DNA of 64,000 nucleotides from Nocardioides exalbidus (GTDB taxonomy: Bacteria > Actinomycetota > Actinomycetes > Propionibacteriales > Nocardioidaceae): positions 2,232,001-2,296,000 of the forward strand of contig NZ_FNRT01000002.1 in assembly GCF_900105585.1 (NCBI RefSeq), given 5' to 3'. The notes below the pieces were generated by a model, which had not been told where the DNA came from, ran no database searches, and saw only the letters and a program-made list of their open reading frames with translations. Positions 1-64,000 of this stretch are shown here, piece after piece. The stretch's first letter is position 1. Every line of letters begins with the position of its first letter. A program made the translations under genes and the position numbers.

Positions 1-522
1 GAGGAGGCGGATCGCGCCGACGGGGGTCTTGAGCTCGTGGCTGACGTTGGCGACGAAGTCGCGTCGGACTGCCTCCACCCGGCGCTCGCGGGTGCGGTCC
101 TCGACCAGCGCCAGCACGAGGCGGGCACCGAGGGGCGCCACCCGCGCGGTGAGGGTGCGGCCGAAGCCGCCGTCGGCGGCCGGCAGGTCGATGTCGCTCT
201 CGCGGATCTGGCCGTCGCGGCGCACCTGCGCGATGAGGTCGAGCAGCTCCGGCACGACCACGGTGTTGCCCCGCACCAGCCCGAAGGCGTACGCCGGCGC
301 CGAGGCCTTGAGCACGTGGTCGGACTCGTCGACGACGACCGCGCTCGAGCGCAGGATGCTCAGGACGGCTGCGGCGCCCTCCTGGACCGCGGGCTCCTCG
401 TGGGCGGGCACGGCGTAGCGCTGGCGGTCGCTGATGTGCCACGCCAGGACGGCCCCACCTGCCACGATGGCCCCGATGATGGCGGCCAACCCGGCCTGCA
501 TCGTCGGATCCACACCCACCAT
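1..522 (-). CDS. senX3: Two-component sensor histidine kinase, SenX3-like (N-terminal part)
   Basis: The gene runs off the left edge; 174 codons are visible from an ATG at 522 (a second in-frame ATG lies at 501). Residues about 8-27 form one hydrophobic membrane segment. A PAS-like linker follows, and the visible part ends in the dimerisation/phosphoacceptor helix with the H-box NVSHELKTP, whose phospho-accepting His is near residue 162. The ATPase domain lies outside the window. The gene is divergent from phoU across a 112-bp intergenic region holding a PHO box, as expected for the SenX3-RegX3 (PhoR-PhoP) phosphate system of actinobacteria, where PhoU damps kinase signalling when phosphate is plentiful. 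The single visible membrane segment and the PhoU neighbour support SenX3; another orthodox kinase cannot be fully excluded because the catalytic domain is missing. Confidence 0.85.
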   Translation of the reverse strand, partial: MVGVDPTMQAGLAAIIGAIVAGGAVLAWHISDRQRYAVPAHEEPAVQEGAAAVLSILRSSAVVVDESDHVLKASAPAYAFGLVRGNTVVVPELLDLIAQVRRDGQIRESDIDLPAADGGFGRTLTARVAPLGARLVLALVEDRTRERRVEAVRRDFVANVSHELKTPVGAIRLL

Positions 523-573
523 CGTACGCACGCGGAGACCCGCGCCAGACGTGCTGGACAGCGGGCCCCGAGT

Positions 574-595
574 GTTCATCCGGCGTTCATCGAGG
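574..595 (+). promoter_or_regulatory. PHO box (RegX3/PhoP operator), two direct repeats
   Basis: GTTCATC occurs at 574-580 and again at 585-591, exactly 11 nt apart. This is the spacing and core (GTTCAcc) of actinobacterial PhoP/RegX3 direct-repeat operators. A weaker GTTCGCT at 606-612 is one base out of register. The box lies between divergent senX3 and phoU and about 27 nt upstream of the likely phoU -10 element, so phosphate-starvation control of phoU and possibly senX3 is likely. The spacing and core are seen directly; the regulator is inferred. Confidence 0.75.
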
Positions 596-634
596 GCGTG
601 CAGGTGTTCGCTTCGACTGCCTAGGGTGGTGGGC

Positions 635-1285
635 ATGCGCGAGGCTTTCCACGACCAGCTCGACGGGATCTTTGCCGACCTGTCCGAGATCTGCGGACAG
701 GTCGAGGTGGCCGTACGCGAGGCCACCAAGGCCCTGATGACCGGCGACGTCCACACCGCCGACCAGGTGATCAGCAACGACAAGGTGATCGACGTCGCCC
801 GCGAGCGCGTCGACGACACCGCCTTCTCGCTGCTCTCGCTCCAGCAGCCCGTCGCCGGCGACCTCCGGGTCATCGTCTCCGCGCTGCGGATGGCGACCGA
901 GCTGGAGCGGATGGGCGACCTGTCCGTCCACGTCGCCAAGATCGCGCGCCTGCGCGTGCCCTCGGTCGCGGTCCCCGAGGAGCTCCGCCCGACCATGCAG
1001 CGGATGGCCGAGACCGCCGAGGACATGGTGCGCCGGGTGCGCGCCATCATCATCGAGCGTGACGTCGAGGCCGCGATCGAGCTCGGCCGCGACGACGAGG
1101 TGATGGACCAGCTCCGTCGTCGCAGCTTCACCGAGCTGTTGTCGGCCGACTGGCAGCACGGCGTCGAGGCCGCGGTCGACATCGCCCTGCTGGGCCGCTA
1201 CTACGAGCGCATCGCCGACCACTCGGTCTCGGTCGCCAACCGCGTCGTCTTCGTGGTCACCGGCGACCTCCCGACCCGCGACTGA
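635..1285 (+). CDS. phoU: Phosphate signalling regulator PhoU
   Basis: 216 residues, the usual PhoU length. It is all-helical, with two tandem three-helix PhoU repeats (about 5-100 and 115-210) and the metal-cluster type acidic motifs of the family (ATELERMGDLSVHVAK near residue 90, GRYYERIADHS near 190). PhoU links the Pst phosphate transporter to the SenX3/PhoR kinase and keeps the Pho regulon off in high phosphate. The ATG at 635 was chosen because homology starts there; the frame stays open upstream but reads through the PHO box. A TAGGGT -10-like hexamer at 622-627 stands 7 nt before the ATG with no Shine-Dalgarno sequence, so the transcript is probably leaderless. It converges on gpmA across a shared hairpin terminator. 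Confidence 0.96.
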   Translation: MREAFHDQLDGIFADLSEICGQVEVAVREATKALMTGDVHTADQVISNDKVIDVARERVDDTAFSLLSLQQPVAGDLRVIVSALRMATELERMGDLSVHVAKIARLRVPSVAVPEELRPTMQRMAETAEDMVRRVRAIIIERDVEAAIELGRDDEVMDQLRRRSFTELLSADWQHGVEAAVDIALLGRYYERIADHSVSVANRVVFVVTGDLPTRD

Positions 1286-1299
1286 CCCAGCGACGACGA

Positions 1300-1339
1300 A
1301 GCCCCTGCCGCCGGACCTCGGTCCTGGCGGCAGGGGGCT
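1300..1339. terminator. Bidirectional hairpin terminator between phoU and gpmA
   Basis: AGCCCCTGCCGCC pairs with GGCGGCAGGGGGCT around a 13-nt loop; the stem is complete apart from one extra G. It sits 14 nt after the phoU stop and 8 nt after the gpmA stop on the other strand, so it can end both converging transcripts. Confidence 0.8.
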
Positions 1340-1347
1340 CTCGTGTG

Positions 1348-2091
1348 TCAGCGACCCTGGTTGGCGACCGCGGCGGCAGCGGCGGCTGCGGCCTCGGGGT
1401 CGAGGTACTCCCCGCCGGCGACGGTCGGGGCGAGCGACTCGTCGAGGCGGTAGACCAGCGGCATGCCGGTGGGGATGTTGAGGGCGGCGATGTCGTCGTC
1501 GCTGATCCCGTCGAGGTGCTTGACGAGCGCGCGGAGGCTGTTGCCGTGCGCGGCGACGAGCACCGTCTTGCCGGACTGGAGGTCGGGGACGATCTCGGAC
1601 TCCCAGTAGGGGAGGAACCGGGCGATGACGTCCTTGAGGCACTCGGTGCGCGGCAGCTCGTCGCCGAGGTCGGCGTAGCGCGGGTCACGGGCCTGCGAGA
1701 ACTCGTCGGCGTCGTCGAGCGGGGGCGGCGGGACGTCGAAGGAGCGGCGCCAGAGCATGAACTGCTCCTCGCCGTACTGCTCCAGCGTCTGCTTCTTGTC
1801 CTTGCCCTGGAGCGCGCCGTAGTGGCGCTCGTTCAGGCGCCAGCTGCGCTTGACCGGGATCCAGTGGCGGTCGGCCGCGTCGAGGGCGAGCGCGGCGGTG
1901 TTGATGGCGCGGCGCTGCAGGGAGGTGTGCACGACGTCGGGGAGGAACCCGGCGTCCTTGATCAGCGAGCCGCCGCGGACCGCCTCCTCGCGGCCCTTGT
2001 CGGTCAGCGCGACGTCGACCCAGCCGGTGAAGAGGTTCTTGGCGTTCCACTCGCTCTCGCCGTGGCGGAGCAGGACGAGCGTGTAGGTCAT
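1348..2091 (-). CDS. gpmA: 2,3-bisphosphoglycerate-dependent phosphoglycerate mutase
   Basis: 247 residues, typical of GpmA. It interconverts 3- and 2-phosphoglycerate in cytosolic glycolysis/gluconeogenesis. The phosphohistidine motif [10 protein letters not shown] is at residues 7-16 (His10), the acid Glu lies in [11 protein letters not shown] (Glu88), and the second catalytic His is in [11 protein letters not shown] (His182). The C-terminal tail ends in an alanine run before NQGR. The start ATG overlaps the stop of the upstream lipoprotein gene by 4 nt (2088-2091), so the two are translationally coupled in one minus-strand operon. It ends at the hairpin shared with phoU. Confidence 0.97.
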
Positions 2092-2558
2092 GAGGCGTCC
2101 ATGCCTTCCCAGTAGCCGGTGTCGTCGCGGACGACGGGGACGTTCATGGTGATCCGCTCGCCGTTGCCGAAGTCGATCGACAGCGGGACGAAGTCGCCCG
2201 CGGCGAAGTCGCCGGTGAGCACGATGTCGGCGGCGGGGTCGGCGAGGTTGACCAGCCCGCCGGGTGCGACCGCGATCGGCTCGAAGTCGGCCGCCTGCAC
2301 GGTGGAGTCCTCACCGGCGACACCGGTGAAGGTCTGCTCGTCGTCGACGTCGTTGTTGGACAGCGAGGCGACGAAGGTGCCGGAGCCCTCCGAGGCGGAG
2401 ACGACGACCGCGGAGAGCACGTCGACGATGCCGTCGCGGTTGTTGCTGCCGCTGCCCGGGGTGTAGTCACGCTCGGTCGCGTAGTCGAAGCCGCACGAGG
2501 ACAGCGGAGCGGCGAGCGCGATGACCGCGGCGGCGGTCGCGAGGGGTCGGAGTCGCAT
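2088..2558 (-). CDS. LpqE-like cell-surface lipoprotein
   Basis: 156 residues. It starts with a lipoprotein signal peptide (hydrophobic 8-18) ending in the lipobox LSSC, with lipidated Cys22, followed by a beta-rich extracellular domain. Mycobacterial LpqE lies next to carD in the same conserved neighbourhood, which supports the assignment, and that family is distantly related to periplasmic copper-chaperone-like domains. No Met/His copper motif is obvious here, so metal binding is not claimed. The transcript is probably leaderless: TAGGCT (minus strand, 2566-2571) lies 7 nt before the ATG and no ribosome-binding site is present. It is coupled by a 4-nt overlap to gpmA. Confidence 0.7.
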
Positions 2559-2579
2559 GGCCCACAGCCTAGCGTCGGC

Positions 2580-3278
2580 TCAGGTCAGCCCGACCGTCCG
2601 CCCTGCGATCAAGATGGCGATCGCGACGGCGCCGGTCCACACGCTCGCGATCACGAGCATCCGGGGCGTCCCGGTGCGCAGCGCGAGCCGCAGCGGGAGC
2701 GAGCGCTCGCCCTCCTCGTGGTCGTGCACGAGGCCGGGCAGCGCGAGCAGGACGTGGACGCCCAGGCCGAGCGCCGCGGCGAGTGCGACCAGCGTCGGCG
2801 TGGGCGGCGTCGTCGTACCGGAGCCGCCCCAGCCGCCGTGGGCGAGGAACACCGGGTAGAGCGCGAAGCCGACCACCCACGGCACGAACGACAGCACCGT
2901 CGCGTGGAGCAGCCGGTCGCCGACCGCCGAGACCGCGAGGAGCGTGAGGTACGCCGCCGCGGCCTCGCGCCCGTTGGCCACGGCGAGGGGTACGACGAGC
3001 AGCACCGCGCACGCGATCGCGAACCACACCGTCCCGGGGTCGAGGGACTCGTTGCCGAGGGGCTTCTCCGGGCGGTGCCGGGCGTCGCGGCGGCGGTCGG
3101 CGAGGTCGTCGGCCCAGCCGAGGACGGACTGTCCGACGAGCACCGTCCCACCGACCAGGGCGACCTCGCGGAGGGGGCGGCCGGCCACCGCGGCAGCCGC
3201 GGCGAGCGTGGCCGCGGTCACGAGGGCCTGGCGCGGGTGCGCGGCCCGGACGAGGGCCAGCGACGGGGTCGTCGACAT
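2580..3278 (-). CDS. UbiA-family prenyltransferase-like membrane protein
   Basis: 232 residues with about seven hydrophobic segments. The first aspartate-rich motif, WADDLADRRRDARHRP at residues 56-70, and a second, LVHDHEEGERSLPL near 184-196, match the two Mg-diphosphate motifs of UbiA aromatic prenyltransferases. These integral-membrane enzymes transfer prenyl chains to aromatic or lipid acceptors in quinone, heme A or related pathways; the acceptor cannot be told here. The longer reading frame from 3413 was rejected because its first 45 residues are unlike the family. The ATG at 3278 has CATACT (minus strand, 3286-3291) 7 nt upstream, so it is probably leaderless. Confidence 0.8.
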   Translation of the reverse strand: MSTTPSLALVRAAHPRQALVTAATLAAAAAVAGRPLREVALVGGTVLVGQSVLGWADDLADRRRDARHRPEKPLGNESLDPGTVWFAIACAVLLVVPLAVANGREAAAAYLTLLAVSAVGDRLLHATVLSFVPWVVGFALYPVFLAHGGWGGSGTTTPPTPTLVALAAALGLGVHVLLALPGLVHDHEEGERSLPLRLALRTGTPRMLVIASVWTGAVAIAILIAGRTVGLT

Positions 3279-3401
3279 GGGGCGCAGTATGCCCACACCT
3301 GCTCCGGGAGGTGGCCCGCACCACACCGACACGCGTTCTGTCAACCCCGGATGTGGCCTCTGACCTGCGGAAACGCGTCGGGAGCCGATGCGAACCCGTG
3401 T

Positions 3402-3424
3402 TAGAATGGACACCTAGGAAGGGG
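3402..3424 (+). promoter_or_regulatory. carD promoter -10 and ribosome-binding site
   Basis: TAGAAT at 3402-3407 is a strong -10 element. No good -35 is seen 17 bp upstream. The Shine-Dalgarno AGGAAGGGG at 3416-3424 ends 10 nt before the carD ATG, so carD has a short conventional leader, unlike many neighbours. Confidence 0.6.
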
Positions 3425-3434
3425 AACTGAACAT

Positions 3435-3920
3435 ATGACTTTCACCGTCGGCGAAACGGTCGTCTATCCCAATCACGGGGCCGCAGTCATCGAGGACATC
3501 GAGATGCGGACGATCAAGGGAGAGGACCGGCAGTATCTCGTCCTCAGGATTGTCGCTCAGCAGGACCTGGTCGTTCGCGTGCCGGCCTGCAACCTCGATC
3601 TCGTCGGGGTCCGTGACGTCGTCGACAAGGAGGGTCTCGACCGCGTCTTCGACGTGCTGCGTGCCGCCCACGTCGAGGAGCCGACGAACTGGTCGCGCCG
3701 CTACAAGGCCAACCTGGAGAAGCTGCACTCCGGCGATGTCATGAAGGTGTCGGAGGTCGTCCGCGACCTGTGGCGCCGCGAGCGTGACCGCGGTCTGTCG
3801 GCCGGCGAGAAGCGCATGCTGGCCAAGGCCCGCCAGATCCTGGTCTCCGAGCTCGCGCTCGCGGAGAAGACCAACGAGGACAAGGCCGAGGCCATGCTCG
3901 ACGAGGTCCTCGCCTCCTGA
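3435..3920 (+). CDS. carD: RNA polymerase-binding transcription factor CarD
   Basis: 161 residues, matching mycobacterial CarD in length. The N-terminal Tudor-like RNA-polymerase-interaction domain (about 1-58) begins [13 protein letters not shown]. The C-terminal helical domain (about 65-161) carries Trp86 in [10 protein letters not shown], equivalent to the mycobacterial wedge Trp85 that props open the upstream edge of the transcription bubble. CarD binds the polymerase beta subunit and stabilises open complexes, especially at rRNA promoters, and is usually essential. It has a good -10 and ribosome-binding site, and a hairpin terminator follows. The neighbours (LpqE, IspD, IspF, CysS, rRNA methyltransferase) reproduce the conserved actinobacterial carD region, with rearrangements. 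Confidence 0.97.
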
Positions 3921-3946
3921 GCCACGCTCCACCAGCACCACGACCC

Positions 3947-3977
3947 GACCCCCGGCGCACGTCCCGTGCCGGGGGTC
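3947..3977 (+). terminator. carD terminator hairpin
   Basis: GACCCCCGGCGCAC pairs with GTGCCGGGGGTC around a 5-nt loop with one bulged G, 27 nt after the carD stop. A GC-rich intrinsic-type hairpin without a U-tract, common in this genome type. Confidence 0.7.
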
Positions 3978-4017
3978 GCGTCATGTCCGGGTGCCTCGGG
4001 GATAGCGTGGCCCCGCC

Positions 4018-4548
4018 ATGAGCATCTACGACGACGACCCCGCCCGTGCCCTCGGCATGGTCGTGGACGAGGGGCGCGGCGCGCTTCCCTACCGCCTGGT
4101 CCACGGTGAGTCGCTCGTCGCCTGCGCGGCGTGGGCGCTCGGGCAGGCCGGGGTCGACCTCGTCGACGCCAGCGTTCCGTGGACCGGCATCGTCGAGGCC
4201 GGCGAGGACGTCGTCGTCCACGACGCGCTCTGCCCCCTGACGCCGCCCGACTTCATCGTCGACTGCCTCGCCGCCGCTCGCTTGACCGGGCTTCCCGTCG
4301 TCGGCGTCGACCCGGCCGGCGCCCTGCTGTCGCCCGTCGTTCTCCCGGCTCCCGTCCTCGTCTCGCTGCCCGCGGTGCCCCTGCCGGACCTCGACCGGCT
4401 CGTCGGGCTGCTCGAGGCGTCGTACGACGTCCAGCGGCGCGTGGCGCCCCCCGCTGCAGCCCGCGTGGCCACCGACGCCGACATCGCCGCGCTCGAGCGG
4501 CTGACGGTCCCCGAGACCGGTTCCGAGGCTCCCGAGGACTCCGCGTGA
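4018..4548 (+). CDS. Degenerate IspD-like (cytidylyltransferase-fold) protein 1
   Basis: 176 residues, shorter than IspD (about 230). Residues 29-50 (VHGESLVACAAWALGQAGVD) and the VVVHDALCPL motif (His68-Asp69) align with the helix and the HDxARPL strand of IspD-type cytidylyltransferases and with the next gene's protein. The N-terminal nucleotide-binding loop (LAAGxGxR...K) is absent, so catalysis by the IspD mechanism is unlikely. The C-terminal 50 residues are acidic and Ala/Val-rich. The gene overlaps the next IspD-like gene by 4 nt (GTGA), so the two products are made together and may form a heterodimer. Function is unknown; a regulatory pseudoenzyme for IspD or CarD is only a guess. Confidence 0.55.
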   Translation: MSIYDDDPARALGMVVDEGRGALPYRLVHGESLVACAAWALGQAGVDLVDASVPWTGIVEAGEDVVVHDALCPLTPPDFIVDCLAAARLTGLPVVGVDPAGALLSPVVLPAPVLVSLPAVPLPDLDRLVGLLEASYDVQRRVAPPAAARVATDADIAALERLTVPETGSEAPEDSA

Positions 4549-5237
4549 CGGCCGCAACGGCGGTGCTCGCCATGGCCGGGCGCGACGGGCTGCCGTTCGC
4601 CTCGCTGCACCGGTCGCCGCTCTACCTCCACGCCCTCCGCTCGCTGGCTGCGTCCGGGGTGGACCGCCTGCTCGTCGCCGTCGACGCGGGCGACCACGAC
4701 CGGGTCGTCCGCGAGGTCCGGCACGCCGGGGTCGCGGCCGAGGTCCGCGCGGGTGCGGGCTGGTGGGAGGAGCTGCGGGCCGCCGGGACGGCCTCCGGGC
4801 TGCTGGTGCACGACGCGCTGTGCCCGCTGGCCTCGGCCGACTTCCTGCGCGAGGTCCGCACGGGCGCGGCGGCGACGCCCGAGGTGTCGGTGCTCGCCTT
4901 CCGGCCCGTCACCGACACCGTCAAGACGGTCGTGGACGCCCGGATCGGCGGGACCATCGACCGCGAGGGCCTGGCCGCGCTCGTGTCGCCGGCCGTCGTG
5001 GCGCCGTCCGTGCTGGGCGCGGCCCTCGAGCGTGACGAGCGGCCGCCCGTCGACGACTTCGCCCGGCTGGCCGCCTGGCTCCGCGAGCGCGGTGAGGTCG
5101 GGCTGGTCCGGGCGCCGTCGCTCGCGCGCCGGGTCGACGACGCGTCGTCGGTCAACCTGCTCGAGTGCGTCGACGAGCTCGCCCGCCGCGTGCGCCGCGA
5201 GCCGATCAGCGACGCAGCAGGCCCCGGAACTCCCTGA
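4545..5237 (+). CDS. Degenerate IspD-like (cytidylyltransferase-fold) protein 2
   Basis: 230 residues from the GTG at 4545 that overlaps the upstream stop. The overall length and order of motifs follow 2-C-methyl-D-erythritol 4-phosphate cytidylyltransferase: a first strand TAVLAMAGRDG where IspD has LAAGxGxR, a helix LYLHALRSLAASGVDRLLVA, the GLLVHDALCPL motif (His89-Asp90), and a late RPVTDTVKTV strand resembling the IspD substrate loop. The glycine-rich loop and its catalytic Arg/Lys are altered, so it is probably not a functional cytidylyltransferase, while a true ispD lies 0.3 kb away on the opposite strand. Its last 32 nt overlap the convergent zinc-ribbon gene. Confidence 0.65.
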   Translation: MTAATAVLAMAGRDGLPFASLHRSPLYLHALRSLAASGVDRLLVAVDAGDHDRVVREVRHAGVAAEVRAGAGWWEELRAAGTASGLLVHDALCPLASADFLREVRTGAAATPEVSVLAFRPVTDTVKTVVDARIGGTIDREGLAALVSPAVVAPSVLGAALERDERPPVDDFARLAAWLRERGEVGLVRAPSLARRVDDASSVNLLECVDELARRVRREPISDAAGPGTP

Positions 5238-5514
5238 GGAACTTGCCGGGTTGGCGCAGCACCGCCCGGGGCAGCTGCCTCAGGTAGCCGGCCGGGTCGC
5301 GCGAGACGCGCCGCATCATCCGCCGGGGCTTGCTCACCACGCGCTGCTCGAGGTCGAGGGCGTACGCCGGGATGAGCGCGCGCGAGGAGAGCTCGACGTG
5401 GGTGCCGCAGCGGGTGCAGCGCACCGAGTCGAGCAGCCGGCCGGTGTAGTGGAGCTCGTGGTCGGTGAGCAGGTTGCAGACCTCGCAGTGCAGCTCGGCC
5501 TCGGTGGTGCTCAT
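5206..5514 (-). CDS. Small zinc-ribbon protein
   Basis: 102 residues, not assigned to a named family. Two CxxC pairs (CEVCN at residues 10-14, CTRCG at 33-37) form a probable zinc ribbon, followed by a basic, amphipathic C-terminal half rich in Arg (RRMMRRVSRDPAGYLRQLP). The start ATG overlaps the ispD stop by 4 nt (5511-5514), so it is translated together with IspD. Its end overlaps the convergent IspD-like gene by 32 nt. The layout suggests a nucleic-acid- or RNA-polymerase-associated small protein, but this is inference. Confidence 0.65.
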   Translation of the reverse strand: MSTTEAELHCEVCNLLTDHELHYTGRLLDSVRCTRCGTHVELSSRALIPAYALDLEQRVVSKPRRMMRRVSRDPAGYLRQLPRAVLRQPGKFLREFRGLLRR

Positions 5515-6299
5515 GGGCGATCGCCGTGGGGGATCAGGTCCCGCAGGTGCGACATCGCAGACTCCCGTCGGTGGCGCTGCCGACCGGACAGGTCCCAGTC
5601 GGCCTTGGCGAGCAGCCGCTCCGCGAGGAACAGGTCCTCGGGGAACGTGATCTTGATGTTGCCCGCGTCGCCGTCCACGCACAACACCGGGACGTCGGTG
5701 TAGCGCTCCATGCAGCTCGCGGTGTCGGTGCCGACGAAGCCGTCGGCGTGCGCGAGGCGGTAGGCCTCGAGGAGGGGCTGGGCGCGGAACGCCTGAGGCG
5801 TCTGCACGGCCACCACGCGGTCCGGGGGCTGGTCGCCCTCGCCGAGGGCCGTGAGGTGGCCCTGGTCGCGGACCGGGATCGCGCCCCCGTGCTCGAGGGC
5901 GGCCTCGATCACGGAGGCGAACATCGTCGTGACCGCCAGCGGCCGGGCGGCGTCGTGGATCACCACGACGTCGATCTCGTCGGCCTCGATCATCGGGGCG
6001 AGCGCCTGGAGGGCCTGCCACTCCGAGCTGTGCCGGCTGTCGCCGCCGACGACGACCTCGACCTCGGGTCCGGCCACCTCGCGGTCGAGCGTGGCCGTCA
6101 CGGTCTCCCGGTCCTCCTCGCGGATGACGAGCACGGTGTGGGTCACGGTGGCGAGCCGGCGGGCCGACTCGATGGACCAGGTGAAGACCCCGCGGCCGGC
6201 CAGGGGCAGCAGGACCTTGTTGGTGTGGTGCCCGCTGCGGCGCCCCTCGCCCGCGGCGAGCATGACGACCGCGGCGCGGGCGGACGGGGGGAGGGGCAC
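5511..6299 (-). CDS. ispD: 2-C-methyl-D-erythritol 4-phosphate cytidylyltransferase
   Basis: 262 residues. IspD joins CTP and MEP to give CDP-ME in the non-mevalonate isoprenoid pathway. The nucleotide loop MLAAGEGRR at residues 13-21, a catalytic Lys (about 28) in HTNKVLLPLAG, VVVGGDSRHSS at 82-92, VVIHDAARPL at 112-121 and the terminal substrate strand GNIKITFPEDL are all intact, in contrast to the two paralogues nearby. A 35-residue C-terminal extension follows the fold. The GTG start at 6299 has TAGGCT (minus strand, 6306-6311) 6 nt upstream and no Shine-Dalgarno, so it is probably leaderless. A 9-bp inverted repeat CCGCGTGAG/CTCACGCGG (6299-6329) straddles this promoter. Confidence 0.95.
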   Translation of the reverse strand: MPLPPSARAAVVMLAAGEGRRSGHHTNKVLLPLAGRGVFTWSIESARRLATVTHTVLVIREEDRETVTATLDREVAGPEVEVVVGGDSRHSSEWQALQALAPMIEADEIDVVVIHDAARPLAVTTMFASVIEAALEHGGAIPVRDQGHLTALGEGDQPPDRVVAVQTPQAFRAQPLLEAYRLAHADGFVGTDTASCMERYTDVPVLCVDGDAGNIKITFPEDLFLAERLLAKADWDLSGRQRHRRESAMSHLRDLIPHGDRP

Positions 6300-6354
6300 C
6301 GCGTGAGCCTAGATCACGGCCTCACGCGGGGCGTACCCCTCCACCCGTCGCTGC

Positions 6355-7683
6355 TCAGCCCGCGATCAGGGCGCTGAGCTCGGCGAGGCTCGGGACCTCG
6401 CTGGCGTCCTTCTCCATCGACTCCTGGATGCGGCGCATCCGCACGATGAGCGAGGACTCGTCGAGCTCGACGTCGTCGTAGGTCAGCGTGTGGTCGACCG
6501 GGACGTCGTGCTTGAGCGTCGCGCCGGCCAGCACACCGAGCGGGACGAGGTTGTCACGCGCGAAGTCGTCGGCCGGGTCGATCAGGCCGCGGACCATCAT
6601 GCCGCCGATGCCGTCGATCCGCTCGCCGGCCTTCAGCGCCCGCTTGGCCTGGGCGCCCACCTCGGCGGTCCAGTGCTCCGAGGTCAGGCTGGGACGCTTG
6701 TCGAGGACGATCTCGTAGACCGTCAGCGGCGCCTCGATGCTGGCCAGGTGGTAGGGGCGGTAGAGGGCGAAGTAGGGCCCGTCGCCCATCTGGAGGTAGG
6801 TCATCTCGTGGTGCACGTAGGGGTCGTCGGTGCGGATGATGACGAAGACGCCGGGGGCGACGTCACCGGTGCAGTAGTCGACGACGCCGGGGTGCTCGAT
6901 GATGCCGCCGTCCTTCGCGAGCGCGAACGTCTCGTGGAGGGTGGCGACCGACGACGGCGGGCCGTGCATGCCGCGCTTGCTGACGCCGAGACCGGTGGTG
7001 TTGGCCAGCGAGGCCATCTCGATCATGGCCTTCGAGCCGTCGACGAAGCTGGTGAGCATCTTGGGGTTCATCTGCTTCTGCGCCGCGCGCTCGGCGAGCG
7101 TCTCGGGGGTGGCGTAGGGGTCGAGCGGGTTGTTCTTGCCCTTGCCGGCGCAGATGACCTCGAAGTTCAGGTCGCGCGCGTAGTCCACGAGGATCTTGGT
7201 CTCGACCGGCTCGTCGCCACGGCACACGGAGTAGACCGCGTCCGACTGGTCGGCGAGCTGGGCGAGGTAGCGACCGACGGTGACGTCGGCCTCCACGGTC
7301 AGGGTGGCGACGCTGATCCCGGCGGCGAGCGCCTGGACGGCGACGGACACCGCGACCTCGGGGACGCCGGTGGCCTCGACGACGACGTCGAGCGGCAGCC
7401 CGGCGAGCCGGTCGACGCTGGTGAGCGCGACGCTGCCACCGCCCTCGATGACGGCGACGGCGGCGGCCGTGTCAGCGGCCTCGGTGGGGGTGATGCCGGC
7501 CTGGGTCAGCGCCTCGACGGCGCGCTCCTGCTGGACGTCCAGCACGGCGGACAGCGTGATTCCGGGCATCCGGAGCAGCTGGGCGGCGAACCCGCGACCC
7601 ATCTGCCCGGCGCCCACGAGGCCCACCCGCAGGGGGCGGCCCGTCTCGTCCAGCCGGTGCTGGAGCCTGTCTCGGTAGCTCAT
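6355..7683 (-). CDS. NAD(P)-dependent dehydrogenase with C-terminal SAF domain (homoserine-dehydrogenase-like, COG4091 type)
   Basis: 442 residues. A Rossmann fold starts with VGLVGAGQMGRGF (residues 20-32), a catalytic middle domain contains CAGKGKNNPLDPYATPE, and the C-terminal part (about 340-410: LKAGERIDGIGGMMVRGL, NLVPLGVLAGATLKHDVP) is a SAF-like domain. Proteins of this build are often labelled homoserine dehydrogenase or FlgA-like, but the substrate is not established from sequence. It is the last gene of the glucitol-type PTS operon, 2 nt after srlB, so it most likely oxidises the polyol phosphate delivered by that PTS, in place of the usual SrlD dehydrogenase. The true substrate is open. 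Confidence 0.7.
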   Translation of the reverse strand: MSYRDRLQHRLDETGRPLRVGLVGAGQMGRGFAAQLLRMPGITLSAVLDVQQERAVEALTQAGITPTEAADTAAAVAVIEGGGSVALTSVDRLAGLPLDVVVEATGVPEVAVSVAVQALAAGISVATLTVEADVTVGRYLAQLADQSDAVYSVCRGDEPVETKILVDYARDLNFEVICAGKGKNNPLDPYATPETLAERAAQKQMNPKMLTSFVDGSKAMIEMASLANTTGLGVSKRGMHGPPSSVATLHETFALAKDGGIIEHPGVVDYCTGDVAPGVFVIIRTDDPYVHHEMTYLQMGDGPYFALYRPYHLASIEAPLTVYEIVLDKRPSLTSEHWTAEVGAQAKRALKAGERIDGIGGMMVRGLIDPADDFARDNLVPLGVLAGATLKHDVPVDHTLTYDDVELDESSLIVRMRRIQESMEKDASEVPSLAELSALIAG

Positions 7684-7685
7684 GG

Positions 7686-8084
7686 TCAGTCCTGTTCGGG
7701 GGTGGTGTCCGGCCGGGTGATGCGGAACGCGTCGCCGGTGGCCAGGAGGGGGATGGGGCCCTTGCGGACGCAGACGTCACCGGGCAGCTTGGCCTCGGTC
7801 AGGCCGTCGGCCTTGATGTCCATGTGGCCCAGGTTCAGGAGGTTGTCGCGGACGACGTCTCCCACCGCGAGGACCTCGAGCGTCTCCTCGCCGAGGTGGA
7901 CGAGGTCACCGGGGCGGGGACCGTCGTCGCTGACGGAGACCCGGTGGAGGACCGAGATGTCGTGGAGCTCGGCGGGGGCGTGGTCGGCGAAGAAGATGAG
8001 GATCCCGTGCTCGAGGAACGCGGGAACCTGCTCGCCGACCGCGGTCACCGTCGTGTCGTACACCAGGGTCGAGCCTTCGCTCAC
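7686..8084 (-). CDS. srlB: PTS glucitol/sorbitol-type EIIA component
   Basis: 132 residues, the size of stand-alone SrlB. Conserved SrlB features are the strand VYDTTVTAVGEQV, the HAPAELHDISVLH segment carrying candidate phosphohistidines, DNLLNLGHMDIKADGLTEAKLPG, and a final barrel strand. It takes phosphate from HPr and passes it to the IIB protein. The start overlaps the upstream EIIB stop by 4 nt (8081-8084), and the dehydrogenase follows after 2 nt, so all three are coupled. Confidence 0.88.
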   Translation of the reverse strand: MSEGSTLVYDTTVTAVGEQVPAFLEHGILIFFADHAPAELHDISVLHRVSVSDDGPRPGDLVHLGEETLEVLAVGDVVRDNLLNLGHMDIKADGLTEAKLPGDVCVRKGPIPLLATGDAFRITRPDTTPEQD

Positions 8085-8452
8085 GCCTCCTTCACGTCCT
8101 CGGGCTTCACGCCGGAGACGAAGAGCTCCTCGGTGATGAACTGCGCGAGCGGCCCGGCGGGGCTGGTCGCGTGCACGTCGACGGTGAGCACCTTCTTCAT
8201 CGGGTAGACGCCGACACGGGCGGTGCCGCCGCAGTCGATGACGGCGACGGCGATCTTGTCGAAGGGGGCCGACGACTTGAAGCCGTCGAAGGCCTCGCCA
8301 CCGGTGAGGTCGGCGATGCGCTGGGCGACGGGGTGGATGCCACCGCCGGTGATCGAGGCCACCAGGGGGCGCTCGTCGGTCGGGAGGACGGTCAGGGGAC
8401 CGCCCCAGCCGCCGCGGCCCTTGCTGACGACGACGGACTTGTAGTCACTCAT
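8081..8452 (-). CDS. PTS glucitol/sorbitol-type EIIB component (N-terminal half of SrlE)
   Basis: 123 residues matching the N-terminal cytosolic part of enterobacterial SrlE: VSKGRGGWGGPL, ASITGGGIHPVAQRIADLTG, VAVIDCGGTARVGVYP with the phospho-accepting Cys, and SAGPLAQFITEELFVSGVK-like spacing. In enterobacteria this domain is fused in front of the membrane IIC2 domain. Here it is a separate gene lying downstream of the IIC2 gene, so the order is reversed. It hands phosphate from SrlB to the sugar alcohol crossing the membrane. A strong hairpin separates it from the IIC2 gene. Confidence 0.88.
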   Translation of the reverse strand: MSDYKSVVVSKGRGGWGGPLTVLPTDERPLVASITGGGIHPVAQRIADLTGGEAFDGFKSSAPFDKIAVAVIDCGGTARVGVYPMKKVLTVDVHATSPAGPLAQFITEELFVSGVKPEDVKEA

Positions 8453-8505
8453 GACTTCTCCTTGGGGTTGGGGGGAGGGGGTCGAGTCGGGTCGAGTGGT
8501 GAGGT

Positions 8506-8535
8506 GGTCCGGCCGGCGGGTTCGCCGGCCGGACC
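8506..8535 (-). other. Perfect 12-bp stem-loop inside the srl operon
   Basis: GGTCCGGCCGGC and GCCGGCCGGACC pair perfectly with a 6-nt loop, between the IIC2 and IIB genes. It may stabilise the upstream mRNA or lower expression of the downstream genes. It sits within the operon rather than at its end, so full termination is unlikely. Confidence 0.6.
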
Positions 8536-8542
8536 GGGTGGG

Positions 8543-9127
8543 TCAGCTGCTGCTGCTGTAGAGGCCGAAGCTCGCGAAGTAGGCGATGACGACCGACAGC
8601 GGTCCGGTGACCAGGCGGGAGATCAGGACGGCGGGCACGCCGACCTCGACGGTCTCCGGCTCGGCCTCTCCGAGGGCCAGGCCCACCGGGATGAAGTCGC
8701 AACCGACCTGCGGGTCGATCGCGAACAGGGCCGGGAGGGCGTACTGCGGGGGGATGTCGCCCTCGCCGATCCGGGTGCCGAGCAGCACGCCGACGACCTG
8801 CGCGATGACGGCACCGGGGCCGAGCACCGGCGAGAGCACCGGCAGCGCGCAGAAGATGCTGATCGCGAGCAGGCCGACGAGGCTGCCGGCGAGCGGCTCG
8901 ATCAGGTGCGCGAGCGCGTCGCCGAGGCCCGTCTTGTTGATGATGCCGATCAGGACGGCGATGAACGCCATGAAGGGCAGGATGTTGCGGATGACGGTGT
9001 CGATCGTGTCGCGGCCGGCCTGGTAGAGCGTGCCGACGACGCCGCCGACAGTCGTGCCGATCTTGACGAGGACCTTGTTGAGGCCGTCCATGCCGCCGCC
9101 GGACTTGGTCTGGGTCGTGGTGCTCAT
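8543..9127 (-). CDS. PTS glucitol/sorbitol-type membrane component IIC2 (C-terminal half of SrlE)
   Basis: 194 residues with four to five membrane segments. It corresponds to the C-terminal domain of SrlE: DTVIRNILPFMAFIAVLIGI, GLGDALAHLIEPLAGSL, CALPVLSPVLGPGAVIAQV and PQVGCDFIPVGLALGEAEPETVEVGVPAVL. The last 20 residues end in a serine run. With SrlA it forms the transport channel. It overlaps srlA by 4 nt (ATGA) and is separate from its IIB partner, which lies downstream. Confidence 0.85.
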   Translation of the reverse strand: MSTTTQTKSGGGMDGLNKVLVKIGTTVGGVVGTLYQAGRDTIDTVIRNILPFMAFIAVLIGIINKTGLGDALAHLIEPLAGSLVGLLAISIFCALPVLSPVLGPGAVIAQVVGVLLGTRIGEGDIPPQYALPALFAIDPQVGCDFIPVGLALGEAEPETVEVGVPAVLISRLVTGPLSVVIAYFASFGLYSSSS

Positions 9128-9753
9128 GCCGCGACCTCCTCGTTGCTCGTGCGGCGGGCCAGCATGCGGGTGGTGATGATCTCGGTGAGGACGCCGCGGA
9201 TGAAGATCACGACGAGTCCGACGATCAGGTAGCGCACGGCCAGGTCGCTGGTGTTGAGGCCGAGCGTGGTGATGCCGGCCGCGATGCCGAGGTAGACGAA
9301 CAGCTCACCCGCGTTGGCGTGCGGGAAGATGCCGGTGATCGGGTGCACGAAGCTCACCGCGGAGTCGTAGAAGGCGGGCTTGTACTTCTCGGGGAGGAAG
9401 CGGCCCATGGTGTAGGCCATCGGGTTGGTCAGGAAGAACACCGACAGCACCGGCAGCAGCAGGTAGCGGACGGGGTAGTACTGCAGCCCCGGGCGGGCGG
9501 CGACCTCGCCGAGCTTGTCGATCCGCTCCGGACCGATCATCCGGATCAGCGCGTTGACGAAGGTCAGCAGCACGATGAGCGTCGGGATGATGCCCGTCAC
9601 GAGGCCCAGGAAGACCTCGCCACCGGCGTTGAAGAGGCCGATGAACCAGTTGGCGGCGTCGGCGAGGGCGCCGAAGACACCGGTCGGCGGGTCGACCGTC
9701 GGGGTGTCGGCGGCCAGCGGGAGGACCGCCAGCGCCATGGGGGTGAATGGCAT
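9124..9753 (-). CDS. srlA: PTS glucitol/sorbitol-type membrane component IIC1
   Basis: 209 residues with about five membrane segments and the SrlA signature stretch NPMAYTMGRFLPEKYKPAF followed by ITGIFPHANAGELFVYLG. Start: the ATG at 9753 has AGGAG 5 nt upstream on the minus strand, and the longer frame to 9852 has no family similarity. It is the first structural gene of the PTS, after gutM and an intercistronic hairpin. It recognises and translocates the polyol. Sorbitol is the textbook substrate of the family, but the unusual dehydrogenase in this operon leaves the actual polyol open. Confidence 0.9.
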   Translation of the reverse strand: MPFTPMALAVLPLAADTPTVDPPTGVFGALADAANWFIGLFNAGGEVFLGLVTGIIPTLIVLLTFVNALIRMIGPERIDKLGEVAARPGLQYYPVRYLLLPVLSVFFLTNPMAYTMGRFLPEKYKPAFYDSAVSFVHPITGIFPHANAGELFVYLGIAAGITTLGLNTSDLAVRYLIVGLVVIFIRGVLTEIITTRMLARRTSNEEVAA

Positions 9754-9848
9754 GATTGCTCCTGTCGAGTCGGCTCTGTGTTGAACCTGGTCGTGATGCT
9801 TGCCCGGCATCTCTCTCACCGGCGGACGTGATCCGCTCGATGTCTGAC

Positions 9849-9890
9849 CCACCGTCCGGCCCCGGGCTCCACCCCGGGGCGGGTCGGTGG
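9849..9890 (-). terminator. Intercistronic hairpin between gutM and srlA
   Basis: CCACCG-CC-GCCCCGGG pairs with CCCGGGGC-GG-CGGTGG, an 18-bp stem with minor mismatches around a 6-nt loop, directly after the gutM stop. It could partly terminate transcripts starting at the regulator gene, so that the PTS is expressed at a different level. Confidence 0.65.
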
Positions 9891-9898
9891 TGTTGCTG

Positions 9899-10297
9899 CT
9901 ACACCTCGGCCCGGGCCGACGTGCGTGCTGCGCCGTAGAGCTCCGCTGCCTGGCGTGCGGCCAGGCGCTGGGACGGCGAGACGTGGGGGAGCTTGCGGTC
10001 GCCCCGCAGGACGGACAGCTTGAGGTCGAGGAGACCGGGGACCGGCTTGGACCGCGCGAAGGTGGTGAGCCCGCCGAGCGTGATGGCGTCGCGGACGATC
10101 CCGTCGGGGTCGACGGCGATGGCGACGAACGAGCGGCGGCCCTTGTAGCGGTTGCCGCCGACGCCCACGCTCACCGTGCCCTTCGTGCGCAGGGCGCGGA
10201 CGTCGTCGTTGAACGCCATGGACTGGCGGTAGGTGAAGAAGATCTGGACCAGCCAGCCCGCCACGAGGGCGGCGATGATGATGAATCCTGCGTGCAC
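9899..10297 (-). CDS. gutM: Glucitol operon activator-like protein (GutM family)
   Basis: 132 residues from a GTG start. One N-terminal membrane helix (4-20, GFIIIAALVAGWLVQIFFTY) precedes the GutM core: SMAFNDDVRALRTKGTVSVGVGGNRYKGRRSFVAIAVD-type strands and DAITLGGLTTFARSKPVPGL. GutM is the accessory activator that accompanies the repressor of enterobacterial glucitol operons; its biochemical action is poorly known. It lies between the SorC regulator (1-nt spacing) and srlA, consistent with operon-specific control. Confidence 0.85.
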   Translation of the reverse strand: MHAGFIIIAALVAGWLVQIFFTYRQSMAFNDDVRALRTKGTVSVGVGGNRYKGRRSFVAIAVDPDGIVRDAITLGGLTTFARSKPVPGLLDLKLSVLRGDRKLPHVSPSQRLAARQAAELYGAARTSARAEV

Positions 10298-10298
10298 G

Positions 10299-11288
10299 TC
10301 ACTTGCCTCCGTGGGTGGAGCCGGAGCCGGCAGCGCTGAGCACGCTGCGGGCGAGGGCCTCGTCGCAGACGAGGGAGTCGATGATGCGGCCGCGCAGCGC
10401 GCCGAGGACGCCGGGCGCCTTGGCCCGTCCCGAGGCGACGCCGACCACGTTGGGGATCTCGAGCAGGTCTTCGAGGCTGATGCCGAGGACCCGGTCGTCG
10501 ACGACGCCGCGGATCGGCGCGCCCTGGGCGTTGTAGTAGCGCGCGGCCACGTCGCCGACGGGCTCGTGGCTCCAGAACTCCTTGCGCTCGGCCGCGCTGA
10601 GGCTCAGCGAGTCGAGGATCGCCGACGACGAGCCGTGGGTCGGCGTGCCGACGCCGATGAAGGCGATGTCGGCGCCCTTGGCGTCGGCGAGGGCGTCGGT
10701 GATCGACGGCTCGGCGAGCAGCGCGTCGCGGGAGGTCGAGCTCTCGAGCGTGGCGGGGGCGTGGAGGAACCGGTACTCCGCACCGAGGCGGACGGCGAGC
10801 TCGCGCACCAGCTCCTGGCCGCTGATCTCGTTGCTGATCGACGACAGGCCGCCGACGAGCTGGACCAGCGTCACGCGGTGGTGCTCGTGGTCGGCGGTCG
10901 TCGCGTAGACCATCGACTGCAGGGCGTGGCCCCACGACATCGCGACGGTCATCGAGTCCTTGAGCTCGTCGAGCAGGAGGCGTGCGGCCTGGGTGCCGAC
11001 CGCGTCCTCCATCCGGAGGCCGGGGACGTTGCGGGTGTGGGCGACGCGGACCTCGCTGAGGCCGAAGGTGGTGCGCAGCTCGTCCTCGAGCTCGTGGACG
11101 CGACCCTCGGGGTCGTTGATGCGGATCTCGACGATGCCCTGGCGCTGCGCCTCGGTGAGCATCCGCGAGACGTTGGAGCGGCTGGTGCCGAGGGTGGCGG
11201 CGATCTCGGCCTGGGACCGGTCCTGCTGGTAGTAGAGGCGCGCTGCTGCCAGCAGCGTGGCCGGGTCGCGTGGGGCTGGCATCGTCAC
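10299..11288 (-). CDS. SorC-family transcriptional regulator of the glucitol-type PTS operon
   Basis: 329 residues. The N-terminal HTH (about 18-45: DRSQAEIAATLGTSRSNVSR) is followed by a sugar-phosphate-binding domain of the SorC/DeoR-like fold (VRVAHTRNVPGL, MTVAMSWGHALQSMV, IGVGTPTHGSSSAI, GVASGRAKAPGVLGAL). It senses a phosphorylated sugar effector and controls its own operon. The start ATG has GGAGGTGACG just upstream. The protein is clearly paralogous to the second regulator at 13.6-14.6 kb: both start with a PAPRDPA peptide and align throughout, suggesting duplication with their PTSs. Confidence 0.88.
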   Translation of the reverse strand: MTMPAPRDPATLLAAARLYYQQDRSQAEIAATLGTSRSNVSRMLTEAQRQGIVEIRINDPEGRVHELEDELRTTFGLSEVRVAHTRNVPGLRMEDAVGTQAARLLLDELKDSMTVAMSWGHALQSMVYATTADHEHHRVTLVQLVGGLSSISNEISGQELVRELAVRLGAEYRFLHAPATLESSTSRDALLAEPSITDALADAKGADIAFIGVGTPTHGSSSAILDSLSLSAAERKEFWSHEPVGDVAARYYNAQGAPIRGVVDDRVLGISLEDLLEIPNVVGVASGRAKAPGVLGALRGRIIDSLVCDEALARSVLSAAGSGSTHGGK

Positions 11289-11406
11289 CTCCGTGCAGAT
11301 AGGTCGTCACATATGATCGGGCTGGAGCAATGAAAGCCTGTGGCGTCGGTCACGTCAAGTACCTGCGGCCAACTTGTGGCAGACCTGTGGAACTCACCCG
11401 GACGTA

Positions 11407-11443
11407 CGACGCCCCCGCACTCCGGCGGAGTGCGGGGGCGTCG
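11407..11443 (-). terminator. Terminator of the galactitol-type PTS operon
   Basis: A perfect 17-bp hairpin (CGACGCCCCCGCACTCC with its complement, loop GGC), 30 nt downstream of the gatA stop. The rest of the 185-bp gap to the SorC gene holds that gene's promoter region; no clear -10/-35 pair was found. Confidence 0.85.
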
Positions 11444-11473
11444 GCGCCGGGCCGGCCGGACGGGGCCGGTGGA

Positions 11474-11935
11474 CTAGGCCAACAGCGCGTTGAGGCGGGA
11501 GGCCAGGTCGTCCGGGCCGGCGAGGCCGGTCAGGAGCGTCTCGTCGAGGTCAGGCGCGCGCAGCACGCCGATCACCCGCCCGAGCAGCGGCACCTGGGCC
11601 TGCGGGTCCGTCACGAAGAGCATCAGCACCAGCCGGGCCTCGATGGTCCGGTCGCGGCTGCCCATCTCGCCGAAGGTGATCGGCGCGCGGGGCACCAGCG
11701 CGCCCAGCGCCGGTCGTACGACGTGCTCCGCGCCCACGTGCGGGATCGCCGCGGGCACGGGAAGGGGCAGCCCGGTGGGGTACTCCTCCTCGCGCGCCAG
11801 CACCGCGTCGACGTAGGACGGGTGGGCGACGCCCTCCGCCACGGCGCGCTCGGCGAGCAGCCGGATCGCGGCGCCCGCGTCGTCGACGTCGGCGTCCACC
11901 ATGCAGAGCCCCGCCTCGAGCGAGGCTGCCGTCAT
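11474..11935 (-). CDS. gatA: PTS galactitol-type EIIA component
   Basis: 153 residues of the mannitol/fructose-type EIIA fold. The phosphohistidine lies in LPVPAAIPHVGAEHVVRP (near residue 66), followed by a second conserved part RLVLMLFVTDPQAQVPLLGRVIGVL. It transfers phosphate from HPr to GatB. The ATG at 11935 overlaps the gatC stop by 4 nt. It is the last gene of a gatR-gatB-gatC-gatA operon. No galactitol-1-phosphate dehydrogenase or tagatose-bisphosphate aldolase is nearby, so the sugar alcohol substrate is not certain. Confidence 0.88.
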   Translation of the reverse strand: MTAASLEAGLCMVDADVDDAGAAIRLLAERAVAEGVAHPSYVDAVLAREEEYPTGLPLPVPAAIPHVGAEHVVRPALGALVPRAPITFGEMGSRDRTIEARLVLMLFVTDPQAQVPLLGRVIGVLRAPDLDETLLTGLAGPDDLASRLNALLA

Positions 11936-13323
11936 GCGGCGGCCCCGGCGGTCTCCTGCTGGGCCTCGGCGGTGTCGCGGCGGGCCACGATGCGTCGTAC
12001 GACGAAGGCGAACGCCAGCGCGACCACGAGCATCACGACCGCGGCCACGGGTCCGAGCTCGCCCATCCCGACCAGCAGGCCGGTCAGCGGGTTGGCGCCG
12101 TCGACGAGCGAGGAGATCCGGTTCGACCCGGAGGCGTTGTCGAAGCCCGAGGCGAGCGCGACCGAGGTGAAGGTGCCCGAGATCGCGGTGGCGATGAACA
12201 GCCCGCCGCCGATCGCGATCGCGCCGCCGATGACCGAGCGGACGATGTTGCCGCCGAAGAGCGGCACCATCACGGCCACGATGAACGGGATCGTGGCGAG
12301 GTCGACCAGCGGGAGGACGCGGTTGCCGAGCGGCGCGAGGGCGATCGCGACGAGCAGCGTGACCGGCACGAGGATCAGCGAGGTCGCCACGACGGCGGGC
12401 TGGCCGGCCGCGATCGCGGAGTCGAGGCCGATGTAGTAGCGGCGGCCCGGGAAGCGCTTCTGCATGAAGGTGCGCGCGGACTCCGAGACGGGGACCAGGC
12501 CCTCCATGAGGATCGCGACCATGCGGGGCAGGATGACCATGACCGCGGCGACCGTGATGCCGAGGGTGAGGATGGCGATGGAGTCGGCGCGCGGGTCGTC
12601 GAAGCCGTAGCCGGCGAGGCCGATCACGAGGCCGATCACGAGGCCGAGGAACATCGTCTCGCCGAACAGGCCGAAGCGCTTCTGGATCGAGGCCGGGTCG
12701 GCCTCGAGCTTGTTGAGGCCGGGGATCCGGTCCATCAGCGCGTTGAGCGGGAGCGCCAGCAGCGCGTAGGGCGCGGACGTCATGTGCGGGAAGGAGATGT
12801 CGGGGAAGCCGAAGTACTTCTGGATCATCGGTGCCGACAGGTCGGCCAGGGCGAGGGTGATGATCATCGCGATCCCGGCACCGAACAGGCCCCACCAGAA
12901 GCTGTCCATCACCACGGCGACCAGGGCGCCGCCGAGGGCGAAGTGCCAGTAGTTCCACAGGTCGATGTCGAAGGTGCGCGTCAGGCCGGTCAGCAGCAGC
13001 ACCACGTTGAGCGCGAGGCAGAAGGGGATGATGACCGCGCCGACCTTGGAGCCGAACGCGATGGCCGCGCTCGAGGGCCAGCCGACGTCGACGATGTCGA
13101 GGTTGACGCTGAGCCGGTTCGCCAGCTCGGTAGCCGCCGGGCCGATCGAGCCGCCGAGCAGGCCGATGACGAGGTTGACGCCGATGAAGCCGACGCCGAT
13201 CAGGATGCCGGAGCGCAGGGCGCGACCGGGCTTCTGGCCGATGGCGATCGCGAAGATCGTGATCAGGACCGGGAGGACGACGGCCGCGCCGAGGTCGGTG
13301 ATGTAGGACGAGAACGCTTCCAT
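11932..13323 (-). CDS. gatC: PTS galactitol-type EIIC membrane permease
   Basis: 463 residues with about ten to eleven membrane segments, as in EIIC-Gat proteins. Family stretches include YITDLGAAVVLPVLITIFA at the N-terminus, SAAIAFGSKVGAVIIPFCL, HFALGGALVAVVMDSFWWG, HMTSAPYALLALPLN and GFDNASGSNRISSLVDG. It forms the channel and sugar-binding site of the PTS. The ATG at 13323 has GGAGG-type sequence upstream on the minus strand. The longer frame to 13710 runs through gatB and was rejected. It overlaps gatA by 4 nt and follows gatB by 50 nt. Confidence 0.92.
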   Translation of the reverse strand: MEAFSSYITDLGAAVVLPVLITIFAIAIGQKPGRALRSGILIGVGFIGVNLVIGLLGGSIGPAATELANRLSVNLDIVDVGWPSSAAIAFGSKVGAVIIPFCLALNVVLLLTGLTRTFDIDLWNYWHFALGGALVAVVMDSFWWGLFGAGIAMIITLALADLSAPMIQKYFGFPDISFPHMTSAPYALLALPLNALMDRIPGLNKLEADPASIQKRFGLFGETMFLGLVIGLVIGLAGYGFDDPRADSIAILTLGITVAAVMVILPRMVAILMEGLVPVSESARTFMQKRFPGRRYYIGLDSAIAAGQPAVVATSLILVPVTLLVAIALAPLGNRVLPLVDLATIPFIVAVMVPLFGGNIVRSVIGGAIAIGGGLFIATAISGTFTSVALASGFDNASGSNRISSLVDGANPLTGLLVGMGELGPVAAVVMLVVALAFAFVVRRIVARRDTAEAQQETAGAAA

Positions 13324-13373
13324 GGAGGGATCTCTCTGTGAGGTGGCCCGGCTCCCGAGCGCCGGGAGGGGAG

Positions 13374-13649
13374 CTACTGCAGGTGGCCGACGATCTCGGC
13401 GAGGGTGGCGTCCTGGCCGATCCCGGTGAGGAACGGCAGGCCGGCCACGACGGGCACGGTCACGGTGTCGGGGACCGTGGTGGTGGCGACGATGAGGTCG
13501 ACGTCGGGGGTGCCGCTGAGGAGGTCCATGACCTTGCCCTGGGTGACCTGGGCCTCGATGCCCTGGCCGGCGAGGTGGTCCTTGATGCTGGTCGCGACCA
13601 TCGTGGAGGTGGCCACTCCGGTGCCGCAGATGACGAGGATCTTCTTCAT
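13374..13649 (-). CDS. gatB: PTS galactitol-type EIIB component
   Basis: 91 residues, usual for GatB. The phosphocysteine loop is KKILVICGTGVATSTMVA at residues 2-19 (Cys9), then a Rossmann-like alpha/beta fold with VDLIVATTTVP. It accepts phosphate from GatA and donates it to the incoming alditol at GatC. The start overlaps the stop of the SorC regulator gene by 4 nt (13646-13649), so regulator and transporter are cotranscribed. Confidence 0.92.
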   Translation of the reverse strand: MKKILVICGTGVATSTMVATSIKDHLAGQGIEAQVTQGKVMDLLSGTPDVDLIVATTTVPDTVTVPVVAGLPFLTGIGQDATLAEIVGHLQ

Positions 13650-14620
13650 GTGGTGCCTTCCGTGCTGGGGGACTGGTGGGTGAGGAGGCTGCGCGCGAGG
13701 CTCTCGTCACACACGAGCGCGTCGACGTGGTGGCCCAGGAGCGCGCCGTAGACGGCGGCCGTCTTGTCGCGGCCGAAGGCGACGCCGACGACCAGCGGGA
13801 TCGCGTCGAGGTCGCGCAGGCTGACCGAGACGACCCGGTCGTCGACCGGGCCGGTGACCGGGGCGCCGGTGGCGGTGAAGTAGCGCCCGGCGAGGTCGCC
13901 GACCGGTTCCTGGTCCCAGAAGGCGCGCGCGTCCTCGGGGGAGAGGGCGAGGGAGTCGACGACGGCCGCCGACGAGCCGGAGGAGGGCGTACCGATGCCG
14001 ACGAGGGCGACGTCGCACCCGCGGGCGGCCTCCAGCGCCTGCGCGACGCTGGGCTCCTCGCGCAGCGCGCGTGCCGCCTCGGCCGAGCCGAGGGTGGCCG
14101 GCGCGTGCATGAGGCGGTAGGTGCCGCCGAGGGCCACCGCGAGCGAGCGGGCGAGCTCCTGGCCGCTGACCTCGTTGCCGATCGCGGACATGCCGCCGAG
14201 CAGCTGGACGACGGTGACGTCGTGGTCGCGGTCGGTGCTCATCGCCTCGACGGCGGCGTGCAGGGCGCGGCCCCACGAGAGGCCCACCGTGGTGGTCTCG
14301 GCCAGGGACTCGAGGAGCAGGGTCGACACGAGCGACCCCACGCGCGCCGCCGACTCCCCGGCGTGGGGGTTGCGGGCCGAGACCCGCACCTCGCTCAGGC
14401 CGAAGGCGTCGGCGAGGCGCCGCTCGAGGTCGCGGGCGCGACCGCTGGGGTCGTGCACCTTGATCTCGACGATGCCCTGCCGCTGCGCCTCCTTGAGCAT
14501 GCGGGAGACGTTGGGGCGGCCCGTGGAGAGGATCTCGGCGATCTCCGCCTGGGACTTGTCCTCGAGGTAGTAGAGCTCGGCGACCCGCATCAGGATGGCG
14601 GGATCGCGGGGGGCAGGCAT
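13646..14620 (-). CDS. SorC-family transcriptional regulator of the galactitol-type PTS operon
   Basis: 324 residues. The HTH (about 17-40: DKSQAEIAEILSTGRPNVSR) precedes a sugar-phosphate effector domain with TTVGLSWGRALHAAV, VGIGTPSSGSSAAVVDSLAL and VVGVAFGRDKTAAVYGAL. It is paralogous to the regulator at 10.3-11.3 kb. The ATG at 14620 has GGAGGTGCCG upstream. The start and ribosome-binding site lie inside an inverted repeat (see 14619-14659), and a CRP-like site lies further upstream. It is the first gene of the gat operon and likely an autoregulator. Confidence 0.88.
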   Translation of the reverse strand: MPAPRDPAILMRVAELYYLEDKSQAEIAEILSTGRPNVSRMLKEAQRQGIVEIKVHDPSGRARDLERRLADAFGLSEVRVSARNPHAGESAARVGSLVSTLLLESLAETTTVGLSWGRALHAAVEAMSTDRDHDVTVVQLLGGMSAIGNEVSGQELARSLAVALGGTYRLMHAPATLGSAEAARALREEPSVAQALEAARGCDVALVGIGTPSSGSSAAVVDSLALSPEDARAFWDQEPVGDLAGRYFTATGAPVTGPVDDRVVSVSLRDLDAIPLVVGVAFGRDKTAAVYGALLGHHVDALVCDESLARSLLTHQSPSTEGTT

Positions 14621-14659
14621 CGGCACCTCCGTGCTTACGGGCGGCACGGGAGTGCCGAT
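14619..14659 (-). promoter_or_regulatory. Inverted repeat covering the ribosome-binding site and start of the gat regulator gene
   Basis: ATCGGCAC at 14619-14626 pairs with GTGCCGAT at 14652-14659. In the minus-strand mRNA the 3' arm contains part of the Shine-Dalgarno and the AUG, so folding would hide the start. A competing inner hairpin (GGCAC-GGGA-GTGCC, 14643-14656) uses the same 5' arm. It could equally be the DNA operator of this regulator. Confidence 0.5.
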
Positions 14660-14673
14660 GCGGGAACCGTAGG

Positions 14674-14689
14674 TGTGATCGCGGTCACG
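14674..14689. promoter_or_regulatory. CRP-like operator upstream of the gat operon
   Basis: TGTGATCGCGGTCACG matches the CRP/Crp-family consensus TGTGA-N6-TCACA in nine of ten conserved positions, 54 nt upstream of the gat regulator start. It suggests catabolite-type control; the regulator is inferred. Confidence 0.5.
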
Positions 14690-14705
14690 GTCAAGCACCG
14701 CGGAG

Positions 14706-14738
14706 GGGCGGGAGCGCGCGGGGGACGCGCACCCGCCC
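14706..14738 (-). terminator. Terminator of the acetoin/pyruvate dehydrogenase operon
   Basis: GGGCGGG-A-GCGCG pairs with CGCGC-A-CCCGCCC (one A-A mismatch) around a short G-rich loop, 16 nt after the E2 stop on the minus strand. Confidence 0.7.
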
Positions 14739-14754
14739 TGTCCGGGGTCCGGCC

Positions 14755-15981
14755 TCAGAGGCCGCCGGAGAGCCGCTTCGAGAAGGCCTCGAGCAGCTGG
14801 GCCCCGTGGGCGCCGTCGGCCACCCGGTGGTCGACGGTGAGGCCTGCGTTGACGGTCAGTGCCACGCCCAGGCCGCCCGGCACGGCGACCGGACGCTGGG
14901 TGATCGTGCCCAAGGACAGGACGCTGGCCTGCGGCGGCGTGAGGAGCGCCTGGAACTGGTCGACGCCCAGTCCGCCGAGGTTGGACAGCGAGCCGTTGGC
15001 CACGCCCATGTAGGCCGGGTCGAGCTTGCCCTTCTGGACCCGGGCGACGACCGAGCGCACCTCGGCGTCGACGTCGGCGATCGGCCGCGCGTCGGGCTCG
15101 GTGAAGGTCGGCACCATGAGCCCGCGCTCGGTGGCGACGGCCAGCGCGATGGCGGGCGGCCCGGCCTCGGTGGGCGCGTCGTCCTCCCAGCGCGAGAGCA
15201 GCTCGGGCACGTCGCGGAGGGCGGCGGCGTAGGCCCGCAGGAGGACGGTGGTCCACGACACCCCGTTGCGCACGGCGTTGGCGGTGTCGAGGTGGACCTG
15301 GCGCCAGACGGTGAACTGCGGGATCACCGCGGTCGGGACCATCTTGCGCGCGACCGCCCGGCGGACCGCGATGCGGCGGTCGTCGGTCGGCCTCGGCGCG
15401 CTCGCCGCGGGTGTGGCAACGACGGCGGGCGCGGGAGCCGGTGCCGGTGCGGCAGCCGGCGCCGCAACGGGTGCGGGCGCGGCAGCCGGTCGTACGGCCT
15501 GCTCGACGTCCTCGACGCGGACCAGCCCGTCGGGGCCGGTCGGCGTGACCGAGGCGAGGTCGACGCCGTTGTCGCGGGCCAGCGCGCGGGCTCGGGGCAC
15601 GGCGGGCACGATGCCGCTCGACGCGGGCGCCTCGGGCTCGGTCGCGGCGACCGGCTCGGGGGCGGCGTCGGGGACGGGCGCGGCGGCCGGCTCCGGCTCG
15701 GGGGTGGGAGCGGCCAGCAGGTCGCCGAAGCCACCGCCGGTGTCCTCGCCCTCGACCCAGCCGATCGGCTCGCCGACCTCGACGGTGCCGGACTCCACGA
15801 CGATCTCGACGAGGGTGCCGGAGACGGTGCTCTCGACCTCCATGTCGACCTTGTCGGTCATCACCTCGCAGACGACGTCGCCCTCGGCGATCTCGTCACC
15901 GACGCGGACCATCCACTCGTTGACCTCGCCCTCGGTCATGGTCATCGACATCTTGGGCATCCGGATCGCGAGCCTGGCCAT
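14755..15981 (-). CDS. 2-oxo acid/acetoin dehydrogenase complex E2 (dihydrolipoamide acetyltransferase)
   Basis: 408 residues. One lipoyl domain (1-78) carries the lipoylated Lys44 in MTDKVDMEVES. An Ala/Pro/Glu-rich flexible linker, a peripheral-subunit-binding domain (about 127-163, VPRARALARDNGVDLASV) and a second AP-rich linker follow. The catalytic acyltransferase domain contains the active-site His in LTVDHRVADGAHGAQLLEAF near the C-terminus. It passes acetyl groups from the E1 enzyme to CoA. It overlaps the E1-beta stop by 1 nt (TGATG). No dedicated E3 lies in this operon, so a shared lipoamide dehydrogenase must serve it. Confidence 0.9.
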   Translation of the reverse strand: MARLAIRMPKMSMTMTEGEVNEWMVRVGDEIAEGDVVCEVMTDKVDMEVESTVSGTLVEIVVESGTVEVGEPIGWVEGEDTGGGFGDLLAAPTPEPEPAAAPVPDAAPEPVAATEPEAPASSGIVPAVPRARALARDNGVDLASVTPTGPDGLVRVEDVEQAVRPAAAPAPVAAPAAAPAPAPAPAVVATPAASAPRPTDDRRIAVRRAVARKMVPTAVIPQFTVWRQVHLDTANAVRNGVSWTTVLLRAYAAALRDVPELLSRWEDDAPTEAGPPAIALAVATERGLMVPTFTEPDARPIADVDAEVRSVVARVQKGKLDPAYMGVANGSLSNLGGLGVDQFQALLTPPQASVLSLGTITQRPVAVPGGLGVALTVNAGLTVDHRVADGAHGAQLLEAFSKRLSGGL

Positions 15982-17003
15982 CAGGACTCCTTCATCATCG
16001 TCTTGGCGGCCTCGACGATGTTGTCGACCTGCGGGACCGACGCCTTCTCCAGCTGGGGCGCGTAGGGGATCGGCGCGTCCAGTCCGCTGAGCCGGCGCAC
16101 GGGCGCGAGCAGGCGGTAGATCGTCGGCGACTCGGCGATGCGCGCGGACAGCTCGGCGGTGAAGCCGACGTGGCCGGGGGCCTCCTGCACGAGCAGGGCC
16201 CGGCCGGTGCGCGACACGTCCTCGTGGATCGGGGCGTCGTCGAGCGGAGTCAGCGTGCGCGGGTCGATCACCGAGACCTCGATGCCGTCGGCGGCGAGGA
16301 TCTCGGCGGCCTCGAGCGAGCGCGACACCATCACACCGGTCGCCACGATCGTGATGTGCTCGCCGCGGCGGCGTACGGCGCTCTGGCCGAGGGGGACGCG
16401 CACGGCCTCCTCCGGGACGGGGCCCGACGTGCGGTAGAGCAGCTTGTGCTCGAGCACGATGACCGGGTTGGGGTCGTCGATCGCGGCGAGCAGCAGGCCC
16501 TTGGCGTCGGCGGCGGTCGCCGGCATCACGACCTTGAGCCCGGGCACGTGGGCGAACCACGCCTCGAGGCTCTGGGAGTGCTGGGCCGCGGCGCCGGTGC
16601 CGGAGCCGAGCGGCGCGCGCAGCACCATCGGCACCGACATCGCGCCGCCGAGCATGTAGTGGATCTTCGCCGCCTGGTTGACGATCTGGTCCATCGCCTG
16701 GTTGGTGAAGTCCGAGAACTGGATCTCCACGATCGGGCGCATCCCGGCGAGCGCCGCGCCGACGGCCGCGCCGACGATGCCGAGCTCGGAGATCGGGGTG
16801 TCGCGGATCCGGTCGGCGCCGAAGCGGTGGAAGAGGTCGCCGCTGACGCCGAAGGCGCCGCCGTAGACGCCGATGTCCTCACCGAGCATGAAGACGCGCT
16901 CGTCGGCCTCCATGGACTGGCCGATCGCCTCGCGGACGGCTTCTGAGTAGGTGATGACGCGGTCCGTGCTCGGCGCCGCGAGGTCGAGGGGTGTGGTGGT
17001 CAC
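15981..17003 (-). CDS. Acetoin/pyruvate dehydrogenase E1 beta subunit
   Basis: 340 residues, the usual length. Transketolase-like pyrimidine domain (about 15-190) with the family stretches [17 protein letters not shown] and [20 protein letters not shown], the TPP/K-site loop [15 protein letters not shown], and [23 protein letters not shown]. The C-terminal transketolase domain ends with [21 protein letters not shown]-type sequence shared by AcoB and PdhB. With the alpha subunit it decarboxylates a 2-oxo acid or cleaves acetoin, using thiamine diphosphate. Middle gene of a three-gene operon, 30 nt after the alpha gene. Confidence 0.92.
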
Positions 17004-17033
17004 GAGGGATGTCTCCTGTGTCTGGGTCGCGGG

Positions 17034-18011
17034 TCAGGCGCGGGCGAAGACCGCGTCGAGGAGGTCGGACGGGTCGGCGTCGGGAGCGGCGTTGGCCTGG
17101 CGCACGGCCTCGCGCATGTCCTCCATGGCCTGGGTGCGGATGGCCTGCACCTCCTCGTCGGTCAGCAGGCCGGACTCCTTGACCTGCGCCTCGAAGCGGA
17201 GGATCGGGTCCTTGGCACGCCAGTCGGCGATCTCCTCCTTGGTGCGGTAGAGGTTCTTGTCCGACTTGCTGTGGCCCTTCCAGCGGTAGGTCAGGTTCTC
17301 GACCAGGGTCGGGCCCTCGCCGGCCCGCGCGCGGGCGACGGCGGTGCTGACGGCGTCGTGCACCGCGTCGAGGTCGTTGCCGTCGACGGTCACGCCGGGG
17401 ATGCCGTAGGCGGCACCGCGCTCGGAGATGTTCTCGATGGCGAAGGACTTCTCGGTGGAGAAGGACATGCCGTACTTGTTGTTCTCGCAGATGAAGACGA
17501 CCGGCAGCTTCCAGATCGCGGCCAGGTTGACCGCCTCGTGGAAGGCGCCCTCGTTGGCGGCGCCGTCGCCGAAGAAGCAGGCCACGACCCGGTCCTCGCC
17601 GCGCATCTGGAACGCCAGCGCCGCGCCGGCGGCGATCGGGATGCCGCCCGCGACGATGCCGTTGGCGCCGAGGTTGCCGGTGGCGGTGTCGGCGATGTGC
17701 ATCGAGCCGCCACGGCCGCGGCAGTAGCCGGTCTCCTTGGCGAGCAGCTCGGCCATCATCCGGGTCAGGTCGGCGCCCTTCGCGATGCAGTGGCCGTGGC
17801 CGCGGTGGGTGGAGGTGATGGCGTCGTCGGTGCGCAGCGCGAGGCACGCACCGGTGGCCGAGGCCTCCTGGCCGATGGAGAGGTGCATCGTCCCGTGCAT
17901 GAGGCCGCGGGCGAAGAGGTCGTCGACGGCCTCCTCGAAACGACGGATGGTCCACATGGTCAGCAGGGCGTGGGCGGCGGTGTCGTGGTCGGCGCCGGGG
18001 GTGGCGGTCAT
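17034..18011 (-). CDS. Acetoin/pyruvate dehydrogenase E1 alpha subunit
   Basis: 325 residues from the ATG at 18011, which has AGGAG 6 nt upstream; the longer frame to 18050 was rejected. The TPP-Mg motif begins [15 protein letters not shown] and ends in [13 protein letters not shown]. Other family segments are [33 protein letters not shown] and [10 protein letters not shown]. The short length and these details resemble AcoA (acetoin dehydrogenase) slightly more than PdhA, but sequence alone does not decide the substrate. First gene of the aco/pdh-like operon, preceded by a 12-bp perfect palindrome that could be the operator. The GAF regulator at the far right end of the window resembles AcoR but is 45 kb away. 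Confidence 0.9.
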
Positions 18012-18025
18012 GCGAGCTCCTATAT

Positions 18026-18037
18026 GCACATATGTGC
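18026..18037. promoter_or_regulatory. Perfect palindrome upstream of the E1-alpha gene
   Basis: GCACATATGTGC, a 12-bp perfect palindrome in an AT-rich patch 15 nt upstream of the start codon, between the likely promoter and the ribosome-binding site. Position and symmetry fit a repressor operator for the acetoin/pyruvate dehydrogenase operon; the regulator is not known. Confidence 0.55.
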
Positions 18038-18066
18038 TTCTGGTCGTCACGTTTGACCCGATAGTA

Positions 18067-18082
18067 GGTGACGGCCATCACC
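18067..18082. promoter_or_regulatory. CRP-like palindrome upstream of the dehydrogenase operon
   Basis: GGTGA-CGGCCA-TCACC has the 5-N6-5 spacing of CRP sites and sits just upstream of a TACTAT -10-like hexamer on the minus strand, a position suited to activation. Confidence 0.4.
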
Positions 18083-18119
18083 GCGCACAAGAGCCCGGGC
18101 GTGCGCGATGTCGGACGCG

Positions 18120-18180
18120 CCGGGGTGGCGGCGCACTGCGGGTGCGGTCCGGGTCGCCGCGCGACCTGCCGCCACCCCGG
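18120..18180 (-). terminator. Long-loop hairpin downstream of ispF
   Basis: CCGGGGTGGCGGC at 18120-18132 pairs perfectly with GCCGCCACCCCGG at 18168-18180; the 35-nt loop is GC-rich and can fold further. It lies 55 nt beyond the ispF stop. The rest of this 223-bp gap is a G-rich tract with no gene seen. Confidence 0.55.
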
Positions 18181-18234
18181 ACGGTGGGGCGGGACGGCGG
18201 GGCGGGGCGGTGGGCAGGACGGTGGCGGGAGCCG

Positions 18235-18720
18235 TCAGCCGGTGACGAGCGCCGTGGCGATGGCGGCGACGCCCTCACCGCGACCGGTGAGGCCGAGGCC
18301 GTCGGTCGTGGTCGCGGAGATGCTGACCGGGGCACCGACCGCGGCGGAGAGGGCCGCGGCAGCCTCGGCGCGACGCGGGCCGAGGCGCGGCGCGGTGCCG
18401 ATGACCTGGACGGCCACGTTGCCGATCTCGAAGCCGGCGGCACGCACGCGGCGGGCGGTCTCGCTCAGGAGCGTGGCGCCGGACGCACCGGCCCACTCGG
18501 GCTCGGAGGTGCCGAAGTTCGACCCGAGGTCGCCGAGCCCGGCGGCGGAGAACAGCGCGTCGCACGCGGCGTGGGCCGCGACGTCGGCGTCGGAGTGCCC
18601 CTCGAGCCCGGCGGGCTCGTCCGGCCACGACAGCCCGGCGAGGTGCATGGGCACGCCGGGGACCAGTCGGTGCACGTCGGTGCCGATGCCGATCCGGGGT
18701 AGGGCCACGCCCGGCATCAT
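18235..18720 (-). CDS. ispF: 2-C-methyl-D-erythritol 2,4-cyclodiphosphate synthase
   Basis: 161 residues (second possible ATG at 18717). IspF cyclises CDP-ME-2-phosphate to ME-cPP with loss of CMP. Zinc ligands lie in GIGTDVHRL (Asp15, His17) and His51 in [31 protein letters not shown] and the C-terminal [17 protein letters not shown] complete the active site of the trimer. IspD is usually adjacent or fused; here 12 kb of sugar-catabolic genes separate the two, both on the minus strand. It is divergent from the molybdopterin oxidoreductase gene with only 23 nt between starts. Confidence 0.95.
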
Positions 18721-18743
18721 GCCCGACGCGCAAGAATGGTGGG

Positions 18744-20258
18744 ATGACGACCCGTACGCCCTGGCGGCTGGCCGGCGTGCTGGCCGGACTGGCCGGACTG
18801 GCGACCAGCTATGCGACCGCGATGGTCTTCACGATCCGCGAGGCGCCCGTCGTCGCCGTGGCCGAGCTCGTCATCCGCCTGACGCCGGGCGCGGTCGCCG
18901 AGCGGGCCATCCAGGTGCTCGGTCACCTCGACAAGCCGGTCCTCGTCGGCGGAGTCGTGGTGCTCGTGCTCGCCTGCTTCGCCTGGGCGGGGTCGCTCGC
19001 GCGCCGGTCCTGGTGGTCCCCGCTGCCGGTGTGGGTCGCGCTCGCTGCCGTCGGACTGGTCGCGGTGCTGAGCCAGCGGGGTGCCGGGGTGGTCGACGTG
19101 CTCCCGGTGGGGGTCGGGCTGGTGACGTGGATCGCGGTGCACGCGGCCCTCGTCGACGCGCTGCGCCGCGGCGCCCGCCGTCCCGACCTCGAGTCGCGCG
19201 AGCGGCGCGTCTTCGTGATGGTCGCCGGCGTGATCGCGGTCGCCTCGCTCGGCATCGCGGTCGCGGGCCGGGTCGTCGGCGCCGGGCGCCGGCAGGTCGA
19301 GGCGAGCCGCCAGCTGCTCCGCATCCCGGGGGTGACCCGCAAGCCCGCCCCGCCGAAGACGTCCCTCGGCCTGCCGGGCATCAGTCCCTGGCAGACGTCC
19401 AACGAGGACTTCTACCGGATCGACACCTCGATCTCGGTGCCTGCGATCGAGCCCGACGAGTGGTCGATCCGCATCCACGGGATGGTCGACCGTGAGCTCA
19501 CGCTGACCTACTCCCAGCTCGTCGCCCGGCAGCTGACGGAGTCGTGGATCACCCTCAACTGCGTGAGCAACGAGGTCGGCGGCGACCTCATCGGCAACGC
19601 GCGGTGGAGCGGCGTGCGCCTCGCCGACCTCCTCGAGGGGCTCGGGGTCAGCGACCGGGCCGACTGCGTGCTCCAGACCTCGCACGACGGGTGGACCTGC
19701 GCGACGCCGCTGGCGGCGCTGACCGACGACCGCGACGCGATGCTGGCCGTGGCGATGAACGGCCGACCGCTGCCCATCGAGCACGGCTTCCCGGTGCGGA
19801 CGGTCGTGCCGGGCCTGTACGGCTACGTGTCGGCCACGAAGTGGGTGGTGGACATGGAGGTCAGCACCTTCGCCGACTCGGTCGGCTACTGGACCACGCG
19901 CGGCTGGTCGGCGCAGGGCCCGGTGAAGATCGCCTCGCGCATCGACGTGCCGAGCTCGGGCGACGAGGTCGCGGTCGGGTCGGTGTCGGTCGGCGGGATG
20001 GCCTGGCACCAGCACACCGGGATCTCGAAGGTCGAGGTGCAGGTCGACGGCGGTGCGTGGGAGCCCGCCGAGCTCGGCCGGGTCCCGTCCGACGACACGT
20101 GGGTCCAGTGGGCGCTCACCGTCGACCTCGACGAGGGCGACCACGAGGTCCGGGTGCGCGCGACCGGCAAGGACGGCGAGACGCAGACGAGCGCCGTCGC
20201 GCGGCCCGACCCCGACGGCTCGACCGGGTGGCACACGATCCAGGTCAGCGCGCGCTGA
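18744..20258 (+). CDS. Membrane-anchored sulfite-oxidase-family molybdopterin oxidoreductase
   Basis: 504 residues. Residues 1-175 contain about five membrane helices. The rest is an extracellular sulfite-oxidase-fold domain with the molybdenum-ligating Cys273 in [12 protein letters not shown], the pterin-binding segments [14 protein letters not shown] and [21 protein letters not shown], and a C-terminal Mo-co dimerisation domain (about 390-500) with [17 protein letters not shown]. Such proteins reduce or oxidise small substrates outside the membrane; the substrate is unknown (sulfite or protein methionine sulfoxide are the usual thoughts). AAGAAT stands 6 nt before the ATG, so it is probably leaderless. 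Molybdenum-cofactor genes appear later in the window (59.9-63.7 kb). Confidence 0.88.
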
Positions 20259-20273
20259 CGGATCCGCTGCGCG

Positions 20274-21482
20274 TCAGCCGTTGCGGATGACGTACGCCGT
20301 CCCGCCGGAGGCCGCGATCCAGATCCGCTCGAACTCCGCGCGGTCGTAGACCCGGCGCACGTCGGCGTTGGTGGCACCGGCCGGGTCGTTGACCACGACG
20401 TCGCCGTCGGCCTCGAAGCCGACGATCACGAGCAGGTGGCCGTTGCTGGCCGCGATCGGGGCGCCCGTGAGCTGGCCGCGGCCGAAGGCGATGGAGGCGA
20501 CCAGCGGCACCCCGGCGGCGATGTAGTCCTCGGCCTCCCGCAGGCCGCTCATCCGGGTGACGTAGGAGTCGCCGGCGACGAGCGTGGCGGCGTAGGCGGT
20601 GTTGAAGGCCCAGTTGCCGGTGCCGCGGTAGCCGTGGTCGTAGACCATCTTCGCGGTGTGGTCGACGACGGCGTCGACGTGGCCCGGCGCGATGCCGGTG
20701 GGGGCGGGGGAGATGCCGTAGTAGCCGAGGACCATCGCGGTCGACGTGGCCGAGCACCAGGCCTCGCCGCCTCCGCCCCACTGCGGGTAGTGGCCGGTGT
20801 GCACCATCTGCGACAGCGCCGGGACGTCGAGGACCGTGCCCACCACCGATGGGCCGGGCGTCGAGGTCGGTCGCGGGGTCTTCTCACCGGCCGAGGCGAC
20901 CGCGCCCACGCGCTCGAGCGCAACGGCGTTGGCGGAGCCCTTCGGACGCATCAGCGTGACCCGCACCTGCCAGGCGGTGATCGTGCTCGCGGCGGTCCAC
21001 GTGTCGACGTTGACCGAGCCGAGGTCGTCGGGCTGGCCGGAGTACGTCGTCCGCTTCACGGGGCGGTTGGTCCGCGACCAGTCGGCCATGGTGTCCCAGC
21101 TGCCGGTGCGGCCGTCGGGTCCCTTCGCGCGGACCTCGACGCGGACCATGCTGCGGCCCGGCGTCGAGGCCTCCCACGTCGGGATGAGCGAGGTCGCGCC
21201 GAAGCCGGGGCTGGCCCACGGCGAGGTCCAGGTGCCGGCCTCGTAGGCCCTGCCGGCGACGGTGCGCGGCCTGGCGTCACGCAGCGTGACGACCCCGCGG
21301 CCGAGCTTGAGCCCGCTGCGACTGCCCGCCTTGAAGTCGGCGTACGTGCTCCACGACGTCAGCTGCACCTGCGCCGCCGCGCGTCGCGGCACGACGTCGT
21401 GGTCGGCCGCGGTGGCCGGTGCGACGAGGCCGCCCAGCAGGAGGGGGAGGGCCAGGGCGAGGGCGGCAGGGCGTCGGAGCAC
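20274..21482 (-). CDS. Secreted C39-like cysteine peptidase
   Basis: 402 residues from the GTG at 21482. A signal peptide (Ala/Leu-rich 6-25, cleaved near PATA-AD) precedes a beta-rich N-terminal region (about 40-200) and a Pro/Thr linker. The papain-like C39_2 domain has Cys243 in [17 protein letters not shown], a His in [11 protein letters not shown] and Asp in VVVNDPAG as the likely catalytic triad. It probably acts outside the cell on peptides or proteins; no bacteriocin or ABC exporter is nearby. The much longer open frame to 22679 is antisense to cysS and was rejected. It converges on the molybdopterin gene with a 15-nt gap. Confidence 0.8.
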
Positions 21483-21587
21483 CGGTCGACGATAACCCGC
21501 AGGATCCCATGCGTCACAGGAGTCACAGGATCCGTGCGCACGCTCGCCGAGTCGGGGGATCGCCCCCGCGCACCTACACTTGCGCAG

Positions 21588-22988
21588 GTGACTCTGAGGC
21601 TCCACGACACCGCCACGCGCGAGACGCGCGACTTCGTCCCCCTCGTCGAGGGCCGGGCGGGCATCTACGTGTGCGGCCTCACCGTGCAGTCCGAGCCGCA
21701 CGTCGGCCACGTGCGCTCCGCGGTCAACTTCGACGTGCTCCGGCGCTGGCTCTCGGCGACCGGCCACGAGGTCGACTTCATCCGCAACGTCACCGACATC
21801 GACGACAAGATCCTCACCAAGTCTGCCGAGCAGGGCGTCCACTGGTACGCCCTCGCCGCCGCGATGAAGCGCGAGCTCGACAAGGCCCTCGCGGCCATCA
21901 ACGTGCTGCCGCCGACCTACGAGCCCGGCGCCACCGGCCACGTGCCGGAGATCGTCGAGCTGACCGAGCAGCTCATCGCGAAGGGCCACGCCTACGCCGC
22001 CGAGGACGGCAGCGGCGACGTCTACTTCGACGTGCGCAGCTGGTCGGACTACGGCGAGCTGACCCGGCAGAAGGTCGACGACATGGAGCCCGCCGGCGAC
22101 GCCGACCCGCGCGGCAAGCGCGACCCGCGCGACTTCGCCCTGTGGAAGGGACAGAAGTTGGCGTCGGAGCCGGAGACTGCATCGTGGCCGTCGCCGTGGG
22201 GTCGGGGAAGGCCCGGCTGGCACATCGAGTGCTCGGCGATGGCCGGCAAGTACCTCGGCCCCGCCTTCGACATCCACGGCGGCGGCGTCGACCTCCGCTT
22301 CCCGCACCACGAGAACGAGCAGGCCCAGTCGCGCGCGGCAGGCCGGCCGTTCGCGTCGTACTGGCTGCACAACGCCTGGATCACCACGGCCGGCGAGAAG
22401 ATGAGCAAGTCGCTCGGCAACTCCCTCCTCATCCCCGAGGTGCTGAAGCGGGTCCGCGGGCAGGAGCTGCGCTACTACATGGTGGCGGCGCACTACCGCT
22501 CGCACGTCGAGTTCAGCTTCGAGGCGCTCGACGAGGCCGCCAAGGCCTTCCGGCGGATCGAGGACTTCCTCGACCGTGCCGCGCCCGTCGTGGGTGAGTG
22601 GTACGCCGCCCTGCCGGACGCGTTCGTCGCCGCGATGGACGACGACCTGGGCACCCCGGCCGCGGTGGCCGTCATCCACGACTCCGTGCGCGAGGGCAAC
22701 AAGCTGCTCACCGACGGTGCGTCCGACGCGCTCGCTGCGAAGTTCGGCGAGGTGCTGGCGATGCTCGACGTGCTCGGCCTCAACCCCGCCGACGAGGCGT
22801 GGGCGACCGGCGGCTCCGACGACAAGCTGACCGAGGTCGTGGACGCCCTGGTGCAGGGCCTCCTGGCCGACCGGGCGGCGGCGCGCGAGGCCAAGGACTG
22901 GGCCCGCGCCGACGCCATCCGTGACCAGATCAAGGCGGCCGGCGTCGAGGTGGAAGACACCCCGACCGGCCCGAAGTGGAGCGTGTAG
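21588..22988 (+). CDS. cysS: Cysteinyl-tRNA synthetase
   Basis: 466 residues. It charges tRNA-Cys. The zinc-binding Cys29 lies in IYVCGLTVQ, the HIGH signature is PHVGHVRS (38-45), the second zinc region is [14 protein letters not shown], and the KMSKS loop is EKMSKSLGN. The C-terminal DALR-type helical domain is complete. The GTG at 21588 is the start: TACACT (21575-21580) lies 7 nt upstream without a Shine-Dalgarno, so it is probably leaderless. The open frame extending back to 20436 is antisense to the C39 gene and was rejected. The rRNA methyltransferase gene follows after 2 nt, as in mycobacteria. Confidence 0.96.
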
Positions 22989-22990
22989 AA

Positions 22991-23950
22991 GTGGCCGGTA
23001 ATTCGCAACGCAAGGGCTCGATCAAGAAGTCCGGCAAGGGCAACCCGACCGCCGGCTCCGGCGGGCGCGTCCGTCGTGGCCTCGAGGGCAGGGGACCGAC
23101 GCCCAAGGCGAAGGACCGGCCCTACCACAAGGCGCACAAGATGGCCGCCCGCGCGGAGAAGGAGAAGTCCACCCGCACCAGGCGGCGGACCTCCTCCGAC
23201 GCCGAGTGGGCCGCCGGTCGCAACTCGGTCCTCGAGCTGCTCCAGGGCGGCGTGCCCGTCTCCGCGGTCTACGTCGCCGAGGGCACCGAGCGCGACGGGC
23301 GCATGCGTGAGGTGTTCAAGCTCGCCGCCGAGCAGGGCCTGACCATGCTCGAGGTCACCCGCAACGAGATGGACCGGATGACCAGCGGAGCGGTCCACCA
23401 GGGCCTCGCCGCGCGGCTCCCGGCCTACGAGTACGCCCACGCCGACGACCTGCTCGAGCGCGCCGACGACCACAAGGAGCCCGCGCTGATCGTGGCGCTC
23501 GACTCCGTGACCGACCCGCGCAACCTCGGCGCCGTGATCCGCTCGGCAGCCGGCTTCGGCGCGCACGGCGTGCTCATCCCCGAGCGCCGTGCCGCCGGCA
23601 TGACGGCCTCCGCCTGGAAGACCAGCGCCGGAGCGGCCGCCCGCCTCCCCGTCGCGCAGACGGTCAACCTCACGCGGCAGCTCAAGGCCTACCAGGACGC
23701 GGGCTGCATGGTGGTCGGCCTCGCCGCCGACGGCGACCTGTCGCTGCCCGAGCTGGTCGCCCCCGGTGGCCTCGCCGAGGGACCGCTCGTCGTGGTCGTC
23801 GGCTCGGAGGGCAAGGGCCTGGGCCGCCTCGTCGCCGAGACCTGCGACCAGATCGTGTCGATCCCGATGGCCGGCCAGCTGGAGTCGCTCAACGCCGGCG
23901 TGGCCGCCTCGGTCGCCCTCTACTCGATCTCGCAGGCCCGTCTGCAGTGA
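22991..23950 (+). CDS. rlmB: TrmH/SpoU-family RNA 2'-O-methyltransferase (RlmB-like)
   Basis: 319 residues from the GTG two nt after the cysS stop, which gives the expected AGNSQRKGSIKK N-terminus. A very basic extension (1-65) is followed by the SpoU substrate-binding domain (about 72-150, AGRNSVLELLQGG) and the knotted SPOUT methylase domain: DSVTDPRNLGAVIRSAAGFGA, VVGSEGKGLGRLV and QLESLNAGVAASVAL, the three motifs for AdoMet binding and 2'-O-methylation. It most likely methylates 23S rRNA (G2251-type); tRNA is the alternative. Operon with cysS. Confidence 0.9.
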   Translation: MAGNSQRKGSIKKSGKGNPTAGSGGRVRRGLEGRGPTPKAKDRPYHKAHKMAARAEKEKSTRTRRRTSSDAEWAAGRNSVLELLQGGVPVSAVYVAEGTERDGRMREVFKLAAEQGLTMLEVTRNEMDRMTSGAVHQGLAARLPAYEYAHADDLLERADDHKEPALIVALDSVTDPRNLGAVIRSAAGFGAHGVLIPERRAAGMTASAWKTSAGAAARLPVAQTVNLTRQLKAYQDAGCMVVGLAADGDLSLPELVAPGGLAEGPLVVVVGSEGKGLGRLVAETCDQIVSIPMAGQLESLNAGVAASVALYSISQARLQ

Positions 23951-23972
23951 CCACGCCTCCTGAGGCCGGCTG

Positions 23973-25478
23973 ATGGGCCGTCGACGCCGCCTCGTGGCGG
24001 GCATCGCAGTCGTCTGCCTGAGCGTGCTGCTCGGGATCTCCGTCGCGGTCTCGCTGTTCCTCAGCAGCAGCCGGACGATCGTGCTGGTCGGCCACGACAC
24101 CGTCGTACGGCCCACGTTCGAGCGCGATGCTGTGGTGGAGACGGGCCCGCTGCTGCCGGACTTCCGGTTCCGCGACGTCGGCCCCGTCGGCGTGCGCCTC
24201 ACGCTCGGCAAGACCGAGGTCGGCTCGATCGAGGAGCTCGTCGAGCGCTACGCCTACATCGCCGGCGACCCGACCGCGCCGGTCGGCAAGGTCCAGGACG
24301 TCGTGGTCGACCTGGCCGTCTCGGCCGCCCTGCGCGGGCTGGGGGTCGGGCTCGTGCCGATCGCGTTCTACCTGCTGCTCGGCCGGCACCGGCGCGGCCA
24401 GCTCTTCCGCGGGCTCCGCACGCGCAACGGGATCCTCGCCCTGGCCCTGCTGCTCGCGCTCCCGGTCCTCGTCTGGCAGCCGTGGGAGGCCGACGAGGAG
24501 ACGCAGGAGGACCAGGGGACGTGGCAGACGCTCGCCGAGCTCGCCGGCCCCGACGTCACGCTGCCGGCCGAGACGCGCGGCATCGAGGTGCGCACCGGAC
24601 CAGTCACGACCGAGAGCAAGAAGCTCGTGCTGAGCGCGGTCGACACCTACGAGAAGAGCAAGGAGTTCTACTCCACCGCCGCCGAGGGCGCCGCCGACCT
24701 CGACGTCCGCCGACCCGAGGACGGCGAGACGGTCGCGCTGCTGGTGACCGACCGCCACGACAACATCGGCATGGACCGGGTGGCACGGGCGATCGGCGAG
24801 GCGGCCGGCGCGACCGTCGTGCTCGACGGCGGCGACGACACCTCGACCGGCCAGCCGTGGGAGGCGTTCAGCCTCGACTCGCTCGCCGCCACCTTCGACG
24901 ACTGGGACCGCTTCGGGATCGCAGGCAACCACGACCACGGCACCTTCGTGTCGTCCTACCTCGCCGACAAGGGCTGGACGATGCTCGACGGCGAGGTGGT
25001 CGACGCGCCGTGGGGCGGCACGCTCCTGGGCGTGGACGACCCACGCAGCAGCGGCCTGGGCAACTGGCGCGACGAGTCCGGCCTGAGCTTCACCGAGGTC
25101 GGCCTCCGCATCGCCGACGCCGCCTGCGCGGCCCAGGACGACGGCGAGCGGGTCAGCACGATCCTCGTCCACGACGCCAACCTCGGCCGCGAGGCGCTCT
25201 CCCGCGGCTGTGTCGACCTCGTGCTCGGTGGCCACACGCACGTGCAGGCAGGCCCCGACGCCGTCGAGGGCGAGGACGGCGAGGTCGGCTACACCTGGAC
25301 CAACGGCACCACCGGCGGGGCGGCGTACGCCATCGCGCTCGGCAGCAAGCCGCGCCGCGACGCCGACGTCAGCCTGGTGACCTACGCCGACGGCCGGCCG
25401 GTGGGCCTGCAGTGGGTCCGGCTGCGCACCGACGGTTCGTGGCTCGTCGGGGACTACGCCGCGATCGAGCCGGGCTGA
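23973..25478 (+). CDS. Membrane-anchored metallophosphoesterase
   Basis: 501 residues. Membrane segments lie near 8-30, 117-137 and 152-168, followed by an extracytoplasmic calcineurin-like phosphoesterase domain. Metal-binding motifs are VTDRHDN (Asp260, His262), LDGGDD (286-291), AGNHDHG (317-323), ILVHDANLG and VLGGHTHVQ, so both metal sites are complete. It hydrolyses phosphomonoesters or phosphodiesters outside the membrane; substrate unknown. It lies 22 nt after the methyltransferase and may share its transcript, ending at the hairpin at 25520. Confidence 0.85.
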   Translation: MGRRRRLVAGIAVVCLSVLLGISVAVSLFLSSSRTIVLVGHDTVVRPTFERDAVVETGPLLPDFRFRDVGPVGVRLTLGKTEVGSIEELVERYAYIAGDPTAPVGKVQDVVVDLAVSAALRGLGVGLVPIAFYLLLGRHRRGQLFRGLRTRNGILALALLLALPVLVWQPWEADEETQEDQGTWQTLAELAGPDVTLPAETRGIEVRTGPVTTESKKLVLSAVDTYEKSKEFYSTAAEGAADLDVRRPEDGETVALLVTDRHDNIGMDRVARAIGEAAGATVVLDGGDDTSTGQPWEAFSLDSLAATFDDWDRFGIAGNHDHGTFVSSYLADKGWTMLDGEVVDAPWGGTLLGVDDPRSSGLGNWRDESGLSFTEVGLRIADAACAAQDDGERVSTILVHDANLGREALSRGCVDLVLGGHTHVQAGPDAVEGEDGEVGYTWTNGTTGGAAYAIALGSKPRRDADVSLVTYADGRPVGLQWVRLRTDGSWLVGDYAAIEPG

Positions 25479-25519
25479 ACCGACCCGGGCCGACCCGGGT
25501 CCGGCGGAGCGTGGTGGCC

Positions 25520-25555
25520 GTGCCGGGCTGGGCCCCCACAGTCCCAGCCCGGCAC
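25520..25555 (+). terminator. Terminator after the metallophosphoesterase gene
   Basis: GTGCCGGGCTGGG and CCCAGCCCGGCAC form a perfect 13-bp stem with a 10-nt loop, 41 nt after the stop. Confidence 0.8.
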
Positions 25556-25601
25556 CTGCGATCCTCCGTTCCGTCAAGGCGAGCGCAAGCCCGGATTCAG
25601 T

Positions 25602-25618
25602 TTTCACCTCCGCTGAAA
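25602..25618. promoter_or_regulatory. TTTCA-N7-TGAAA palindrome upstream of the XRE/HEAT regulator
   Basis: A 17-bp symmetric site in an AT-richer patch, 52 bp upstream of the GATACT -10-like element of the following regulator gene. A possible autoregulatory operator. Confidence 0.4.
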
Positions 25619-25682
25619 CCCGTTCGCTTCAAGATCCGGGTGACGGGCAGCGCGCTGTCAGGCATTCCCTGATACTCGCCAC

Positions 25683-27191
25683 GTGCCGGAGCAGCCGCGG
25701 ATGACGGTGGTGGACGACGCCACCCCGCTGGGCGGCTCGTCGATCGACGTCGCCGCACGCATCGCCTGGACGATGCGGATGGCGCGGGTGACCTCCGGCG
25801 CCCCGGACAGCCGAATGCGCTCCCTCGCCTCGGCGCTGGGGACGAGCACGGCCCGGATCTCGCGCGCCGAGACCGGTCAGCTGCGCGACGGCTCGCTGGT
25901 CGACGGCTACGAGCAGGTGCTCGGGATGCCGGAGGGGTCGCTGCGCGCGCCGATCGACGTGCTCGCCCGCACCTTCCCGGCGTCCAGCCCGCCCGACGCC
26001 CGGCCGGGCGAGGCGATCAGGTCGGTGGCCGAGCTCTCCGAGCTCACCGAGCGCCTCGACTCCGGGGCCGCGGCGACCGGTGGCGACTGGCTGCGCTGGG
26101 CGCGCTCGATCGCCGCACCGGGCAACATCGGGATGCCCGTCCCGCTGGCGCAGCGCGTCGTCCGGCGGCTGGTGCGTGAGCTGGCCCGCTCGTGCGGCCA
26201 CGGCTACCCCAGCCGCTACGAGGCGCTGGCCAAGCTCCGGTGCAGCGACTACGGCTTCCTCGTGCTCCGCGCGGCCCGGCACGAGGTCGCGCACCCGCAC
26301 GCCCAGGGACTCGCCGACCTGCTGAGTGCGGTGGGCGAGGCGGTGACCCTGGACGGGGTCGCCTGGTGCCTGGAGCTGCTGCGCTCGGACCGGGCCCAGC
26401 TCGCGATCTGCGGCGCGCTCGCCCTGGAGAACATGGGGGAGATCAGCCCGGCGGGCACCTTCTGGCCGACGGTGCTGCCCGACCTGGTCAGGGCGTTCGA
26501 CGCCTCCGAGCCGGGCTCGTCGCAGGAGGAGTGGGCGGCGCACCTCATCCGGCTCGTCCCGTCGTCGACCGCTCGCTCCGCGGCCACGAAGCCGGGTCGC
26601 CGGCTGCCGCCGGCGCCCGAGGTCGAGGGCTTCGACCGGCACCGCGCCAACCGGCAGTGGCAGCAGTGCGCCGCGATCGCCACCGACGTCGGTCACGAGG
26701 TCGGTGTCGGCGACCAGCCGATGCTCGCGCGGCTGCTCTTCGACATCGGCTACGGGCACTGGGAGACGCGGGCGGTGACCGGCTACTTCCTGCTCGCCGG
26801 GCTGCCGGCCCTCGCCGACCCGGTCTGGGAGCGGTTCCGGGTGCTCGTGGACGGCGAGCCCGACCGGCGGATCCGCCACCGGATGGCGCGCCGCCTGCAC
26901 GGGGCGCTCGCCGGCCGGGCGAACGACGGCGTCGTCGCGTGGCTCGACTCGCCCGACCCCGTCCTGCGCTCGGCCGCGCTGCAGGTGCTGGGGGCGTCGG
27001 GGCACGTGCTCGCGCTCGACGTCGTACGCGCCGCGCTGACCGATCCCGGCACCGCCCGGGCCGCCACCTACGCCATCGGCATGAGCGGGCACCCGGTGCT
27101 GCCGCAGGTCGTGCGCGACCCGACGCTCGACGCGCAGGTCCGCGGGTCCGCGGCGTGGTGGCTGGAGGGTGGGTCGCGCATCGACGTCTGA
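25683..27191 (+). CDS. XRE-type helix-turn-helix protein with large HEAT-like C-terminal region
   Basis: 502 residues from a GTG start. A helix-turn-helix at about 39-62 (MRSLASALGTSTARISRAET) is followed by roughly 400 residues of helical, HEAT-repeat-like sequence (for example SRYEALAKLRCSDYG, LAICGALALENMG, DPVLRSAALQVLGASGHV). The family occurs in actinobacteria, but ligand and targets are unknown to me. A GATACT hexamer at 25671-25676, 6 nt before the GTG, suggests a leaderless transcript. The gene is monocistronic and converges on the DUF4032 gene with a 10-nt gap. Confidence 0.75.
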   Translation: MPEQPRMTVVDDATPLGGSSIDVAARIAWTMRMARVTSGAPDSRMRSLASALGTSTARISRAETGQLRDGSLVDGYEQVLGMPEGSLRAPIDVLARTFPASSPPDARPGEAIRSVAELSELTERLDSGAAATGGDWLRWARSIAAPGNIGMPVPLAQRVVRRLVRELARSCGHGYPSRYEALAKLRCSDYGFLVLRAARHEVAHPHAQGLADLLSAVGEAVTLDGVAWCLELLRSDRAQLAICGALALENMGEISPAGTFWPTVLPDLVRAFDASEPGSSQEEWAAHLIRLVPSSTARSAATKPGRRLPPAPEVEGFDRHRANRQWQQCAAIATDVGHEVGVGDQPMLARLLFDIGYGHWETRAVTGYFLLAGLPALADPVWERFRVLVDGEPDRRIRHRMARRLHGALAGRANDGVVAWLDSPDPVLRSAALQVLGASGHVLALDVVRAALTDPGTARAATYAIGMSGHPVLPQVVRDPTLDAQVRGSAAWWLEGGSRIDV

Positions 27192-27201
27192 GCCGCTGCG
27201 G

Positions 27202-28410
27202 TCACTCCTGGCCGGTGATCGCCTCGTCGGGACGAGCGGTGAGGTAGCGGTCGATGTAGTCGCGGGCGGTCTCGTGGATGTTGACCTCGTGGCCCGCCCG
27301 CTCCGAGAGGTACCACCGGTGCTCGAGGATCTCGTGGAACACCTCGGCGGGCTCGAGCTTGCCGGTCGCGTCGGGCGGGATCATCGCCATGATCGGCTCG
27401 AAGATCTCGTGCATCCACCGGCTGGCGACGACGTGCCGGTCCTCGCGACCGAGGTCGAAGTGGGCGGTGAAGGCGGCGAGGTCGTTGAGCAGCCGCCGGG
27501 CCTGGTTCTCCTCGACCGACATGCCGGTGAGCGCCTGCACCTCGCGGGCGTGGTGGCCGAGGTCGACGACCTTCGGCTGGATCCGGATGGTGTCGCCGCC
27601 GAGGTCGGTGACGATGTCGAGCTCGTCGACGTCGAACCCGAGGTCGTTGAGCCGCTCGACCCGGCGCTCGATGCGCCACATCTCGTCGGCGCCGAACTCC
27701 TCGAGGTCGGTCAGCTCGCGCCACAGCGCCTCGTAGCGCTCACGGAGGTGCTCGATGATCGCGAAGCCGTCGATCGGGTGCTGCACCGCGCCGCTGGCGC
27801 TGAGGTCCATCAGCTCGGCGAAGATGTTCTCGCAGCCGACGGTGATGTCGTAGTCGCGCATCCGGTCGCTCACGTCCTCGTGCAGCTCGCCGGTCTCGGC
27901 GTCCACGAGGTAGGCCGCGAGCTCGCCGGCGTTGCGGCGGAAGAGCACGTTGGAGAGCGAGACGTCGCCCCAGTAGAAGCCGGCCAGGTGCAGGCGCACG
28001 AGCAGGACGGCCATCGCGTCGATGAGCACGGGCACGTGCTCGGCGGTCATGCCGCGGCTGAAGAGGCTGCGGTAGGGCAGCGAGAACTGGAGGTGGCGGG
28101 TGATCAGGACCGCCGGCAGCCCGCTGCCGTCGGGGGCCTCGCGCCCGGTGACGACCCCCTGCGGCACGACCGAGGGCATGCCCATCCGCTGGAGGTCGCG
28201 CAGCATCCGGTACTCCCGGAACGCGATGTCGTCCTGGGTCTCCTTGACCGCGTAGACGTAGCTGCCGAGCCGCACGATGCGCACGACGTGGCGCGAGAGC
28301 CCACGGGGGAGGGGCACGACGATGTCGTCCGGCCACTCCTCGAGCGGGGTGTCCCACGGCAGGCCGACGATCGCCGGGTCCGGCCGGCTCGCGACGATCC
28401 GCAGGGGCAT
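27202..28410 (-). CDS. DUF4032 / kinase-fold (lipopolysaccharide-kinase-like) protein
   Basis: 402 residues. The N-terminal 230 residues show a protein-kinase-like fold: YVYAVKETQD with Lys56, the catalytic loop HLAGFYWGDVSLSNVLF (Asp149, Asn154), and AYLVDAETGEL with Asp170 in place of DFG. The C-terminal part (about 230-395) matches DUF4032. It likely phosphorylates a small molecule or sugar; the substrate is unknown. TAGGTT (minus strand, 28417-28422) stands 6 nt before the ATG, so its own leaderless transcript is likely even though the GH13 gene ends only 9 nt upstream. The GH13 partner hints at a role in glucan or maltodextrin metabolism. Confidence 0.8.
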   Translation of the reverse strand: MPLRIVASRPDPAIVGLPWDTPLEEWPDDIVVPLPRGLSRHVVRIVRLGSYVYAVKETQDDIAFREYRMLRDLQRMGMPSVVPQGVVTGREAPDGSGLPAVLITRHLQFSLPYRSLFSRGMTAEHVPVLIDAMAVLLVRLHLAGFYWGDVSLSNVLFRRNAGELAAYLVDAETGELHEDVSDRMRDYDITVGCENIFAELMDLSASGAVQHPIDGFAIIEHLRERYEALWRELTDLEEFGADEMWRIERRVERLNDLGFDVDELDIVTDLGGDTIRIQPKVVDLGHHAREVQALTGMSVEENQARRLLNDLAAFTAHFDLGREDRHVVASRWMHEIFEPIMAMIPPDATGKLEPAEVFHEILEHRWYLSERAGHEVNIHETARDYIDRYLTARPDEAITGQE

Positions 28411-28419
28411 CCCCGCAAC

Positions 28420-30258
28420 CTACTCCGGACCCACGCTCCACACGTCGACCCGCGGCCCGTCGCTCGACGGCACCTCGAGCCCGTCCGGGCCGGCGAGCAG
28501 GTCGCCGCCGCCGGGCTCGGAGCCGAAGAGGTGCGTGGCCCCGGCCAGCGGCAGGGTGAAGGAGGCGCCGCCCGCCCGGCGCGCGACCACGAGCACTGAA
28601 CCCTGGGGGTGCTCGCGCAGGTGGGCGATGGTGTCGTCGTCGACGTGCGCCCACCGCAGGCCCCCGCGCCGGAGAGCGGGGTGGCTGCGCCGCAAGCGGG
28701 CGAGGTCGGCGTACGTCGCCATGGTGGCGGTGTCCCACTCGTCCGAGCGGTGCCACGGCATGGTCCGGCGGGCGTCCTCGCCGTTGACGCCCTCGAGGCC
28801 GATCTCGTCCCCGGCGAAGACCATCGGCACGCCGGGCAGCGTGAACTGGAGGCCGACGGCCACCCGGTGGACCGCGGTGTCGCCGCCGACGACCGTGCGG
28901 ATCCGGGCGGAGTCGTGGGAGCCGAGGATGTTCCAGCTGTTGGCGGTGGCGCGCCAGCCGAGGGTGCCCTGCCAGGCGCGGAAGGTCTCGACGACGGCCG
29001 CTCCGCCGCGCCGGGGCACCGGGACCGGACGACCGAAGGGACGGGCGGGCGAGGCGGGGTCGCGCACCCATGACCAGACCGGCCAGGAGAAGCCGGAGTA
29101 GTTCATCGTGCCGTGCCAGCCGTCACCGTCGACGTCGCCGGTGGCGTCGTGGTTGTGCTCGCCGATGACCCACGGGTCCTCCCGCAGGTCGGCGGCGGTC
29201 GCGCGCGCGGCGCGGGCCACGTCGTGGGCGACGTCGATCGGGCCGAGGCGTCCGGTCATGTTGGCGACGTCGATGCGCCAGCCGTCGACGTCGAAGGGCT
29301 TGCGCAGCCAGCGCCCGACCACCGAGTCCGGGCCCTCGACCATCGCGGCGCGCAGGTCGGGGTCGGTGTGGTTGATCTTCGGCAGCGTGCCGTGGCCCAT
29401 CCAGCAGGCGTAGGTGCCGTCGTCGTTGAAGTAGTAGTAGGTCCGGTGCGGCCCGGCCGGGTCGTCGCTGGCCGAGAGGAACCACTCGTGGGTGTCGCCG
29501 GTGTGGTTGGTGGTGAGGTCGCCGAGGATCCGCCAGCCACGCTGGTGGACCGCGGTGCTGAGCCGGTCGTAGGCCTCGTCGCCGCCGAGGAGCGGGTCGA
29601 CCTCGGTGAACGTGGTGGCGTTGTAGCGGTGGTTGCTCTCGCCCGGGAAGACAGGCGTCGTGTAGAGGATGTCCGCACCGACCCGCTCGATGTGGTCGAG
29701 GTGCTCGGTGATCCCGTCGAGGTCGCCGCCGAAGAGCTGCATCGGCGTGCGCGGGTCGGTGCCCTCGAAGGCCACCTCGTCGTCCCACTCCGCCGCCAGC
29801 GCCCAGTCGGGCAGCGCGCGGTCGTCGGCCGCGGCCGACCGGGCGAACCGGTCCGGGAAGACCTGGTAGACCACGCCGTCGCGCCCCCAGTCCGGCGCGG
29901 CCGGGTAGGCCGCCAGCCGGAAGTCGGCACCGTCCGGGACGTCGTGCGCCACCGGGCCGGCGCCGGTCAGCCACTCCTGCTGATCGCCCCGCACGACCAG
30001 GAACCGGTAGTGCGTCACCGGGTTGTGGACCGGCAGCTCGGCGGCCCACCAGACCACGTCGCCCTCGGTGGACGTCGTCGTCGCGTGGAAGACCGGCTCG
30101 GCGTCGTACGTCGTGCGCAGCCAGATCGCGTCGACCGGGTCGCTCGCGCTGGTGCGGACGCGCACGACCACGGTCTCGCCCAGCGCCGGCGCCTCGTCGG
30201 AGACGTAGAGCGGGGAGCCGTCGTGGTGAGGGAGGTGGAGGAGGCTCACGAGCCCCAT
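28420..30258 (-). CDS. GH13 alpha-amylase-family glucosidase (neopullulanase/maltodextrin-glucosidase-like)
   Basis: 612 residues, no signal peptide, hence cytosolic. An N-terminal beta-sandwich (1-115) of the type seen in neopullulanases is followed by the TIM barrel: VVYQVFPDRFARS (129-141), region I GDLTTNHTGD, region II DGWRIDVANM with nucleophile Asp330, region III VIGEHNHD with acid/base Glu367, and region IV ILGSHDSARI with Asp449. It hydrolyses alpha-1,4 (and maybe alpha-1,6) bonds in maltodextrins. The ATG at 30258 has GAGGAAGG just upstream. It starts 41 nt from the divergent tRNA-Thr and precedes the kinase-like gene. Confidence 0.9.
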   Translation of the reverse strand: MGLVSLLHLPHHDGSPLYVSDEAPALGETVVVRVRTSASDPVDAIWLRTTYDAEPVFHATTTSTEGDVVWWAAELPVHNPVTHYRFLVVRGDQQEWLTGAGPVAHDVPDGADFRLAAYPAAPDWGRDGVVYQVFPDRFARSAAADDRALPDWALAAEWDDEVAFEGTDPRTPMQLFGGDLDGITEHLDHIERVGADILYTTPVFPGESNHRYNATTFTEVDPLLGGDEAYDRLSTAVHQRGWRILGDLTTNHTGDTHEWFLSASDDPAGPHRTYYYFNDDGTYACWMGHGTLPKINHTDPDLRAAMVEGPDSVVGRWLRKPFDVDGWRIDVANMTGRLGPIDVAHDVARAARATAADLREDPWVIGEHNHDATGDVDGDGWHGTMNYSGFSWPVWSWVRDPASPARPFGRPVPVPRRGGAAVVETFRAWQGTLGWRATANSWNILGSHDSARIRTVVGGDTAVHRVAVGLQFTLPGVPMVFAGDEIGLEGVNGEDARRTMPWHRSDEWDTATMATYADLARLRRSHPALRRGGLRWAHVDDDTIAHLREHPQGSVLVVARRAGGASFTLPLAGATHLFGSEPGGGDLLAGPDGLEVPSSDGPRVDVWSVGPE

Positions 30259-30298
30259 CCTTCCTCACCTAGGATGGCCGCCGCGCCGCGAGGCGTAC

Positions 30299-30371
30299 GC
30301 CGGTGTAGCTCAGTTGGTAGAGCGCATTACTTGTAATAATGATGTCGCGGGTTCGATTCCTGTCACCGGCT
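30299..30371 (+). tRNA. thrT: tRNA-Thr (anticodon TGT)
   Basis: The full cloverleaf folds: acceptor GCCGGTG/CACCGGC, D-stem GCTC/GAGC with loop AGTTGGTA, anticodon stem CATTA/TAATG around CTTGTAA (anticodon TGT at 30332-30334), 5-nt variable loop, T-stem GCGGG/CCTGT around TTCGATT, discriminator T. The CCA end is not encoded (TCC follows). It reads ACA/ACG-type threonine codons, rare in this GC-rich genome. Confidence 0.97.
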
Positions 30372-30385
30372 CCGCCCGTGCTGCT

Positions 30386-30474
30386 GCTTCACCATGGGAT
30401 GTCGACGAAAACGCACTTCCCCCACGCAACTTCACGAGGGAAGTGCTGCACGTCCCGACATCCCATGGTGAAGC
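30386..30474. repeat. 89-nt two-tier palindrome between tRNA-Thr and pdxY
   Basis: Outer arms of 19 bp (30386-30404 and 30456-30474) are perfectly complementary. Inside, 3 more bp (ACG/CGT) and a second perfect 9-bp stem GCACTTCCC/GGGAAGTGC (30413-30421, 30438-30446) close a 16-nt loop. The right arm ends 1 nt before the pdxY stop codon. It is far larger than a terminator needs to be, and the neatly nested, internally loop-separated design resembles a REP/MITE-like palindromic unit; it could still terminate both the tRNA and pdxY transcripts. Confidence 0.8.
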
Positions 30475-30475
30475 G

Positions 30476-31339
30476 TCAGCGGACCTGCTCGACCACGAAC
30501 TCGTTGGCCGGCGAGGCGATCGCGTCCTGGGCCTCGACCAGACGGAGCTCACGCTCGCCGGAGTCGTGGGTCGCCCTGAGGACGGCGAAGACCGAGGAGG
30601 CGGTGCGCGCGAGCGCGTCGGCGGCCGAGCCGGTCGTCCTCAGGTGGGCGGTGAAGAGGGCCGCGGTGATGTCGCCCGAGCCGTTGGCCTTCATCGGCAG
30701 GCGCGGGGTGGTCACCAGCCACGCCTCGTCGCCGGTGACCGCGAGCATCTCGATCGAGTCCTCGGGCGCGCCGATCCGCAGGACCGAGGTGACCAGCACC
30801 GTCGACGGACCGAGCGCGCGCACCTCGTCGACCGCCTCGAGGGTCGCCTCCAGCGGCGAGGGTCCGCTGAGGCTGTCGCGGTCGGTGATGAAGCCGAGCT
30901 CGAACTGGTTGGGCGTCAGCAGGTCGGCGACCGGGATGATCGTCGAGCGGTACTTCGGCGGGATCGCCGGGTTCACGAAGCAGCCCGAGGTCGCGTTGCC
31001 CATGACCGGGTCGCAGGTGTACGTCGCCGCCGGATTGGCCGCCTTGACCTGCGCCACCGCGTCGGCGATGACGTCGGCGATCTCCGGGGATCCCTGGTAG
31101 CCGGACAGGATCGCGTCGCAGGACGCGAAGGCGCCGCGCTCGCCGATGCCGGTGATCACCGCGGCGACGTCCTCGGCCGCGATCAGCGGCCCGCGCCACT
31201 CGCCGTAGCCGGTGTGGTTGGAGAAGTTGACCGTCAGCACCGGCCACACCTCGTGGCCGAGGCGCTGGAGCGGGAAGACGGCGGCAGAGTTGCCGACGTG
31301 CCCGTAGGCGACGTGGGACTGGATCGAGAGGACGCGCAT
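30476..31339 (-). CDS. pdxY: Pyridoxal kinase
   Basis: 287 residues of the ribokinase-like PdxY fold. It phosphorylates pyridoxal with ATP in vitamin B6 salvage. Signatures: VLSIQSHVAYGHVGNSAAVFP at the N-terminus, HTGYGEWRG, CDPVMGN near 109-115, LLTPNQFELGFI, and the anion-hole motif KANGSGDITAALFTAHL with catalytic Asp. TAACCT (minus strand, 31346-31351) is 6 nt before the ATG, so it is probably leaderless. The stop codon abuts the large palindrome. The dioxygenase gene lies 22 nt upstream on the same strand. Confidence 0.95.
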   Translation of the reverse strand: MRVLSIQSHVAYGHVGNSAAVFPLQRLGHEVWPVLTVNFSNHTGYGEWRGPLIAAEDVAAVITGIGERGAFASCDAILSGYQGSPEIADVIADAVAQVKAANPAATYTCDPVMGNATSGCFVNPAIPPKYRSTIIPVADLLTPNQFELGFITDRDSLSGPSPLEATLEAVDEVRALGPSTVLVTSVLRIGAPEDSIEMLAVTGDEAWLVTTPRLPMKANGSGDITAALFTAHLRTTGSAADALARTASSVFAVLRATHDSGERELRLVEAQDAIASPANEFVVEQVR

Positions 31340-31361
31340 CCCCCGAGGTTAGTCGGGCGGG

Positions 31362-32135
31362 TCAGGCGACCTGCAGCGACCGCTTGGAGAGCCCCATCCA
31401 GTAGCCGTCGATCACCTGGGTGCCGGGTGCGTCGGCGGCCGTCGCGGCGCCCAGCGTCACGAAGAGCGGCGTGTAGTGCTCGACGGTCGGGTGGGCGTAC
31501 GGCATCCCCGGCGCCTTCGACCTGTAGTCGGACAGCAGGTCGACATCGCCCCGCGTGAGCGCGTCGGCGGCCCACAGGTCGAAGTCGACCGACCAGCCGG
31601 GTGCCTCGGCCTCGATGCGGAACTCCTTGAGGAACGGCAGGCCGTGGGTGAGGAAGCCCGAGCCGATGATCAGCACGCCCTCCTCGCGCAACGGGCGGAG
31701 CCGCTCGCCGAGCTTCATCAGCCGGTGCGGGTCGTCGGTCGGCAGCGACATCTGGAGCACCGGGATGTCGGCCTCCGGATACATGATCTTCAGCGGCACC
31801 CACGCCCCGTGGTCGAGCCCGCGGGAGACGTGCTGGTGGACCGGTTCGCCGTCCGGCATCATCGCCGCGACCCGCTGCGCGAGCGCCGTGGCGTCGGGGG
31901 TCTCGTAGGTCATCTGGTAGTACCGCGGCGCGAACCCGCCGAAGTCGTAGACCAGCGGCGCGCCGCTCGCGGTCAGGCTCACCGGCGCGGACTCCCAGTG
32001 CGCGCTGACGATGAGGATGGCCTTCGGTCGCGGCAGGTCGCCCGCCCACGCCCTCAGCTGGCCCGACCAGATCGGGTCGTCGAGCAGCGGCGGCGCACCG
32101 TGGCCGATGTACAGGGCGGGCATGGCAGTGGTCAT
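31362..32135 (-). CDS. 4,5-DOPA dioxygenase extradiol-type enzyme (DODA/YgiD family)
   Basis: 257 residues from the ATG at 32135, which has GAGG 6 nt upstream. LigB-type class III extradiol dioxygenase: PALYIGHGAPPLL with the metal His12, ILIVSAHWES, GLDHGAWVPL, QMSLPTDDP and GSGFLTHGLPF supply metal and catalytic histidines. The substrate in bacteria is often unknown; ring opening of catechols or a quinone-detoxifying role is plausible. It has a near-perfect promoter overlapped by an inverted repeat, so it looks like an inducible stress or catabolic gene. The frame to 32189 runs through the promoter and was rejected. Confidence 0.88.
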   Translation of the reverse strand: MTTAMPALYIGHGAPPLLDDPIWSGQLRAWAGDLPRPKAILIVSAHWESAPVSLTASGAPLVYDFGGFAPRYYQMTYETPDATALAQRVAAMMPDGEPVHQHVSRGLDHGAWVPLKIMYPEADIPVLQMSLPTDDPHRLMKLGERLRPLREEGVLIIGSGFLTHGLPFLKEFRIEAEAPGWSVDFDLWAADALTRGDVDLLSDYRSKAPGMPYAHPTVEHYTPLFVTLGAATAADAPGTQVIDGYWMGLSKRSLQVA

Positions 32136-32150
32136 GACATCCTCAATAGT

Positions 32151-32189
32151 CCGGGATTCAACTATATTCCCGGCGTAGTCCACCGGCAA
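32151..32189 (-). promoter_or_regulatory. Sigma-70-type promoter with overlapping repressor palindrome, DODA gene
   Basis: On the minus strand, -35 TTGCCG (32184-32189), 17-bp spacer, -10 TATAGT (32161-32166). CCGGGA (32151-32156) and TCCCGG (32168-32173) form an inverted repeat with 11-bp spacing that encloses the -10 and start site, typical of a MarR/TetR-like operator. Confidence 0.75.
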
Positions 32190-32231
32190 GTGGTCGTCAT
32201 GGGGCCGTCCCGGGAACCAGAACCCGGTGGA

Positions 32232-32945
32232 CTACCCCCGGGGTGGGACGTCGTCGTACGTCGGCAGCGTCCAGTCGATCGGCTCCGCGCCCTGCTCCTC
32301 GAGCAACCGGTTCACCTGGCTGAACGGCTTCGAGCCGAGGAACCCGCGGTGCGCGCTCAACGGCGAGGGGTGGACCGACTCGACCGACGGGATGGAGCCG
32401 AGGAGCGGCTTGAGCGACTGCGCCGGCCGACCCCAGAGCACCGCGACGCACGGGCCGCCGCGTTCGGCCAGCGCCGTGATGGCGCGCTCGGTGATCGGCT
32501 CCCACCCCTTGCGCTGGTGGCTGTTGGAGTCACCGGGCCGCACGGTGAGGCACCTGTTGAGCAGCATCACGCCCTGGTCGGCCCACGCGGACAGGTCGCC
32601 GTGCCGCGGCGGCACGACGCCGAGGTCGTCGCGCAGCTCGAGGTAGATGTTGCGCAGGCTCGGCGGCAGCGGCCACACGTGCCGTTCGACCGCGAAGCTC
32701 AGCCCGATCGGGTGCTGCGGGTTGGGGTAGGGGTCCTGCCCCACCACCAGCACGCGTACGTCGGCCAGCGGGCGCTCGAAGGCCCGGAACACCCGGTCGG
32801 CGCTGGGCTGGTAGCCCCGGCCGGCCGCAGACTCCTCCTGCAGGAAGCGGCCCATGGCCGCGATCTGCCCGTCGACCGGGGCGAGAGCGGCGGCCCAGTC
32901 GGGCGCCACGCGCCCCTTCTGGACGAGCCCCTCGAGAGAGCTCAT
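32232..32945 (-). CDS. ung: Uracil-DNA glycosylase (family 1)
   Basis: 237 residues. It removes uracil from DNA, the first step of base-excision repair. The water-activating motif [18 protein letters not shown] (67-84) has the Pro variant after DPY common in actinobacteria. The leucine-intercalation motif [17 protein letters not shown] is near the C-terminus, with LWGRPAQ and LLNRCLTV in between. The start overlaps the stop of the PLP-lyase gene by 4 nt, so this repair gene is the last cistron of an otherwise metabolic operon. Confidence 0.96.
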
Positions 32946-34378
32946 CCCCGGGCTCCGAAGGCGGGCCTCTGCAACCGGTCGAGGAACGCCACCAGCAGCG
33001 CCTCGCGCATCGCGGGCGACGCGACGTCCAGCATCGCGTTGACCTCCGCCATCCGGGTCGGCAGCTCGAGGTCGCCCTGCTCCGACGCACCGACGAGCCC
33101 GGACGCGGCCAGCAACCCGTCGAAGTCGTCGTCGCCCAGCGTGGCCGGGTCCAGCGCCTCGATGAAGGCGACCACCCCGGCGTCAACCGCCACGGGCCCG
33201 GCCGCCTGCGCCGCCACCACCGACTCGCCCAGCGCGGACGCGAGGTCCTGCACGTGCGCGAGCGTCCCGGCGCTGACCGACAGGTGGATGCTCGGCCCGT
33301 GGTCGCCGTACGACAGCTGCGGCTGGACGTACCACCCGCGCGAGACCAGCTCGTCGGTCAGCGTGAACGGGTCGAGCGTCTCGTCGGTGGCGAGCGTGAC
33401 GAGGGTCGAGTCCGGCGCGACGACGAGGTGGAGCGCGGGCTCCCGCTCGACGCACGCGACGATCGCGTCGACGGCGGCGAACGCCCGACCGGTCAGGTCG
33501 GCGTAGCCGTTGTCGCCGAGGTGCTGCACGACCGCCCACGTCCCCGCGATGGGTCCGCCGGACCGCGTCGACTGGGTCGTCGCGTTGAGCATCGTGTAGC
33601 CCGGCCAGGCCGCCGAGGCGAAGAACTGCGGCTTGCGCAGCGACCCGTCGCGGTGGAGCAGCAGCGATGTCCCCTTGGGGGCGTAGGCGTACTTGTGCGT
33701 GTCGACCGAGATCGACGTGACGCCCTCCACCGCGAAGGTCCACGGCGGCACGGCCCGGCCGAGGCGGGCGGCGTACGGCAGCACCCACCCGCCGATGCAG
33801 GCGTCGACGTGGCAGCGCACACCGCGCGCGGCGGCCGCCGCGGCGATGTCGGTCACCGGGTCCACCACGCCGTGGGCGTACGACGGTGCGCTCGCGACGA
33901 CCAGGACGGTGTCCTCGTCGATGGCGTCCGCCATCGCCCTCGCGTCGGCCCGGAAGTCGGGACCGACCGGCACGATCACGGCCTCGACGCCGAAGTAGTG
34001 CGCCGCCTTGTGGAACGCGGCGTGCGCCGTCGCGGGCAGCACCATCCGCGGCCGTACGACGTCCGGGCGGGCGTCCCGCGCGCCCTGCACCGCCAGCAGG
34101 ATCGACTCCGTGCCACCAGAGGTCACCGTGCCGACGGCGTCGTCGGGCGCGTCGAGCAGGCCGCACGCGAAGCCGACGAGCTCGTTCTCCATCTGCAGCA
34201 ACGACGGGAACGCCGTCGGGTCGAGCGCGTTGGACCCGGCGTAGGCAGCGACCGCCTCGCGTGCGATCCGGTCGACCTCCGGGTCGCCGGAGTCGTAGAC
34301 GTAGGCGAGGGTGCGGCCCCCGTGCACCGGCAGGTCGGCGCCCTGGAGCGCCTTCAACCGCTCGAGTGGGTCAGTCAT
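32942..34378 (-). CDS. PLP-dependent decarboxylase/lyase (sphingosine-phosphate-lyase / group II decarboxylase type)
   Basis: 478 residues, fold type I PLP enzyme. Segments: [19 protein letters not shown], phosphate-binding [15 protein letters not shown] (85-99), [13 protein letters not shown] with the PLP Asp/His region, and the Schiff-base Lys229 in [14 protein letters not shown]. This pattern matches dihydrosphingosine-phosphate lyases and MfnA-like tyrosine/aspartate decarboxylases; substrate not determined. A C-terminal 90-residue helical extension (about 390-478) is not part of the core. It overlaps the MFS gene by 8 nt upstream and ung by 4 nt downstream. Confidence 0.85.
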
Positions 34379-35753
34379 CGATTCCTCCGTGTCCGGCGAG
34401 CGGTCCGTGGGTCGCGGCCGCGACCTCGGCGGTGTCGAGGGAGTACTGCCGCAGCCACCACAGGCTGGCGATCGTGAGGGCGGCCGGCACGAGCGAGAAG
34501 CCGAGCGCGATCGCGGTCAGCGCCGAGTCGGGCTGGCTGATGTCGCGTCCCTCGCTGGACAGGTAGCCGCCGAGCGCGAGCATCAGCGCGAACAGCGCCG
34601 GCCCCAGCGCGAGCCCGAGGGTCTCGCCCGCGGTCCACACGCCCGTGTAGACCCCGGCCCGGTTCTCACCCGTCCGCGCGGCGTCGACCGCGGCGACGTC
34701 GGGGAGCATCGCCATCGGGAAGACCTGGCAGCCGGCGTAGCCGACGCCGACCAGCCCGGTCGCCACGAAGGTCCACACGTCGTTGCCGCCGCGGGCCAGG
34801 ACCGCGAGCGCGGCACCGGCGGCCAGCAGCAGCGACGCGGCGAGGTAGCCCTGCTTCTTGCCGACGCGCTCGCCCCACCGGGCCCACAGCGGCGTCAGCA
34901 GGAGGGCCGGCCCGACGAAGCAGACGAAGAGGATGGTGGCGGCGCCCGTCCGGCCGAGGAGGTCCTCCGCGACGTAGGCGACTCCCGCGAGCATGCAGCC
35001 GGTGGCGAGCGCCTGCAGGACGAACGTCGTCAGCAGCACGCGGAAGTCCCGTGCCTGCCCGACCACCCGCAGCTGCTCGCCCAGCGAGCCCGCTCCGGCA
35101 CTGACGGCGCCGATCGGTGCGGTGCGCGTGCCCCACCAGGCACTCACGACGCCGACGAGGATGACGAGGGCCATCGCCACGCCCATCACGCGGTAGCCGT
35201 CGCGACCGCCGACCGCGTCGCGGATCACGGGCGCGGTCGCGCCGGCCAGCATGATCGTGAACGCGAGGATGGCGACCCGCCACGTCATCAGCCGCGTGCG
35301 CTCGTCGTACGACGTCGTGATCTCCGCCGGCATCGCGACGTAGGGCACCTGGAAGAAGGCGTACGCCGTCGCCGCCAGGACGAAGAACACCATCACCCAC
35401 CCCGCCTCGAGCCACCGGCTGTCGAGGTCGGGTGCGGCGAAGATCAGCGCGAACGCCCCGGCCAGCATCAGCCCGGCCCGGATCAGCCACGGTCGACGCG
35501 GGCCGGCGGGGTCGGTCGTGCGGTCGCTGACGCGTCCCGCCACCGGGTTGAGCAGCACGTCCCACGCCTTCGGCAGGAAGACGACCACGCCCGCCCACAG
35601 CGCCGCGATCCCGAGCTCGTCGGTGAGGTAGGGGAGCAGCATCAGCCCGGGGACGGTCCCGAACGCACCCGTCGCGACCGACCCGCTGCCGTAGCCGATC
35701 CGGACCCCGCGCGACAGGCGCGCGGCCTCGCCCGGCGACGCGGTTGCCGTCAC
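34371..35753 (-). CDS. MFS sugar:cation symporter-type transporter (GPH/MelB family)
   Basis: 460 residues and twelve membrane helices. Features of the GPH family are PKAWDVLLNPVAGRVSDRT (helix 2-3 loop, with Asp and Arg), a central loop after helix 6, and VFPMAMLPDVAAVDAARTGENRAGVY, the conserved region near helix 10. It probably imports a glycoside or other small solute with Na+ or H+. The GTG start at 35753 overlaps the hydrolase stop by 4 nt (GTGA). The long frame reaching 37226 is a fusion artefact of high GC. Second gene of a four-gene operon. Confidence 0.85.
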   Translation of the reverse strand: MTATASPGEAARLSRGVRIGYGSGSVATGAFGTVPGLMLLPYLTDELGIAALWAGVVVFLPKAWDVLLNPVAGRVSDRTTDPAGPRRPWLIRAGLMLAGAFALIFAAPDLDSRWLEAGWVMVFFVLAATAYAFFQVPYVAMPAEITTSYDERTRLMTWRVAILAFTIMLAGATAPVIRDAVGGRDGYRVMGVAMALVILVGVVSAWWGTRTAPIGAVSAGAGSLGEQLRVVGQARDFRVLLTTFVLQALATGCMLAGVAYVAEDLLGRTGAATILFVCFVGPALLLTPLWARWGERVGKKQGYLAASLLLAAGAALAVLARGGNDVWTFVATGLVGVGYAGCQVFPMAMLPDVAAVDAARTGENRAGVYTGVWTAGETLGLALGPALFALMLALGGYLSSEGRDISQPDSALTAIALGFSLVPAALTIASLWWLRQYSLDTAEVAAATHGPLAGHGGIDD

Positions 35754-37060
35754 CGCTGGCCCAGCGCCCGCGAGCCCGACGAGCCGTAGCGCCGCGCGGG
35801 GTTGGACCCGATCGCCGACGCGGACGCGGCCTGGGCGGGGGCGGCCTTCTTCGCAGGACTCGACTTCCTGGCGGGAGCCTTCTTCGTCGATGTGGCCTTC
35901 GCCGCTGCCGCCTTCGTGGCGACAGGGGCCTTCTTCGCCGGAGCCTTCTTCGCAGCGGCCTTCCGGGCAGGCTTCGCCACCACCGGCACCACGCCGGCCG
36001 ACCACTGGTCGACCCACTCGTCGATCGTGGTCCACGTGGTCCCCCGGGCGGCCCGGCCGGTGAGCATGCCGAGGTGCCCGCCGGGCACGATCTCGAACTG
36101 CACCTGCCGCGAGCCGGTCAGCAGCGGCACCACGGCGCGTACGGCCGGCAGCGGCGCGATGCCGTCGGTGTTGCCCGCGAAGACGAGCACGGGCACCCGG
36201 ATCGCGGCGAGGTCGACGGTCCGCGAGCCGATCTCCATGCTGCCGCCGGCGAGCGCGTTGCCCTTGACGAAGCGGTGGTAGAGCTGGCCGAAGGTGCGCC
36301 CGGGGTAGGCCGTCATGTTGGCCCGGAACCGGTCGACCGCCTCGAGCTGGGCGAGGTAGTCGGTGTCGTCGAGGTGGGTGATCACCGCGAGCGGCTTGGT
36401 CACCACCTTCTGCGCCGACGCCGCGGTGAAGGCCCAGTTGACCAGCGGCACCGGCACGCCGCCGAGCGCGCGGTAGGCGCGGGTGACCGCGCCCTTGCCC
36501 TGGGTGAGGTTGAGCAGCGGCCGCACGGGTGCCACCAACGGCACCTTGCGCACGTCGACGGGGGAGCCGAGCACCGTCAGCGAGGCGATCGGCAGGTCCT
36601 GACGGTCGGCTGCAGTGAGGAGGGCGAAGATCCCGCCCAGGCTCCAGCCGACGAGGTGCACGCCGCGGCCGCCGGAGTGCTCGTGGACCGTGCGGATCGC
36701 CTCGGGCAGGACCTCGTCGACCCAGTGCTCCACACCGAGCGCACGGTTCTTGAAGGAGACCTGGCCGTACTCCAGGAGATAGGTCGGGCGTCCCTGCGTG
36801 ACCAGGTGCTCGACGAGCGAGCAGTCGCGTCGCAGGTCGAAGCACAGCGCGGGCGCGGCCAGGGGCGTCACCAGCAGCACCGGGTCCCCGGCCTCGGCCA
36901 CGTCCCGGGCCGGGCGGTAGTGGTAGACCTCGCGCAGCTCGCCGTCGTCGATGAGCGTCCGCGGCATCGGGCGCAGGTCCGCGAGGCCGCCGTAGAGCAC
37001 GGCGTGCGCGACGTTTCCGGCCGCCGCGACCACCTGGTCGGGCGTGGGGATCAGGTCCAT
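35750..37060 (-). CDS. PHA-synthase-like alpha/beta hydrolase with Lys/Ala-rich C-terminal tail
   Basis: 436 residues. Residues 30-362 form an alpha/beta-hydrolase domain of the poly(hydroxyalkanoate) synthase/depolymerase group: LLVTPLAAPALCFDL, YLLEYGQVSFKNRALG, nucleophile elbow HLVGWSLGG with Ser140 (PHA synthases have Cys here), VLVFAGNTDGIAP and PGGHLGMLTGRAA with the His. Residues about 365-415 are a histone-H1-like tail of repeated KKAPAKKA/KKAPARK units, ending in a basic 20-residue tip. The Ser elbow argues for a hydrolase rather than a polymerase. TAGATT (minus strand, 37067-37072) lies 6 nt before the ATG: probably leaderless. It heads the operon with the symporter, PLP lyase and ung. 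Confidence 0.8.
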   Translation of the reverse strand: MDLIPTPDQVVAAAGNVAHAVLYGGLADLRPMPRTLIDDGELREVYHYRPARDVAEAGDPVLLVTPLAAPALCFDLRRDCSLVEHLVTQGRPTYLLEYGQVSFKNRALGVEHWVDEVLPEAIRTVHEHSGGRGVHLVGWSLGGIFALLTAADRQDLPIASLTVLGSPVDVRKVPLVAPVRPLLNLTQGKGAVTRAYRALGGVPVPLVNWAFTAASAQKVVTKPLAVITHLDDTDYLAQLEAVDRFRANMTAYPGRTFGQLYHRFVKGNALAGGSMEIGSRTVDLAAIRVPVLVFAGNTDGIAPLPAVRAVVPLLTGSRQVQFEIVPGGHLGMLTGRAARGTTWTTIDEWVDQWSAGVVPVVAKPARKAAAKKAPAKKAPVATKAAAAKATSTKKAPARKSSPAKKAAPAQAASASAIGSNPARRYGSSGSRALGQR

Positions 37061-37082
37061 GGGAAGAATCTACGCACCGGGT

Positions 37083-37111
37083 GCATCCAACCGAGGTGTT
37101 CGCGCCGAGAA
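37083..37111 (+). promoter_or_regulatory. SigK-like promoter for the fasciclin gene
   Basis: GCATCC (37083-37088), 17-bp spacer, CGAGAA (37106-37111), compared with the mycobacterial SigK consensus CCATCC-N16-17-CGAATC. The -35 half is a good match, the -10 half only partly. Its position 49 nt before the fasciclin start and the adjacent SigK/RskA-type genes support it. Confidence 0.45.
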
Positions 37112-37159
37112 GGGGGAGACAGGGTGCCGACCGGCACCCCCGATGGAAGGAAACCCTCG

Positions 37160-37807
37160 ATGAACCGACGCGTTCCCGCCCTTCTCGCCGCCTCCGCCCT
37201 CGCGCTCGGCGCGCTGGCGACGGCACCCGCCGCGACCGCCCAGGTGGCCACCACCAAGGCAGGCGACGACAGCCTCGCCGCGCTGCTGACGTCGGACGGC
37301 AACAAGTTCGACAACAACAAAAACGACTTCGACATCACGACCGAGGCCGTCCTCGCCGTCCTCGCCGCCAAGCCGGACTCGCCGGTCGCGCTCCTCGCCG
37401 ACGGCTCGCAGCCCCTCACCGCGTTCGTGCCCACTGACGAGGCGTTCCGCCTGCTGGCCAAGGACCTCACCGGCAAGACCATCAAGAGCGAGAAGAAGAT
37501 CTTCAACACGCTCGTCGAGCTCGCCGGCGTCGACACCATCGAGACCGTGCTGCTCTACCACGTGGTCCCGGGCAAGACGCTCACCAGCAACAAGGTGCTC
37601 AAGGCCAACGGCGCCTCGCTGAAGACCGCGGCCGGCAAGACCATCAAGGTCAAGGTCCGCACGAAGCCGTCCGTGTCGGTCACCCTGAAGGACAAGGACA
37701 AGAACGCCCAGGACCCGATGGCGATCCTCAAGCTCCTCGACCTCAATAAGGGCAACAAGCAGGTCGCGCACGGCATCGACCGCGTGCTGCGCCCGATCGA
37801 CCTCTGA
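37160..37807 (+). CDS. Secreted fasciclin-domain protein (MPT70/MPT83-like)
   Basis: 215 residues. A signal peptide (1-27, cleaved near ATA-QV) precedes one FAS1 domain (about 45-215) with the H1 motif PLTAFVPTDEAFRLLAKDL and the H2 region TVLLYHVVPGKTLTSNKVL, ending GIDRVLRPIDL. FAS1 domains mediate cell-surface adhesion. The lysine-rich character (KDKDKN, KNDFD) is notable. Start: ATG at 37160 with AAGGAA upstream; the frame runs open to 35744 antisense to the hydrolase and was rejected. In mycobacteria, fasciclin proteins MPT70/83 are the main SigK targets, and here a SigK/RskA-like pair follows directly. Confidence 0.92.
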   Translation: MNRRVPALLAASALALGALATAPAATAQVATTKAGDDSLAALLTSDGNKFDNNKNDFDITTEAVLAVLAAKPDSPVALLADGSQPLTAFVPTDEAFRLLAKDLTGKTIKSEKKIFNTLVELAGVDTIETVLLYHVVPGKTLTSNKVLKANGASLKTAAGKTIKVKVRTKPSVSVTLKDKDKNAQDPMAILKLLDLNKGNKQVAHGIDRVLRPIDL

Positions 37808-37817
37808 CACGAGGCTG

Positions 37818-37859
37818 GCGCGCCGGTCGAGCGGAGCACGTCGCGCTCGACCGGCGCGC
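37818..37859 (+). terminator. Terminator after the fasciclin gene
   Basis: GCGCGCCGGTCGAGCG and CGCTCGACCGGCGCGC form a perfect 16-bp stem with a 10-nt loop, 10 nt after the stop and just ahead of the sigma-factor promoter. Confidence 0.85.
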
Positions 37860-37877
37860 GGCCAGTACGTTGTCCCC

Positions 37878-38456
37878 GTGGTCAGTGGGGTGAGCGAGTT
37901 CGAGGGCCGTGACGACGTCCGGTCCCTCGCCTCGCGCCTGGTGGCGGGCGAGGAAGCGGCGCTCGAGGCGATCTTCGATCGCTGGTCGGCCCTCGTCCAC
38001 ACCTTCGCCCTCCGCGCCCTGGCCGACCACCACGACGCCGAGGAGGTCACCCAGCAGGTGTTCGTCTCCGCCTGGCAGGCTCGCCACACCCTGGTCCCCA
38101 CGCCGGGGGCGTTGCCGGCGTGGCTCCTCGGGATCGCCAGGCACAAGGTCGCGGACGTGCGGGCCGCGCGGGCGCGGGACGCACGCAAGGTGGCGCGCGT
38201 CGCCGCGGTCCCCGACGCGACCACGGTGCACGACGAGGAGCTGGTCGACCGCGTCGTGGTCCGTCAGGTGGTCGACGAGATGCCCGATCCGCGCCGCGCG
38301 ATCCTGCGGCTCGCATTTTGGGGCGACCTGACACACAACCAGATCGCCGACCGCACCGAACTACCACTGGGCACGGTGAAGAGCCACCTGCGCCGGGGGC
38401 TGCTGGAGCTCCATCACCGACTCGAGGAGGTGCGCCATGACCCATCCTCAACCTGA
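37878..38456 (+). CDS. ECF-type sigma factor (SigK-like)
   Basis: 192 residues. Sigma region 2 (about 30-98: LEAIFDRWSALVHTFALRAL, HDAEEVTQQVFVSAWQ) binds core polymerase and the -10. Region 4 (about 132-182) contains the helix-turn-helix LTHNQIADRTELPLGTVKSHLRRG. A GTG start with TACGTT 6 nt upstream suggests a leaderless mRNA. The 20-nt overlap with the downstream anti-sigma gene and the fasciclin gene upstream reproduce the mycobacterial sigK-rskA-mpt70/83 linkage. Confidence 0.88.
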   Translation: MVSGVSEFEGRDDVRSLASRLVAGEEAALEAIFDRWSALVHTFALRALADHHDAEEVTQQVFVSAWQARHTLVPTPGALPAWLLGIARHKVADVRAARARDARKVARVAAVPDATTVHDEELVDRVVVRQVVDEMPDPRRAILRLAFWGDLTHNQIADRTELPLGTVKSHLRRGLLELHHRLEEVRHDPSST

Positions 38457-39141
38457 CGAGCTCGCGGGCCTCGTGGTCGACCCCTCCGACGCGGACCCCG
38501 CCGTCCTCGAGCACGTGTCCGGCTGCGACGAGTGCGCGGGCCTGGTCGACCGGCTCGCCGGTGTCCGGTCGTCCGCCGCCGAGTCCGAGGCGCTGGTCGC
38601 GCCGCCCGAGGGCGTCCGCCACCGGGTGCTCGCGGAGATCGCCGGGTCGAGCGCCCGGGTGGTCCCGCTGGTCCCGCCGCCCTCGCGCCGTCGTGCCCTG
38701 CCGGCCTGGGTCGTCGGCCTCGCCGCCGCGGTCGCGCTCGTGGCCGGGCTCGGCCTGGGCCGGTTGACCGTCGGCGACCCCGATCCCGTCCCCGACCGGC
38801 GCGACCCGGCGACCGTCGTCGCCGCGGCCGACCTCACGGCGCTCGACAGCGAGCAGTCGCGTGGGGTGGCCGAGGTCGTGCGTGACGCCGACGCCGTGAC
38901 GCTGCGCGTGAAGGCGCGTGACCTCGGTCAGGAGGAGGGCTTCCACGAGGTCTGGCTGATCAACCTCGACGGCGTCCGGATGGTGGCGCTGGGAGTGCTC
39001 GGCGACGGCGAGGCGGGAGACTTCCGGGTGCCCGGCGACCTCGTCGACGAGGGCTACCGCATCGTCGACATCTCGATCGAGCCCGACGACGGCGATCCCA
39101 CCCACTCCGGGGTGAGCCTGGCTCGCGGCGAGCTCGCATGA
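38437..39141 (+). CDS. Anti-sigma factor, RskA-like
   Basis: 234 residues. A short N-terminal anti-sigma domain holds the zinc-type motif HVSGCDECAGL (26-36). One membrane helix (about 89-111, LPAWVVGLAAAVALVAGLGLG) leads to an extracytoplasmic RskA domain (about 125-234) with VTLRVKARDLGQEEGFHEVW and LINLDGVRMVALGVLGD. It holds the sigma factor at the membrane until regulated proteolysis frees it. It overlaps the sigma gene by 20 nt, so production is coupled. Confidence 0.88.
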   Translation: MTHPQPDELAGLVVDPSDADPAVLEHVSGCDECAGLVDRLAGVRSSAAESEALVAPPEGVRHRVLAEIAGSSARVVPLVPPPSRRRALPAWVVGLAAAVALVAGLGLGRLTVGDPDPVPDRRDPATVVAAADLTALDSEQSRGVAEVVRDADAVTLRVKARDLGQEEGFHEVWLINLDGVRMVALGVLGDGEAGDFRVPGDLVDEGYRIVDISIEPDDGDPTHSGVSLARGELA

Positions 39142-39211
39142 GCCGACACTGCCGCCGGGCGTTCGCGCGCGGTTCCTCGACATCACCCGGTGCGAGGGCT
39201 AGGCATGTCCC

Positions 39212-40783
39212 ATGAGGTGGAGGTACGCGATCCTGGGCGGCACGGCCGTCGCGACGGCGGCGACAGCGGTGCACGACCTGGTCCAGAAGAAGCACGCGAT
39301 CCTGCGAAACTTCCCGGTCGTCGGCCACGCGCGGTTCGTGCTGGAGACGTTCGGTCCCGAGCTGCGGCAGTACGTCGTGACCGACAACGACGAGGAGCGG
39401 CCGTTCAGCCGCGACCAGCGCCGCTGGGTCTACGCCAGCTCCAAGATGCAGAACAACTACTTCGGGTTCGGCACGGACAACGACATCGAGAACCTCGCGG
39501 GCTACCCGATCATCAAGCACCGCACGTTCACCGGTCCCGGCGCCGCGGTCATGCCGCACGCGCAGGAGGAGGTCGTCCTGCCGTGCGCCAAGGTGATGGG
39601 GGCGGCGCGGGGTCGTCCGCAGGCCTTCCGTCCGCAGTCGGTCGTGAACATCTCCGGGATGAGCTTCGGCGCGCTGTCCGGCAAGGCGATCGAGTCGCTC
39701 AACAAGGGCGCCGCGCTGGCCGGCTGTCTGCACAACACCGGTGAGGGCGCGCTGTCACCGCACCACCGCCACGGCGGTGACGTCGTCTTCCAGATCGGTA
39801 CGGCCTACTTCGGCTGCCGCGACGAGCACGGTCGCTTCGACCTCGCGCGACTCGTCGACCTCGTGCAGTCCGCACCGGTGAAGGCGATCGAGGTCAAGCT
39901 CAGCCAGGGTGCCAAGCCCGGCCTCGGAGGCATGCTCCCCGGCGAGAAGGTCAGCCAGGAGATCGCCGAGATCCGCGGCATCCCCGTGGGCCAGGACTGC
40001 GCCTCGCCGAGCCGGCACACCGAGTTCTCCGACGTCGACTCGATGCTCGACTTCGTCGAGGAGGTCGCGCAGGCCACCGGGCTTCCCGTCGGCATCAAGT
40101 CCGCCGTCGGCAACCTGACGATGTGGGACGAGCTCACCGCCGCCATGGCCGACGGCCAGCGCGGCGTCGACTTCGTCAACATCGACGGCGGCGAGGGCGG
40201 GACGGGCGCGGCGCCGATGATCTTCGCCGACTCCGTCGCCTACCCGTTCCGGATCGCCTTCTCCGAGGTCTACCGGCGCTTCGCCGCGGCCGGGCTCACC
40301 GACGACGTGGTCTTCATCGGCGCCGGCAAGCTCGGCATCCCGGAGAACGCGATCGTCGCCTTCGCCCTCGGCGTCGACATGGTCAACGCCGGTCGCGAGG
40401 CGATGATGTCGATCGGCTGCATCCAGGCGCAGAAGTGCCACACCGACCACTGCCCGGTCGGCGTCGCCACCCAGGACCCCCGCTACACCCGCGGCCTCGA
40501 CGTGTCGCTCAAGAGCGTCCGGGCCGCCAACTACGTCCGCTCCATGCGCCGCGACCTGCTCAAGGTCTCCGAGGCCATCGGGGTGGTGCACCCCGGCCTG
40601 ATCTCCCCGCGCGACATCGACCTCCTCGACGGCACCCGCACGCACGTCGGGCTCGCGGAGACCTACGGCTACGACCCGTCGTGGCCGCGCCTGGGCGAGC
40701 GGCTGGTCAAGGAGATCGAGGCGATCATGGTCGCCCAGGACGGGACGGACCACGCCGTCGGCGAGGCCCGGCCCGGTCGCTAG
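39212..40783 (+). CDS. FMN-binding glutamate synthase family protein
   Basis: 523 residues. N-terminal membrane-type helix (6-22), then a GltS_FMN alpha/beta barrel: SVVNISGMSFGALSGKAIESLN, LHNTGEGALSPHHRHGGDVVFQIG, IEVKLSQGAKPGLGGMLPG, FVNIDGGEGGTGAAP. The 3Fe-4S cluster cysteines are in GCIQAQKCHTDHCPVGVAT (C-x5-C-x4-C). The amidotransferase domain of full glutamate synthase is missing, so it may use ammonia or act on another substrate. TAGGCA 6 nt before the ATG suggests a leaderless start. Its TAG stop shares bases with the convergent otsA stop in a CTAG. Confidence 0.88.
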   Translation: MRWRYAILGGTAVATAATAVHDLVQKKHAILRNFPVVGHARFVLETFGPELRQYVVTDNDEERPFSRDQRRWVYASSKMQNNYFGFGTDNDIENLAGYPIIKHRTFTGPGAAVMPHAQEEVVLPCAKVMGAARGRPQAFRPQSVVNISGMSFGALSGKAIESLNKGAALAGCLHNTGEGALSPHHRHGGDVVFQIGTAYFGCRDEHGRFDLARLVDLVQSAPVKAIEVKLSQGAKPGLGGMLPGEKVSQEIAEIRGIPVGQDCASPSRHTEFSDVDSMLDFVEEVAQATGLPVGIKSAVGNLTMWDELTAAMADGQRGVDFVNIDGGEGGTGAAPMIFADSVAYPFRIAFSEVYRRFAAAGLTDDVVFIGAGKLGIPENAIVAFALGVDMVNAGREAMMSIGCIQAQKCHTDHCPVGVATQDPRYTRGLDVSLKSVRAANYVRSMRRDLLKVSEAIGVVHPGLISPRDIDLLDGTRTHVGLAETYGYDPSWPRLGERLVKEIEAIMVAQDGTDHAVGEARPGR

Positions 40784-42222
40784 CGCGCGGCAGGCTTGCG
40801 CGTGGTCTTGTCGTGGTGCTCGGGCAGGGTCTCGAGCTCGTGGAGGAAGCTGGCCGCCCAGCGGGCGACGTCGTGCTGGACGACGGTCTTGCGCATCGCC
40901 CGCATCCGGCGACCGGTCTCCTTCTCGTCGGCCGCGTAGGCCTCGAGCAGCGCGGCCTTCATGCCGTCGATGTCGTAGGGGTTGACCAGCCACGCCTGCC
41001 GGAGCTCCTGGGCGGCGCCGGCGAACTCCGAGAGCACGAGCGCGCCGTCGTCCTCGAAGCGGCAGGCGACGTACTCCTTGGCGACGAGGTTCATCCCGTC
41101 TCGGAACGGCGTCACGACCATCACGTCGGCCGCGCGGTAGAGGGCGGCCATCTCCTCGCGGGGGTAGGAGGAGTGCATGTAGGAGATCGCCGGGCGCCCG
41201 ATGCGGCCCTCGTCGCCGTTGATCCGGCCGACCAGCCGCTCGATCTCGTCGCGGAGGATGCGGTACTGCTCGACGCGCTCACGTGACGGCGTCGCGACCT
41301 GGACGAAGACGGCGTCCTCGACGTCGATGTGTCCGTCGCGGACCAGCTCGCCGAAGGCGCGCAGCCGGGAGTAGATGCCCTTGGTGTAGTCGAGGCGGTC
41401 GACGCCGAGGAAGATCTTCCTCGGGTTGCCGAGGGCCGCTCGGATGTCGGCGGCCCGCTTCGCGACGCCCTCGGAGCGGGCGAGCTCCTCGAAGCCCGCG
41501 GTGTCGATCGAGATCGGGAAGGCCGTCGCCTTCACCGGTCGGCCGTCGGGGAGGTAGATCGTGTCGCGGTGGGTCTTGTGGCCCACGCGGCTGCGCACGA
41601 GGCGGACGAAGTTCGCGGCCGCGCCCGGCAGCTGGAAGCCGATCAGGTCGGCACCCAGCAGGCCCTCCAGGATCTGGCGGCGCCACGGCAGCTGGGAGAA
41701 GAGCTCGGCGGGCGGGAACGGGATGTGGAGGTAGAAGCCGATGCGCAGGTCGGGGCGGCGGTCGCGGAGCATCTGCGGCACCAGCTGGAGCTGGTAGTCC
41801 TGGACCCACACGGTGGCGCCCTCCGCGGCCACCTCGGCGGCCCGGGCGGCGAACCGCTCGTTGACCGAGACGTAGGAGTCCCACCACTCGCGGTGGAACT
41901 CCGGCTTGGCGACGACGTCGTGGTAGAGCGGCCAGAGGGTGCCGTTGGAGAAGCCCTCGTAGAACTCCTCGACCTCCTGCGAGCTCATCGAGACGGGCAC
42001 GAGGGAGAGGCCGTCCTCGACGAACGGCTCGAACTCGTCCTCGTCGGCCGAGCCCGGCCAGCCGATCCAGGCCCCGTCGTTGGCGCGCATGACCGGCTCG
42101 AGCGCGGAGACCAGGCCGCCGGGGGATCGGCGCCACGAGACCTCGCCGTCGGGGAGCGTCACCCGGTCGACGGGCAGGCGGTTGGCCACGATCACGAGGT
42201 CTGCCTGCGGGACTCGGCTCAC
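40780..42222 (-). CDS. otsA: Trehalose-6-phosphate synthase
   Basis: 480 residues, GT20 family. It joins UDP-glucose (or another NDP-glucose) and glucose-6-phosphate. Motifs: [10 protein letters not shown] (N-terminal, acceptor side), [52 protein letters not shown] (donor-phosphate contact) and [17 protein letters not shown]. The GTG at 42222 has TAGGGT (minus strand, 42229-42234) 6 nt upstream: probably leaderless. otsB lies 1.2 kb away on the opposite strand behind two small genes, making a trehalose locus for osmotic protection and cell-wall glycolipids. Confidence 0.96.
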
Positions 42223-42384
42223 GACGTCACCCTATCGACGGGCGGTGACGGGCGGGTCACCCCTCGGTGGCCGGGCGGCGTCCAACGCCCGCGTCCGAGC
42301 GGCATCCGGAGGGGTGGGCGGGGGTGGTCCGGGCCCGCGTCCGAGGGATGGCCGGAGTTTGTCCAGACGACTCGCCGGAGGCGA

Positions 42385-42443
42385 ATGACATCGTTGTCGT
42401 TCGTCACCTAGACTGACCGCAGTCCACCCGGGCACGGGTGGAC
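42385..42443 (+). promoter_or_regulatory. Promoter and 5'-end hairpin of the DUF3263 gene
   Basis: -35 ATGACA (42385-42390), 18-bp spacer, -10 TAGACT (42409-42414), start site predicted near 42421. The mRNA would begin with the perfect hairpin GTCCACCC-GGGCAC-GGGTGGAC (42422-42443), a 5' end likely to stabilise the message. The rest of the 247-bp gap from otsA shows only the otsA promoter. Confidence 0.6.
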
Positions 42444-42469
42444 GTGGGGTCGAAGAGGAGATGGCACTG

Positions 42470-42763
42470 ATGGACGCAGCGTCGCAGATCGCAGCCGAGC
42501 AGCAGGCTGCTGCCGGGCTCAGCCAGCGCGACGGCGACATCCTGGAGTTCGAGCGCCACTGGTGGAAGTACGCCGGTGCCAAGGAGCAGGCCGTGCGCGA
42601 GAAGTTCGACATGTCCTCGACCCGCTACTACCAGGTCCTCAACGCGCTCATCGACCGCCCCGAGGCCCTCGAGGCCGACCCGCTCCTGGTCCGTCGCCTC
42701 CGTCGGCTGCGCGCCTCGCGCCAGCGCCAGCGTTCCGCCCGTCGCCTCGGCTTCGAGGTCTGA
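42470..42763 (+). CDS. DUF3263 small protein
   Basis: 97 residues from the second ATG; GAGGAG stands 9 nt before it, whereas it abuts the first ATG at 42461. The core LSQRDGDILEFERHWWKYAGAKEQAVREKFDMSSTRYYQ-type region is the DUF3263 domain, with an HTH-like arrangement (the same pattern as a sigma-4/WhiB-like DNA-binding unit) and a basic tail RRLRRLRASRQRQRSARR. It may bind nucleic acid; function is unknown. It precedes a LytR_C protein gene by 47 nt, a pairing known in actinobacteria. Confidence 0.85.
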   Translation: MDAASQIAAEQQAAAGLSQRDGDILEFERHWWKYAGAKEQAVREKFDMSSTRYYQVLNALIDRPEALEADPLLVRRLRRLRASRQRQRSARRLGFEV

Positions 42764-42810
42764 CACACCTGCGTCAGCCCGCCACCCACTCACGATTGGT
42801 CACCTTCCCC

Positions 42811-43332
42811 ATGGCCTTCTTCCCCAGCGCCACCGGCCGCCGTTCCCGTGACGAGCGCGGCGTCGCGTTCCCGTCCCCGCTCGTCATGCTCTCGGTCCTC
42901 GCCGTGGCGATGGCCTCGATCACCTTCCTCGCCACCCGCGACCAGGCGCCCACCGAGCGCCGCGTCGACAACACCGCGACCATCGCCAGCGCCGAGCAGT
43001 CGCCGGAGCCCACGCCGACCGCGACCAGGACGCCCAAGCCCAAGCCTGCGATCAAGCGCGGCGAGGTCTACGTCGAGGTCTACAACAACTCCGGCATCAA
43101 GGGCCTGGCCGCCACGACGGCCACGAAGGCGACCACGATCGGCTGGTCGGTCGTGGGCGAGGACAACTGGTACGGCGTCGTCCCGACGACCACGGTCTAC
43201 TTCCCGCCGCGGCTCCAGGCGGCCGGCAAGCAGCTCGCGCTCGACCTCGGCATCGCGCGCACCGCGCCCGCCGTGGGCGAGATGAGGAAGGACCGGCTCA
43301 CGGTCATCCTCACCACCGACGCACCCCAGTAA
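42811..43332 (+). CDS. LytR C-terminal-domain membrane protein
   Basis: 173 residues. A basic N-terminus, one membrane helix (about 24-43, PLVMLSVLAVAMASITFLA), a Pro/Thr-rich stalk, then an extracytoplasmic LytR_C domain (about 84-170: EVYVEVYNNSGIKGLAATTA, GWSVVGEDNWYGVVPTTTVYF, RTAPAVGEMRKDRLTVIL). LytR_C domains accompany LytR-CpsA-Psr enzymes that attach polymers to peptidoglycan; alone it may assist wall assembly. The frame before 42811 overlaps DUF3263 in another phase and was rejected. Confidence 0.85.
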   Translation: MAFFPSATGRRSRDERGVAFPSPLVMLSVLAVAMASITFLATRDQAPTERRVDNTATIASAEQSPEPTPTATRTPKPKPAIKRGEVYVEVYNNSGIKGLAATTATKATTIGWSVVGEDNWYGVVPTTTVYFPPRLQAAGKQLALDLGIARTAPAVGEMRKDRLTVILTTDAPQ

Positions 43333-43405
43333 CCGTCGCCACGCGGCCACCGGGCGGCCAGCGGTCGGTTGGCCGCACGTCCGGCGCGCGTGGTTGGGTG
43401 GGGGC

Positions 43406-44233
43406 ATGGAGTTCACCTCCGACGATGCGCGCGCCCACTACGACGCCGTCCGCGACGTCCTCGCCGGCGTCGTCGTCGGACTCGACTTCGACGGCACGCT
43501 GTCGCCCGTGGTCGACGACCCGGAGTCGGCGCGCCTGCACCCCGGCGCACCCGGTGCGCTGCTCGAGCTCGCCGAGGCGGTGCGGGCCGTCGCGGTGATC
43601 ACCGGTCGTCCCGCGCGCCAGGCGATCGCGATGGGCGACCTCGACGCCCTCGGCAACGCGATGCTCGACCGCGGTGCCGAGCTGTTCGTCTTCGGCCACT
43701 ACGGCAACGAGCGCTGGTCGGCGACCGACCAGCGCATCCGGTCGCCCCGTCCGCCGGCCGGCCTGGCGACGTTCGAGCGCGAGCTCCCGTCCGTGCTCCG
43801 CACCGCAGGTGCGGCCGACGCCTTCATCGAGGAGAAGGGGCTCGCCGTCGCGGTGCACACGCGCCGGATGGACGACCCTGCCGCCGCGTTCGAGCGGCTG
43901 GTCAAGCCCCTGACGGTCCTGGCTGAGCGCCACCACCTCTCGGTCGAGCCCGGCCGCAACGTCATCGAGGTGCGCTCCGGCGAGATGCACAAGGGCCAGG
44001 CCGTGCGCGCGTTCGTCGCGGAGCAGGAGGCCACCGGCGTCGTCTTCGGCGGTGACGACCTGGGGGACGTCGAGGCGTTCGAGGCCGTGCGGGCGCTGCG
44101 CGCCGACGGCCTGCCCGGGCTGGTCGTCTGCTCCGCCTCGCACGAGCGCCCCGACCTCGTCGAGCTCGCTGACGTCGTGGTCGACGGGCCCGCCGGAGTC
44201 GTGGACCTGCTCAGCCGGCTCGTCCGCGCCTGA
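43406..44233 (+). CDS. otsB: Trehalose-6-phosphate phosphatase
   Basis: 275 residues, HAD superfamily. Motif I GLDFDGTLSPVVDDP (about 24-38) carries the nucleophile Asp, motif II AVITGRPARQ, the Lys of motif III lies in SGEMHKGQAVRAF, and motif IV VFGGDDLGDVEAF holds the Mg ligands. It dephosphorylates trehalose-6-phosphate from OtsA. The ATG at 43406 was chosen: TTGGGT is 6 nt upstream and homology starts here, rather than at the GTG at 43394. Confidence 0.94.
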   Translation: MEFTSDDARAHYDAVRDVLAGVVVGLDFDGTLSPVVDDPESARLHPGAPGALLELAEAVRAVAVITGRPARQAIAMGDLDALGNAMLDRGAELFVFGHYGNERWSATDQRIRSPRPPAGLATFERELPSVLRTAGAADAFIEEKGLAVAVHTRRMDDPAAAFERLVKPLTVLAERHHLSVEPGRNVIEVRSGEMHKGQAVRAFVAEQEATGVVFGGDDLGDVEAFEAVRALRADGLPGLVVCSASHERPDLVELADVVVDGPAGVVDLLSRLVRA

Positions 44234-45776
44234 CCCGCGCGGCCACCACCGGCGTGAGGAGCGCCGCGCTCAGCGAGGCGAGCACCAGGAAGTAGGGCAG
44301 GTAGAGGTAGACGTAGCGGGCACGCGCCTCGAAGAGGAGCAGGAAGGCCACCAGCATCAGCAGGCTGAGCCGGGCCATGGTCGCCGCCGACCCGAGCCCG
44401 CGGCCGCGGTGCAGCGCCCCCGCGGCGACGAGCAGCAGCACGACCAGCCACGTGCCCTGCCACAGCGAGAACGTCGTGGCGTAGCGGTCGCCGTGCAGTC
44501 CCATCCACCGCTGGATGCTGATGCTGCGGGGGTCGGTGACGAGGAACGGGGTCGGGTCGACCGACATGCCGCCCTCGCCCCACGCGAAGAACGAGCCGTC
44601 GCCGAACGTCCAGGTGAGCTTGCGCTCGAGGAAGCGGGCGTAGCCGACCGGTCCCATGTCCGCCACGCGATCGAGGTAGCGGTCGAGGTTGGCCCTCGTC
44701 CGGCCCTCCAGCGGCAGGGCCCGGGTCTCGAGGACGTCGGCCTCGGCGTAGGAGCCGAAGTAGTCGTTGTAGGCGCCCGGCGGCTGCTGCGCGCCCATCT
44801 TCAGGAAGTGCGTGACGCCGAGCCGCTGCGGGGCGGCCTCGTCGGTCGTCGCCATGCCCCACGAGGAGACGAGCTCGCCGACGAGCAGCGTGCCGACGAC
44901 CACGCCTGCGACCACCCCGGCCGCGCACGCGGCGACCCCCCGCCACGACCGGCGCAGGGTCGGGACCGCGACGACGAGGGCGACGAGGGCGGCCGCGGCC
45001 AGCGCGAAGACGGCCGTCGGCTTGAGGGCGTAGCCGACCATCGTCACGACGGCCATCGCCGCCCACAGCGCCACGCGGGTCGTCGTACGTCGCCGGGAGC
45101 GCTCGAGGCTGAAGAGGTAGAGCACGGCCGCGGGGAAGGGCATCGTCAGCGTGTCGGAGTAGGCGACCGGCACCCAGGGCGACAGCGCGACGAACACGAC
45201 GGAGAAGGCGAGCAGGAGGTAGGCCGCCACGGGTCCGCCCATGCGCCGTGCGGCGAGGTAGGCCAGCGCGACCGCGCTCGTCATCGCACCGGCGACCAGC
45301 ACCACGGCGGCGGCCCACAGGTCGGGGTTGCCCCGGCTGATCGTGAAGGCGTCCCACAGGTGCAGGACCGCGACGACGAGGGCGTTGTTCGGGTAGGTGC
45401 TGATGTAGGACACCTGGCCCGGGTCGTCGGGCAGGCCGAGCGCCATCCGCTCGGCGATGCCGGCGACCTGGCTCGCGTCCCACCCGGGCGGGAGCCGGAT
45501 GGCCCAGCCGATCTGGACCTGTGCGTAGAAGATGCCGGCCAGCGCCAGGGCGACGAGCGTGCGCCGTGGCCACGGGTGGCCCTCGAGCCAGCCGGCACAC
45601 CGGGCCAGGGCGAGCGTCGCCGGCAGCAGGGCGACGACGAGCACGGCCGCCACGACCAGGCTCGGTGCGGTGCTCCAGCGGTAGGCGCCGTAGAGGGGCG
45701 AGACGACCGTGTGGACCACGACGACCAGCAGCGCCGCCGCCAGCACGACCGCACCGGCTCGGGAGAGCAGCCTCAT
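44211..45776 (-). CDS. Polytopic GT-C-type membrane protein (PMT/ArnT-like glycosyltransferase)
   Basis: 521 residues with about eleven to thirteen membrane segments. A first extracytoplasmic loop and SYISTYPNNALVVAVLHLWD resemble the catalytic loop region of GT39/GT83-type enzymes that use polyprenyl-phosphate sugars; YSDTLTMPFPAAVLYLFSL and WTFGDGSFFAWGEGGMS are further conserved-looking parts. The donor is probably made by the GT2 gene of this operon. It overlaps the gtrA-like gene by 4 nt and the convergent otsB by 23 nt. The acceptor (wall polymer or protein) is unknown. Confidence 0.78.
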   Translation of the reverse strand: MRLLSRAGAVVLAAALLVVVVHTVVSPLYGAYRWSTAPSLVVAAVLVVALLPATLALARCAGWLEGHPWPRRTLVALALAGIFYAQVQIGWAIRLPPGWDASQVAGIAERMALGLPDDPGQVSYISTYPNNALVVAVLHLWDAFTISRGNPDLWAAAVVLVAGAMTSAVALAYLAARRMGGPVAAYLLLAFSVVFVALSPWVPVAYSDTLTMPFPAAVLYLFSLERSRRRTTTRVALWAAMAVVTMVGYALKPTAVFALAAAALVALVVAVPTLRRSWRGVAACAAGVVAGVVVGTLLVGELVSSWGMATTDEAAPQRLGVTHFLKMGAQQPPGAYNDYFGSYAEADVLETRALPLEGRTRANLDRYLDRVADMGPVGYARFLERKLTWTFGDGSFFAWGEGGMSVDPTPFLVTDPRSISIQRWMGLHGDRYATTFSLWQGTWLVVLLLVAAGALHRGRGLGSAATMARLSLLMLVAFLLLFEARARYVYLYLPYFLVLASLSAALLTPVVAARVRRGRAG

Positions 45777-46216
45777 CGCACGGACTCCTCGTCGGTCGCC
45801 TCGTCGGTCGTCCCGGCCGTGGACCTGTCGGCGAAGACGACGCGGTCGTACCACCCGTAGTTCCACAGCAGCCCGACACCGACGGCGGCGACCTTGCCGG
45901 CGAGGGCCGCGGGGGTGTCGGCGACACCGAGGCCCCCGAGCAGGTGGCCGACGGCGAGGATCACCAGGGGGTGGATGACCCACAGGCACACGAGGGTGAC
46001 GGCCAGGAACGGCACCAGCGTCGAGCGCAGCGACGCGGTCGAGCGGAACGAGAAGGCGCGGTTCGCGACGAAGCTGAAGGCCATCCCCGCCGAGGTCGAG
46101 GCCAGGTTGGCCGCCACGACACCGGCACCGGCGGCGGTCAGCACGGCGAAGAGGCCGACGTCGATCGCGGTGTTGACGACGCCGACGAGCGCGAACCGGC
46201 TCGCGGTCGACCTCAC
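45773..46216 (-). CDS. GtrA-family membrane protein
   Basis: 147 residues with four membrane helices of the GtrA family: RFALVGVVNTAIDVGLFAVL, ANLASTSAGMAFSFVANRAFSF, a third helix ending ILAVGHLL and KVAAVGVGLLWNYGWYDRVVF. GtrA proteins are thought to flip polyprenyl-phosphate-linked sugars. The GTG at 46216 overlaps the GT2 stop by 4 nt, and its own stop overlaps the GT-C gene by 4 nt. The three genes form a typical GtrB-GtrA-GtrC-like module. Confidence 0.88.
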   Translation of the reverse strand: MRSTASRFALVGVVNTAIDVGLFAVLTAAGAGVVAANLASTSAGMAFSFVANRAFSFRSTASLRSTLVPFLAVTLVCLWVIHPLVILAVGHLLGGLGVADTPAALAGKVAAVGVGLLWNYGWYDRVVFADRSTAGTTDEATDEESVR

Positions 46217-47175
46217 CACGGGTCGCCGACCACCCGGGAGACGCTGTAGAGCGGCCGGTCCTGGACCTCGATGTAGACCCGGCCGAGATAGCTGCCGAGG
46301 ATGCCGAGCATCGAGATCTGGACGCCGCCGATGAGGAAGAGCGTGATCGCGAGGAACGCCCAGCCGGGCACGGCGTTCTCCGGGGTCGCCAGCCGCACCA
46401 CGACGGCGTACACGATCCCGACGACGCTCAGCAGCGAGAAGAGCAGGCCGACGCGGCTGATCAGGCGGAGCGGCGCCGTGGAGAAGCCGAAGATCCCGTC
46501 GCCGGCCAGGCTCAGCATCTTCGAGAGCGGGTAGCCCGTGGTGCCGCTGTGGCGGCGGTCGCGGTCGAAGGCGACGGCCTCCTGGCGGAAGCCGACGTGG
46601 CTGACCATGCCGCGCAGGAAGCGGTTGTGCTCGCGGTACTTCCCGAGCTCGGCGACCACCGTGCGGTCGAGCAGGCGGAAGTCGCCGGTGTCGCGCGGGA
46701 TGTCGATCGACGCGGCGCGCGACAGCACCCGGTAGAAGGCGTGGGCCGTGGTGCGCTTGAACCACGAGTCGTCACGGGTACGCCGCTGCGCGTAGACCAC
46801 GTCGGCCCCGGCCTCCCAGCGCTCGATCAGCTCGAGGCTCACCGCGGGCGGGTCCTGCAGGTCGGTGTCCATGATGATCGCGGCGTCCGCGTGGCAGGCG
46901 TCGAGCGCGGCGGTGACGGCCTTCTGGTGGCCGAAGTTGCGCGAGAGCCGGATGACCACGACCCGCTCGTCCTGCTCGTGGAGCCGCATGAGGACGTCGA
47001 AGGACCGGTCGCGCGAGCCGTCGTCGACGTAGATGAACTGGACGTCGTAGCGGTCCGCGAGCGTGTCGGTGGCCGCGACGAGTGCCGCGTGGAAGGCCGG
47101 GACACCCGACTCCTCGTTGTAGACGGGGAGCAGGTACGCGATCCGCCTGCGGGCGGAGGACGGTGCGTCGGTCAT
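46213..47175 (-). CDS. GT2 polyprenyl-phosphate glycosyltransferase (GtrB/DPM1-like)
   Basis: 320 residues. The N-terminal GT-A domain has YLLPVYNEESGVPAF, FIYVDDGSRDRSFDVL, LSRNFGHQKAVTAALD, the DxD-like MDTDLQDPP and the GDFRLLDRTVVAEL region. Two C-terminal membrane helices (about 235-257 and 268-292) follow. It transfers glucose or mannose from a nucleotide sugar to polyprenyl phosphate on the cytoplasmic face. The ATG at 47175 begins the homology; the longer frame to 47307 was rejected. First gene of the three-gene module. Confidence 0.92.
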   Translation of the reverse strand: MTDAPSSARRRIAYLLPVYNEESGVPAFHAALVAATDTLADRYDVQFIYVDDGSRDRSFDVLMRLHEQDERVVVIRLSRNFGHQKAVTAALDACHADAAIIMDTDLQDPPAVSLELIERWEAGADVVYAQRRTRDDSWFKRTTAHAFYRVLSRAASIDIPRDTGDFRLLDRTVVAELGKYREHNRFLRGMVSHVGFRQEAVAFDRDRRHSGTTGYPLSKMLSLAGDGIFGFSTAPLRLISRVGLLFSLLSVVGIVYAVVVRLATPENAVPGWAFLAITLFLIGGVQISMLGILGSYLGRVYIEVQDRPLYSVSRVVGDPW

Positions 47176-47282
47176 CGGGTCTTCCAGTCGTTCGAGCCGG
47201 CCGGGCCGCTGGGCAACGGATCCGGAGGACCGTACAACACCCGTAGGTCGCGGGCAGAAGTCCCGTGGCCGGACGGTGCGAC

Positions 47283-47311
47283 CACATCGTGGACCCGATG
47301 TGCGCATCGTG
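47283..47311 (+). promoter_or_regulatory. CATCGTG repeat cluster upstream of the SAM riboswitch
   Basis: CACATCG-N6-CGATGTG (47283-47302) is an inverted repeat, and CATCGTG recurs at 47285-47291 and 47305-47311, exactly 20 nt apart, on both sides of the inverted copy. It covers the -35 region of the likely promoter (-10 TACTCT at 47324-47329), so a DNA-binding regulator may act in addition to the riboswitch. The rest of this 308-bp gene-free stretch (47176-47282) shows no clear feature. Confidence 0.45.
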
Positions 47312-47336
47312 AGACAGCCTGCCTACTCTGGTCCTG

Positions 47337-47471
47337 CTCATCACGAGGGACTGAGGGAACGGCCCGTTGAAGTCCCGGCAACCACCCATGAGCCTCCTGT
47401 CCGGAGACCTCCGGCAGTCATGGGAGCAGGTGCCAAATCCGGCCCACGCGAAAGTCGCGGGGACAGATGAG
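47337..47471 (+). ncRNA. SAM-I (S-box) riboswitch upstream of thrC-like gene
   Basis: All SAM-I helices can be drawn. P1 is CTCATC (47337-47342) with GATGAG (47466-47471). P2 is GGGACT (47347-47352) with AGTCCC (47371-47376), enclosing GAGGGAACGGCCC and followed by CGGCAACC. P3 is CCCATGA (47385-47391) with TCATGGG (47418-47424). The conserved joining segment is AGCAGGTGCCAAATCCGGCC, and P4 is CGCG-AAAGT-CGCG (47447-47459). P4 favours SAM-I over SAM-IV. P1 ends just before the GAAGGAGG ribosome-binding site, so AdoMet binding most likely controls translation initiation of the next gene, lowering expression when AdoMet is plentiful. Confidence 0.92.
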
Positions 47472-47483
47472 AAGGAGGACTTC

Positions 47484-48767
47484 ATGAGCACCCTGCTGGA
47501 CGACACCACCCCCGCCTCGGCGAAGAAGGGGCTGCGCGACGGCGCCTTCGGCAACGCCCGTGCGCTCGCCTGCCGCGAGTGCGGCCACGAGGTCGAGCTC
47601 GGCCCGTCCTACGCGTGTCCCGAGTGTTTCGGGCCACTGGAGGTGGCCTACGACTTCCCGGCCGTGACCCGCGAGGAGATCGCCGCCGGGCCCCGCAACA
47701 TCTGGCGCTACAAGGCGCTGCTGCCGGTCCCGACCGACATCGAGCAGAGCCCGAACACCGAGCCGGGCTTCACCCGGCTGCTGGAGGCGAAGAACCTCGC
47801 CCGCGAGCTCGGCATCGACAGGCTCTGGGTCAAGGACGACTCCACCAACCCGACCAACTCCTTCAAGGACCGCGTCGTCGCCTGCGCCCTGAGCGCGGCC
47901 CGCGAGCTCGACGCGAAGGTCTTCGCGTGCCCCTCGACGGGCAACCTCGCCAACGCGGTCGCCGCGGCCGGCGCCCGCGCCGGGATCCCGACCGTGGTCT
48001 TCATCCCGAGCAACCTCGAGACGCCGAAGAAGGTCAACTCGGCGGTCTTCACCGAGAAGCTCGTCGCCGTCGACGGCAACTACGACGACGTCAACAAGCT
48101 CGCGTCCGAGATCGCCGGCGAGGAGGAGGGCTGGGCGTTCGTCAACGTCAACGTGCGCCCCTTCTACGCCGAGGGCTCCAAGACCCTGGGCTACGAGATC
48201 GCCGAGCAGCTCGGCTGGCGGCTGCCCGACCAGATCGTCATCCCGGTCGCCTCGGGCTCGCAGCTCACCAAGGTCGACAAGGCCTTCCAGGAGCTCATCA
48301 AGCTCGGCCTCGTCGAGGACAGGTCCTACAAGGTCTACGGAGCGCAGGCCGCCGGCTGCTCGCCGGTCTCGGTCGCCTACAAGGCCGGCACCGACGCGAT
48401 CCGGCCGGTGAAGCCCGACACGATCGCCAAGAGCCTGGCCATCGGCAACCCCGCCGACGGCGTCTACGTCCTCGACGTCTGCCGCCGCACCGGGGGTGCG
48501 GTCGAGGACGTCACCGACGACGAGGTGCGCGACGCGATCGTGCTGCTCGCCCGCACCGAGGGCATCTTCACCGAGACCGCCGGCGGCACGACCGTCGGCG
48601 TGCTGAAGAAGCTCGTCGAGTCCGGCCAGCTCGACACCTCGCTCGAGACCGTCGTCATCAACACCGGCCACGGCCTCAAGACCCTCGACGCGATCTCCGA
48701 CCGGGTCGGTGCGGCCGCCACCATCGCCCCGTCCTACGACGCCTTCGTCGCCGCCAACATCCTCTGA
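47484..48767 (+). CDS. thrC: Threonine-synthase-family PLP enzyme under SAM riboswitch control
   Basis: 427 residues. A four-cysteine zinc ribbon (Cys30, 33, 45, 48: CRECG...CPECF) heads a fold-type-II PLP domain with Schiff-base Lys128 in NPTNSFKDRVV, phosphate loop CPSTGNLANAVAAAGARAG, VIPVASGSQLTKVDKAF and TAGGTTVGVLKKLVESG. Similarity is to threonine synthase, which acts on O-phosphohomoserine. However, control by an AdoMet riboswitch and the directly linked CysO-like sulfur carrier suggest it may instead add sulfur to O-phosphohomoserine to make homocysteine. Threonine synthase proper would have to lie elsewhere. ATG at 47484 with GAAGGAGG 5 nt upstream. Confidence 0.85.
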   Translation: MSTLLDDTTPASAKKGLRDGAFGNARALACRECGHEVELGPSYACPECFGPLEVAYDFPAVTREEIAAGPRNIWRYKALLPVPTDIEQSPNTEPGFTRLLEAKNLARELGIDRLWVKDDSTNPTNSFKDRVVACALSAARELDAKVFACPSTGNLANAVAAAGARAGIPTVVFIPSNLETPKKVNSAVFTEKLVAVDGNYDDVNKLASEIAGEEEGWAFVNVNVRPFYAEGSKTLGYEIAEQLGWRLPDQIVIPVASGSQLTKVDKAFQELIKLGLVEDRSYKVYGAQAAGCSPVSVAYKAGTDAIRPVKPDTIAKSLAIGNPADGVYVLDVCRRTGGAVEDVTDDEVRDAIVLLARTEGIFTETAGGTTVGVLKKLVESGQLDTSLETVVINTGHGLKTLDAISDRVGAAATIAPSYDAFVAANIL

Positions 48768-48781
48768 GGAGAGACCAGCAC

Positions 48782-49057
48782 ATGAGCGTGTCCGTCCGGA
48801 TCCCCACCATCCTCCGCACCTACACCGGCGGCGAGTCCGAGGTCAGCGCCGAGGGCGAGACCCTGGCCGCGGTCCTCGACGACCTCGACGCGAGCTACTC
48901 GGGCATCAAGGCCCGGATCCTCGACGACTCCGGCGCGCTGCGTCGCTTCGTCAACGTCTACGTCGGCAACGACGACGTCCGCTTCCTCGAGGACCTCGCC
49001 ACGCCGACCCCGGACGGCGTGCAGATCTCGGTGATCCCGGCCGTCGCCGGCGGCTGA
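48782..49057 (+). CDS. cysO: CysO-like sulfur-carrier protein (MoaD/ThiS family)
   Basis: 91 residues, ubiquitin-like beta-grasp, ending in the obligatory Gly-Gly (VIPAVAGG) that is adenylated and converted to a thiocarboxylate. It resembles mycobacterial CysO along its length: VRIPTILRTYTGGESEVSA, LDDLDASYSGIKARIL, RFVNVYVGNDDVRFLEDLAT. CysO normally feeds sulfur to CysM for cysteine synthesis; here the PLP partner 14 nt upstream is a ThrC homologue. GAGGAGA upstream is the ribosome-binding site. The activating enzyme (MoeZ-type) and the Mec peptidase are not in the window. Confidence 0.9.
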   Translation: MSVSVRIPTILRTYTGGESEVSAEGETLAAVLDDLDASYSGIKARILDDSGALRRFVNVYVGNDDVRFLEDLATPTPDGVQISVIPAVAGG

Positions 49058-49094
49058 GCGGAACCAGACCCGGACGTCGGCGCGTCGGAGGGAC

Positions 49095-49565
49095 ATGACC
49101 TCGATGAAGCGCACGTCCCTCGTCGTCCTGCTCGCTGCCGTCGTCGGCGCGGGCGCCGCACCGGCGTACGCCGTCACGGACCCGCAGCCGGTGCAGCCGT
49201 TCGTCCCGGGCGCGAACGACGACCCCGCACTCGACCGCGCCTGGCAGCGGTGGCAGGCCAGGGACGTCGACGACTACGTCATCACCGTCCGGACCAGCTG
49301 CTACTGCCGTCCGGCGCCCGCGGTGCGCACCGTCGTCCGCGACGACGAGATCGTCCGGGTGACCAAGGGCCGGCGCGACGTCGGTCCGGTCCTGGGCTAC
49401 TCGATGGACGAGATGTTCACCCGGATCCGCGAGGCCCAGGGCACGGCCGACGCGGTCGACGTCGACTACACGCGCCGCGGCGTCCCGACCTCGATCACGG
49501 TGGACCGGATCGCGGGCGCCGCGGACGACGAGCTCTACTACACGGTGTCGCTCAGCCGCCTCTGA
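49095..49565 (+). CDS. Secreted DUF6174-like protein
   Basis: 156 residues (an alternative ATG at 49104 is better spaced from GGAGGG). A signal peptide (about 4-27, cleaved near AYA-VT) precedes a small domain with WQARDVDDYVITVRTSCYCRP and the CxC pair, then EIVRVTKGR and DVDYTRRGVPTSITVDRI, the pattern of DUF6174. Likely periplasmic or secreted. No functional context; it follows cysO by 37 nt and converges on the GDYXXLXY gene. Confidence 0.7.
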   Translation: MTSMKRTSLVVLLAAVVGAGAAPAYAVTDPQPVQPFVPGANDDPALDRAWQRWQARDVDDYVITVRTSCYCRPAPAVRTVVRDDEIVRVTKGRRDVGPVLGYSMDEMFTRIREAQGTADAVDVDYTRRGVPTSITVDRIAGAADDELYYTVSLSRL

Positions 49566-49575
49566 CGCGTCCGCG

Positions 49576-50049
49576 TCACGGGGCGCGTACGTCGACCACG
49601 GCGGCGTGGCCGCGGCCGTCGATCCTGACCTCCGCGACGGCACCGTCGCGGAGGAGCTGCTCGGCCTGCTTCGCGTCGTCCTGCGGGAGGAACCAGCTCT
49701 CGATCCCGCAGCGGACCTGCCACGTCCGGTCGTCGCAGGCGAGGTAAGGCGCGTCGTCCGGTCGCTCGCGGCTCCACCTGCCCGCCCTCCAGACGTCGCC
49801 GTCCCGGACGAGCGTGACGTAGAGGTCGCCGTTGCGACCGTCGTCGAGGACGGGGTTGTCGTCGTCGCGCAGACCGGGGTAGTCGAGCGCGACGTAGGCG
49901 CCACGGAACGGGTCGATCGGGTCGACGGGCGCCGCCCGCAGCAGGTAGGTGTCGCCGGTCGTGCGGGCGGACAGCTGCGGCGCGACCGCGAGTCCGACCA
50001 TGACCAGCTGGCTTGCGGCGACCACGCACGTGGTGAGGATCCGGTTCAT
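49576..50049 (-). CDS. GDYXXLXY-type membrane-anchored protein
   Basis: 157 residues. An N-terminal hydrophobic anchor (5-24) is followed by an extracytoplasmic domain with RTTGDTYLLRAAPVDPIDPFRGAYVALDY, a variant of the GDYxxLxY signature, and a Cys pair (LACDD...VRCGIE). These proteins regularly accompany DUF2157 membrane proteins, as here; the start overlaps the DUF2157 stop by 4 nt. Function unknown. The longer frame to 50247 was rejected because it runs through DUF2157. Confidence 0.8.
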   Translation of the reverse strand: MNRILTTCVVAASQLVMVGLAVAPQLSARTTGDTYLLRAAPVDPIDPFRGAYVALDYPGLRDDDNPVLDDGRNGDLYVTLVRDGDVWRAGRWSRERPDDAPYLACDDRTWQVRCGIESWFLPQDDAKQAEQLLRDGAVAEVRIDGRGHAAVVDVRAP

Positions 50050-51260
50050 CGGGCTGCTCCGTCGGTGTCGTCGGTGGTGGTGTCGAGGGCCTGGGCGAGC
50101 TCGCGTCGGGCGCGGTCCACGAGGAAGCCGGTGCCGAGGAAGACGGTGCCGAGCACGACGAACAACCACGCGCCGGTCACGATCGGGGCGAAGACCGCGA
50201 AGCTCTGGAAGGTCGTGAAGACGACCAGACCGACCATCGCCATCCACGAGAGCGGCGGGTGCTCGCGCACCGTGCCGAGGGCGACCAGCGCGACGGCGAG
50301 GGCGACGTAGGCGCCGACCGAGACGGCGGCGCGCAGCCAGTCAGCGGCGTCGACGTCGGTGGAGTCGGTGCCGGTGCTCCACATCGCCAGCAGGGTGGCG
50401 GCGCCGAGCACGACGATCGCGCCGGCGGGCTCGAGCGCGCGGAGCCCGGGTCGGACGAGCACGGACCCTGCGGCGGCGACACCTGCGGCCGCCAGCACGA
50501 CGACCAGCCAGGGGGACCACTCGACAGCGCCGCCGCCGATCTCGGGCACCGCGGCCACGAAGAGCGCCAGCAGGGCCATGCCGCCGGCGAGCGTGCGCCA
50601 GGTCCACGCGAAGGAGTCCAGCCGCCCGTCGTGCACGACCGCGAGGCCGGCCGCCAGCACGGCGGCGGCACCGAGGAGCACCACGACCGTGAGCCCGCTC
50701 TGGGCGTCCCACATCGGCTGGACGAACCACCAGTAGAGGCCGGTCGCGATGCCGACCACGAAGGGCAGGTAGGCCCGGGCGAGGTAGCCGTGGAGCAGGG
50801 TGCCGGCTGCCCAGAGGCCGACGAGGCGCGGCTCGAACGCCGGCACCTGGAGCGACTGGGCGGCCTGGAAGATCACGGCGCCGGTGCCGAGGGCGGCGAG
50901 CAGCCGGATGCCGCCGACGAGCGGAGCCGATGCGCGGCGGGCGGCGAGCGCCTCGCCGCCGACGAGGAAGAGGAGCCAGAGGCCGCCGACCACGCCGAAG
51001 CGGGCGACGGGGGAGAGCTGGTCGAGGTTGGCGGCGACCAGCCAGATGAGCCCGACACCGACGAAGCCGCCGCCGAGGAGGAGCAGGACGCGGCCGATGC
51101 TCGATCGCGCGTGGTGGTCGGAGCGGTAGCGGGTGCGGATCGCGTCCGCCTGCTCCGGGGTGATGAGTCCCTGGGAGGTCCAGTCGGAGACCTCCGTGCG
51201 CAGCCAGGAGAGCTGGCGCGGTGGGACCGGACGGATGGTGAGCGTCGATGTGTCGGTCAT
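50046..51260 (-). CDS. DUF2157 polytopic membrane protein
   Basis: 404 residues. A cytosolic N-terminal helical part (SWLRTEVSDWTSQGLITPEQADAI, the typical DUF2157 start) precedes about eleven to twelve membrane helices. Function is unknown; the pair DUF2157-GDYXXLXY is widespread and tightly coupled (ATGA overlap). CAGGCT on the minus strand 6 nt before the ATG may be a -10 for a leaderless message. It is divergent from the SGNH-hydrolase gene. Confidence 0.82.
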   Translation of the reverse strand: MTDTSTLTIRPVPPRQLSWLRTEVSDWTSQGLITPEQADAIRTRYRSDHHARSSIGRVLLLLGGGFVGVGLIWLVAANLDQLSPVARFGVVGGLWLLFLVGGEALAARRASAPLVGGIRLLAALGTGAVIFQAAQSLQVPAFEPRLVGLWAAGTLLHGYLARAYLPFVVGIATGLYWWFVQPMWDAQSGLTVVVLLGAAAVLAAGLAVVHDGRLDSFAWTWRTLAGGMALLALFVAAVPEIGGGAVEWSPWLVVVLAAAGVAAAGSVLVRPGLRALEPAGAIVVLGAATLLAMWSTGTDSTDVDAADWLRAAVSVGAYVALAVALVALGTVREHPPLSWMAMVGLVVFTTFQSFAVFAPIVTGAWLFVVLGTVFLGTGFLVDRARRELAQALDTTTDDTDGAAR

Positions 51261-51360
51261 GGCCCCAGCCTGTGCGCATGACCGGCAGGGCACATGAGTA
51301 CGACGACCCAACTCTGCCGCTCCGTTGGGGCACGCGATGCCCGGGCGTGCCGGACCGTTC

Positions 51361-52224
51361 ATGTCGGTGTGGTTCAAGGGACGCGTGTCCAGCAAGCACC
51401 TGACCCGCGCCGGCGTGGCACTGGCCGTCGTGAGCGGCCTCGCCGGTGGGACGGCGTACGGCGCCCGGGAGCTGTTGCAGCGCCAGGCCGCGCAGGCCCG
51501 ACGCGCGATCGGCAAGCCCCTCGGCGAGCAGGCGCCGTCGGCCGACCGCCACTACAAGAAGAAGTACGGCGAGCCGGTGGACCTGCTGGTGCTCGGCGAC
51601 TCGGTCGCTGCCGGCCTCGGTGCCGAGAAGCCCAAGCACACCCTCGGTGGCCGGCTGGCGCGTGGCATCGCCCGGGAGGCCGGCCGCTCGGTCCGGCTGC
51701 GGACGGCCGCGGTCGTCGGCTCGGAGAGCAGCATGCTCGCCGGACAGCTCGCCTCGTTGCCGGCGTCGTACCGTCCCCATGTCGCCGTCATCGTCGTCGG
51801 AGGCAACGACGTGACGCACCGCGTGCCGGTCTCGGAGTCCGTGCGCCACCTCGCCGACGCGATCGACGAGCTGCGGGGCCGCGGGGCGGAGGTCGTCGTC
51901 GGGACCTGTCCCGACCTCGGGGCGCTGCGACCGGTGCCGCAGCCCCTGCGCGCGCTGGGCTCCCGGGCCTCACGGCAGCTCGCCGCCGCCCAGCGCAGCA
52001 CCGCCCTCCAGCGTGGTGCGCGCGTCGTCTCGCTCGCGCACGTGGTCGGTCCGTTCTTCATCACCAACCCCGAGGAGATGTTCAGCCTCGACCGCTTCCA
52101 CCCGAGTGCGCACGGCTACAAGCGCACGGCGAAGGCGATGCTGCCCTCGGTGCTGGCCGCGCTGGGCGTGGTGGAGGCCGTACCGTTCGGGCACCACGCG
52201 CCCGGGGTCGGCGGGTCAGGCTAG
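51361..52224 (+). CDS. SGNH/GDSL-type esterase, membrane- or wall-associated
   Basis: 287 residues from the ATG at 51361 (alternatives: ATG 51337, TTG 51325). The hydrophobic N-terminus (about 14-35) is a signal anchor. Block I LLVLGDSVAAGLGAE holds the Ser nucleophile, block III is VIVVGGNDVTH and block V DRFHPSAHGYKRTA has Asp and His. It likely hydrolyses an ester outside the membrane, perhaps a lipid or a wall acyl group. No operon partner upstream; the methyltransferase gene starts 9 nt downstream but seems to have its own leaderless promoter. Confidence 0.85.
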   Translation: MSVWFKGRVSSKHLTRAGVALAVVSGLAGGTAYGARELLQRQAAQARRAIGKPLGEQAPSADRHYKKKYGEPVDLLVLGDSVAAGLGAEKPKHTLGGRLARGIAREAGRSVRLRTAAVVGSESSMLAGQLASLPASYRPHVAVIVVGGNDVTHRVPVSESVRHLADAIDELRGRGAEVVVGTCPDLGALRPVPQPLRALGSRASRQLAAAQRSTALQRGARVVSLAHVVGPFFITNPEEMFSLDRFHPSAHGYKRTAKAMLPSVLAALGVVEAVPFGHHAPGVGGSG

Positions 52225-52233
52225 GGTCTGCGG

Positions 52234-53079
52234 GTGCGTACCACTGCTCGACGAGCCGGCCAGGTCGTCAAGAAGGCGGCCCTCAAGGCCGGCCTCAAGC
52301 AGCCTCCCGCCGAACCCGCACCGGTGGCCGTCGACCCGAAGGCCGAGCGCCGGCGGCGGCTCCTGGCCAGCAACCTCACCGAGCTCGCGATCGAGTTCCG
52401 CACCGACAAGTGGGGCGTGCACAAGTACACCCCCCACTACGAGCGGCACCTCGAGCACCTCCGCAAGGAGTCCTTCACGCTGCTCGAGCTCGGCATCGGT
52501 GGCTACCAGAAGCGCCGCAAGAGCGGCGCCTCGATGAAGATGTGGCGCTGGTTCTTCCCCAAGGCGCGGATCGTCGGCCTCGACATCGAGGACAAGACCT
52601 GGCTGACGCGCGGTCACATCCACACCTACCTCGGCGACCAGACGGACCCGAAGATCCTCCACCGGATCATCGAGGAGCAGGGTGCCCCGCTGGTCGTGAT
52701 CGACGACGGCAGTCACATCCCCGCCCACGTCCGTGAGTCGTTCCGGATCCTCTTCCCGCTGCTGCCCGACGGCGCGATCTACTGCATCGAGGACACCCAG
52801 ACCTCCTACTGGCCGGCGTGGGGCGGCCAGCTCGACCCGCGCGCCCCCGGCACGTCGATGGACCTCGTGAAGGACCTGGTCGACGGTCTCAACCACGAGG
52901 AGTTCCTCGTCGAGGGCTACGAGGCGACCTACACCGACCAGTGGGTCCGGGCGGTGCACTGCTACCACAACCTCGTGATCATCGAGAAGGGTGACAACCG
53001 CGAGGGCACCAACCGCGACCACTCCGCGCACCAGTTCCACGGCACGTCCGAGGTGACCGGCCCCGAGGTGTCCGGGTGA
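52234..53079 (+). CDS. Class I SAM-dependent methyltransferase (MycE/CmcI-like)
   Basis: 281 residues. A basic N-terminus is followed by a methyltransferase fold: EFRTDKWGVHKYTPHYERHL and TLLELGIGGYQKRRKSGASM, then IVGLDIEDK and VVIDDGSHIPAHVRESF with metal-type acidic residues, then GAIYCIEDTQTSYWP. This arrangement resembles metal-dependent sugar or antibiotic O-methyltransferases such as MycE. The substrate is unknown; glycan modification is possible. TAGGGT (52222-52227) lies 6 nt before the GTG: probably leaderless. It overlaps the ATP-grasp gene by 4 nt. Confidence 0.82.
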   Translation: MRTTARRAGQVVKKAALKAGLKQPPAEPAPVAVDPKAERRRRLLASNLTELAIEFRTDKWGVHKYTPHYERHLEHLRKESFTLLELGIGGYQKRRKSGASMKMWRWFFPKARIVGLDIEDKTWLTRGHIHTYLGDQTDPKILHRIIEEQGAPLVVIDDGSHIPAHVRESFRILFPLLPDGAIYCIEDTQTSYWPAWGGQLDPRAPGTSMDLVKDLVDGLNHEEFLVEGYEATYTDQWVRAVHCYHNLVIIEKGDNREGTNRDHSAHQFHGTSEVTGPEVSG

Positions 53080-53936
53080 CGGTGCTGCTCGCCACGAGCG
53101 CCGGCTACCCGGACGGCGAGCCCGGTGCGCCGCTGCTCGACGCGGCTCTGCGCGACCGCGGGATCGACTTCGCGTGGGTGCGCTGGGACGATCCGTCCGT
53201 GGACTGGGACGCGGCCGACCTCGTCGCCCTCCGCTCGCCGTGGGACTACTTCACGCGGCAGGAGGAGTTCCTCGCCTGGACCGCGTCGCTCGACCAGTCG
53301 CGCCTGCTCAACGGCGCCGACGTCTTCGCGTGGAACCACGACAAGCGCTACCTCGCCGACCTCGGTGACCTGCCGGCCGTCCCGACGCTCCTCGCCGATG
53401 ACCGCGCCGGGCTCGCCGACGCCGTACGCCACTTCGGTCAGGCCGTGGTCAAGCCGCGCATCAGCGCGGGCGGCGCCGGCCTTCTCGTCGTCGACGACCC
53501 CGCCGACCCGCGCCTCGGTACGCCGATCCGCAGCACGCCCGACTACCCCGAGGTCGGCGGCCCGTGGGTCGTCCAGCCGCTCGTCGAGTCGATCCGCACG
53601 GTCGGCGAGGTGTCGGTCTACGTCCTCGGCGGCGAGGTCACCGCGCGCTTCGACAAGCTGCCGGGTGCGGGCGACGTGCGCGTGCACGAGGAGTTCGGCG
53701 GCCAGGTGCGCGAGGTGGCACCCGGCGAGCTGGCCGACCTCGCGCTGCGGGCCGCCGACGCCATGGCCGATCGCTTCGGGCGCCCCCTCGACTACCTGCG
53801 CGTCGACCTGCTGCAGTGGGACGGCGCCTGGGTGGTGAGCGAGCTCGAGCTCATCGAGCCCGGCCTCTACCTCGAGGTCTCGGCGATCAATGCGGCGCCG
53901 TTCGCCGATCTCGTGGCGAGGCGCTTGCCCGCGTAG
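53076..53936 (+). CDS. ATP-grasp domain protein
   Basis: 286 residues from the GTG overlapping the methyltransferase stop. Features of the glutathione-synthetase-like ATP-grasp fold: RSPWDYFTRQEEFLAW, NHDKRYLADLGDLPAVPT, QAVVKPRISAGGAGLLVVDD (ATP-binding Lys and small loop), VVQPLVESIRTVGEVSVYVLGG and YLRVDLLQWDGAWVVSELELIEPGLYL (Mg ligands). It ligates a carboxylate to an amine or thiol; the partners are unknown. The tight coupling suggests both enzymes act on the same small molecule or cell-surface compound. Confidence 0.85.
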   Translation: MTVLLATSAGYPDGEPGAPLLDAALRDRGIDFAWVRWDDPSVDWDAADLVALRSPWDYFTRQEEFLAWTASLDQSRLLNGADVFAWNHDKRYLADLGDLPAVPTLLADDRAGLADAVRHFGQAVVKPRISAGGAGLLVVDDPADPRLGTPIRSTPDYPEVGGPWVVQPLVESIRTVGEVSVYVLGGEVTARFDKLPGAGDVRVHEEFGGQVREVAPGELADLALRAADAMADRFGRPLDYLRVDLLQWDGAWVVSELELIEPGLYLEVSAINAAPFADLVARRLPA

Positions 53937-53999
53937 TCATTTCGGACTACGTGTCTAGTGCGTCGTGATCATTTCCCGCGGCTGGACGGCAAAGTTACC

Positions 54000-54070
54000 C
54001 AGATCGGGAGAGGGCCAGTCTCGCCAGCCGATACTTTTGCGGCTGATCTGGCTGCACTGGGGGGTGCAGC
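54000..54070 (+). promoter_or_regulatory. Structured leader: three-way junction plus hairpin upstream of tadE-like gene
   Basis: CAGATC (54000-54005) pairs with GATCTG (54045-54050) and encloses two hairpins: GAGA/TCTC (54008-54011, 54019-54022) and AGCCG/CGGCT (54026-54030, 54040-54044). A separate hairpin GCTGCAC/GTGCAGC (54051-54070) follows at once. The stacked junction lies in the 214-bp gap before the TadE-like gene and matches no riboswitch I can name. A cis-regulatory RNA is possible. The rest of the gap shows a TGTCTAGT patch and the GGAGGGGG ribosome-binding site. Confidence 0.5.
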
Positions 54071-54150
54071 AAGACGGGTCCTCGGCATGGGGTCGAGGGG
54101 TCCAGGAGGCAGCCGTATCGGGCGGCGCCACTGTTGGAGGGGGAATCCAG

Positions 54151-54810
54151 ATGCTCACGTGGCGTCGTCGTCGTCGAGGCGAACGCGGTGCGGCAGCGGT
54201 GGAGTTCGCCCTCCTCGTCCCCGTCCTGCTGATCTTCATGCTCGGCATCGTCGAGCTCGGCCTGTTCATGAAGGACTACGTGTCCATGAGCAGCAGCGTG
54301 CGCGCCGGTGCACGCTCGGCCGCCGCCTCCGCGGACGCCGGTCCCGGCACCTGCGAGGCGAGCTCGAACCCGCCTCCGTGCACGCCGATCATCGCCCCGG
54401 CGCTCGCCCAGGCGGCCGCGGACACCATGCAGACCGCCGGCACGGCCATGAACGCCGAGGACATCCAGTGGGTGATGATCTACTCGGCCAACCAGGCGGG
54501 CTACCCCGGCACCCTCACGAGCATCCCGAACTCCTGCACCGACAAGTGCGTGATGTACGTCTGGGACGCCGGGCTCAAGAAGTTCCGCTACTCCAGCGGC
54601 TCGTGGACCTCGACCACGGTCAACGCCTGCCTCAACGACGACAACCGGGAGTCCGTCGGTGTGGCGCTGCGCGCCAACCACAAGTGGATGACCGGTCTCG
54701 TCGGCGGCCTCATGGGCGGCGACAAGGTCATGACCGAGCGCACCGTCTTCCAGTTCGAGCCGCTCGAGCAGGACCGCTGCAAGCCCGGCACCCCCAACGC
54801 CCACGGCTGA
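54151..54810 (+). CDS. TadE-like pilus assembly protein
   Basis: 219 residues from the ATG with GGAGGGGG upstream. A basic N-terminus and GERGAAAVEFALLVPVLLIFMLGIVELG (about 8-35) form the TadE pseudopilin-type signal: prepilin-like peptide with Glu at +5 after a Gly and one hydrophobic helix. The extracytoplasmic part has paired cysteines (SCTDKC) and no known catalytic motif. TadE pseudopilins are minor components of Flp pili. The frame back to 53965 covers the structured leader and was rejected. It precedes the TadG-like gene by 14 nt; no tadA/B/C or flp genes are in the window. Confidence 0.82.
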   Translation: MLTWRRRRRGERGAAAVEFALLVPVLLIFMLGIVELGLFMKDYVSMSSSVRAGARSAAASADAGPGTCEASSNPPPCTPIIAPALAQAAADTMQTAGTAMNAEDIQWVMIYSANQAGYPGTLTSIPNSCTDKCVMYVWDAGLKKFRYSSGSWTSTTVNACLNDDNRESVGVALRANHKWMTGLVGGLMGGDKVMTERTVFQFEPLEQDRCKPGTPNAHG

Positions 54811-54824
54811 TCGGACGACACGAC

Positions 54825-56708
54825 GTGAAGCTCTTCCGCATCCCCAGCAAGCGCCGCCGCGACGAGGCCGGAGCTGTGGCGATCCTCATCGCGATGTTCT
54901 TCGCGTTCATCGCGCTCCCGGTCGGCGCGCTCGCGGTCGACATGTCCCGGATCTACGTCGAGCTGCAGCGTCTCCAGGCCGCTGCCGACGCCGCCGCGAC
55001 CGCGGGTGTGACCTACATGCCGGATGACTTCGACAGCGCGAAGGCGCGCGCCCTCGCCATCGCCGAGGACAACGGCTTCCCCAACTCAGGCACCAGCAGT
55101 GTCTCCGTGGTCATGGGCGACAAGCCGACGCAGCTCAAGGTCACCGTGTCGTCGACCGTCTCCAACGCCTTCGCCAAGGGCATCGGAGTTCCCAACTCCA
55201 CGGTCTCGCGCTACGCGGTGGCCGACTTCAACGGGCCCGCGCCGATGGGGAGCCCGTGCAACTCGTTCGCCAACGAACCAGCCGGGTCTGCCCAGCAGGG
55301 CCCCTCCACGTCGCAGACCAAGGTCCCGACCTACGCCACGTGCACGAACCCGCAGTTCTGGGGCGCGATCGCCGGTCCCGAGACGTGGAAGGACCAGGGG
55401 TCGCAGTACGACGCGCGCAAGTGCGGCGGCACCGAGGACGGCTGCGCCAGTCGCGCGGGCGGCGCCGCGAACAACGAGTTCGAGCCCCGCGGCTTCGTCT
55501 ACCTCGTCCGCGTCGCCGCTTCCGGGGTCGGCCAGTCCGTGCGTCTTCAGATCTACGACCCTGCCTACGTCGAGACCGCTTCGGACTGCACCATCGGGCC
55601 GGTCGCCATCACGAGCAACCACTACTACTCCTCGAGCGACATCTCCTCGGGGGACAACGACAAGTACCCGCTCGCCACCACTGACGCGAACCTCCGGTAC
55701 GACAACGAGAACAACGCGTTCTGCACGGGCGACTCCGACAACGACGGTCGACGTTTCGGCAGCGAGGTGCCGACGATCACCTCCTTCGCCCTGCGCAGCC
55801 CCGTGGACAACCTCAACCCGTACTCGGCGCCCGCCCTGAACCCGGCGCAGTGCACCAAGCAGTGGCCCGGCTACAGCAACACGTCGAGCTACGTGAACCA
55901 CAACAACGGCAACGGCAACCACTACGACTGGACGGCTGGACCGCGCGAGCGGAACCTGCGCAACTCGGGCAGCAACAACGACTACAAGCAGGACGTCGCA
56001 CGCGTCTTCCACCAGTGGGTGGACCTCTGCACCTTCACGCCGACGAAGGCGGGCGACTACTACCTCCAGGTGCGGAGCAACGTGGCCCTCCCGGCGAGCT
56101 ACACGCTGGACTCGACCGGTGCCGTGGCCGGCAACTCGAACGTGGTCAACCAGGAGGGTGACGACACCAGCGTCCTCGGCAACGGCACCAACAACTTCGC
56201 GCTCCGCGCCGTCACCGGCGCCGCGGCCGGCGCCATCACGGTCGCGCCGTTCGAGAAGATGCGGATCTACGCGAACGCCGACTCCGCCAACACGACGTTC
56301 AACCTGGTGCGGGTCGCGCCGGCTGCCGCCAACAAGACCCTGGTGGTGACCTACTTCGACGTCGGCGAGGCGACGAGCTCCGGCTCGAGCTCGGGCTCCG
56401 TCCAGTTCATCCCGCCCGGTGACGCCAAGCTGGGGAGCGTCGCGATGACCTCCGCCGCCAACTGCGTGGCAGCAGGGCCGACGACCGGGAACCTGAGCAA
56501 CTGCAAGGTCAACGGCATCACCTCGACGACCAACAACGGCAAGCTCCAGACGGTCCGGATCCCGATCCCCAACAACTACACGTGCCAGGTGACCACCCAG
56601 GGAGGGTGCTGGTGGCGGGTGGCTGTCAGCTTCCCGGGGGCGGAGGTCCACGACGCGACCACCTGGACGGCCCGCATCGTCGGCGAGCCCGTCCGCCTCA
56701 TCGAGTAG
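54825..56708 (+). CDS. TadG-like pilus/secreted protein
   Basis: 627 residues from a GTG start. RRDEAGAVAILIAMFFAFIALP (about 11-32) is the TadG-type N-terminal helix, followed by VDMSRIYVELQRLQAAADAAATAGVTYMP, the conserved TadG_N region. The following 550 residues are extracytoplasmic, rich in Asn, Ser, Thr and Gly (for example NHNNGNGNHYDW, GTSSVSVV), with scattered cysteines, beta-rich character and no von Willebrand domain seen. It probably forms a surface-exposed structure or adhesin with the TadE protein. Codon use is less G/C-biased than in neighbours. Confidence 0.78.
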   Translation: MKLFRIPSKRRRDEAGAVAILIAMFFAFIALPVGALAVDMSRIYVELQRLQAAADAAATAGVTYMPDDFDSAKARALAIAEDNGFPNSGTSSVSVVMGDKPTQLKVTVSSTVSNAFAKGIGVPNSTVSRYAVADFNGPAPMGSPCNSFANEPAGSAQQGPSTSQTKVPTYATCTNPQFWGAIAGPETWKDQGSQYDARKCGGTEDGCASRAGGAANNEFEPRGFVYLVRVAASGVGQSVRLQIYDPAYVETASDCTIGPVAITSNHYYSSSDISSGDNDKYPLATTDANLRYDNENNAFCTGDSDNDGRRFGSEVPTITSFALRSPVDNLNPYSAPALNPAQCTKQWPGYSNTSSYVNHNNGNGNHYDWTAGPRERNLRNSGSNNDYKQDVARVFHQWVDLCTFTPTKAGDYYLQVRSNVALPASYTLDSTGAVAGNSNVVNQEGDDTSVLGNGTNNFALRAVTGAAAGAITVAPFEKMRIYANADSANTTFNLVRVAPAAANKTLVVTYFDVGEATSSGSSSGSVQFIPPGDAKLGSVAMTSAANCVAAGPTTGNLSNCKVNGITSTTNNGKLQTVRIPIPNNYTCQVTTQGGCWWRVAVSFPGAEVHDATTWTARIVGEPVRLIE

Positions 56709-56728
56709 CACCTCCAGCCCGTCGCGAA

Positions 56729-56754
56729 CGCCGTCCCGGACCTCCGGGGCGGCG
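56729..56754 (+). terminator. Terminator after the TadG-like gene
   Basis: CGCCGTCCCGG pairs with CCGGGGCGGCG (one G-U pair) around a 4-nt loop, 20 nt after the stop and directly before the CIRCE element. Confidence 0.75.
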
Positions 56755-56812
56755 TTTGCACTCTCGGGGGTCGAGTGCTAAACATGATGCTGGCACTCTC
56801 GTCATGAGAGTG
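56755..56812. promoter_or_regulatory. CIRCE element and second inverted repeat (HrcA operators) of groEL
   Basis: TTTGCACTC-N9-GAGTGCTAA (56755-56781) matches the CIRCE consensus TTAGCACTC-N9-GAGTGCTAA except one base. A second, partly related repeat CACTCTC-N5-GAGAGTG lies at 56794-56812. Heat-shock repressor HrcA should bind here and repress groEL; hrcA itself is not in the window. Confidence 0.93.
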
Positions 56813-56835
56813 ACAGCGACCCCAGGTGACGCTGA

Positions 56836-58685
<1,850 letters not shown>

Positions 58686-58708
58686 GGTTCGACCCGATCA
58701 GCACCACC

Positions 58709-58740
58709 AGCGAGGCCTCCGCTCCGGCGGGGGCCTCGCT
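58709..58740 (+). terminator. groEL terminator
   Basis: AGCGAGGCC-CCGC pairs with GCGG-GGCCTCGCT, a 13-bp stem with one mismatch around a 5-nt loop, followed by a short T-containing stretch. Confidence 0.8.
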
Positions 58741-58770
58741 GCCATTTCGCTCGACGGGTAGGAATGTCGC

Positions 58771-59322
58771 ATGCGCCTTCCCGTGCCCGGCCCGCGTGAC
58801 GTCCTCACCGCCATCGAGCGGGGCACCGATCAGGTCGAGGCCCTGATCGGCGCGGTGCCCCGGGTGCTGGCGCTCCTCGACGACGCCGAGCGGCTCCTCG
58901 TGCGGGCCTCGGCGGCGATCGACCGCGTCCGGGAGGTCACCGAGGCCGCGAACGTCATCGTGGTGCGCACGAGCGCCGTCGTCGACGACGCCGACGCGCA
59001 GGTCGTGCGGGTGACCGGCCTGCTCGACACCTTCGAGCCCTCACTGACCCGGCTCCAGCCCACGCTGGAGACGCTTGCCGACACCACGTCCCCCGACGAG
59101 GTACGCGCGCTCGTCCAGCTCGTCGACCACCTCCCCGCGCTGACCGCCACGGTGGAGAAGGACCTCCTGCCCGTGCTCGGCACGCTCGGGTCCGTCGCCC
59201 CCGACCTGCACGACCTGCTCAACGTCTCGCGCGAGCTCAACGAGATCCTCGGCAAGGTCCCCGGGATCGGACGCCTCAAGCGCAAGGTCGAGGAGGACGA
59301 CGATGAGCTCCCGGTGACGTGA
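58771..59322 (+). CDS. Helical protein of unknown function
   Basis: 183 residues, not recognised. Almost entirely helical with heptad-like hydrophobic spacing (VEALIGAVPRVLALLDDAERLLVRA, VREVTEAANVIVVRTSAVVDDADAQVVRVTGLLDTF), so probably a coiled coil resembling phasin- or apolipoprotein-like helices. It ends with the charged RLKRKVEEDDDELPVT. No signal peptide. TAGGAA stands 6 nt before the ATG, which may be a leaderless start. The fold resembles actinobacterial phasin-like or methyl-accepting-like helical proteins only in outline. Confidence 0.7.
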   Translation: MRLPVPGPRDVLTAIERGTDQVEALIGAVPRVLALLDDAERLLVRASAAIDRVREVTEAANVIVVRTSAVVDDADAQVVRVTGLLDTFEPSLTRLQPTLETLADTTSPDEVRALVQLVDHLPALTATVEKDLLPVLGTLGSVAPDLHDLLNVSRELNEILGKVPGIGRLKRKVEEDDDELPVT

Positions 59323-59427
59323 GCACGCATCGGATGTGACCCACGTGACGGGAACGCACGACACGCGACGCGCGTCCAAGGGCATGTGGCACGGTGAGGA
59401 CACCGGCCCGGTCCACCAGGAGGAATC

Positions 59428-59949
59428 GTGAACACCAGCCGTACCCCCAGCCGCGCACGCCAGCTGCTCGTCGTACCCGTCCTCCTCGCCGCGCTCGGCG
59501 GACTCGCCGCGTGCGGCTCCGACGACGCCGCCGACACGAGTGCGGACGACACGACCGCGTCGGACACCACCTCCTCGGGCGCCTCCGAGGGCGATGCCAC
59601 CACCGACACCCTCTCCCTCGTGGCCGACGGCTCGACGGCAGGCAAGTGCGCCGTGCCGTCGGCCGAGATGCTCTCAGGCTTCGACACCGCCTTCGAGGGC
59701 ACCGTCACCAGCGTCGAGGACGGCACCGCGACCCTCCAGGTCGACCAGTGGTACGCCGGCGCCGAGGCGACGACGGTCACGGTCGAGGCGCCGAGCCAGG
59801 ACATGCAGGACCTCCTGATGGCGGTCGACTTCCAGCAGGGCAAGACCTACCTCGTCAGCGCCACCGGTGACCGGGTGACCCTCTGCGGCTTCACCGCCGA
59901 GAAGTCCCCGGAGCTCGAGTCGCTCTACGCGGAGGCCTTCTCGCAGTGA
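59428..59949 (+). CDS. Secreted lipoprotein, unknown function
   Basis: 173 residues from a GTG with AGGAGGAA upstream. Signal peptide with lipobox LAAC (Cys near residue 29), then a low-complexity Asp/Thr/Ser linker (about 31-60) and a compact beta-rich domain starting GKCAVPSAEMLSGFDTAFEGTVTSVED with two cysteines (GKCA, TLCGF). The domain resembles OB-fold-like secreted domains that begin with a translocated Cys pair. It overlaps the mocA-like gene by 4 nt, a curious coupling of a surface lipoprotein to a cytosolic cofactor enzyme. Confidence 0.72.
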   Translation: MNTSRTPSRARQLLVVPVLLAALGGLAACGSDDAADTSADDTTASDTTSSGASEGDATTDTLSLVADGSTAGKCAVPSAEMLSGFDTAFEGTVTSVEDGTATLQVDQWYAGAEATTVTVEAPSQDMQDLLMAVDFQQGKTYLVSATGDRVTLCGFTAEKSPELESLYAEAFSQ

Positions 59950-60497
59950 CGTCGGTCGTCGGGCTGCTCCTCGCAGCAGGTGCGGGGAAGCGGTTCGGCG
60001 GCCCGAAGGCGCTCGCGCGCGACGACGACGGCACGTCGTGGCTGCTCCGATCGGTGCAGGCGCTGCGGCCGTGTGCCGAGGTCGTGGTGGTGCTGGGCGC
60101 CGAGGCCGAGCGTGCCGCGGCGTTGCTCCCGATGTCGGTGGCCCGGATCCGCGCCGACGACTGGGCCGAGGGCATGGGGGCGTCGCTCCGCACCGGTCTG
60201 CTCGCCCTCGAGCCGACCGACCACGACGCCGCCCTGGTGTCGCTGGTCGACCTGCCCGACGTCGACGCCGCCGTCGTGGCCCGCCTGGCCGGGGCGGTGT
60301 CGGGCCGCGGCGACCTCGTGCGGGCGTCGTACGACGGTGTGCCGGGGCACCCGGTCGTGCTGGGCCGCGACCACTGGTCCGGCGTCGTCGAGGGTGCGAC
60401 CGGCGACCGCGGTGCTCGCGACTACCTCGCCACGCACGACGTGGCGCTGGTCGAGTGCGGCGACCTCGCCACCGGTGCCGACGTCGACACCCGCTGA
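59946..60497 (+). CDS. MocA-like molybdenum-cofactor nucleotidyltransferase
   Basis: 183 residues from a GTG that overlaps the lipoprotein stop. GT-A-type nucleotidyltransferase: GLLLAAGAGKRFGGPKAL (6-23) binds the nucleotide, VVVVLGAEAERA and ALVSLVDLPDVD (metal-binding Asp) follow, and then GHPVVLGRDHW, the segment before the product-binding end in MocA. MocA makes molybdopterin cytosine dinucleotide, the cofactor form used by xanthine-dehydrogenase/CO-dehydrogenase-family enzymes. The MoxR/CoxE/XdhC genes directly downstream support that role over other sugar or nucleotide transferases. Confidence 0.82.
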   Translation: MTSVVGLLLAAGAGKRFGGPKALARDDDGTSWLLRSVQALRPCAEVVVVLGAEAERAAALLPMSVARIRADDWAEGMGASLRTGLLALEPTDHDAALVSLVDLPDVDAAVVARLAGAVSGRGDLVRASYDGVPGHPVVLGRDHWSGVVEGATGDRGARDYLATHDVALVECGDLATGADVDTR

Positions 60498-60565
60498 ACC
60501 TCGTGACCCGGGTTGGGCATCGCACGCCAACGTGCGACCAACGTGCTGGGTCGTAGCCTGAGCGC

Positions 60566-61432
60566 ATGGAGTCAGCCGCGGACGTCGCCGCCCGCCTCGG
60601 AGCGACCGGGTACCTCGCCGACGGTGAGCTGGCCACCGTCGTCTTCCTGGCGTCGCGGATGCAGCGGCCGCTCCTGCTCGAGGGCGAGCCGGGCACCGGG
60701 AAGACCGCGCTCGCCGAGGCGCTCGCCCAGTCCCTCGACCTCCCGCTCGTGCGGCTGCAGTGCTACGAGGGGATAGACGCCAGCCAGGCCCTCTACGACT
60801 GGGACTTCCCCCGCCAGATCCTGCACCTGCGCGCCCTCGAGGCGGCCGGTGCCGTCGACTCCGACGAGGCCGAGAAGAGCCTGTACGACGAGCGCTTCCT
60901 GCTCGCGCGACCGGTCCTCGCCGCGCTCCGCCAGGCCCCCGCCGTGCTCCTGGTCGACGAGGTCGACCGCGCCGACGACGAGTTCGAGGCCTTCCTGCTC
61001 GAGGTGCTCTCGACCTGGCAGGTGACGATCCCCGAGTTCGGCACGGTGACCGCTCCGGAGCCGCCGCTGGTGGTCCTCACCTCCAACCGCACCCGCGAGC
61101 TCCACGACGCGCTCAAGCGCCGCTGCCTCTACCACTGGATCGACCACCCGGGCCTCGAGCGCGAGGTCGAGATCGTCCGCTCGCGGGCGCCCGAGGTCAG
61201 CGAGGCGCTGGCCCGGCAGGTGGTCGGGGTCGTGCAGCAGCTGCGCACCCGCGACGACCTGCTGAAGGCGCCCGGCGTGGCCGAGACGCTCGACTGGGCG
61301 CGGGCGCTGACCTACCTCGGCACCGCCGAGCTCGACCTGGCGTCCGCAGCGGCCACCCTCGGCGCCCTGCTGAAGTATCGCGAGGACGGCGACCGGGTGA
61401 AGGCGGCGCTCGACCGGATGCTGTCGCGATGA
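60566..61432 (+). CDS. MoxR-family AAA+ ATPase (CoxD-like)
   Basis: 288 residues. Walker A LLLEGEPGTGKTALAEALA (33-51), Walker B VLLVDEVDRADDEFEAFLLEVL, sensor 1 VVLTSNRTRELHDALKRRCLYHWIDHPG (Asn and Arg finger region) and sensor 2 near the C-terminus. CoxD and other MoxR ATPases help insert the sulfurated metal centre into molybdenum hydroxylases, acting with a VWA protein. TAGCCT 6 nt before the ATG suggests a leaderless start. The following CoxE-like gene overlaps by 4 nt. Confidence 0.9.
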   Translation: MESAADVAARLGATGYLADGELATVVFLASRMQRPLLLEGEPGTGKTALAEALAQSLDLPLVRLQCYEGIDASQALYDWDFPRQILHLRALEAAGAVDSDEAEKSLYDERFLLARPVLAALRQAPAVLLVDEVDRADDEFEAFLLEVLSTWQVTIPEFGTVTAPEPPLVVLTSNRTRELHDALKRRCLYHWIDHPGLEREVEIVRSRAPEVSEALARQVVGVVQQLRTRDDLLKAPGVAETLDWARALTYLGTAELDLASAAATLGALLKYREDGDRVKAALDRMLSR

Positions 61433-62565
61433 CCACCGCGCCGGGGTCGCCACGCGGTGCCGACGAGGTGCTGCTCGGCTTCACGCGCGCGCTGCGGGCC
61501 GCCGGCGTGCCCGTCACCCAGGACCGGTCGCACGGCTTCCTCACCGCGGTCGCGACGGTCGGCGCCGACGACCGCCAGGCGACCTACTGGGCGGGCCGCG
61601 CCACGCTCTGCGGATCGCCCGACGACCTCGCCCGCTACGACCAGGTCTTCGCGGCGTGGTTCGACCCGCACGACGGGTTGCCACGGTCGCGCCCGCGCGA
61701 GCAGAGCCGGCCCCGGGCGCTGCACATGCTGCCCGACACCGAGGCCGCGGGCTCCGGTGCGGGGGACCAGGAGGAGGACGTGGTCCGCGCGATGGCCTCG
61801 ACCTCGGAGGTGCTGCGCCACCGCGACGTCGCGACGCTCGACGCCGCCGAGAAGCGGCGCCTGTCCGGGATGTTCGCCCGCCTCTCGCTGCGCCCGCCGC
61901 AGCGGCGTACGGCCCGGCACCGCAGGTGGCACCGCGGCCAGGTCGACGCCGCCCGCACCATGCGCCGCTCGCTGCGGCACCTCGGCGAGCCGGCGGAGAT
62001 CGCGTGGCGACGACGGGGCACCCGCCCGCGCCGCGTGGTGCTCCTGGTCGACGTCAGCGGATCGATGAGTGCGTACGCCGACGCGCTGCTGCGGCTCGCC
62101 CACCGGCTCACCCAGTCGGCGCGGGCCACCGGCGGGACGGTCGAGACGTTCACCGTCGGCACCCGGCTGACCCACGTCACGCGGGCGCTCCGCTCGCCGG
62201 ACGCCGACCGCGCCATCGTCGCGGCGGGCGAGGTCGTGCCCGACTGGTCGGGCGGCACCCGGCTCGGCGAGACGCTGCGGGTGTTCCTCGATCGCTGGGG
62301 CCAGCGCGGGCTCGCGCGCGGCGCCGTGGTCGTGGTGTTCAGCGACGGGTGGGAGCGCGGCGACGCGGAGCTGCTCGGCGAGCAGATGGCCCGGCTGAAG
62401 CGGGTCGCGCACCGCGTCGTCTGGGTGAACCCGCACCGCGGCAAGCCGGGCTACGAGCCGCTCCAGGGCGGCGTCGTGGCGGCGCTGCCGCACTGCGACG
62501 AGTTCCTCGCCGGCCACTCCCTGGCGACCTTCGCGGACCTCACCGGGGTGATCGCCCGTGCGTGA
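61429..62565 (+). CDS. VWA-domain protein, CoxE-like
   Basis: 378 residues. An N-terminal helical region (1-190) with GFTRALRAAGVPVTQDRSHGFL leads into a von Willebrand A domain: VVLLVDVSGSMSAYADALLRLAH with the MIDAS DxSxS (near 205), SGGTRLGETLRVF (Thr) and VVVVFSDGWERGD (Asp). CoxE proteins act with the CoxD ATPase in maturation of molybdenum hydroxylases. It overlaps both neighbours (4 and 8 nt), forming one translational unit moxR-coxE-xdhC. Confidence 0.88.
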   Translation: MTTAPGSPRGADEVLLGFTRALRAAGVPVTQDRSHGFLTAVATVGADDRQATYWAGRATLCGSPDDLARYDQVFAAWFDPHDGLPRSRPREQSRPRALHMLPDTEAAGSGAGDQEEDVVRAMASTSEVLRHRDVATLDAAEKRRLSGMFARLSLRPPQRRTARHRRWHRGQVDAARTMRRSLRHLGEPAEIAWRRRGTRPRRVVLLVDVSGSMSAYADALLRLAHRLTQSARATGGTVETFTVGTRLTHVTRALRSPDADRAIVAAGEVVPDWSGGTRLGETLRVFLDRWGQRGLARGAVVVVFSDGWERGDAELLGEQMARLKRVAHRVVWVNPHRGKPGYEPLQGGVVAALPHCDEFLAGHSLATFADLTGVIARA

Positions 62566-63691
62566 CGTGCTGCCCGAGCTGCTGACGTGGTGGGAGGCCG
62601 GCGAGACCGTCGGCGTCGGCACCGTCGTCGCGACCTTCCGCTCGGCGCCGCGCCCGCCGGGCGCCTCGATGCTCGTCGGGCCCGACGAGTCCGCGGTCGG
62701 CTCGGTCTCGGGCGGTTGCGTGGAGGGTGCGGTCTACGACCTCGCGCAGTCGGTGGTCGCGTCGGGGGAGCCGGTCCTCGAGCGCTACGGCGTCTCCGAC
62801 GACGACGCCTTCGCGGTCGGCCTGACCTGTGGCGGCATCCTCGACGTCTTCGTCGAGCAGGTCTCCCGCGAGACCTTCCCCGAGCTCGGCGAGGTCGCGG
62901 CCGACATCGAGGCCGGCCGCCCGGTCGCCCTCGCCACGGTCATCGAGCACCCCGACCCCGCGTGGGTGGGCCGCCGGATGGTGGTCCGTCCCGAGAGCGA
63001 CCCGGTCGGTGCCATCGGCTCACCGCGGGCCGACGCAGCAGTGCACGACGACGCCCTCGGGCTGCTCGCGGCGGGCTCGAACGCGACCCTGACCTACGGC
63101 CCCGACGGCGAGCGCCGCGGCGAGGGGATGCGGGTGTTCGTGTGGGGCTTCGCGCCCAAGCCGCGGATGCTGGTCTTCGGCGCCATCGACTTCGCGGCTG
63201 CCGTCGCCCGGGTCGGGTCGTTCCTCGGCTACCACGTCACCGTCTGCGACGCCCGGCCCGTGTTCGCGACCACCTCGCGCTTCCCCGGCGCCGACGAGGT
63301 GGTCGTCGACTGGCCGCACCGCTACCTGCAGGCCGAGGTCGACGCCGGCCGGGTGGACCGGCGCACGGTGCTGGCCGTGCTGACCCACGACCCGAAGTTC
63401 GACGTGCCCCTCCTCGAGGTCGCGCTGCGCCTGGCCGACGACGTGCGTCCCGGCTACATCGGTGCGATGGGCTCGCGGCGCACGCACGACGAGCGGATGG
63501 AGCGGCTCGCCGAGGCCGGGCTCACCGACACCGAGCTCGACCTCCTGTCCTCGCCCATCGGGCTGGACCTCGGTGCCCGGACGCCCGAGGAGACGGCCGT
63601 CTCGATCGCGGCCGAGATCGTCGCCCGCCGGTGGGGTGGGTCGGGGGAGCGGCTCGCGACGACGCAGGGCCGGATCCACCGCGAGGACTGA
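62558..63691 (+). CDS. XdhC/CoxF-family maturation protein
   Basis: 377 residues from a GTG start. The N-terminal XdhC/CoxI domain has GTVVATFRSAPRPPGASMLVG, GSVSGGCVEGAVYDLAQ and LTCGGILDVFVE (conserved Cys-Gly-Gly). The C-terminal Rossmann-like XdhC_C domain has RMLVFGAIDFAAAVARVG, YHVTVCDARPVFATTSRF, VLAVLTHDPKFDVPLLEVAL and YIGAMGSRRTHDERM, the last two being family signatures. XdhC receives sulfur and holds Moco for insertion into xanthine-dehydrogenase-like enzymes. No coxMSL or xdhAB structural genes are in the window. Confidence 0.9.
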   Translation: MRDVLPELLTWWEAGETVGVGTVVATFRSAPRPPGASMLVGPDESAVGSVSGGCVEGAVYDLAQSVVASGEPVLERYGVSDDDAFAVGLTCGGILDVFVEQVSRETFPELGEVAADIEAGRPVALATVIEHPDPAWVGRRMVVRPESDPVGAIGSPRADAAVHDDALGLLAAGSNATLTYGPDGERRGEGMRVFVWGFAPKPRMLVFGAIDFAAAVARVGSFLGYHVTVCDARPVFATTSRFPGADEVVVDWPHRYLQAEVDAGRVDRRTVLAVLTHDPKFDVPLLEVALRLADDVRPGYIGAMGSRRTHDERMERLAEAGLTDTELDLLSSPIGLDLGARTPEETAVSIAAEIVARRWGGSGERLATTQGRIHRED

Positions 63692-63761
63692 ACCAGTCCC
63701 CGCTGCCCTGTTACCAGCGTCACTCGCGAGTTAGGTTGGCCCCGACCCCGGGGGAGCCGCC

Positions 63762-64000
63762 ATGCAACGCGATGACCTGCACGACCGGCGCGTGCGCGCC
63801 GTGCGCGCGTGGACGCGCTTCGTCGCGCAGGGCGACGACGAGGACGACGCCGTGCGTCCCGAGATCCTCAGCAGCTGGCAGCTCTCGGGCGTCGTGTCGC
63901 CCGACGTGACCCATGCCCCGCTCGCCGACGAGGGCGACACGGCCGACTTCTGGAACGCCTCGCCCCTCCAGACAGCCGTCGAACGGGTCCAGGACGAGCT
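63762..64000 (+). CDS. GAF-domain transcriptional regulator, AcoR-like (N-terminal part)
   Basis: 79 codons are visible before the right edge. The start MQRDDLHDRRVRAVRAWTRFV and VRPEILSSWQLSGVVSPDVTHAPL (about 30-53) match the beginning of GAF-HTH or NtrC-type regulators like AcoR, where a PE-I-xxSW-xRS element precedes the GAF domain. TAGGTT at 63732-63737 is a possible -10. The target could be the upstream Mo-hydroxylase maturation genes or an operon further right; a link to the distant acetoin-type dehydrogenase at 14.8-18 kb is only speculation. Confidence 0.65.
   Translation, partial: MQRDDLHDRRVRAVRAWTRFVAQGDDEDDAVRPEILSSWQLSGVVSPDVTHAPLADEGDTADFWNASPLQTAVERVQDE

Follow-up and report, generated by a model that had tools for sequence, protein, structure and literature searches.

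The window, a 64,000-nucleotide stretch of the Nocardioides exalbidus genome, carries on its forward strand a riboswitch followed closely by two genes. The aptamer of a SAM-I (S-box) riboswitch (47335..47473, + strand), whose P3 is enlarged, precedes metM (47484..48767, +), which encodes a ThrC-homologous PLP enzyme of 427 aa with an N-terminal zinc ribbon, and metO (48782..49057, +), which encodes a sulfur carrier of the CysO/ThiS family of 91 aa with the C-terminal end AVAGG. The gap between the metM stop and the metO start is 14 nt (48768-48781). A gene for a DUF6174 protein (49095-49565) begins 37 nt downstream of metO; it is present in 7 of 81 loci and was rejected as part of the system. 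An earlier reading of the sequence alone had described a complete S-box fold whose P1 ends at the ribosome-binding site, a threonine-synthase-family PLP enzyme with an N-terminal zinc ribbon, and a CysO-like protein ending in GG encoded 14 nt after the enzyme gene, and each of these elements was confirmed by the model matches and coordinates given here.

The covariance model RF00162 (Rfam) matches the leader across its full length (model 1-108; cmscan, 47335-47473, +) with 72.5 bits and an E-value of 5e-15, well above the SAM-I gathering cut-off of 44.4 bits, and an Rfam search of the whole genome of 4.6 Mb found the SAM-I upstream of metM to be the only one. The 3' strand of P1 ends at 47471 and is directly abutted by the Shine-Dalgarno sequence AAGGAGG (47472..47478, +), with the metM ATG at 47484. 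This geometry was examined in 82 leaders, and in all 81 in which P1 could be located it abuts the Shine-Dalgarno sequence with an offset of -1 to 2 nt. As the start codon follows too closely to admit a terminator in between, SAM-I control of metM is most likely translational, to judge by this geometry. An extended P1, in which a 5' GGUCCU pairs with the Shine-Dalgarno region as in the minimum-energy fold, was rejected because its pairing energy across relatives was no better than with 3' partners swapped among loci. Within the enlarged P3, CCUCCU at 47393-47398 is perfectly complementary to AGGAGG in the Shine-Dalgarno sequence; it is a possible anti-Shine-Dalgarno element, and is partly retained in close relatives only.

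MetM matches Pfam PALP (E 2e-67), threonine synthases in the PDB (E 8e-48) and the TIGR00260 thrC model (248 bits, cut-off 167 bits), and has a zinc ribbon of the form CREC...CPEC and the PLP lysine motif SFKDR. The TIGR00260 match shows family kinship, not function; the nearest model is PRK08197, below whose cut-off MetM scores. MetM carries PF00291 only, and is thus distinct from the PF01053 enzyme that acts as homocysteine synthase in systems of the Wolinella type. MetO matches ThiS (E 2e-13), and its best PDB match is M. tuberculosis CysO (3dwg_C, E 3e-28). The C-terminal ends of 70 MetO sequences are GG in 43 and GG-Cys in 22 (among them L045, L046, L048, L060, L061, L063-L067 and others), with GG-Ser extensions in a few. 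The CysO-cysteine adduct is the natural type of Mec substrate in the known CysO cycle, and an encoded GG-Cys end is chemically such an adduct, so that Mec could mature the carriers that end in this way.

The genome has a canonical thrC (365 aa) in a separate hom-thrC-thrB cluster, 32% identical to MetM over the shared region, so that the hom/thrB-linked second thrC which the sequence-only reading had proposed to look for does exist; MetM itself lies outside the ThrC clade, and its gene is linked to neither hom nor thrB. The expected absence of the competing methionine genes holds in part. MetX was not found in the genome, where the best match reaches 22 bits, as against 367-446 bits for the same model in MetX-bearing relatives, and a search for MetA in the genome likewise found none; the acyl-homoserine route is therefore missing, as the MetM/MetO pathway predicts. 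The absence does not extend to genes of the cystathionine gamma-synthase/lyase type: two PLP enzymes of Cys/Met metabolism are encoded, one above the actinobacterial cystathionine gamma-synthase cut-off and the other weaker and cystathionine-lyase-like, and cystathionine beta-synthase (CBS) is present in the same chromosome region as the MetB-type gene (G000:C2:399212-400333). These enzymes would fit better into reverse transsulfuration, since there is no acylated homoserine on which to act.

The genome encodes MoeZ, which adenylates and sulfurates carriers of the CysO/MetO type; the protein scores above its NCBIfam cut-off. The other ThiS-family members found are a MoaD and the CysO of a separate mec-cysO-cysM cluster, which is only 59% identical to MetO. 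This CysO (L013:1498-1770; G000:C2 about 121358-121630) ends VAGGQ, one residue beyond Gly-Gly, and would therefore require trimming before thiocarboxylation, whereas MetO ends at GG; its gene adjoins that for a Mec-like JAMM protease.

Phylogeny separates the two kinds of enzyme, as the sequence-only reading had suggested might be found on comparing the CysO-linked enzyme with canonical ThrC. Thirty MetM sequences, among them those of four families of the order and of Nonomuraea, which belongs to another order, are set apart by a branch supported at 100/99; a second group, supported at 100/97, holds five canonical ThrC, among which are the enzymes of this genome and of Nonomuraea. Both groups span orders, and the split between MetM and ThrC therefore predates these orders. 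An Aeromonas ThrC-like row that broke off after 11 aa was left out of the tree, and the placement of three distant ThrC-like rows was not used because of their long branches. At 30 alignment positions all MetM share a residue that no ThrC or ThrC-like row has there; some of these positions lie in the active-site loop, which reads GNAGN in ThrC and ASGSQ in MetM.

The association of riboswitch and enzyme extends across the order. In a comparative sample of 148 genomes of Propionibacteriales, with metM called at E below 1e-60, the same 103 genomes carry both metM and SAM-I, and none of the other 45 has SAM-I. Of the 104 SAM-I matches, 103 share the strand of metM and precede the enzyme's first aligned residue by 10-90 nt; the single match that does not adjoin metM is G022:C101:1779-1865. 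SAM-I in Propionibacteriales is thus essentially a metM element, and this order-wide co-occurrence led to the rejection of a chance match or pseudo-riboswitch. MetX is rarer where metM is present, occurring in 44 of 103 genomes with metM versus 41 of 45 without it (Fisher p 1e-8, which is only a guide as the genomes are related), and only four of the 148 genomes have neither metM nor MetX. A Nocardioides without metM (G017) has no SAM-I and possesses MetX. In an Rfam scan of relatives' loci SAM-I was upstream of metM in 28 of 28. Among Nocardioidaceae loci metO follows metM in 69 of 80, and it is the sole conserved neighbor of metM, the flanking genes not being conserved. Beyond the order, Nonomuraea gerenzanensis has the same SAM-I-metM-metO arrangement, with 67% identity for metM and 74% for metO.

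The 11 Nocardioidaceae loci in which metO is absent downstream of metM (L056, L070, L077, L081, L082, L086, L087, L090, L093, L095 and L104) have all kept SAM-I; for ten of these, about 3 kb of sequence beyond metM was examined. Nocardioides luteus is one species without metO. Nine of these genomes were searched for a MetO encoded elsewhere, and none was found; each of the nine has one CysO beside mec, and any further ThiS-family proteins in them are MoaD or ThiS-like. CysO is therefore the only candidate carrier in these genomes, and MetM there must use either CysO or free sulfide. Such a distribution suggests that CysO can serve both the cysteine and the methionine pathway. That MetM no longer has a carrier of its own in a sizeable minority of Nocardioidaceae, and instead draws sulfur from CysO, one thiocarboxylated carrier feeding both cysteine and methionine synthesis, is a proposal whose chances we put at about even. 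In several metO-less Nocardioidaceae CysO has a Gly-Gly-Cys tail of the kind found on MetO elsewhere. Three metO-less Nocardioides (L115, L116, L117) have mec-cysO without cysM within the flank examined, with a CysO ending in GG-Cys, and in L119, L125 and L126 cysO and cysM are separated by a small gene resembling that of an NYN-domain nuclease.

There is direct precedent for this arrangement. According to PMC12172450, a paper that cites their work, Hasebe et al. (2024; AEM 90:e01247-24) identified MetM as a Streptomyces homocysteine synthase that acts on O-phosphohomoserine and rescues methionine auxotrophy; metO is found in the same Streptomyces species, and a SAM riboswitch lies upstream of metM in Streptomyces albulus (MetM/MetO accession BHXC01000007). 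The proposal in the sequence-only reading that the enzyme joins O-phosphohomoserine with a carrier thiocarboxylate to yield homocysteine is well matched by this pathway, and gains support accordingly. The proposal is not new, as the pathway including its SAM riboswitch was already published for Streptomyces in 2024. A literature search on SCO4293/SCO4294 and on SAM riboswitch with threonine synthase yielded nothing further on function. The pathway is known, and the N. exalbidus locus is a good new example rather than a discovery. What seem to be additions to the published work are the exclusive linkage of SAM-I and metM across Propionibacteriales, the abutment of P1 on the Shine-Dalgarno sequence with the translational control that it implies, and the metO-less loci that keep CysO.

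We are confident that the locus is a MetM-MetO operon for a methionine precursor under a translational SAM-I OFF switch, and MetM is very likely an O-phosphohomoserine:carrier-thiocarboxylate homocysteine synthase. MoeZ would adenylate and then sulfurate the C-terminal Gly-Gly of MetO to form a thiocarboxylate, and MetM, like threonine synthase, would convert O-phosphohomoserine to a PLP intermediate of the vinylglycine type. The MetO thiocarboxylate, rather than water, would add to C-gamma, and hydrolysis of the resulting carrier adduct, perhaps by Mec, would release homocysteine. In the Streptomyces work thiocarboxylated MetO has reportedly been shown to be the sulfur donor. When S-adenosylmethionine is high, it would stabilize the P1 that abuts the Shine-Dalgarno sequence and so lower translation.

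The main caution for this reading of MetM comes, in our assessment, from a Microcystis homologue, 51.6% identical to S. albulus MetM, which acted in vitro as a threonine synthase and deaminase and formed threonine from O-phosphohomoserine with no clear homocysteine, only an unidentified peak near methionine (PMC12172450). This activity, together with a score exceeding the TIGR00260 thrC cut-off, could mean that MetM is one more threonine synthase, or has two functions and retains threonine formation as one of them, with the carrier serving another acceptor. Such a role is nonetheless very unlikely, given that a dedicated thrC already stands with hom and thrB, that control by S-adenosylmethionine would be senseless for threonine, that the SAM-I linkage to metM is exclusive, and that the active-site loop has changed from GNAGN to ASGSQ throughout the clade.

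The existence of related metM loci without metO counts against the operon reading, and MetM might instead take free sulfide, leaving MetO dispensable, as the 11 of 80 loci lacking a downstream metO, with none elsewhere in the nine searched genomes, could indicate. This is improbable, though, as CysO is kept in all nine and could replace MetO, and metO is the only conserved neighbor of metM. A main route through cystathionine, in which a MetB-type enzyme would use O-phosphohomoserine as the plant enzymes do and MetM would be secondary, can point to the gene above the cystathionine gamma-synthase cut-off. It is hardly to be believed in a genome where the enzymes that make the acyl-homoserine donors are absent, where CBS in the same chromosome region fits reverse transsulfuration with cystathionine gamma-lyase, and where the sole SAM-I is on metM.

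Comparison with known systems places the MetM/MetO pathway among several relatives. MetM shares with canonical ThrC its fold, the SFKDR PLP lysine motif and the predicted substrate, but belongs to a separate clade in an organism that has its own canonical enzyme in hom-thrC-thrB. The CysO-CysM-Mec system of M. tuberculosis likewise joins a CysO-type carrier with a C-terminal GG to a fold type II PLP enzyme, and N. exalbidus has its own mec-cysO-cysM as well; MetM/MetO differs in its predicted product, homocysteine and not cysteine, and in a partner related to ThrC and not CysM. In the HcyS-HcyF-MetY-HcyD system of Wolinella succinogenes a thiocarboxylated carrier supplies the sulfur for homocysteine, as proposed for MetM/MetO, but MetY has a PLP fold unrelated to that of MetM and uses O-acetylhomoserine. 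Closest is S. albulus MetM/MetO, with a ThrC-like enzyme, an adjacent carrier gene, an upstream SAM riboswitch and O-phosphohomoserine, predicted here, as substrate (Hasebe et al. 2024, as cited in PMC12172450); the present case differs in its host order, Propionibacteriales, in having relatives without metO, and in an enzyme activity that is predicted.

Comparative genomics of the whole order supports the view that genes annotated as "threonine synthase" and "MoaD/ThiS family protein", where a SAM-I riboswitch precedes them, form a methionine pathway. The MetM/MetO reading corrects a misannotation that is likely to be widespread, and the metO-less cases are well suited to a clean test of whether cysteine and methionine synthesis share a carrier. 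It also explains how many actinobacteria without MetX or MetA could make methionine.
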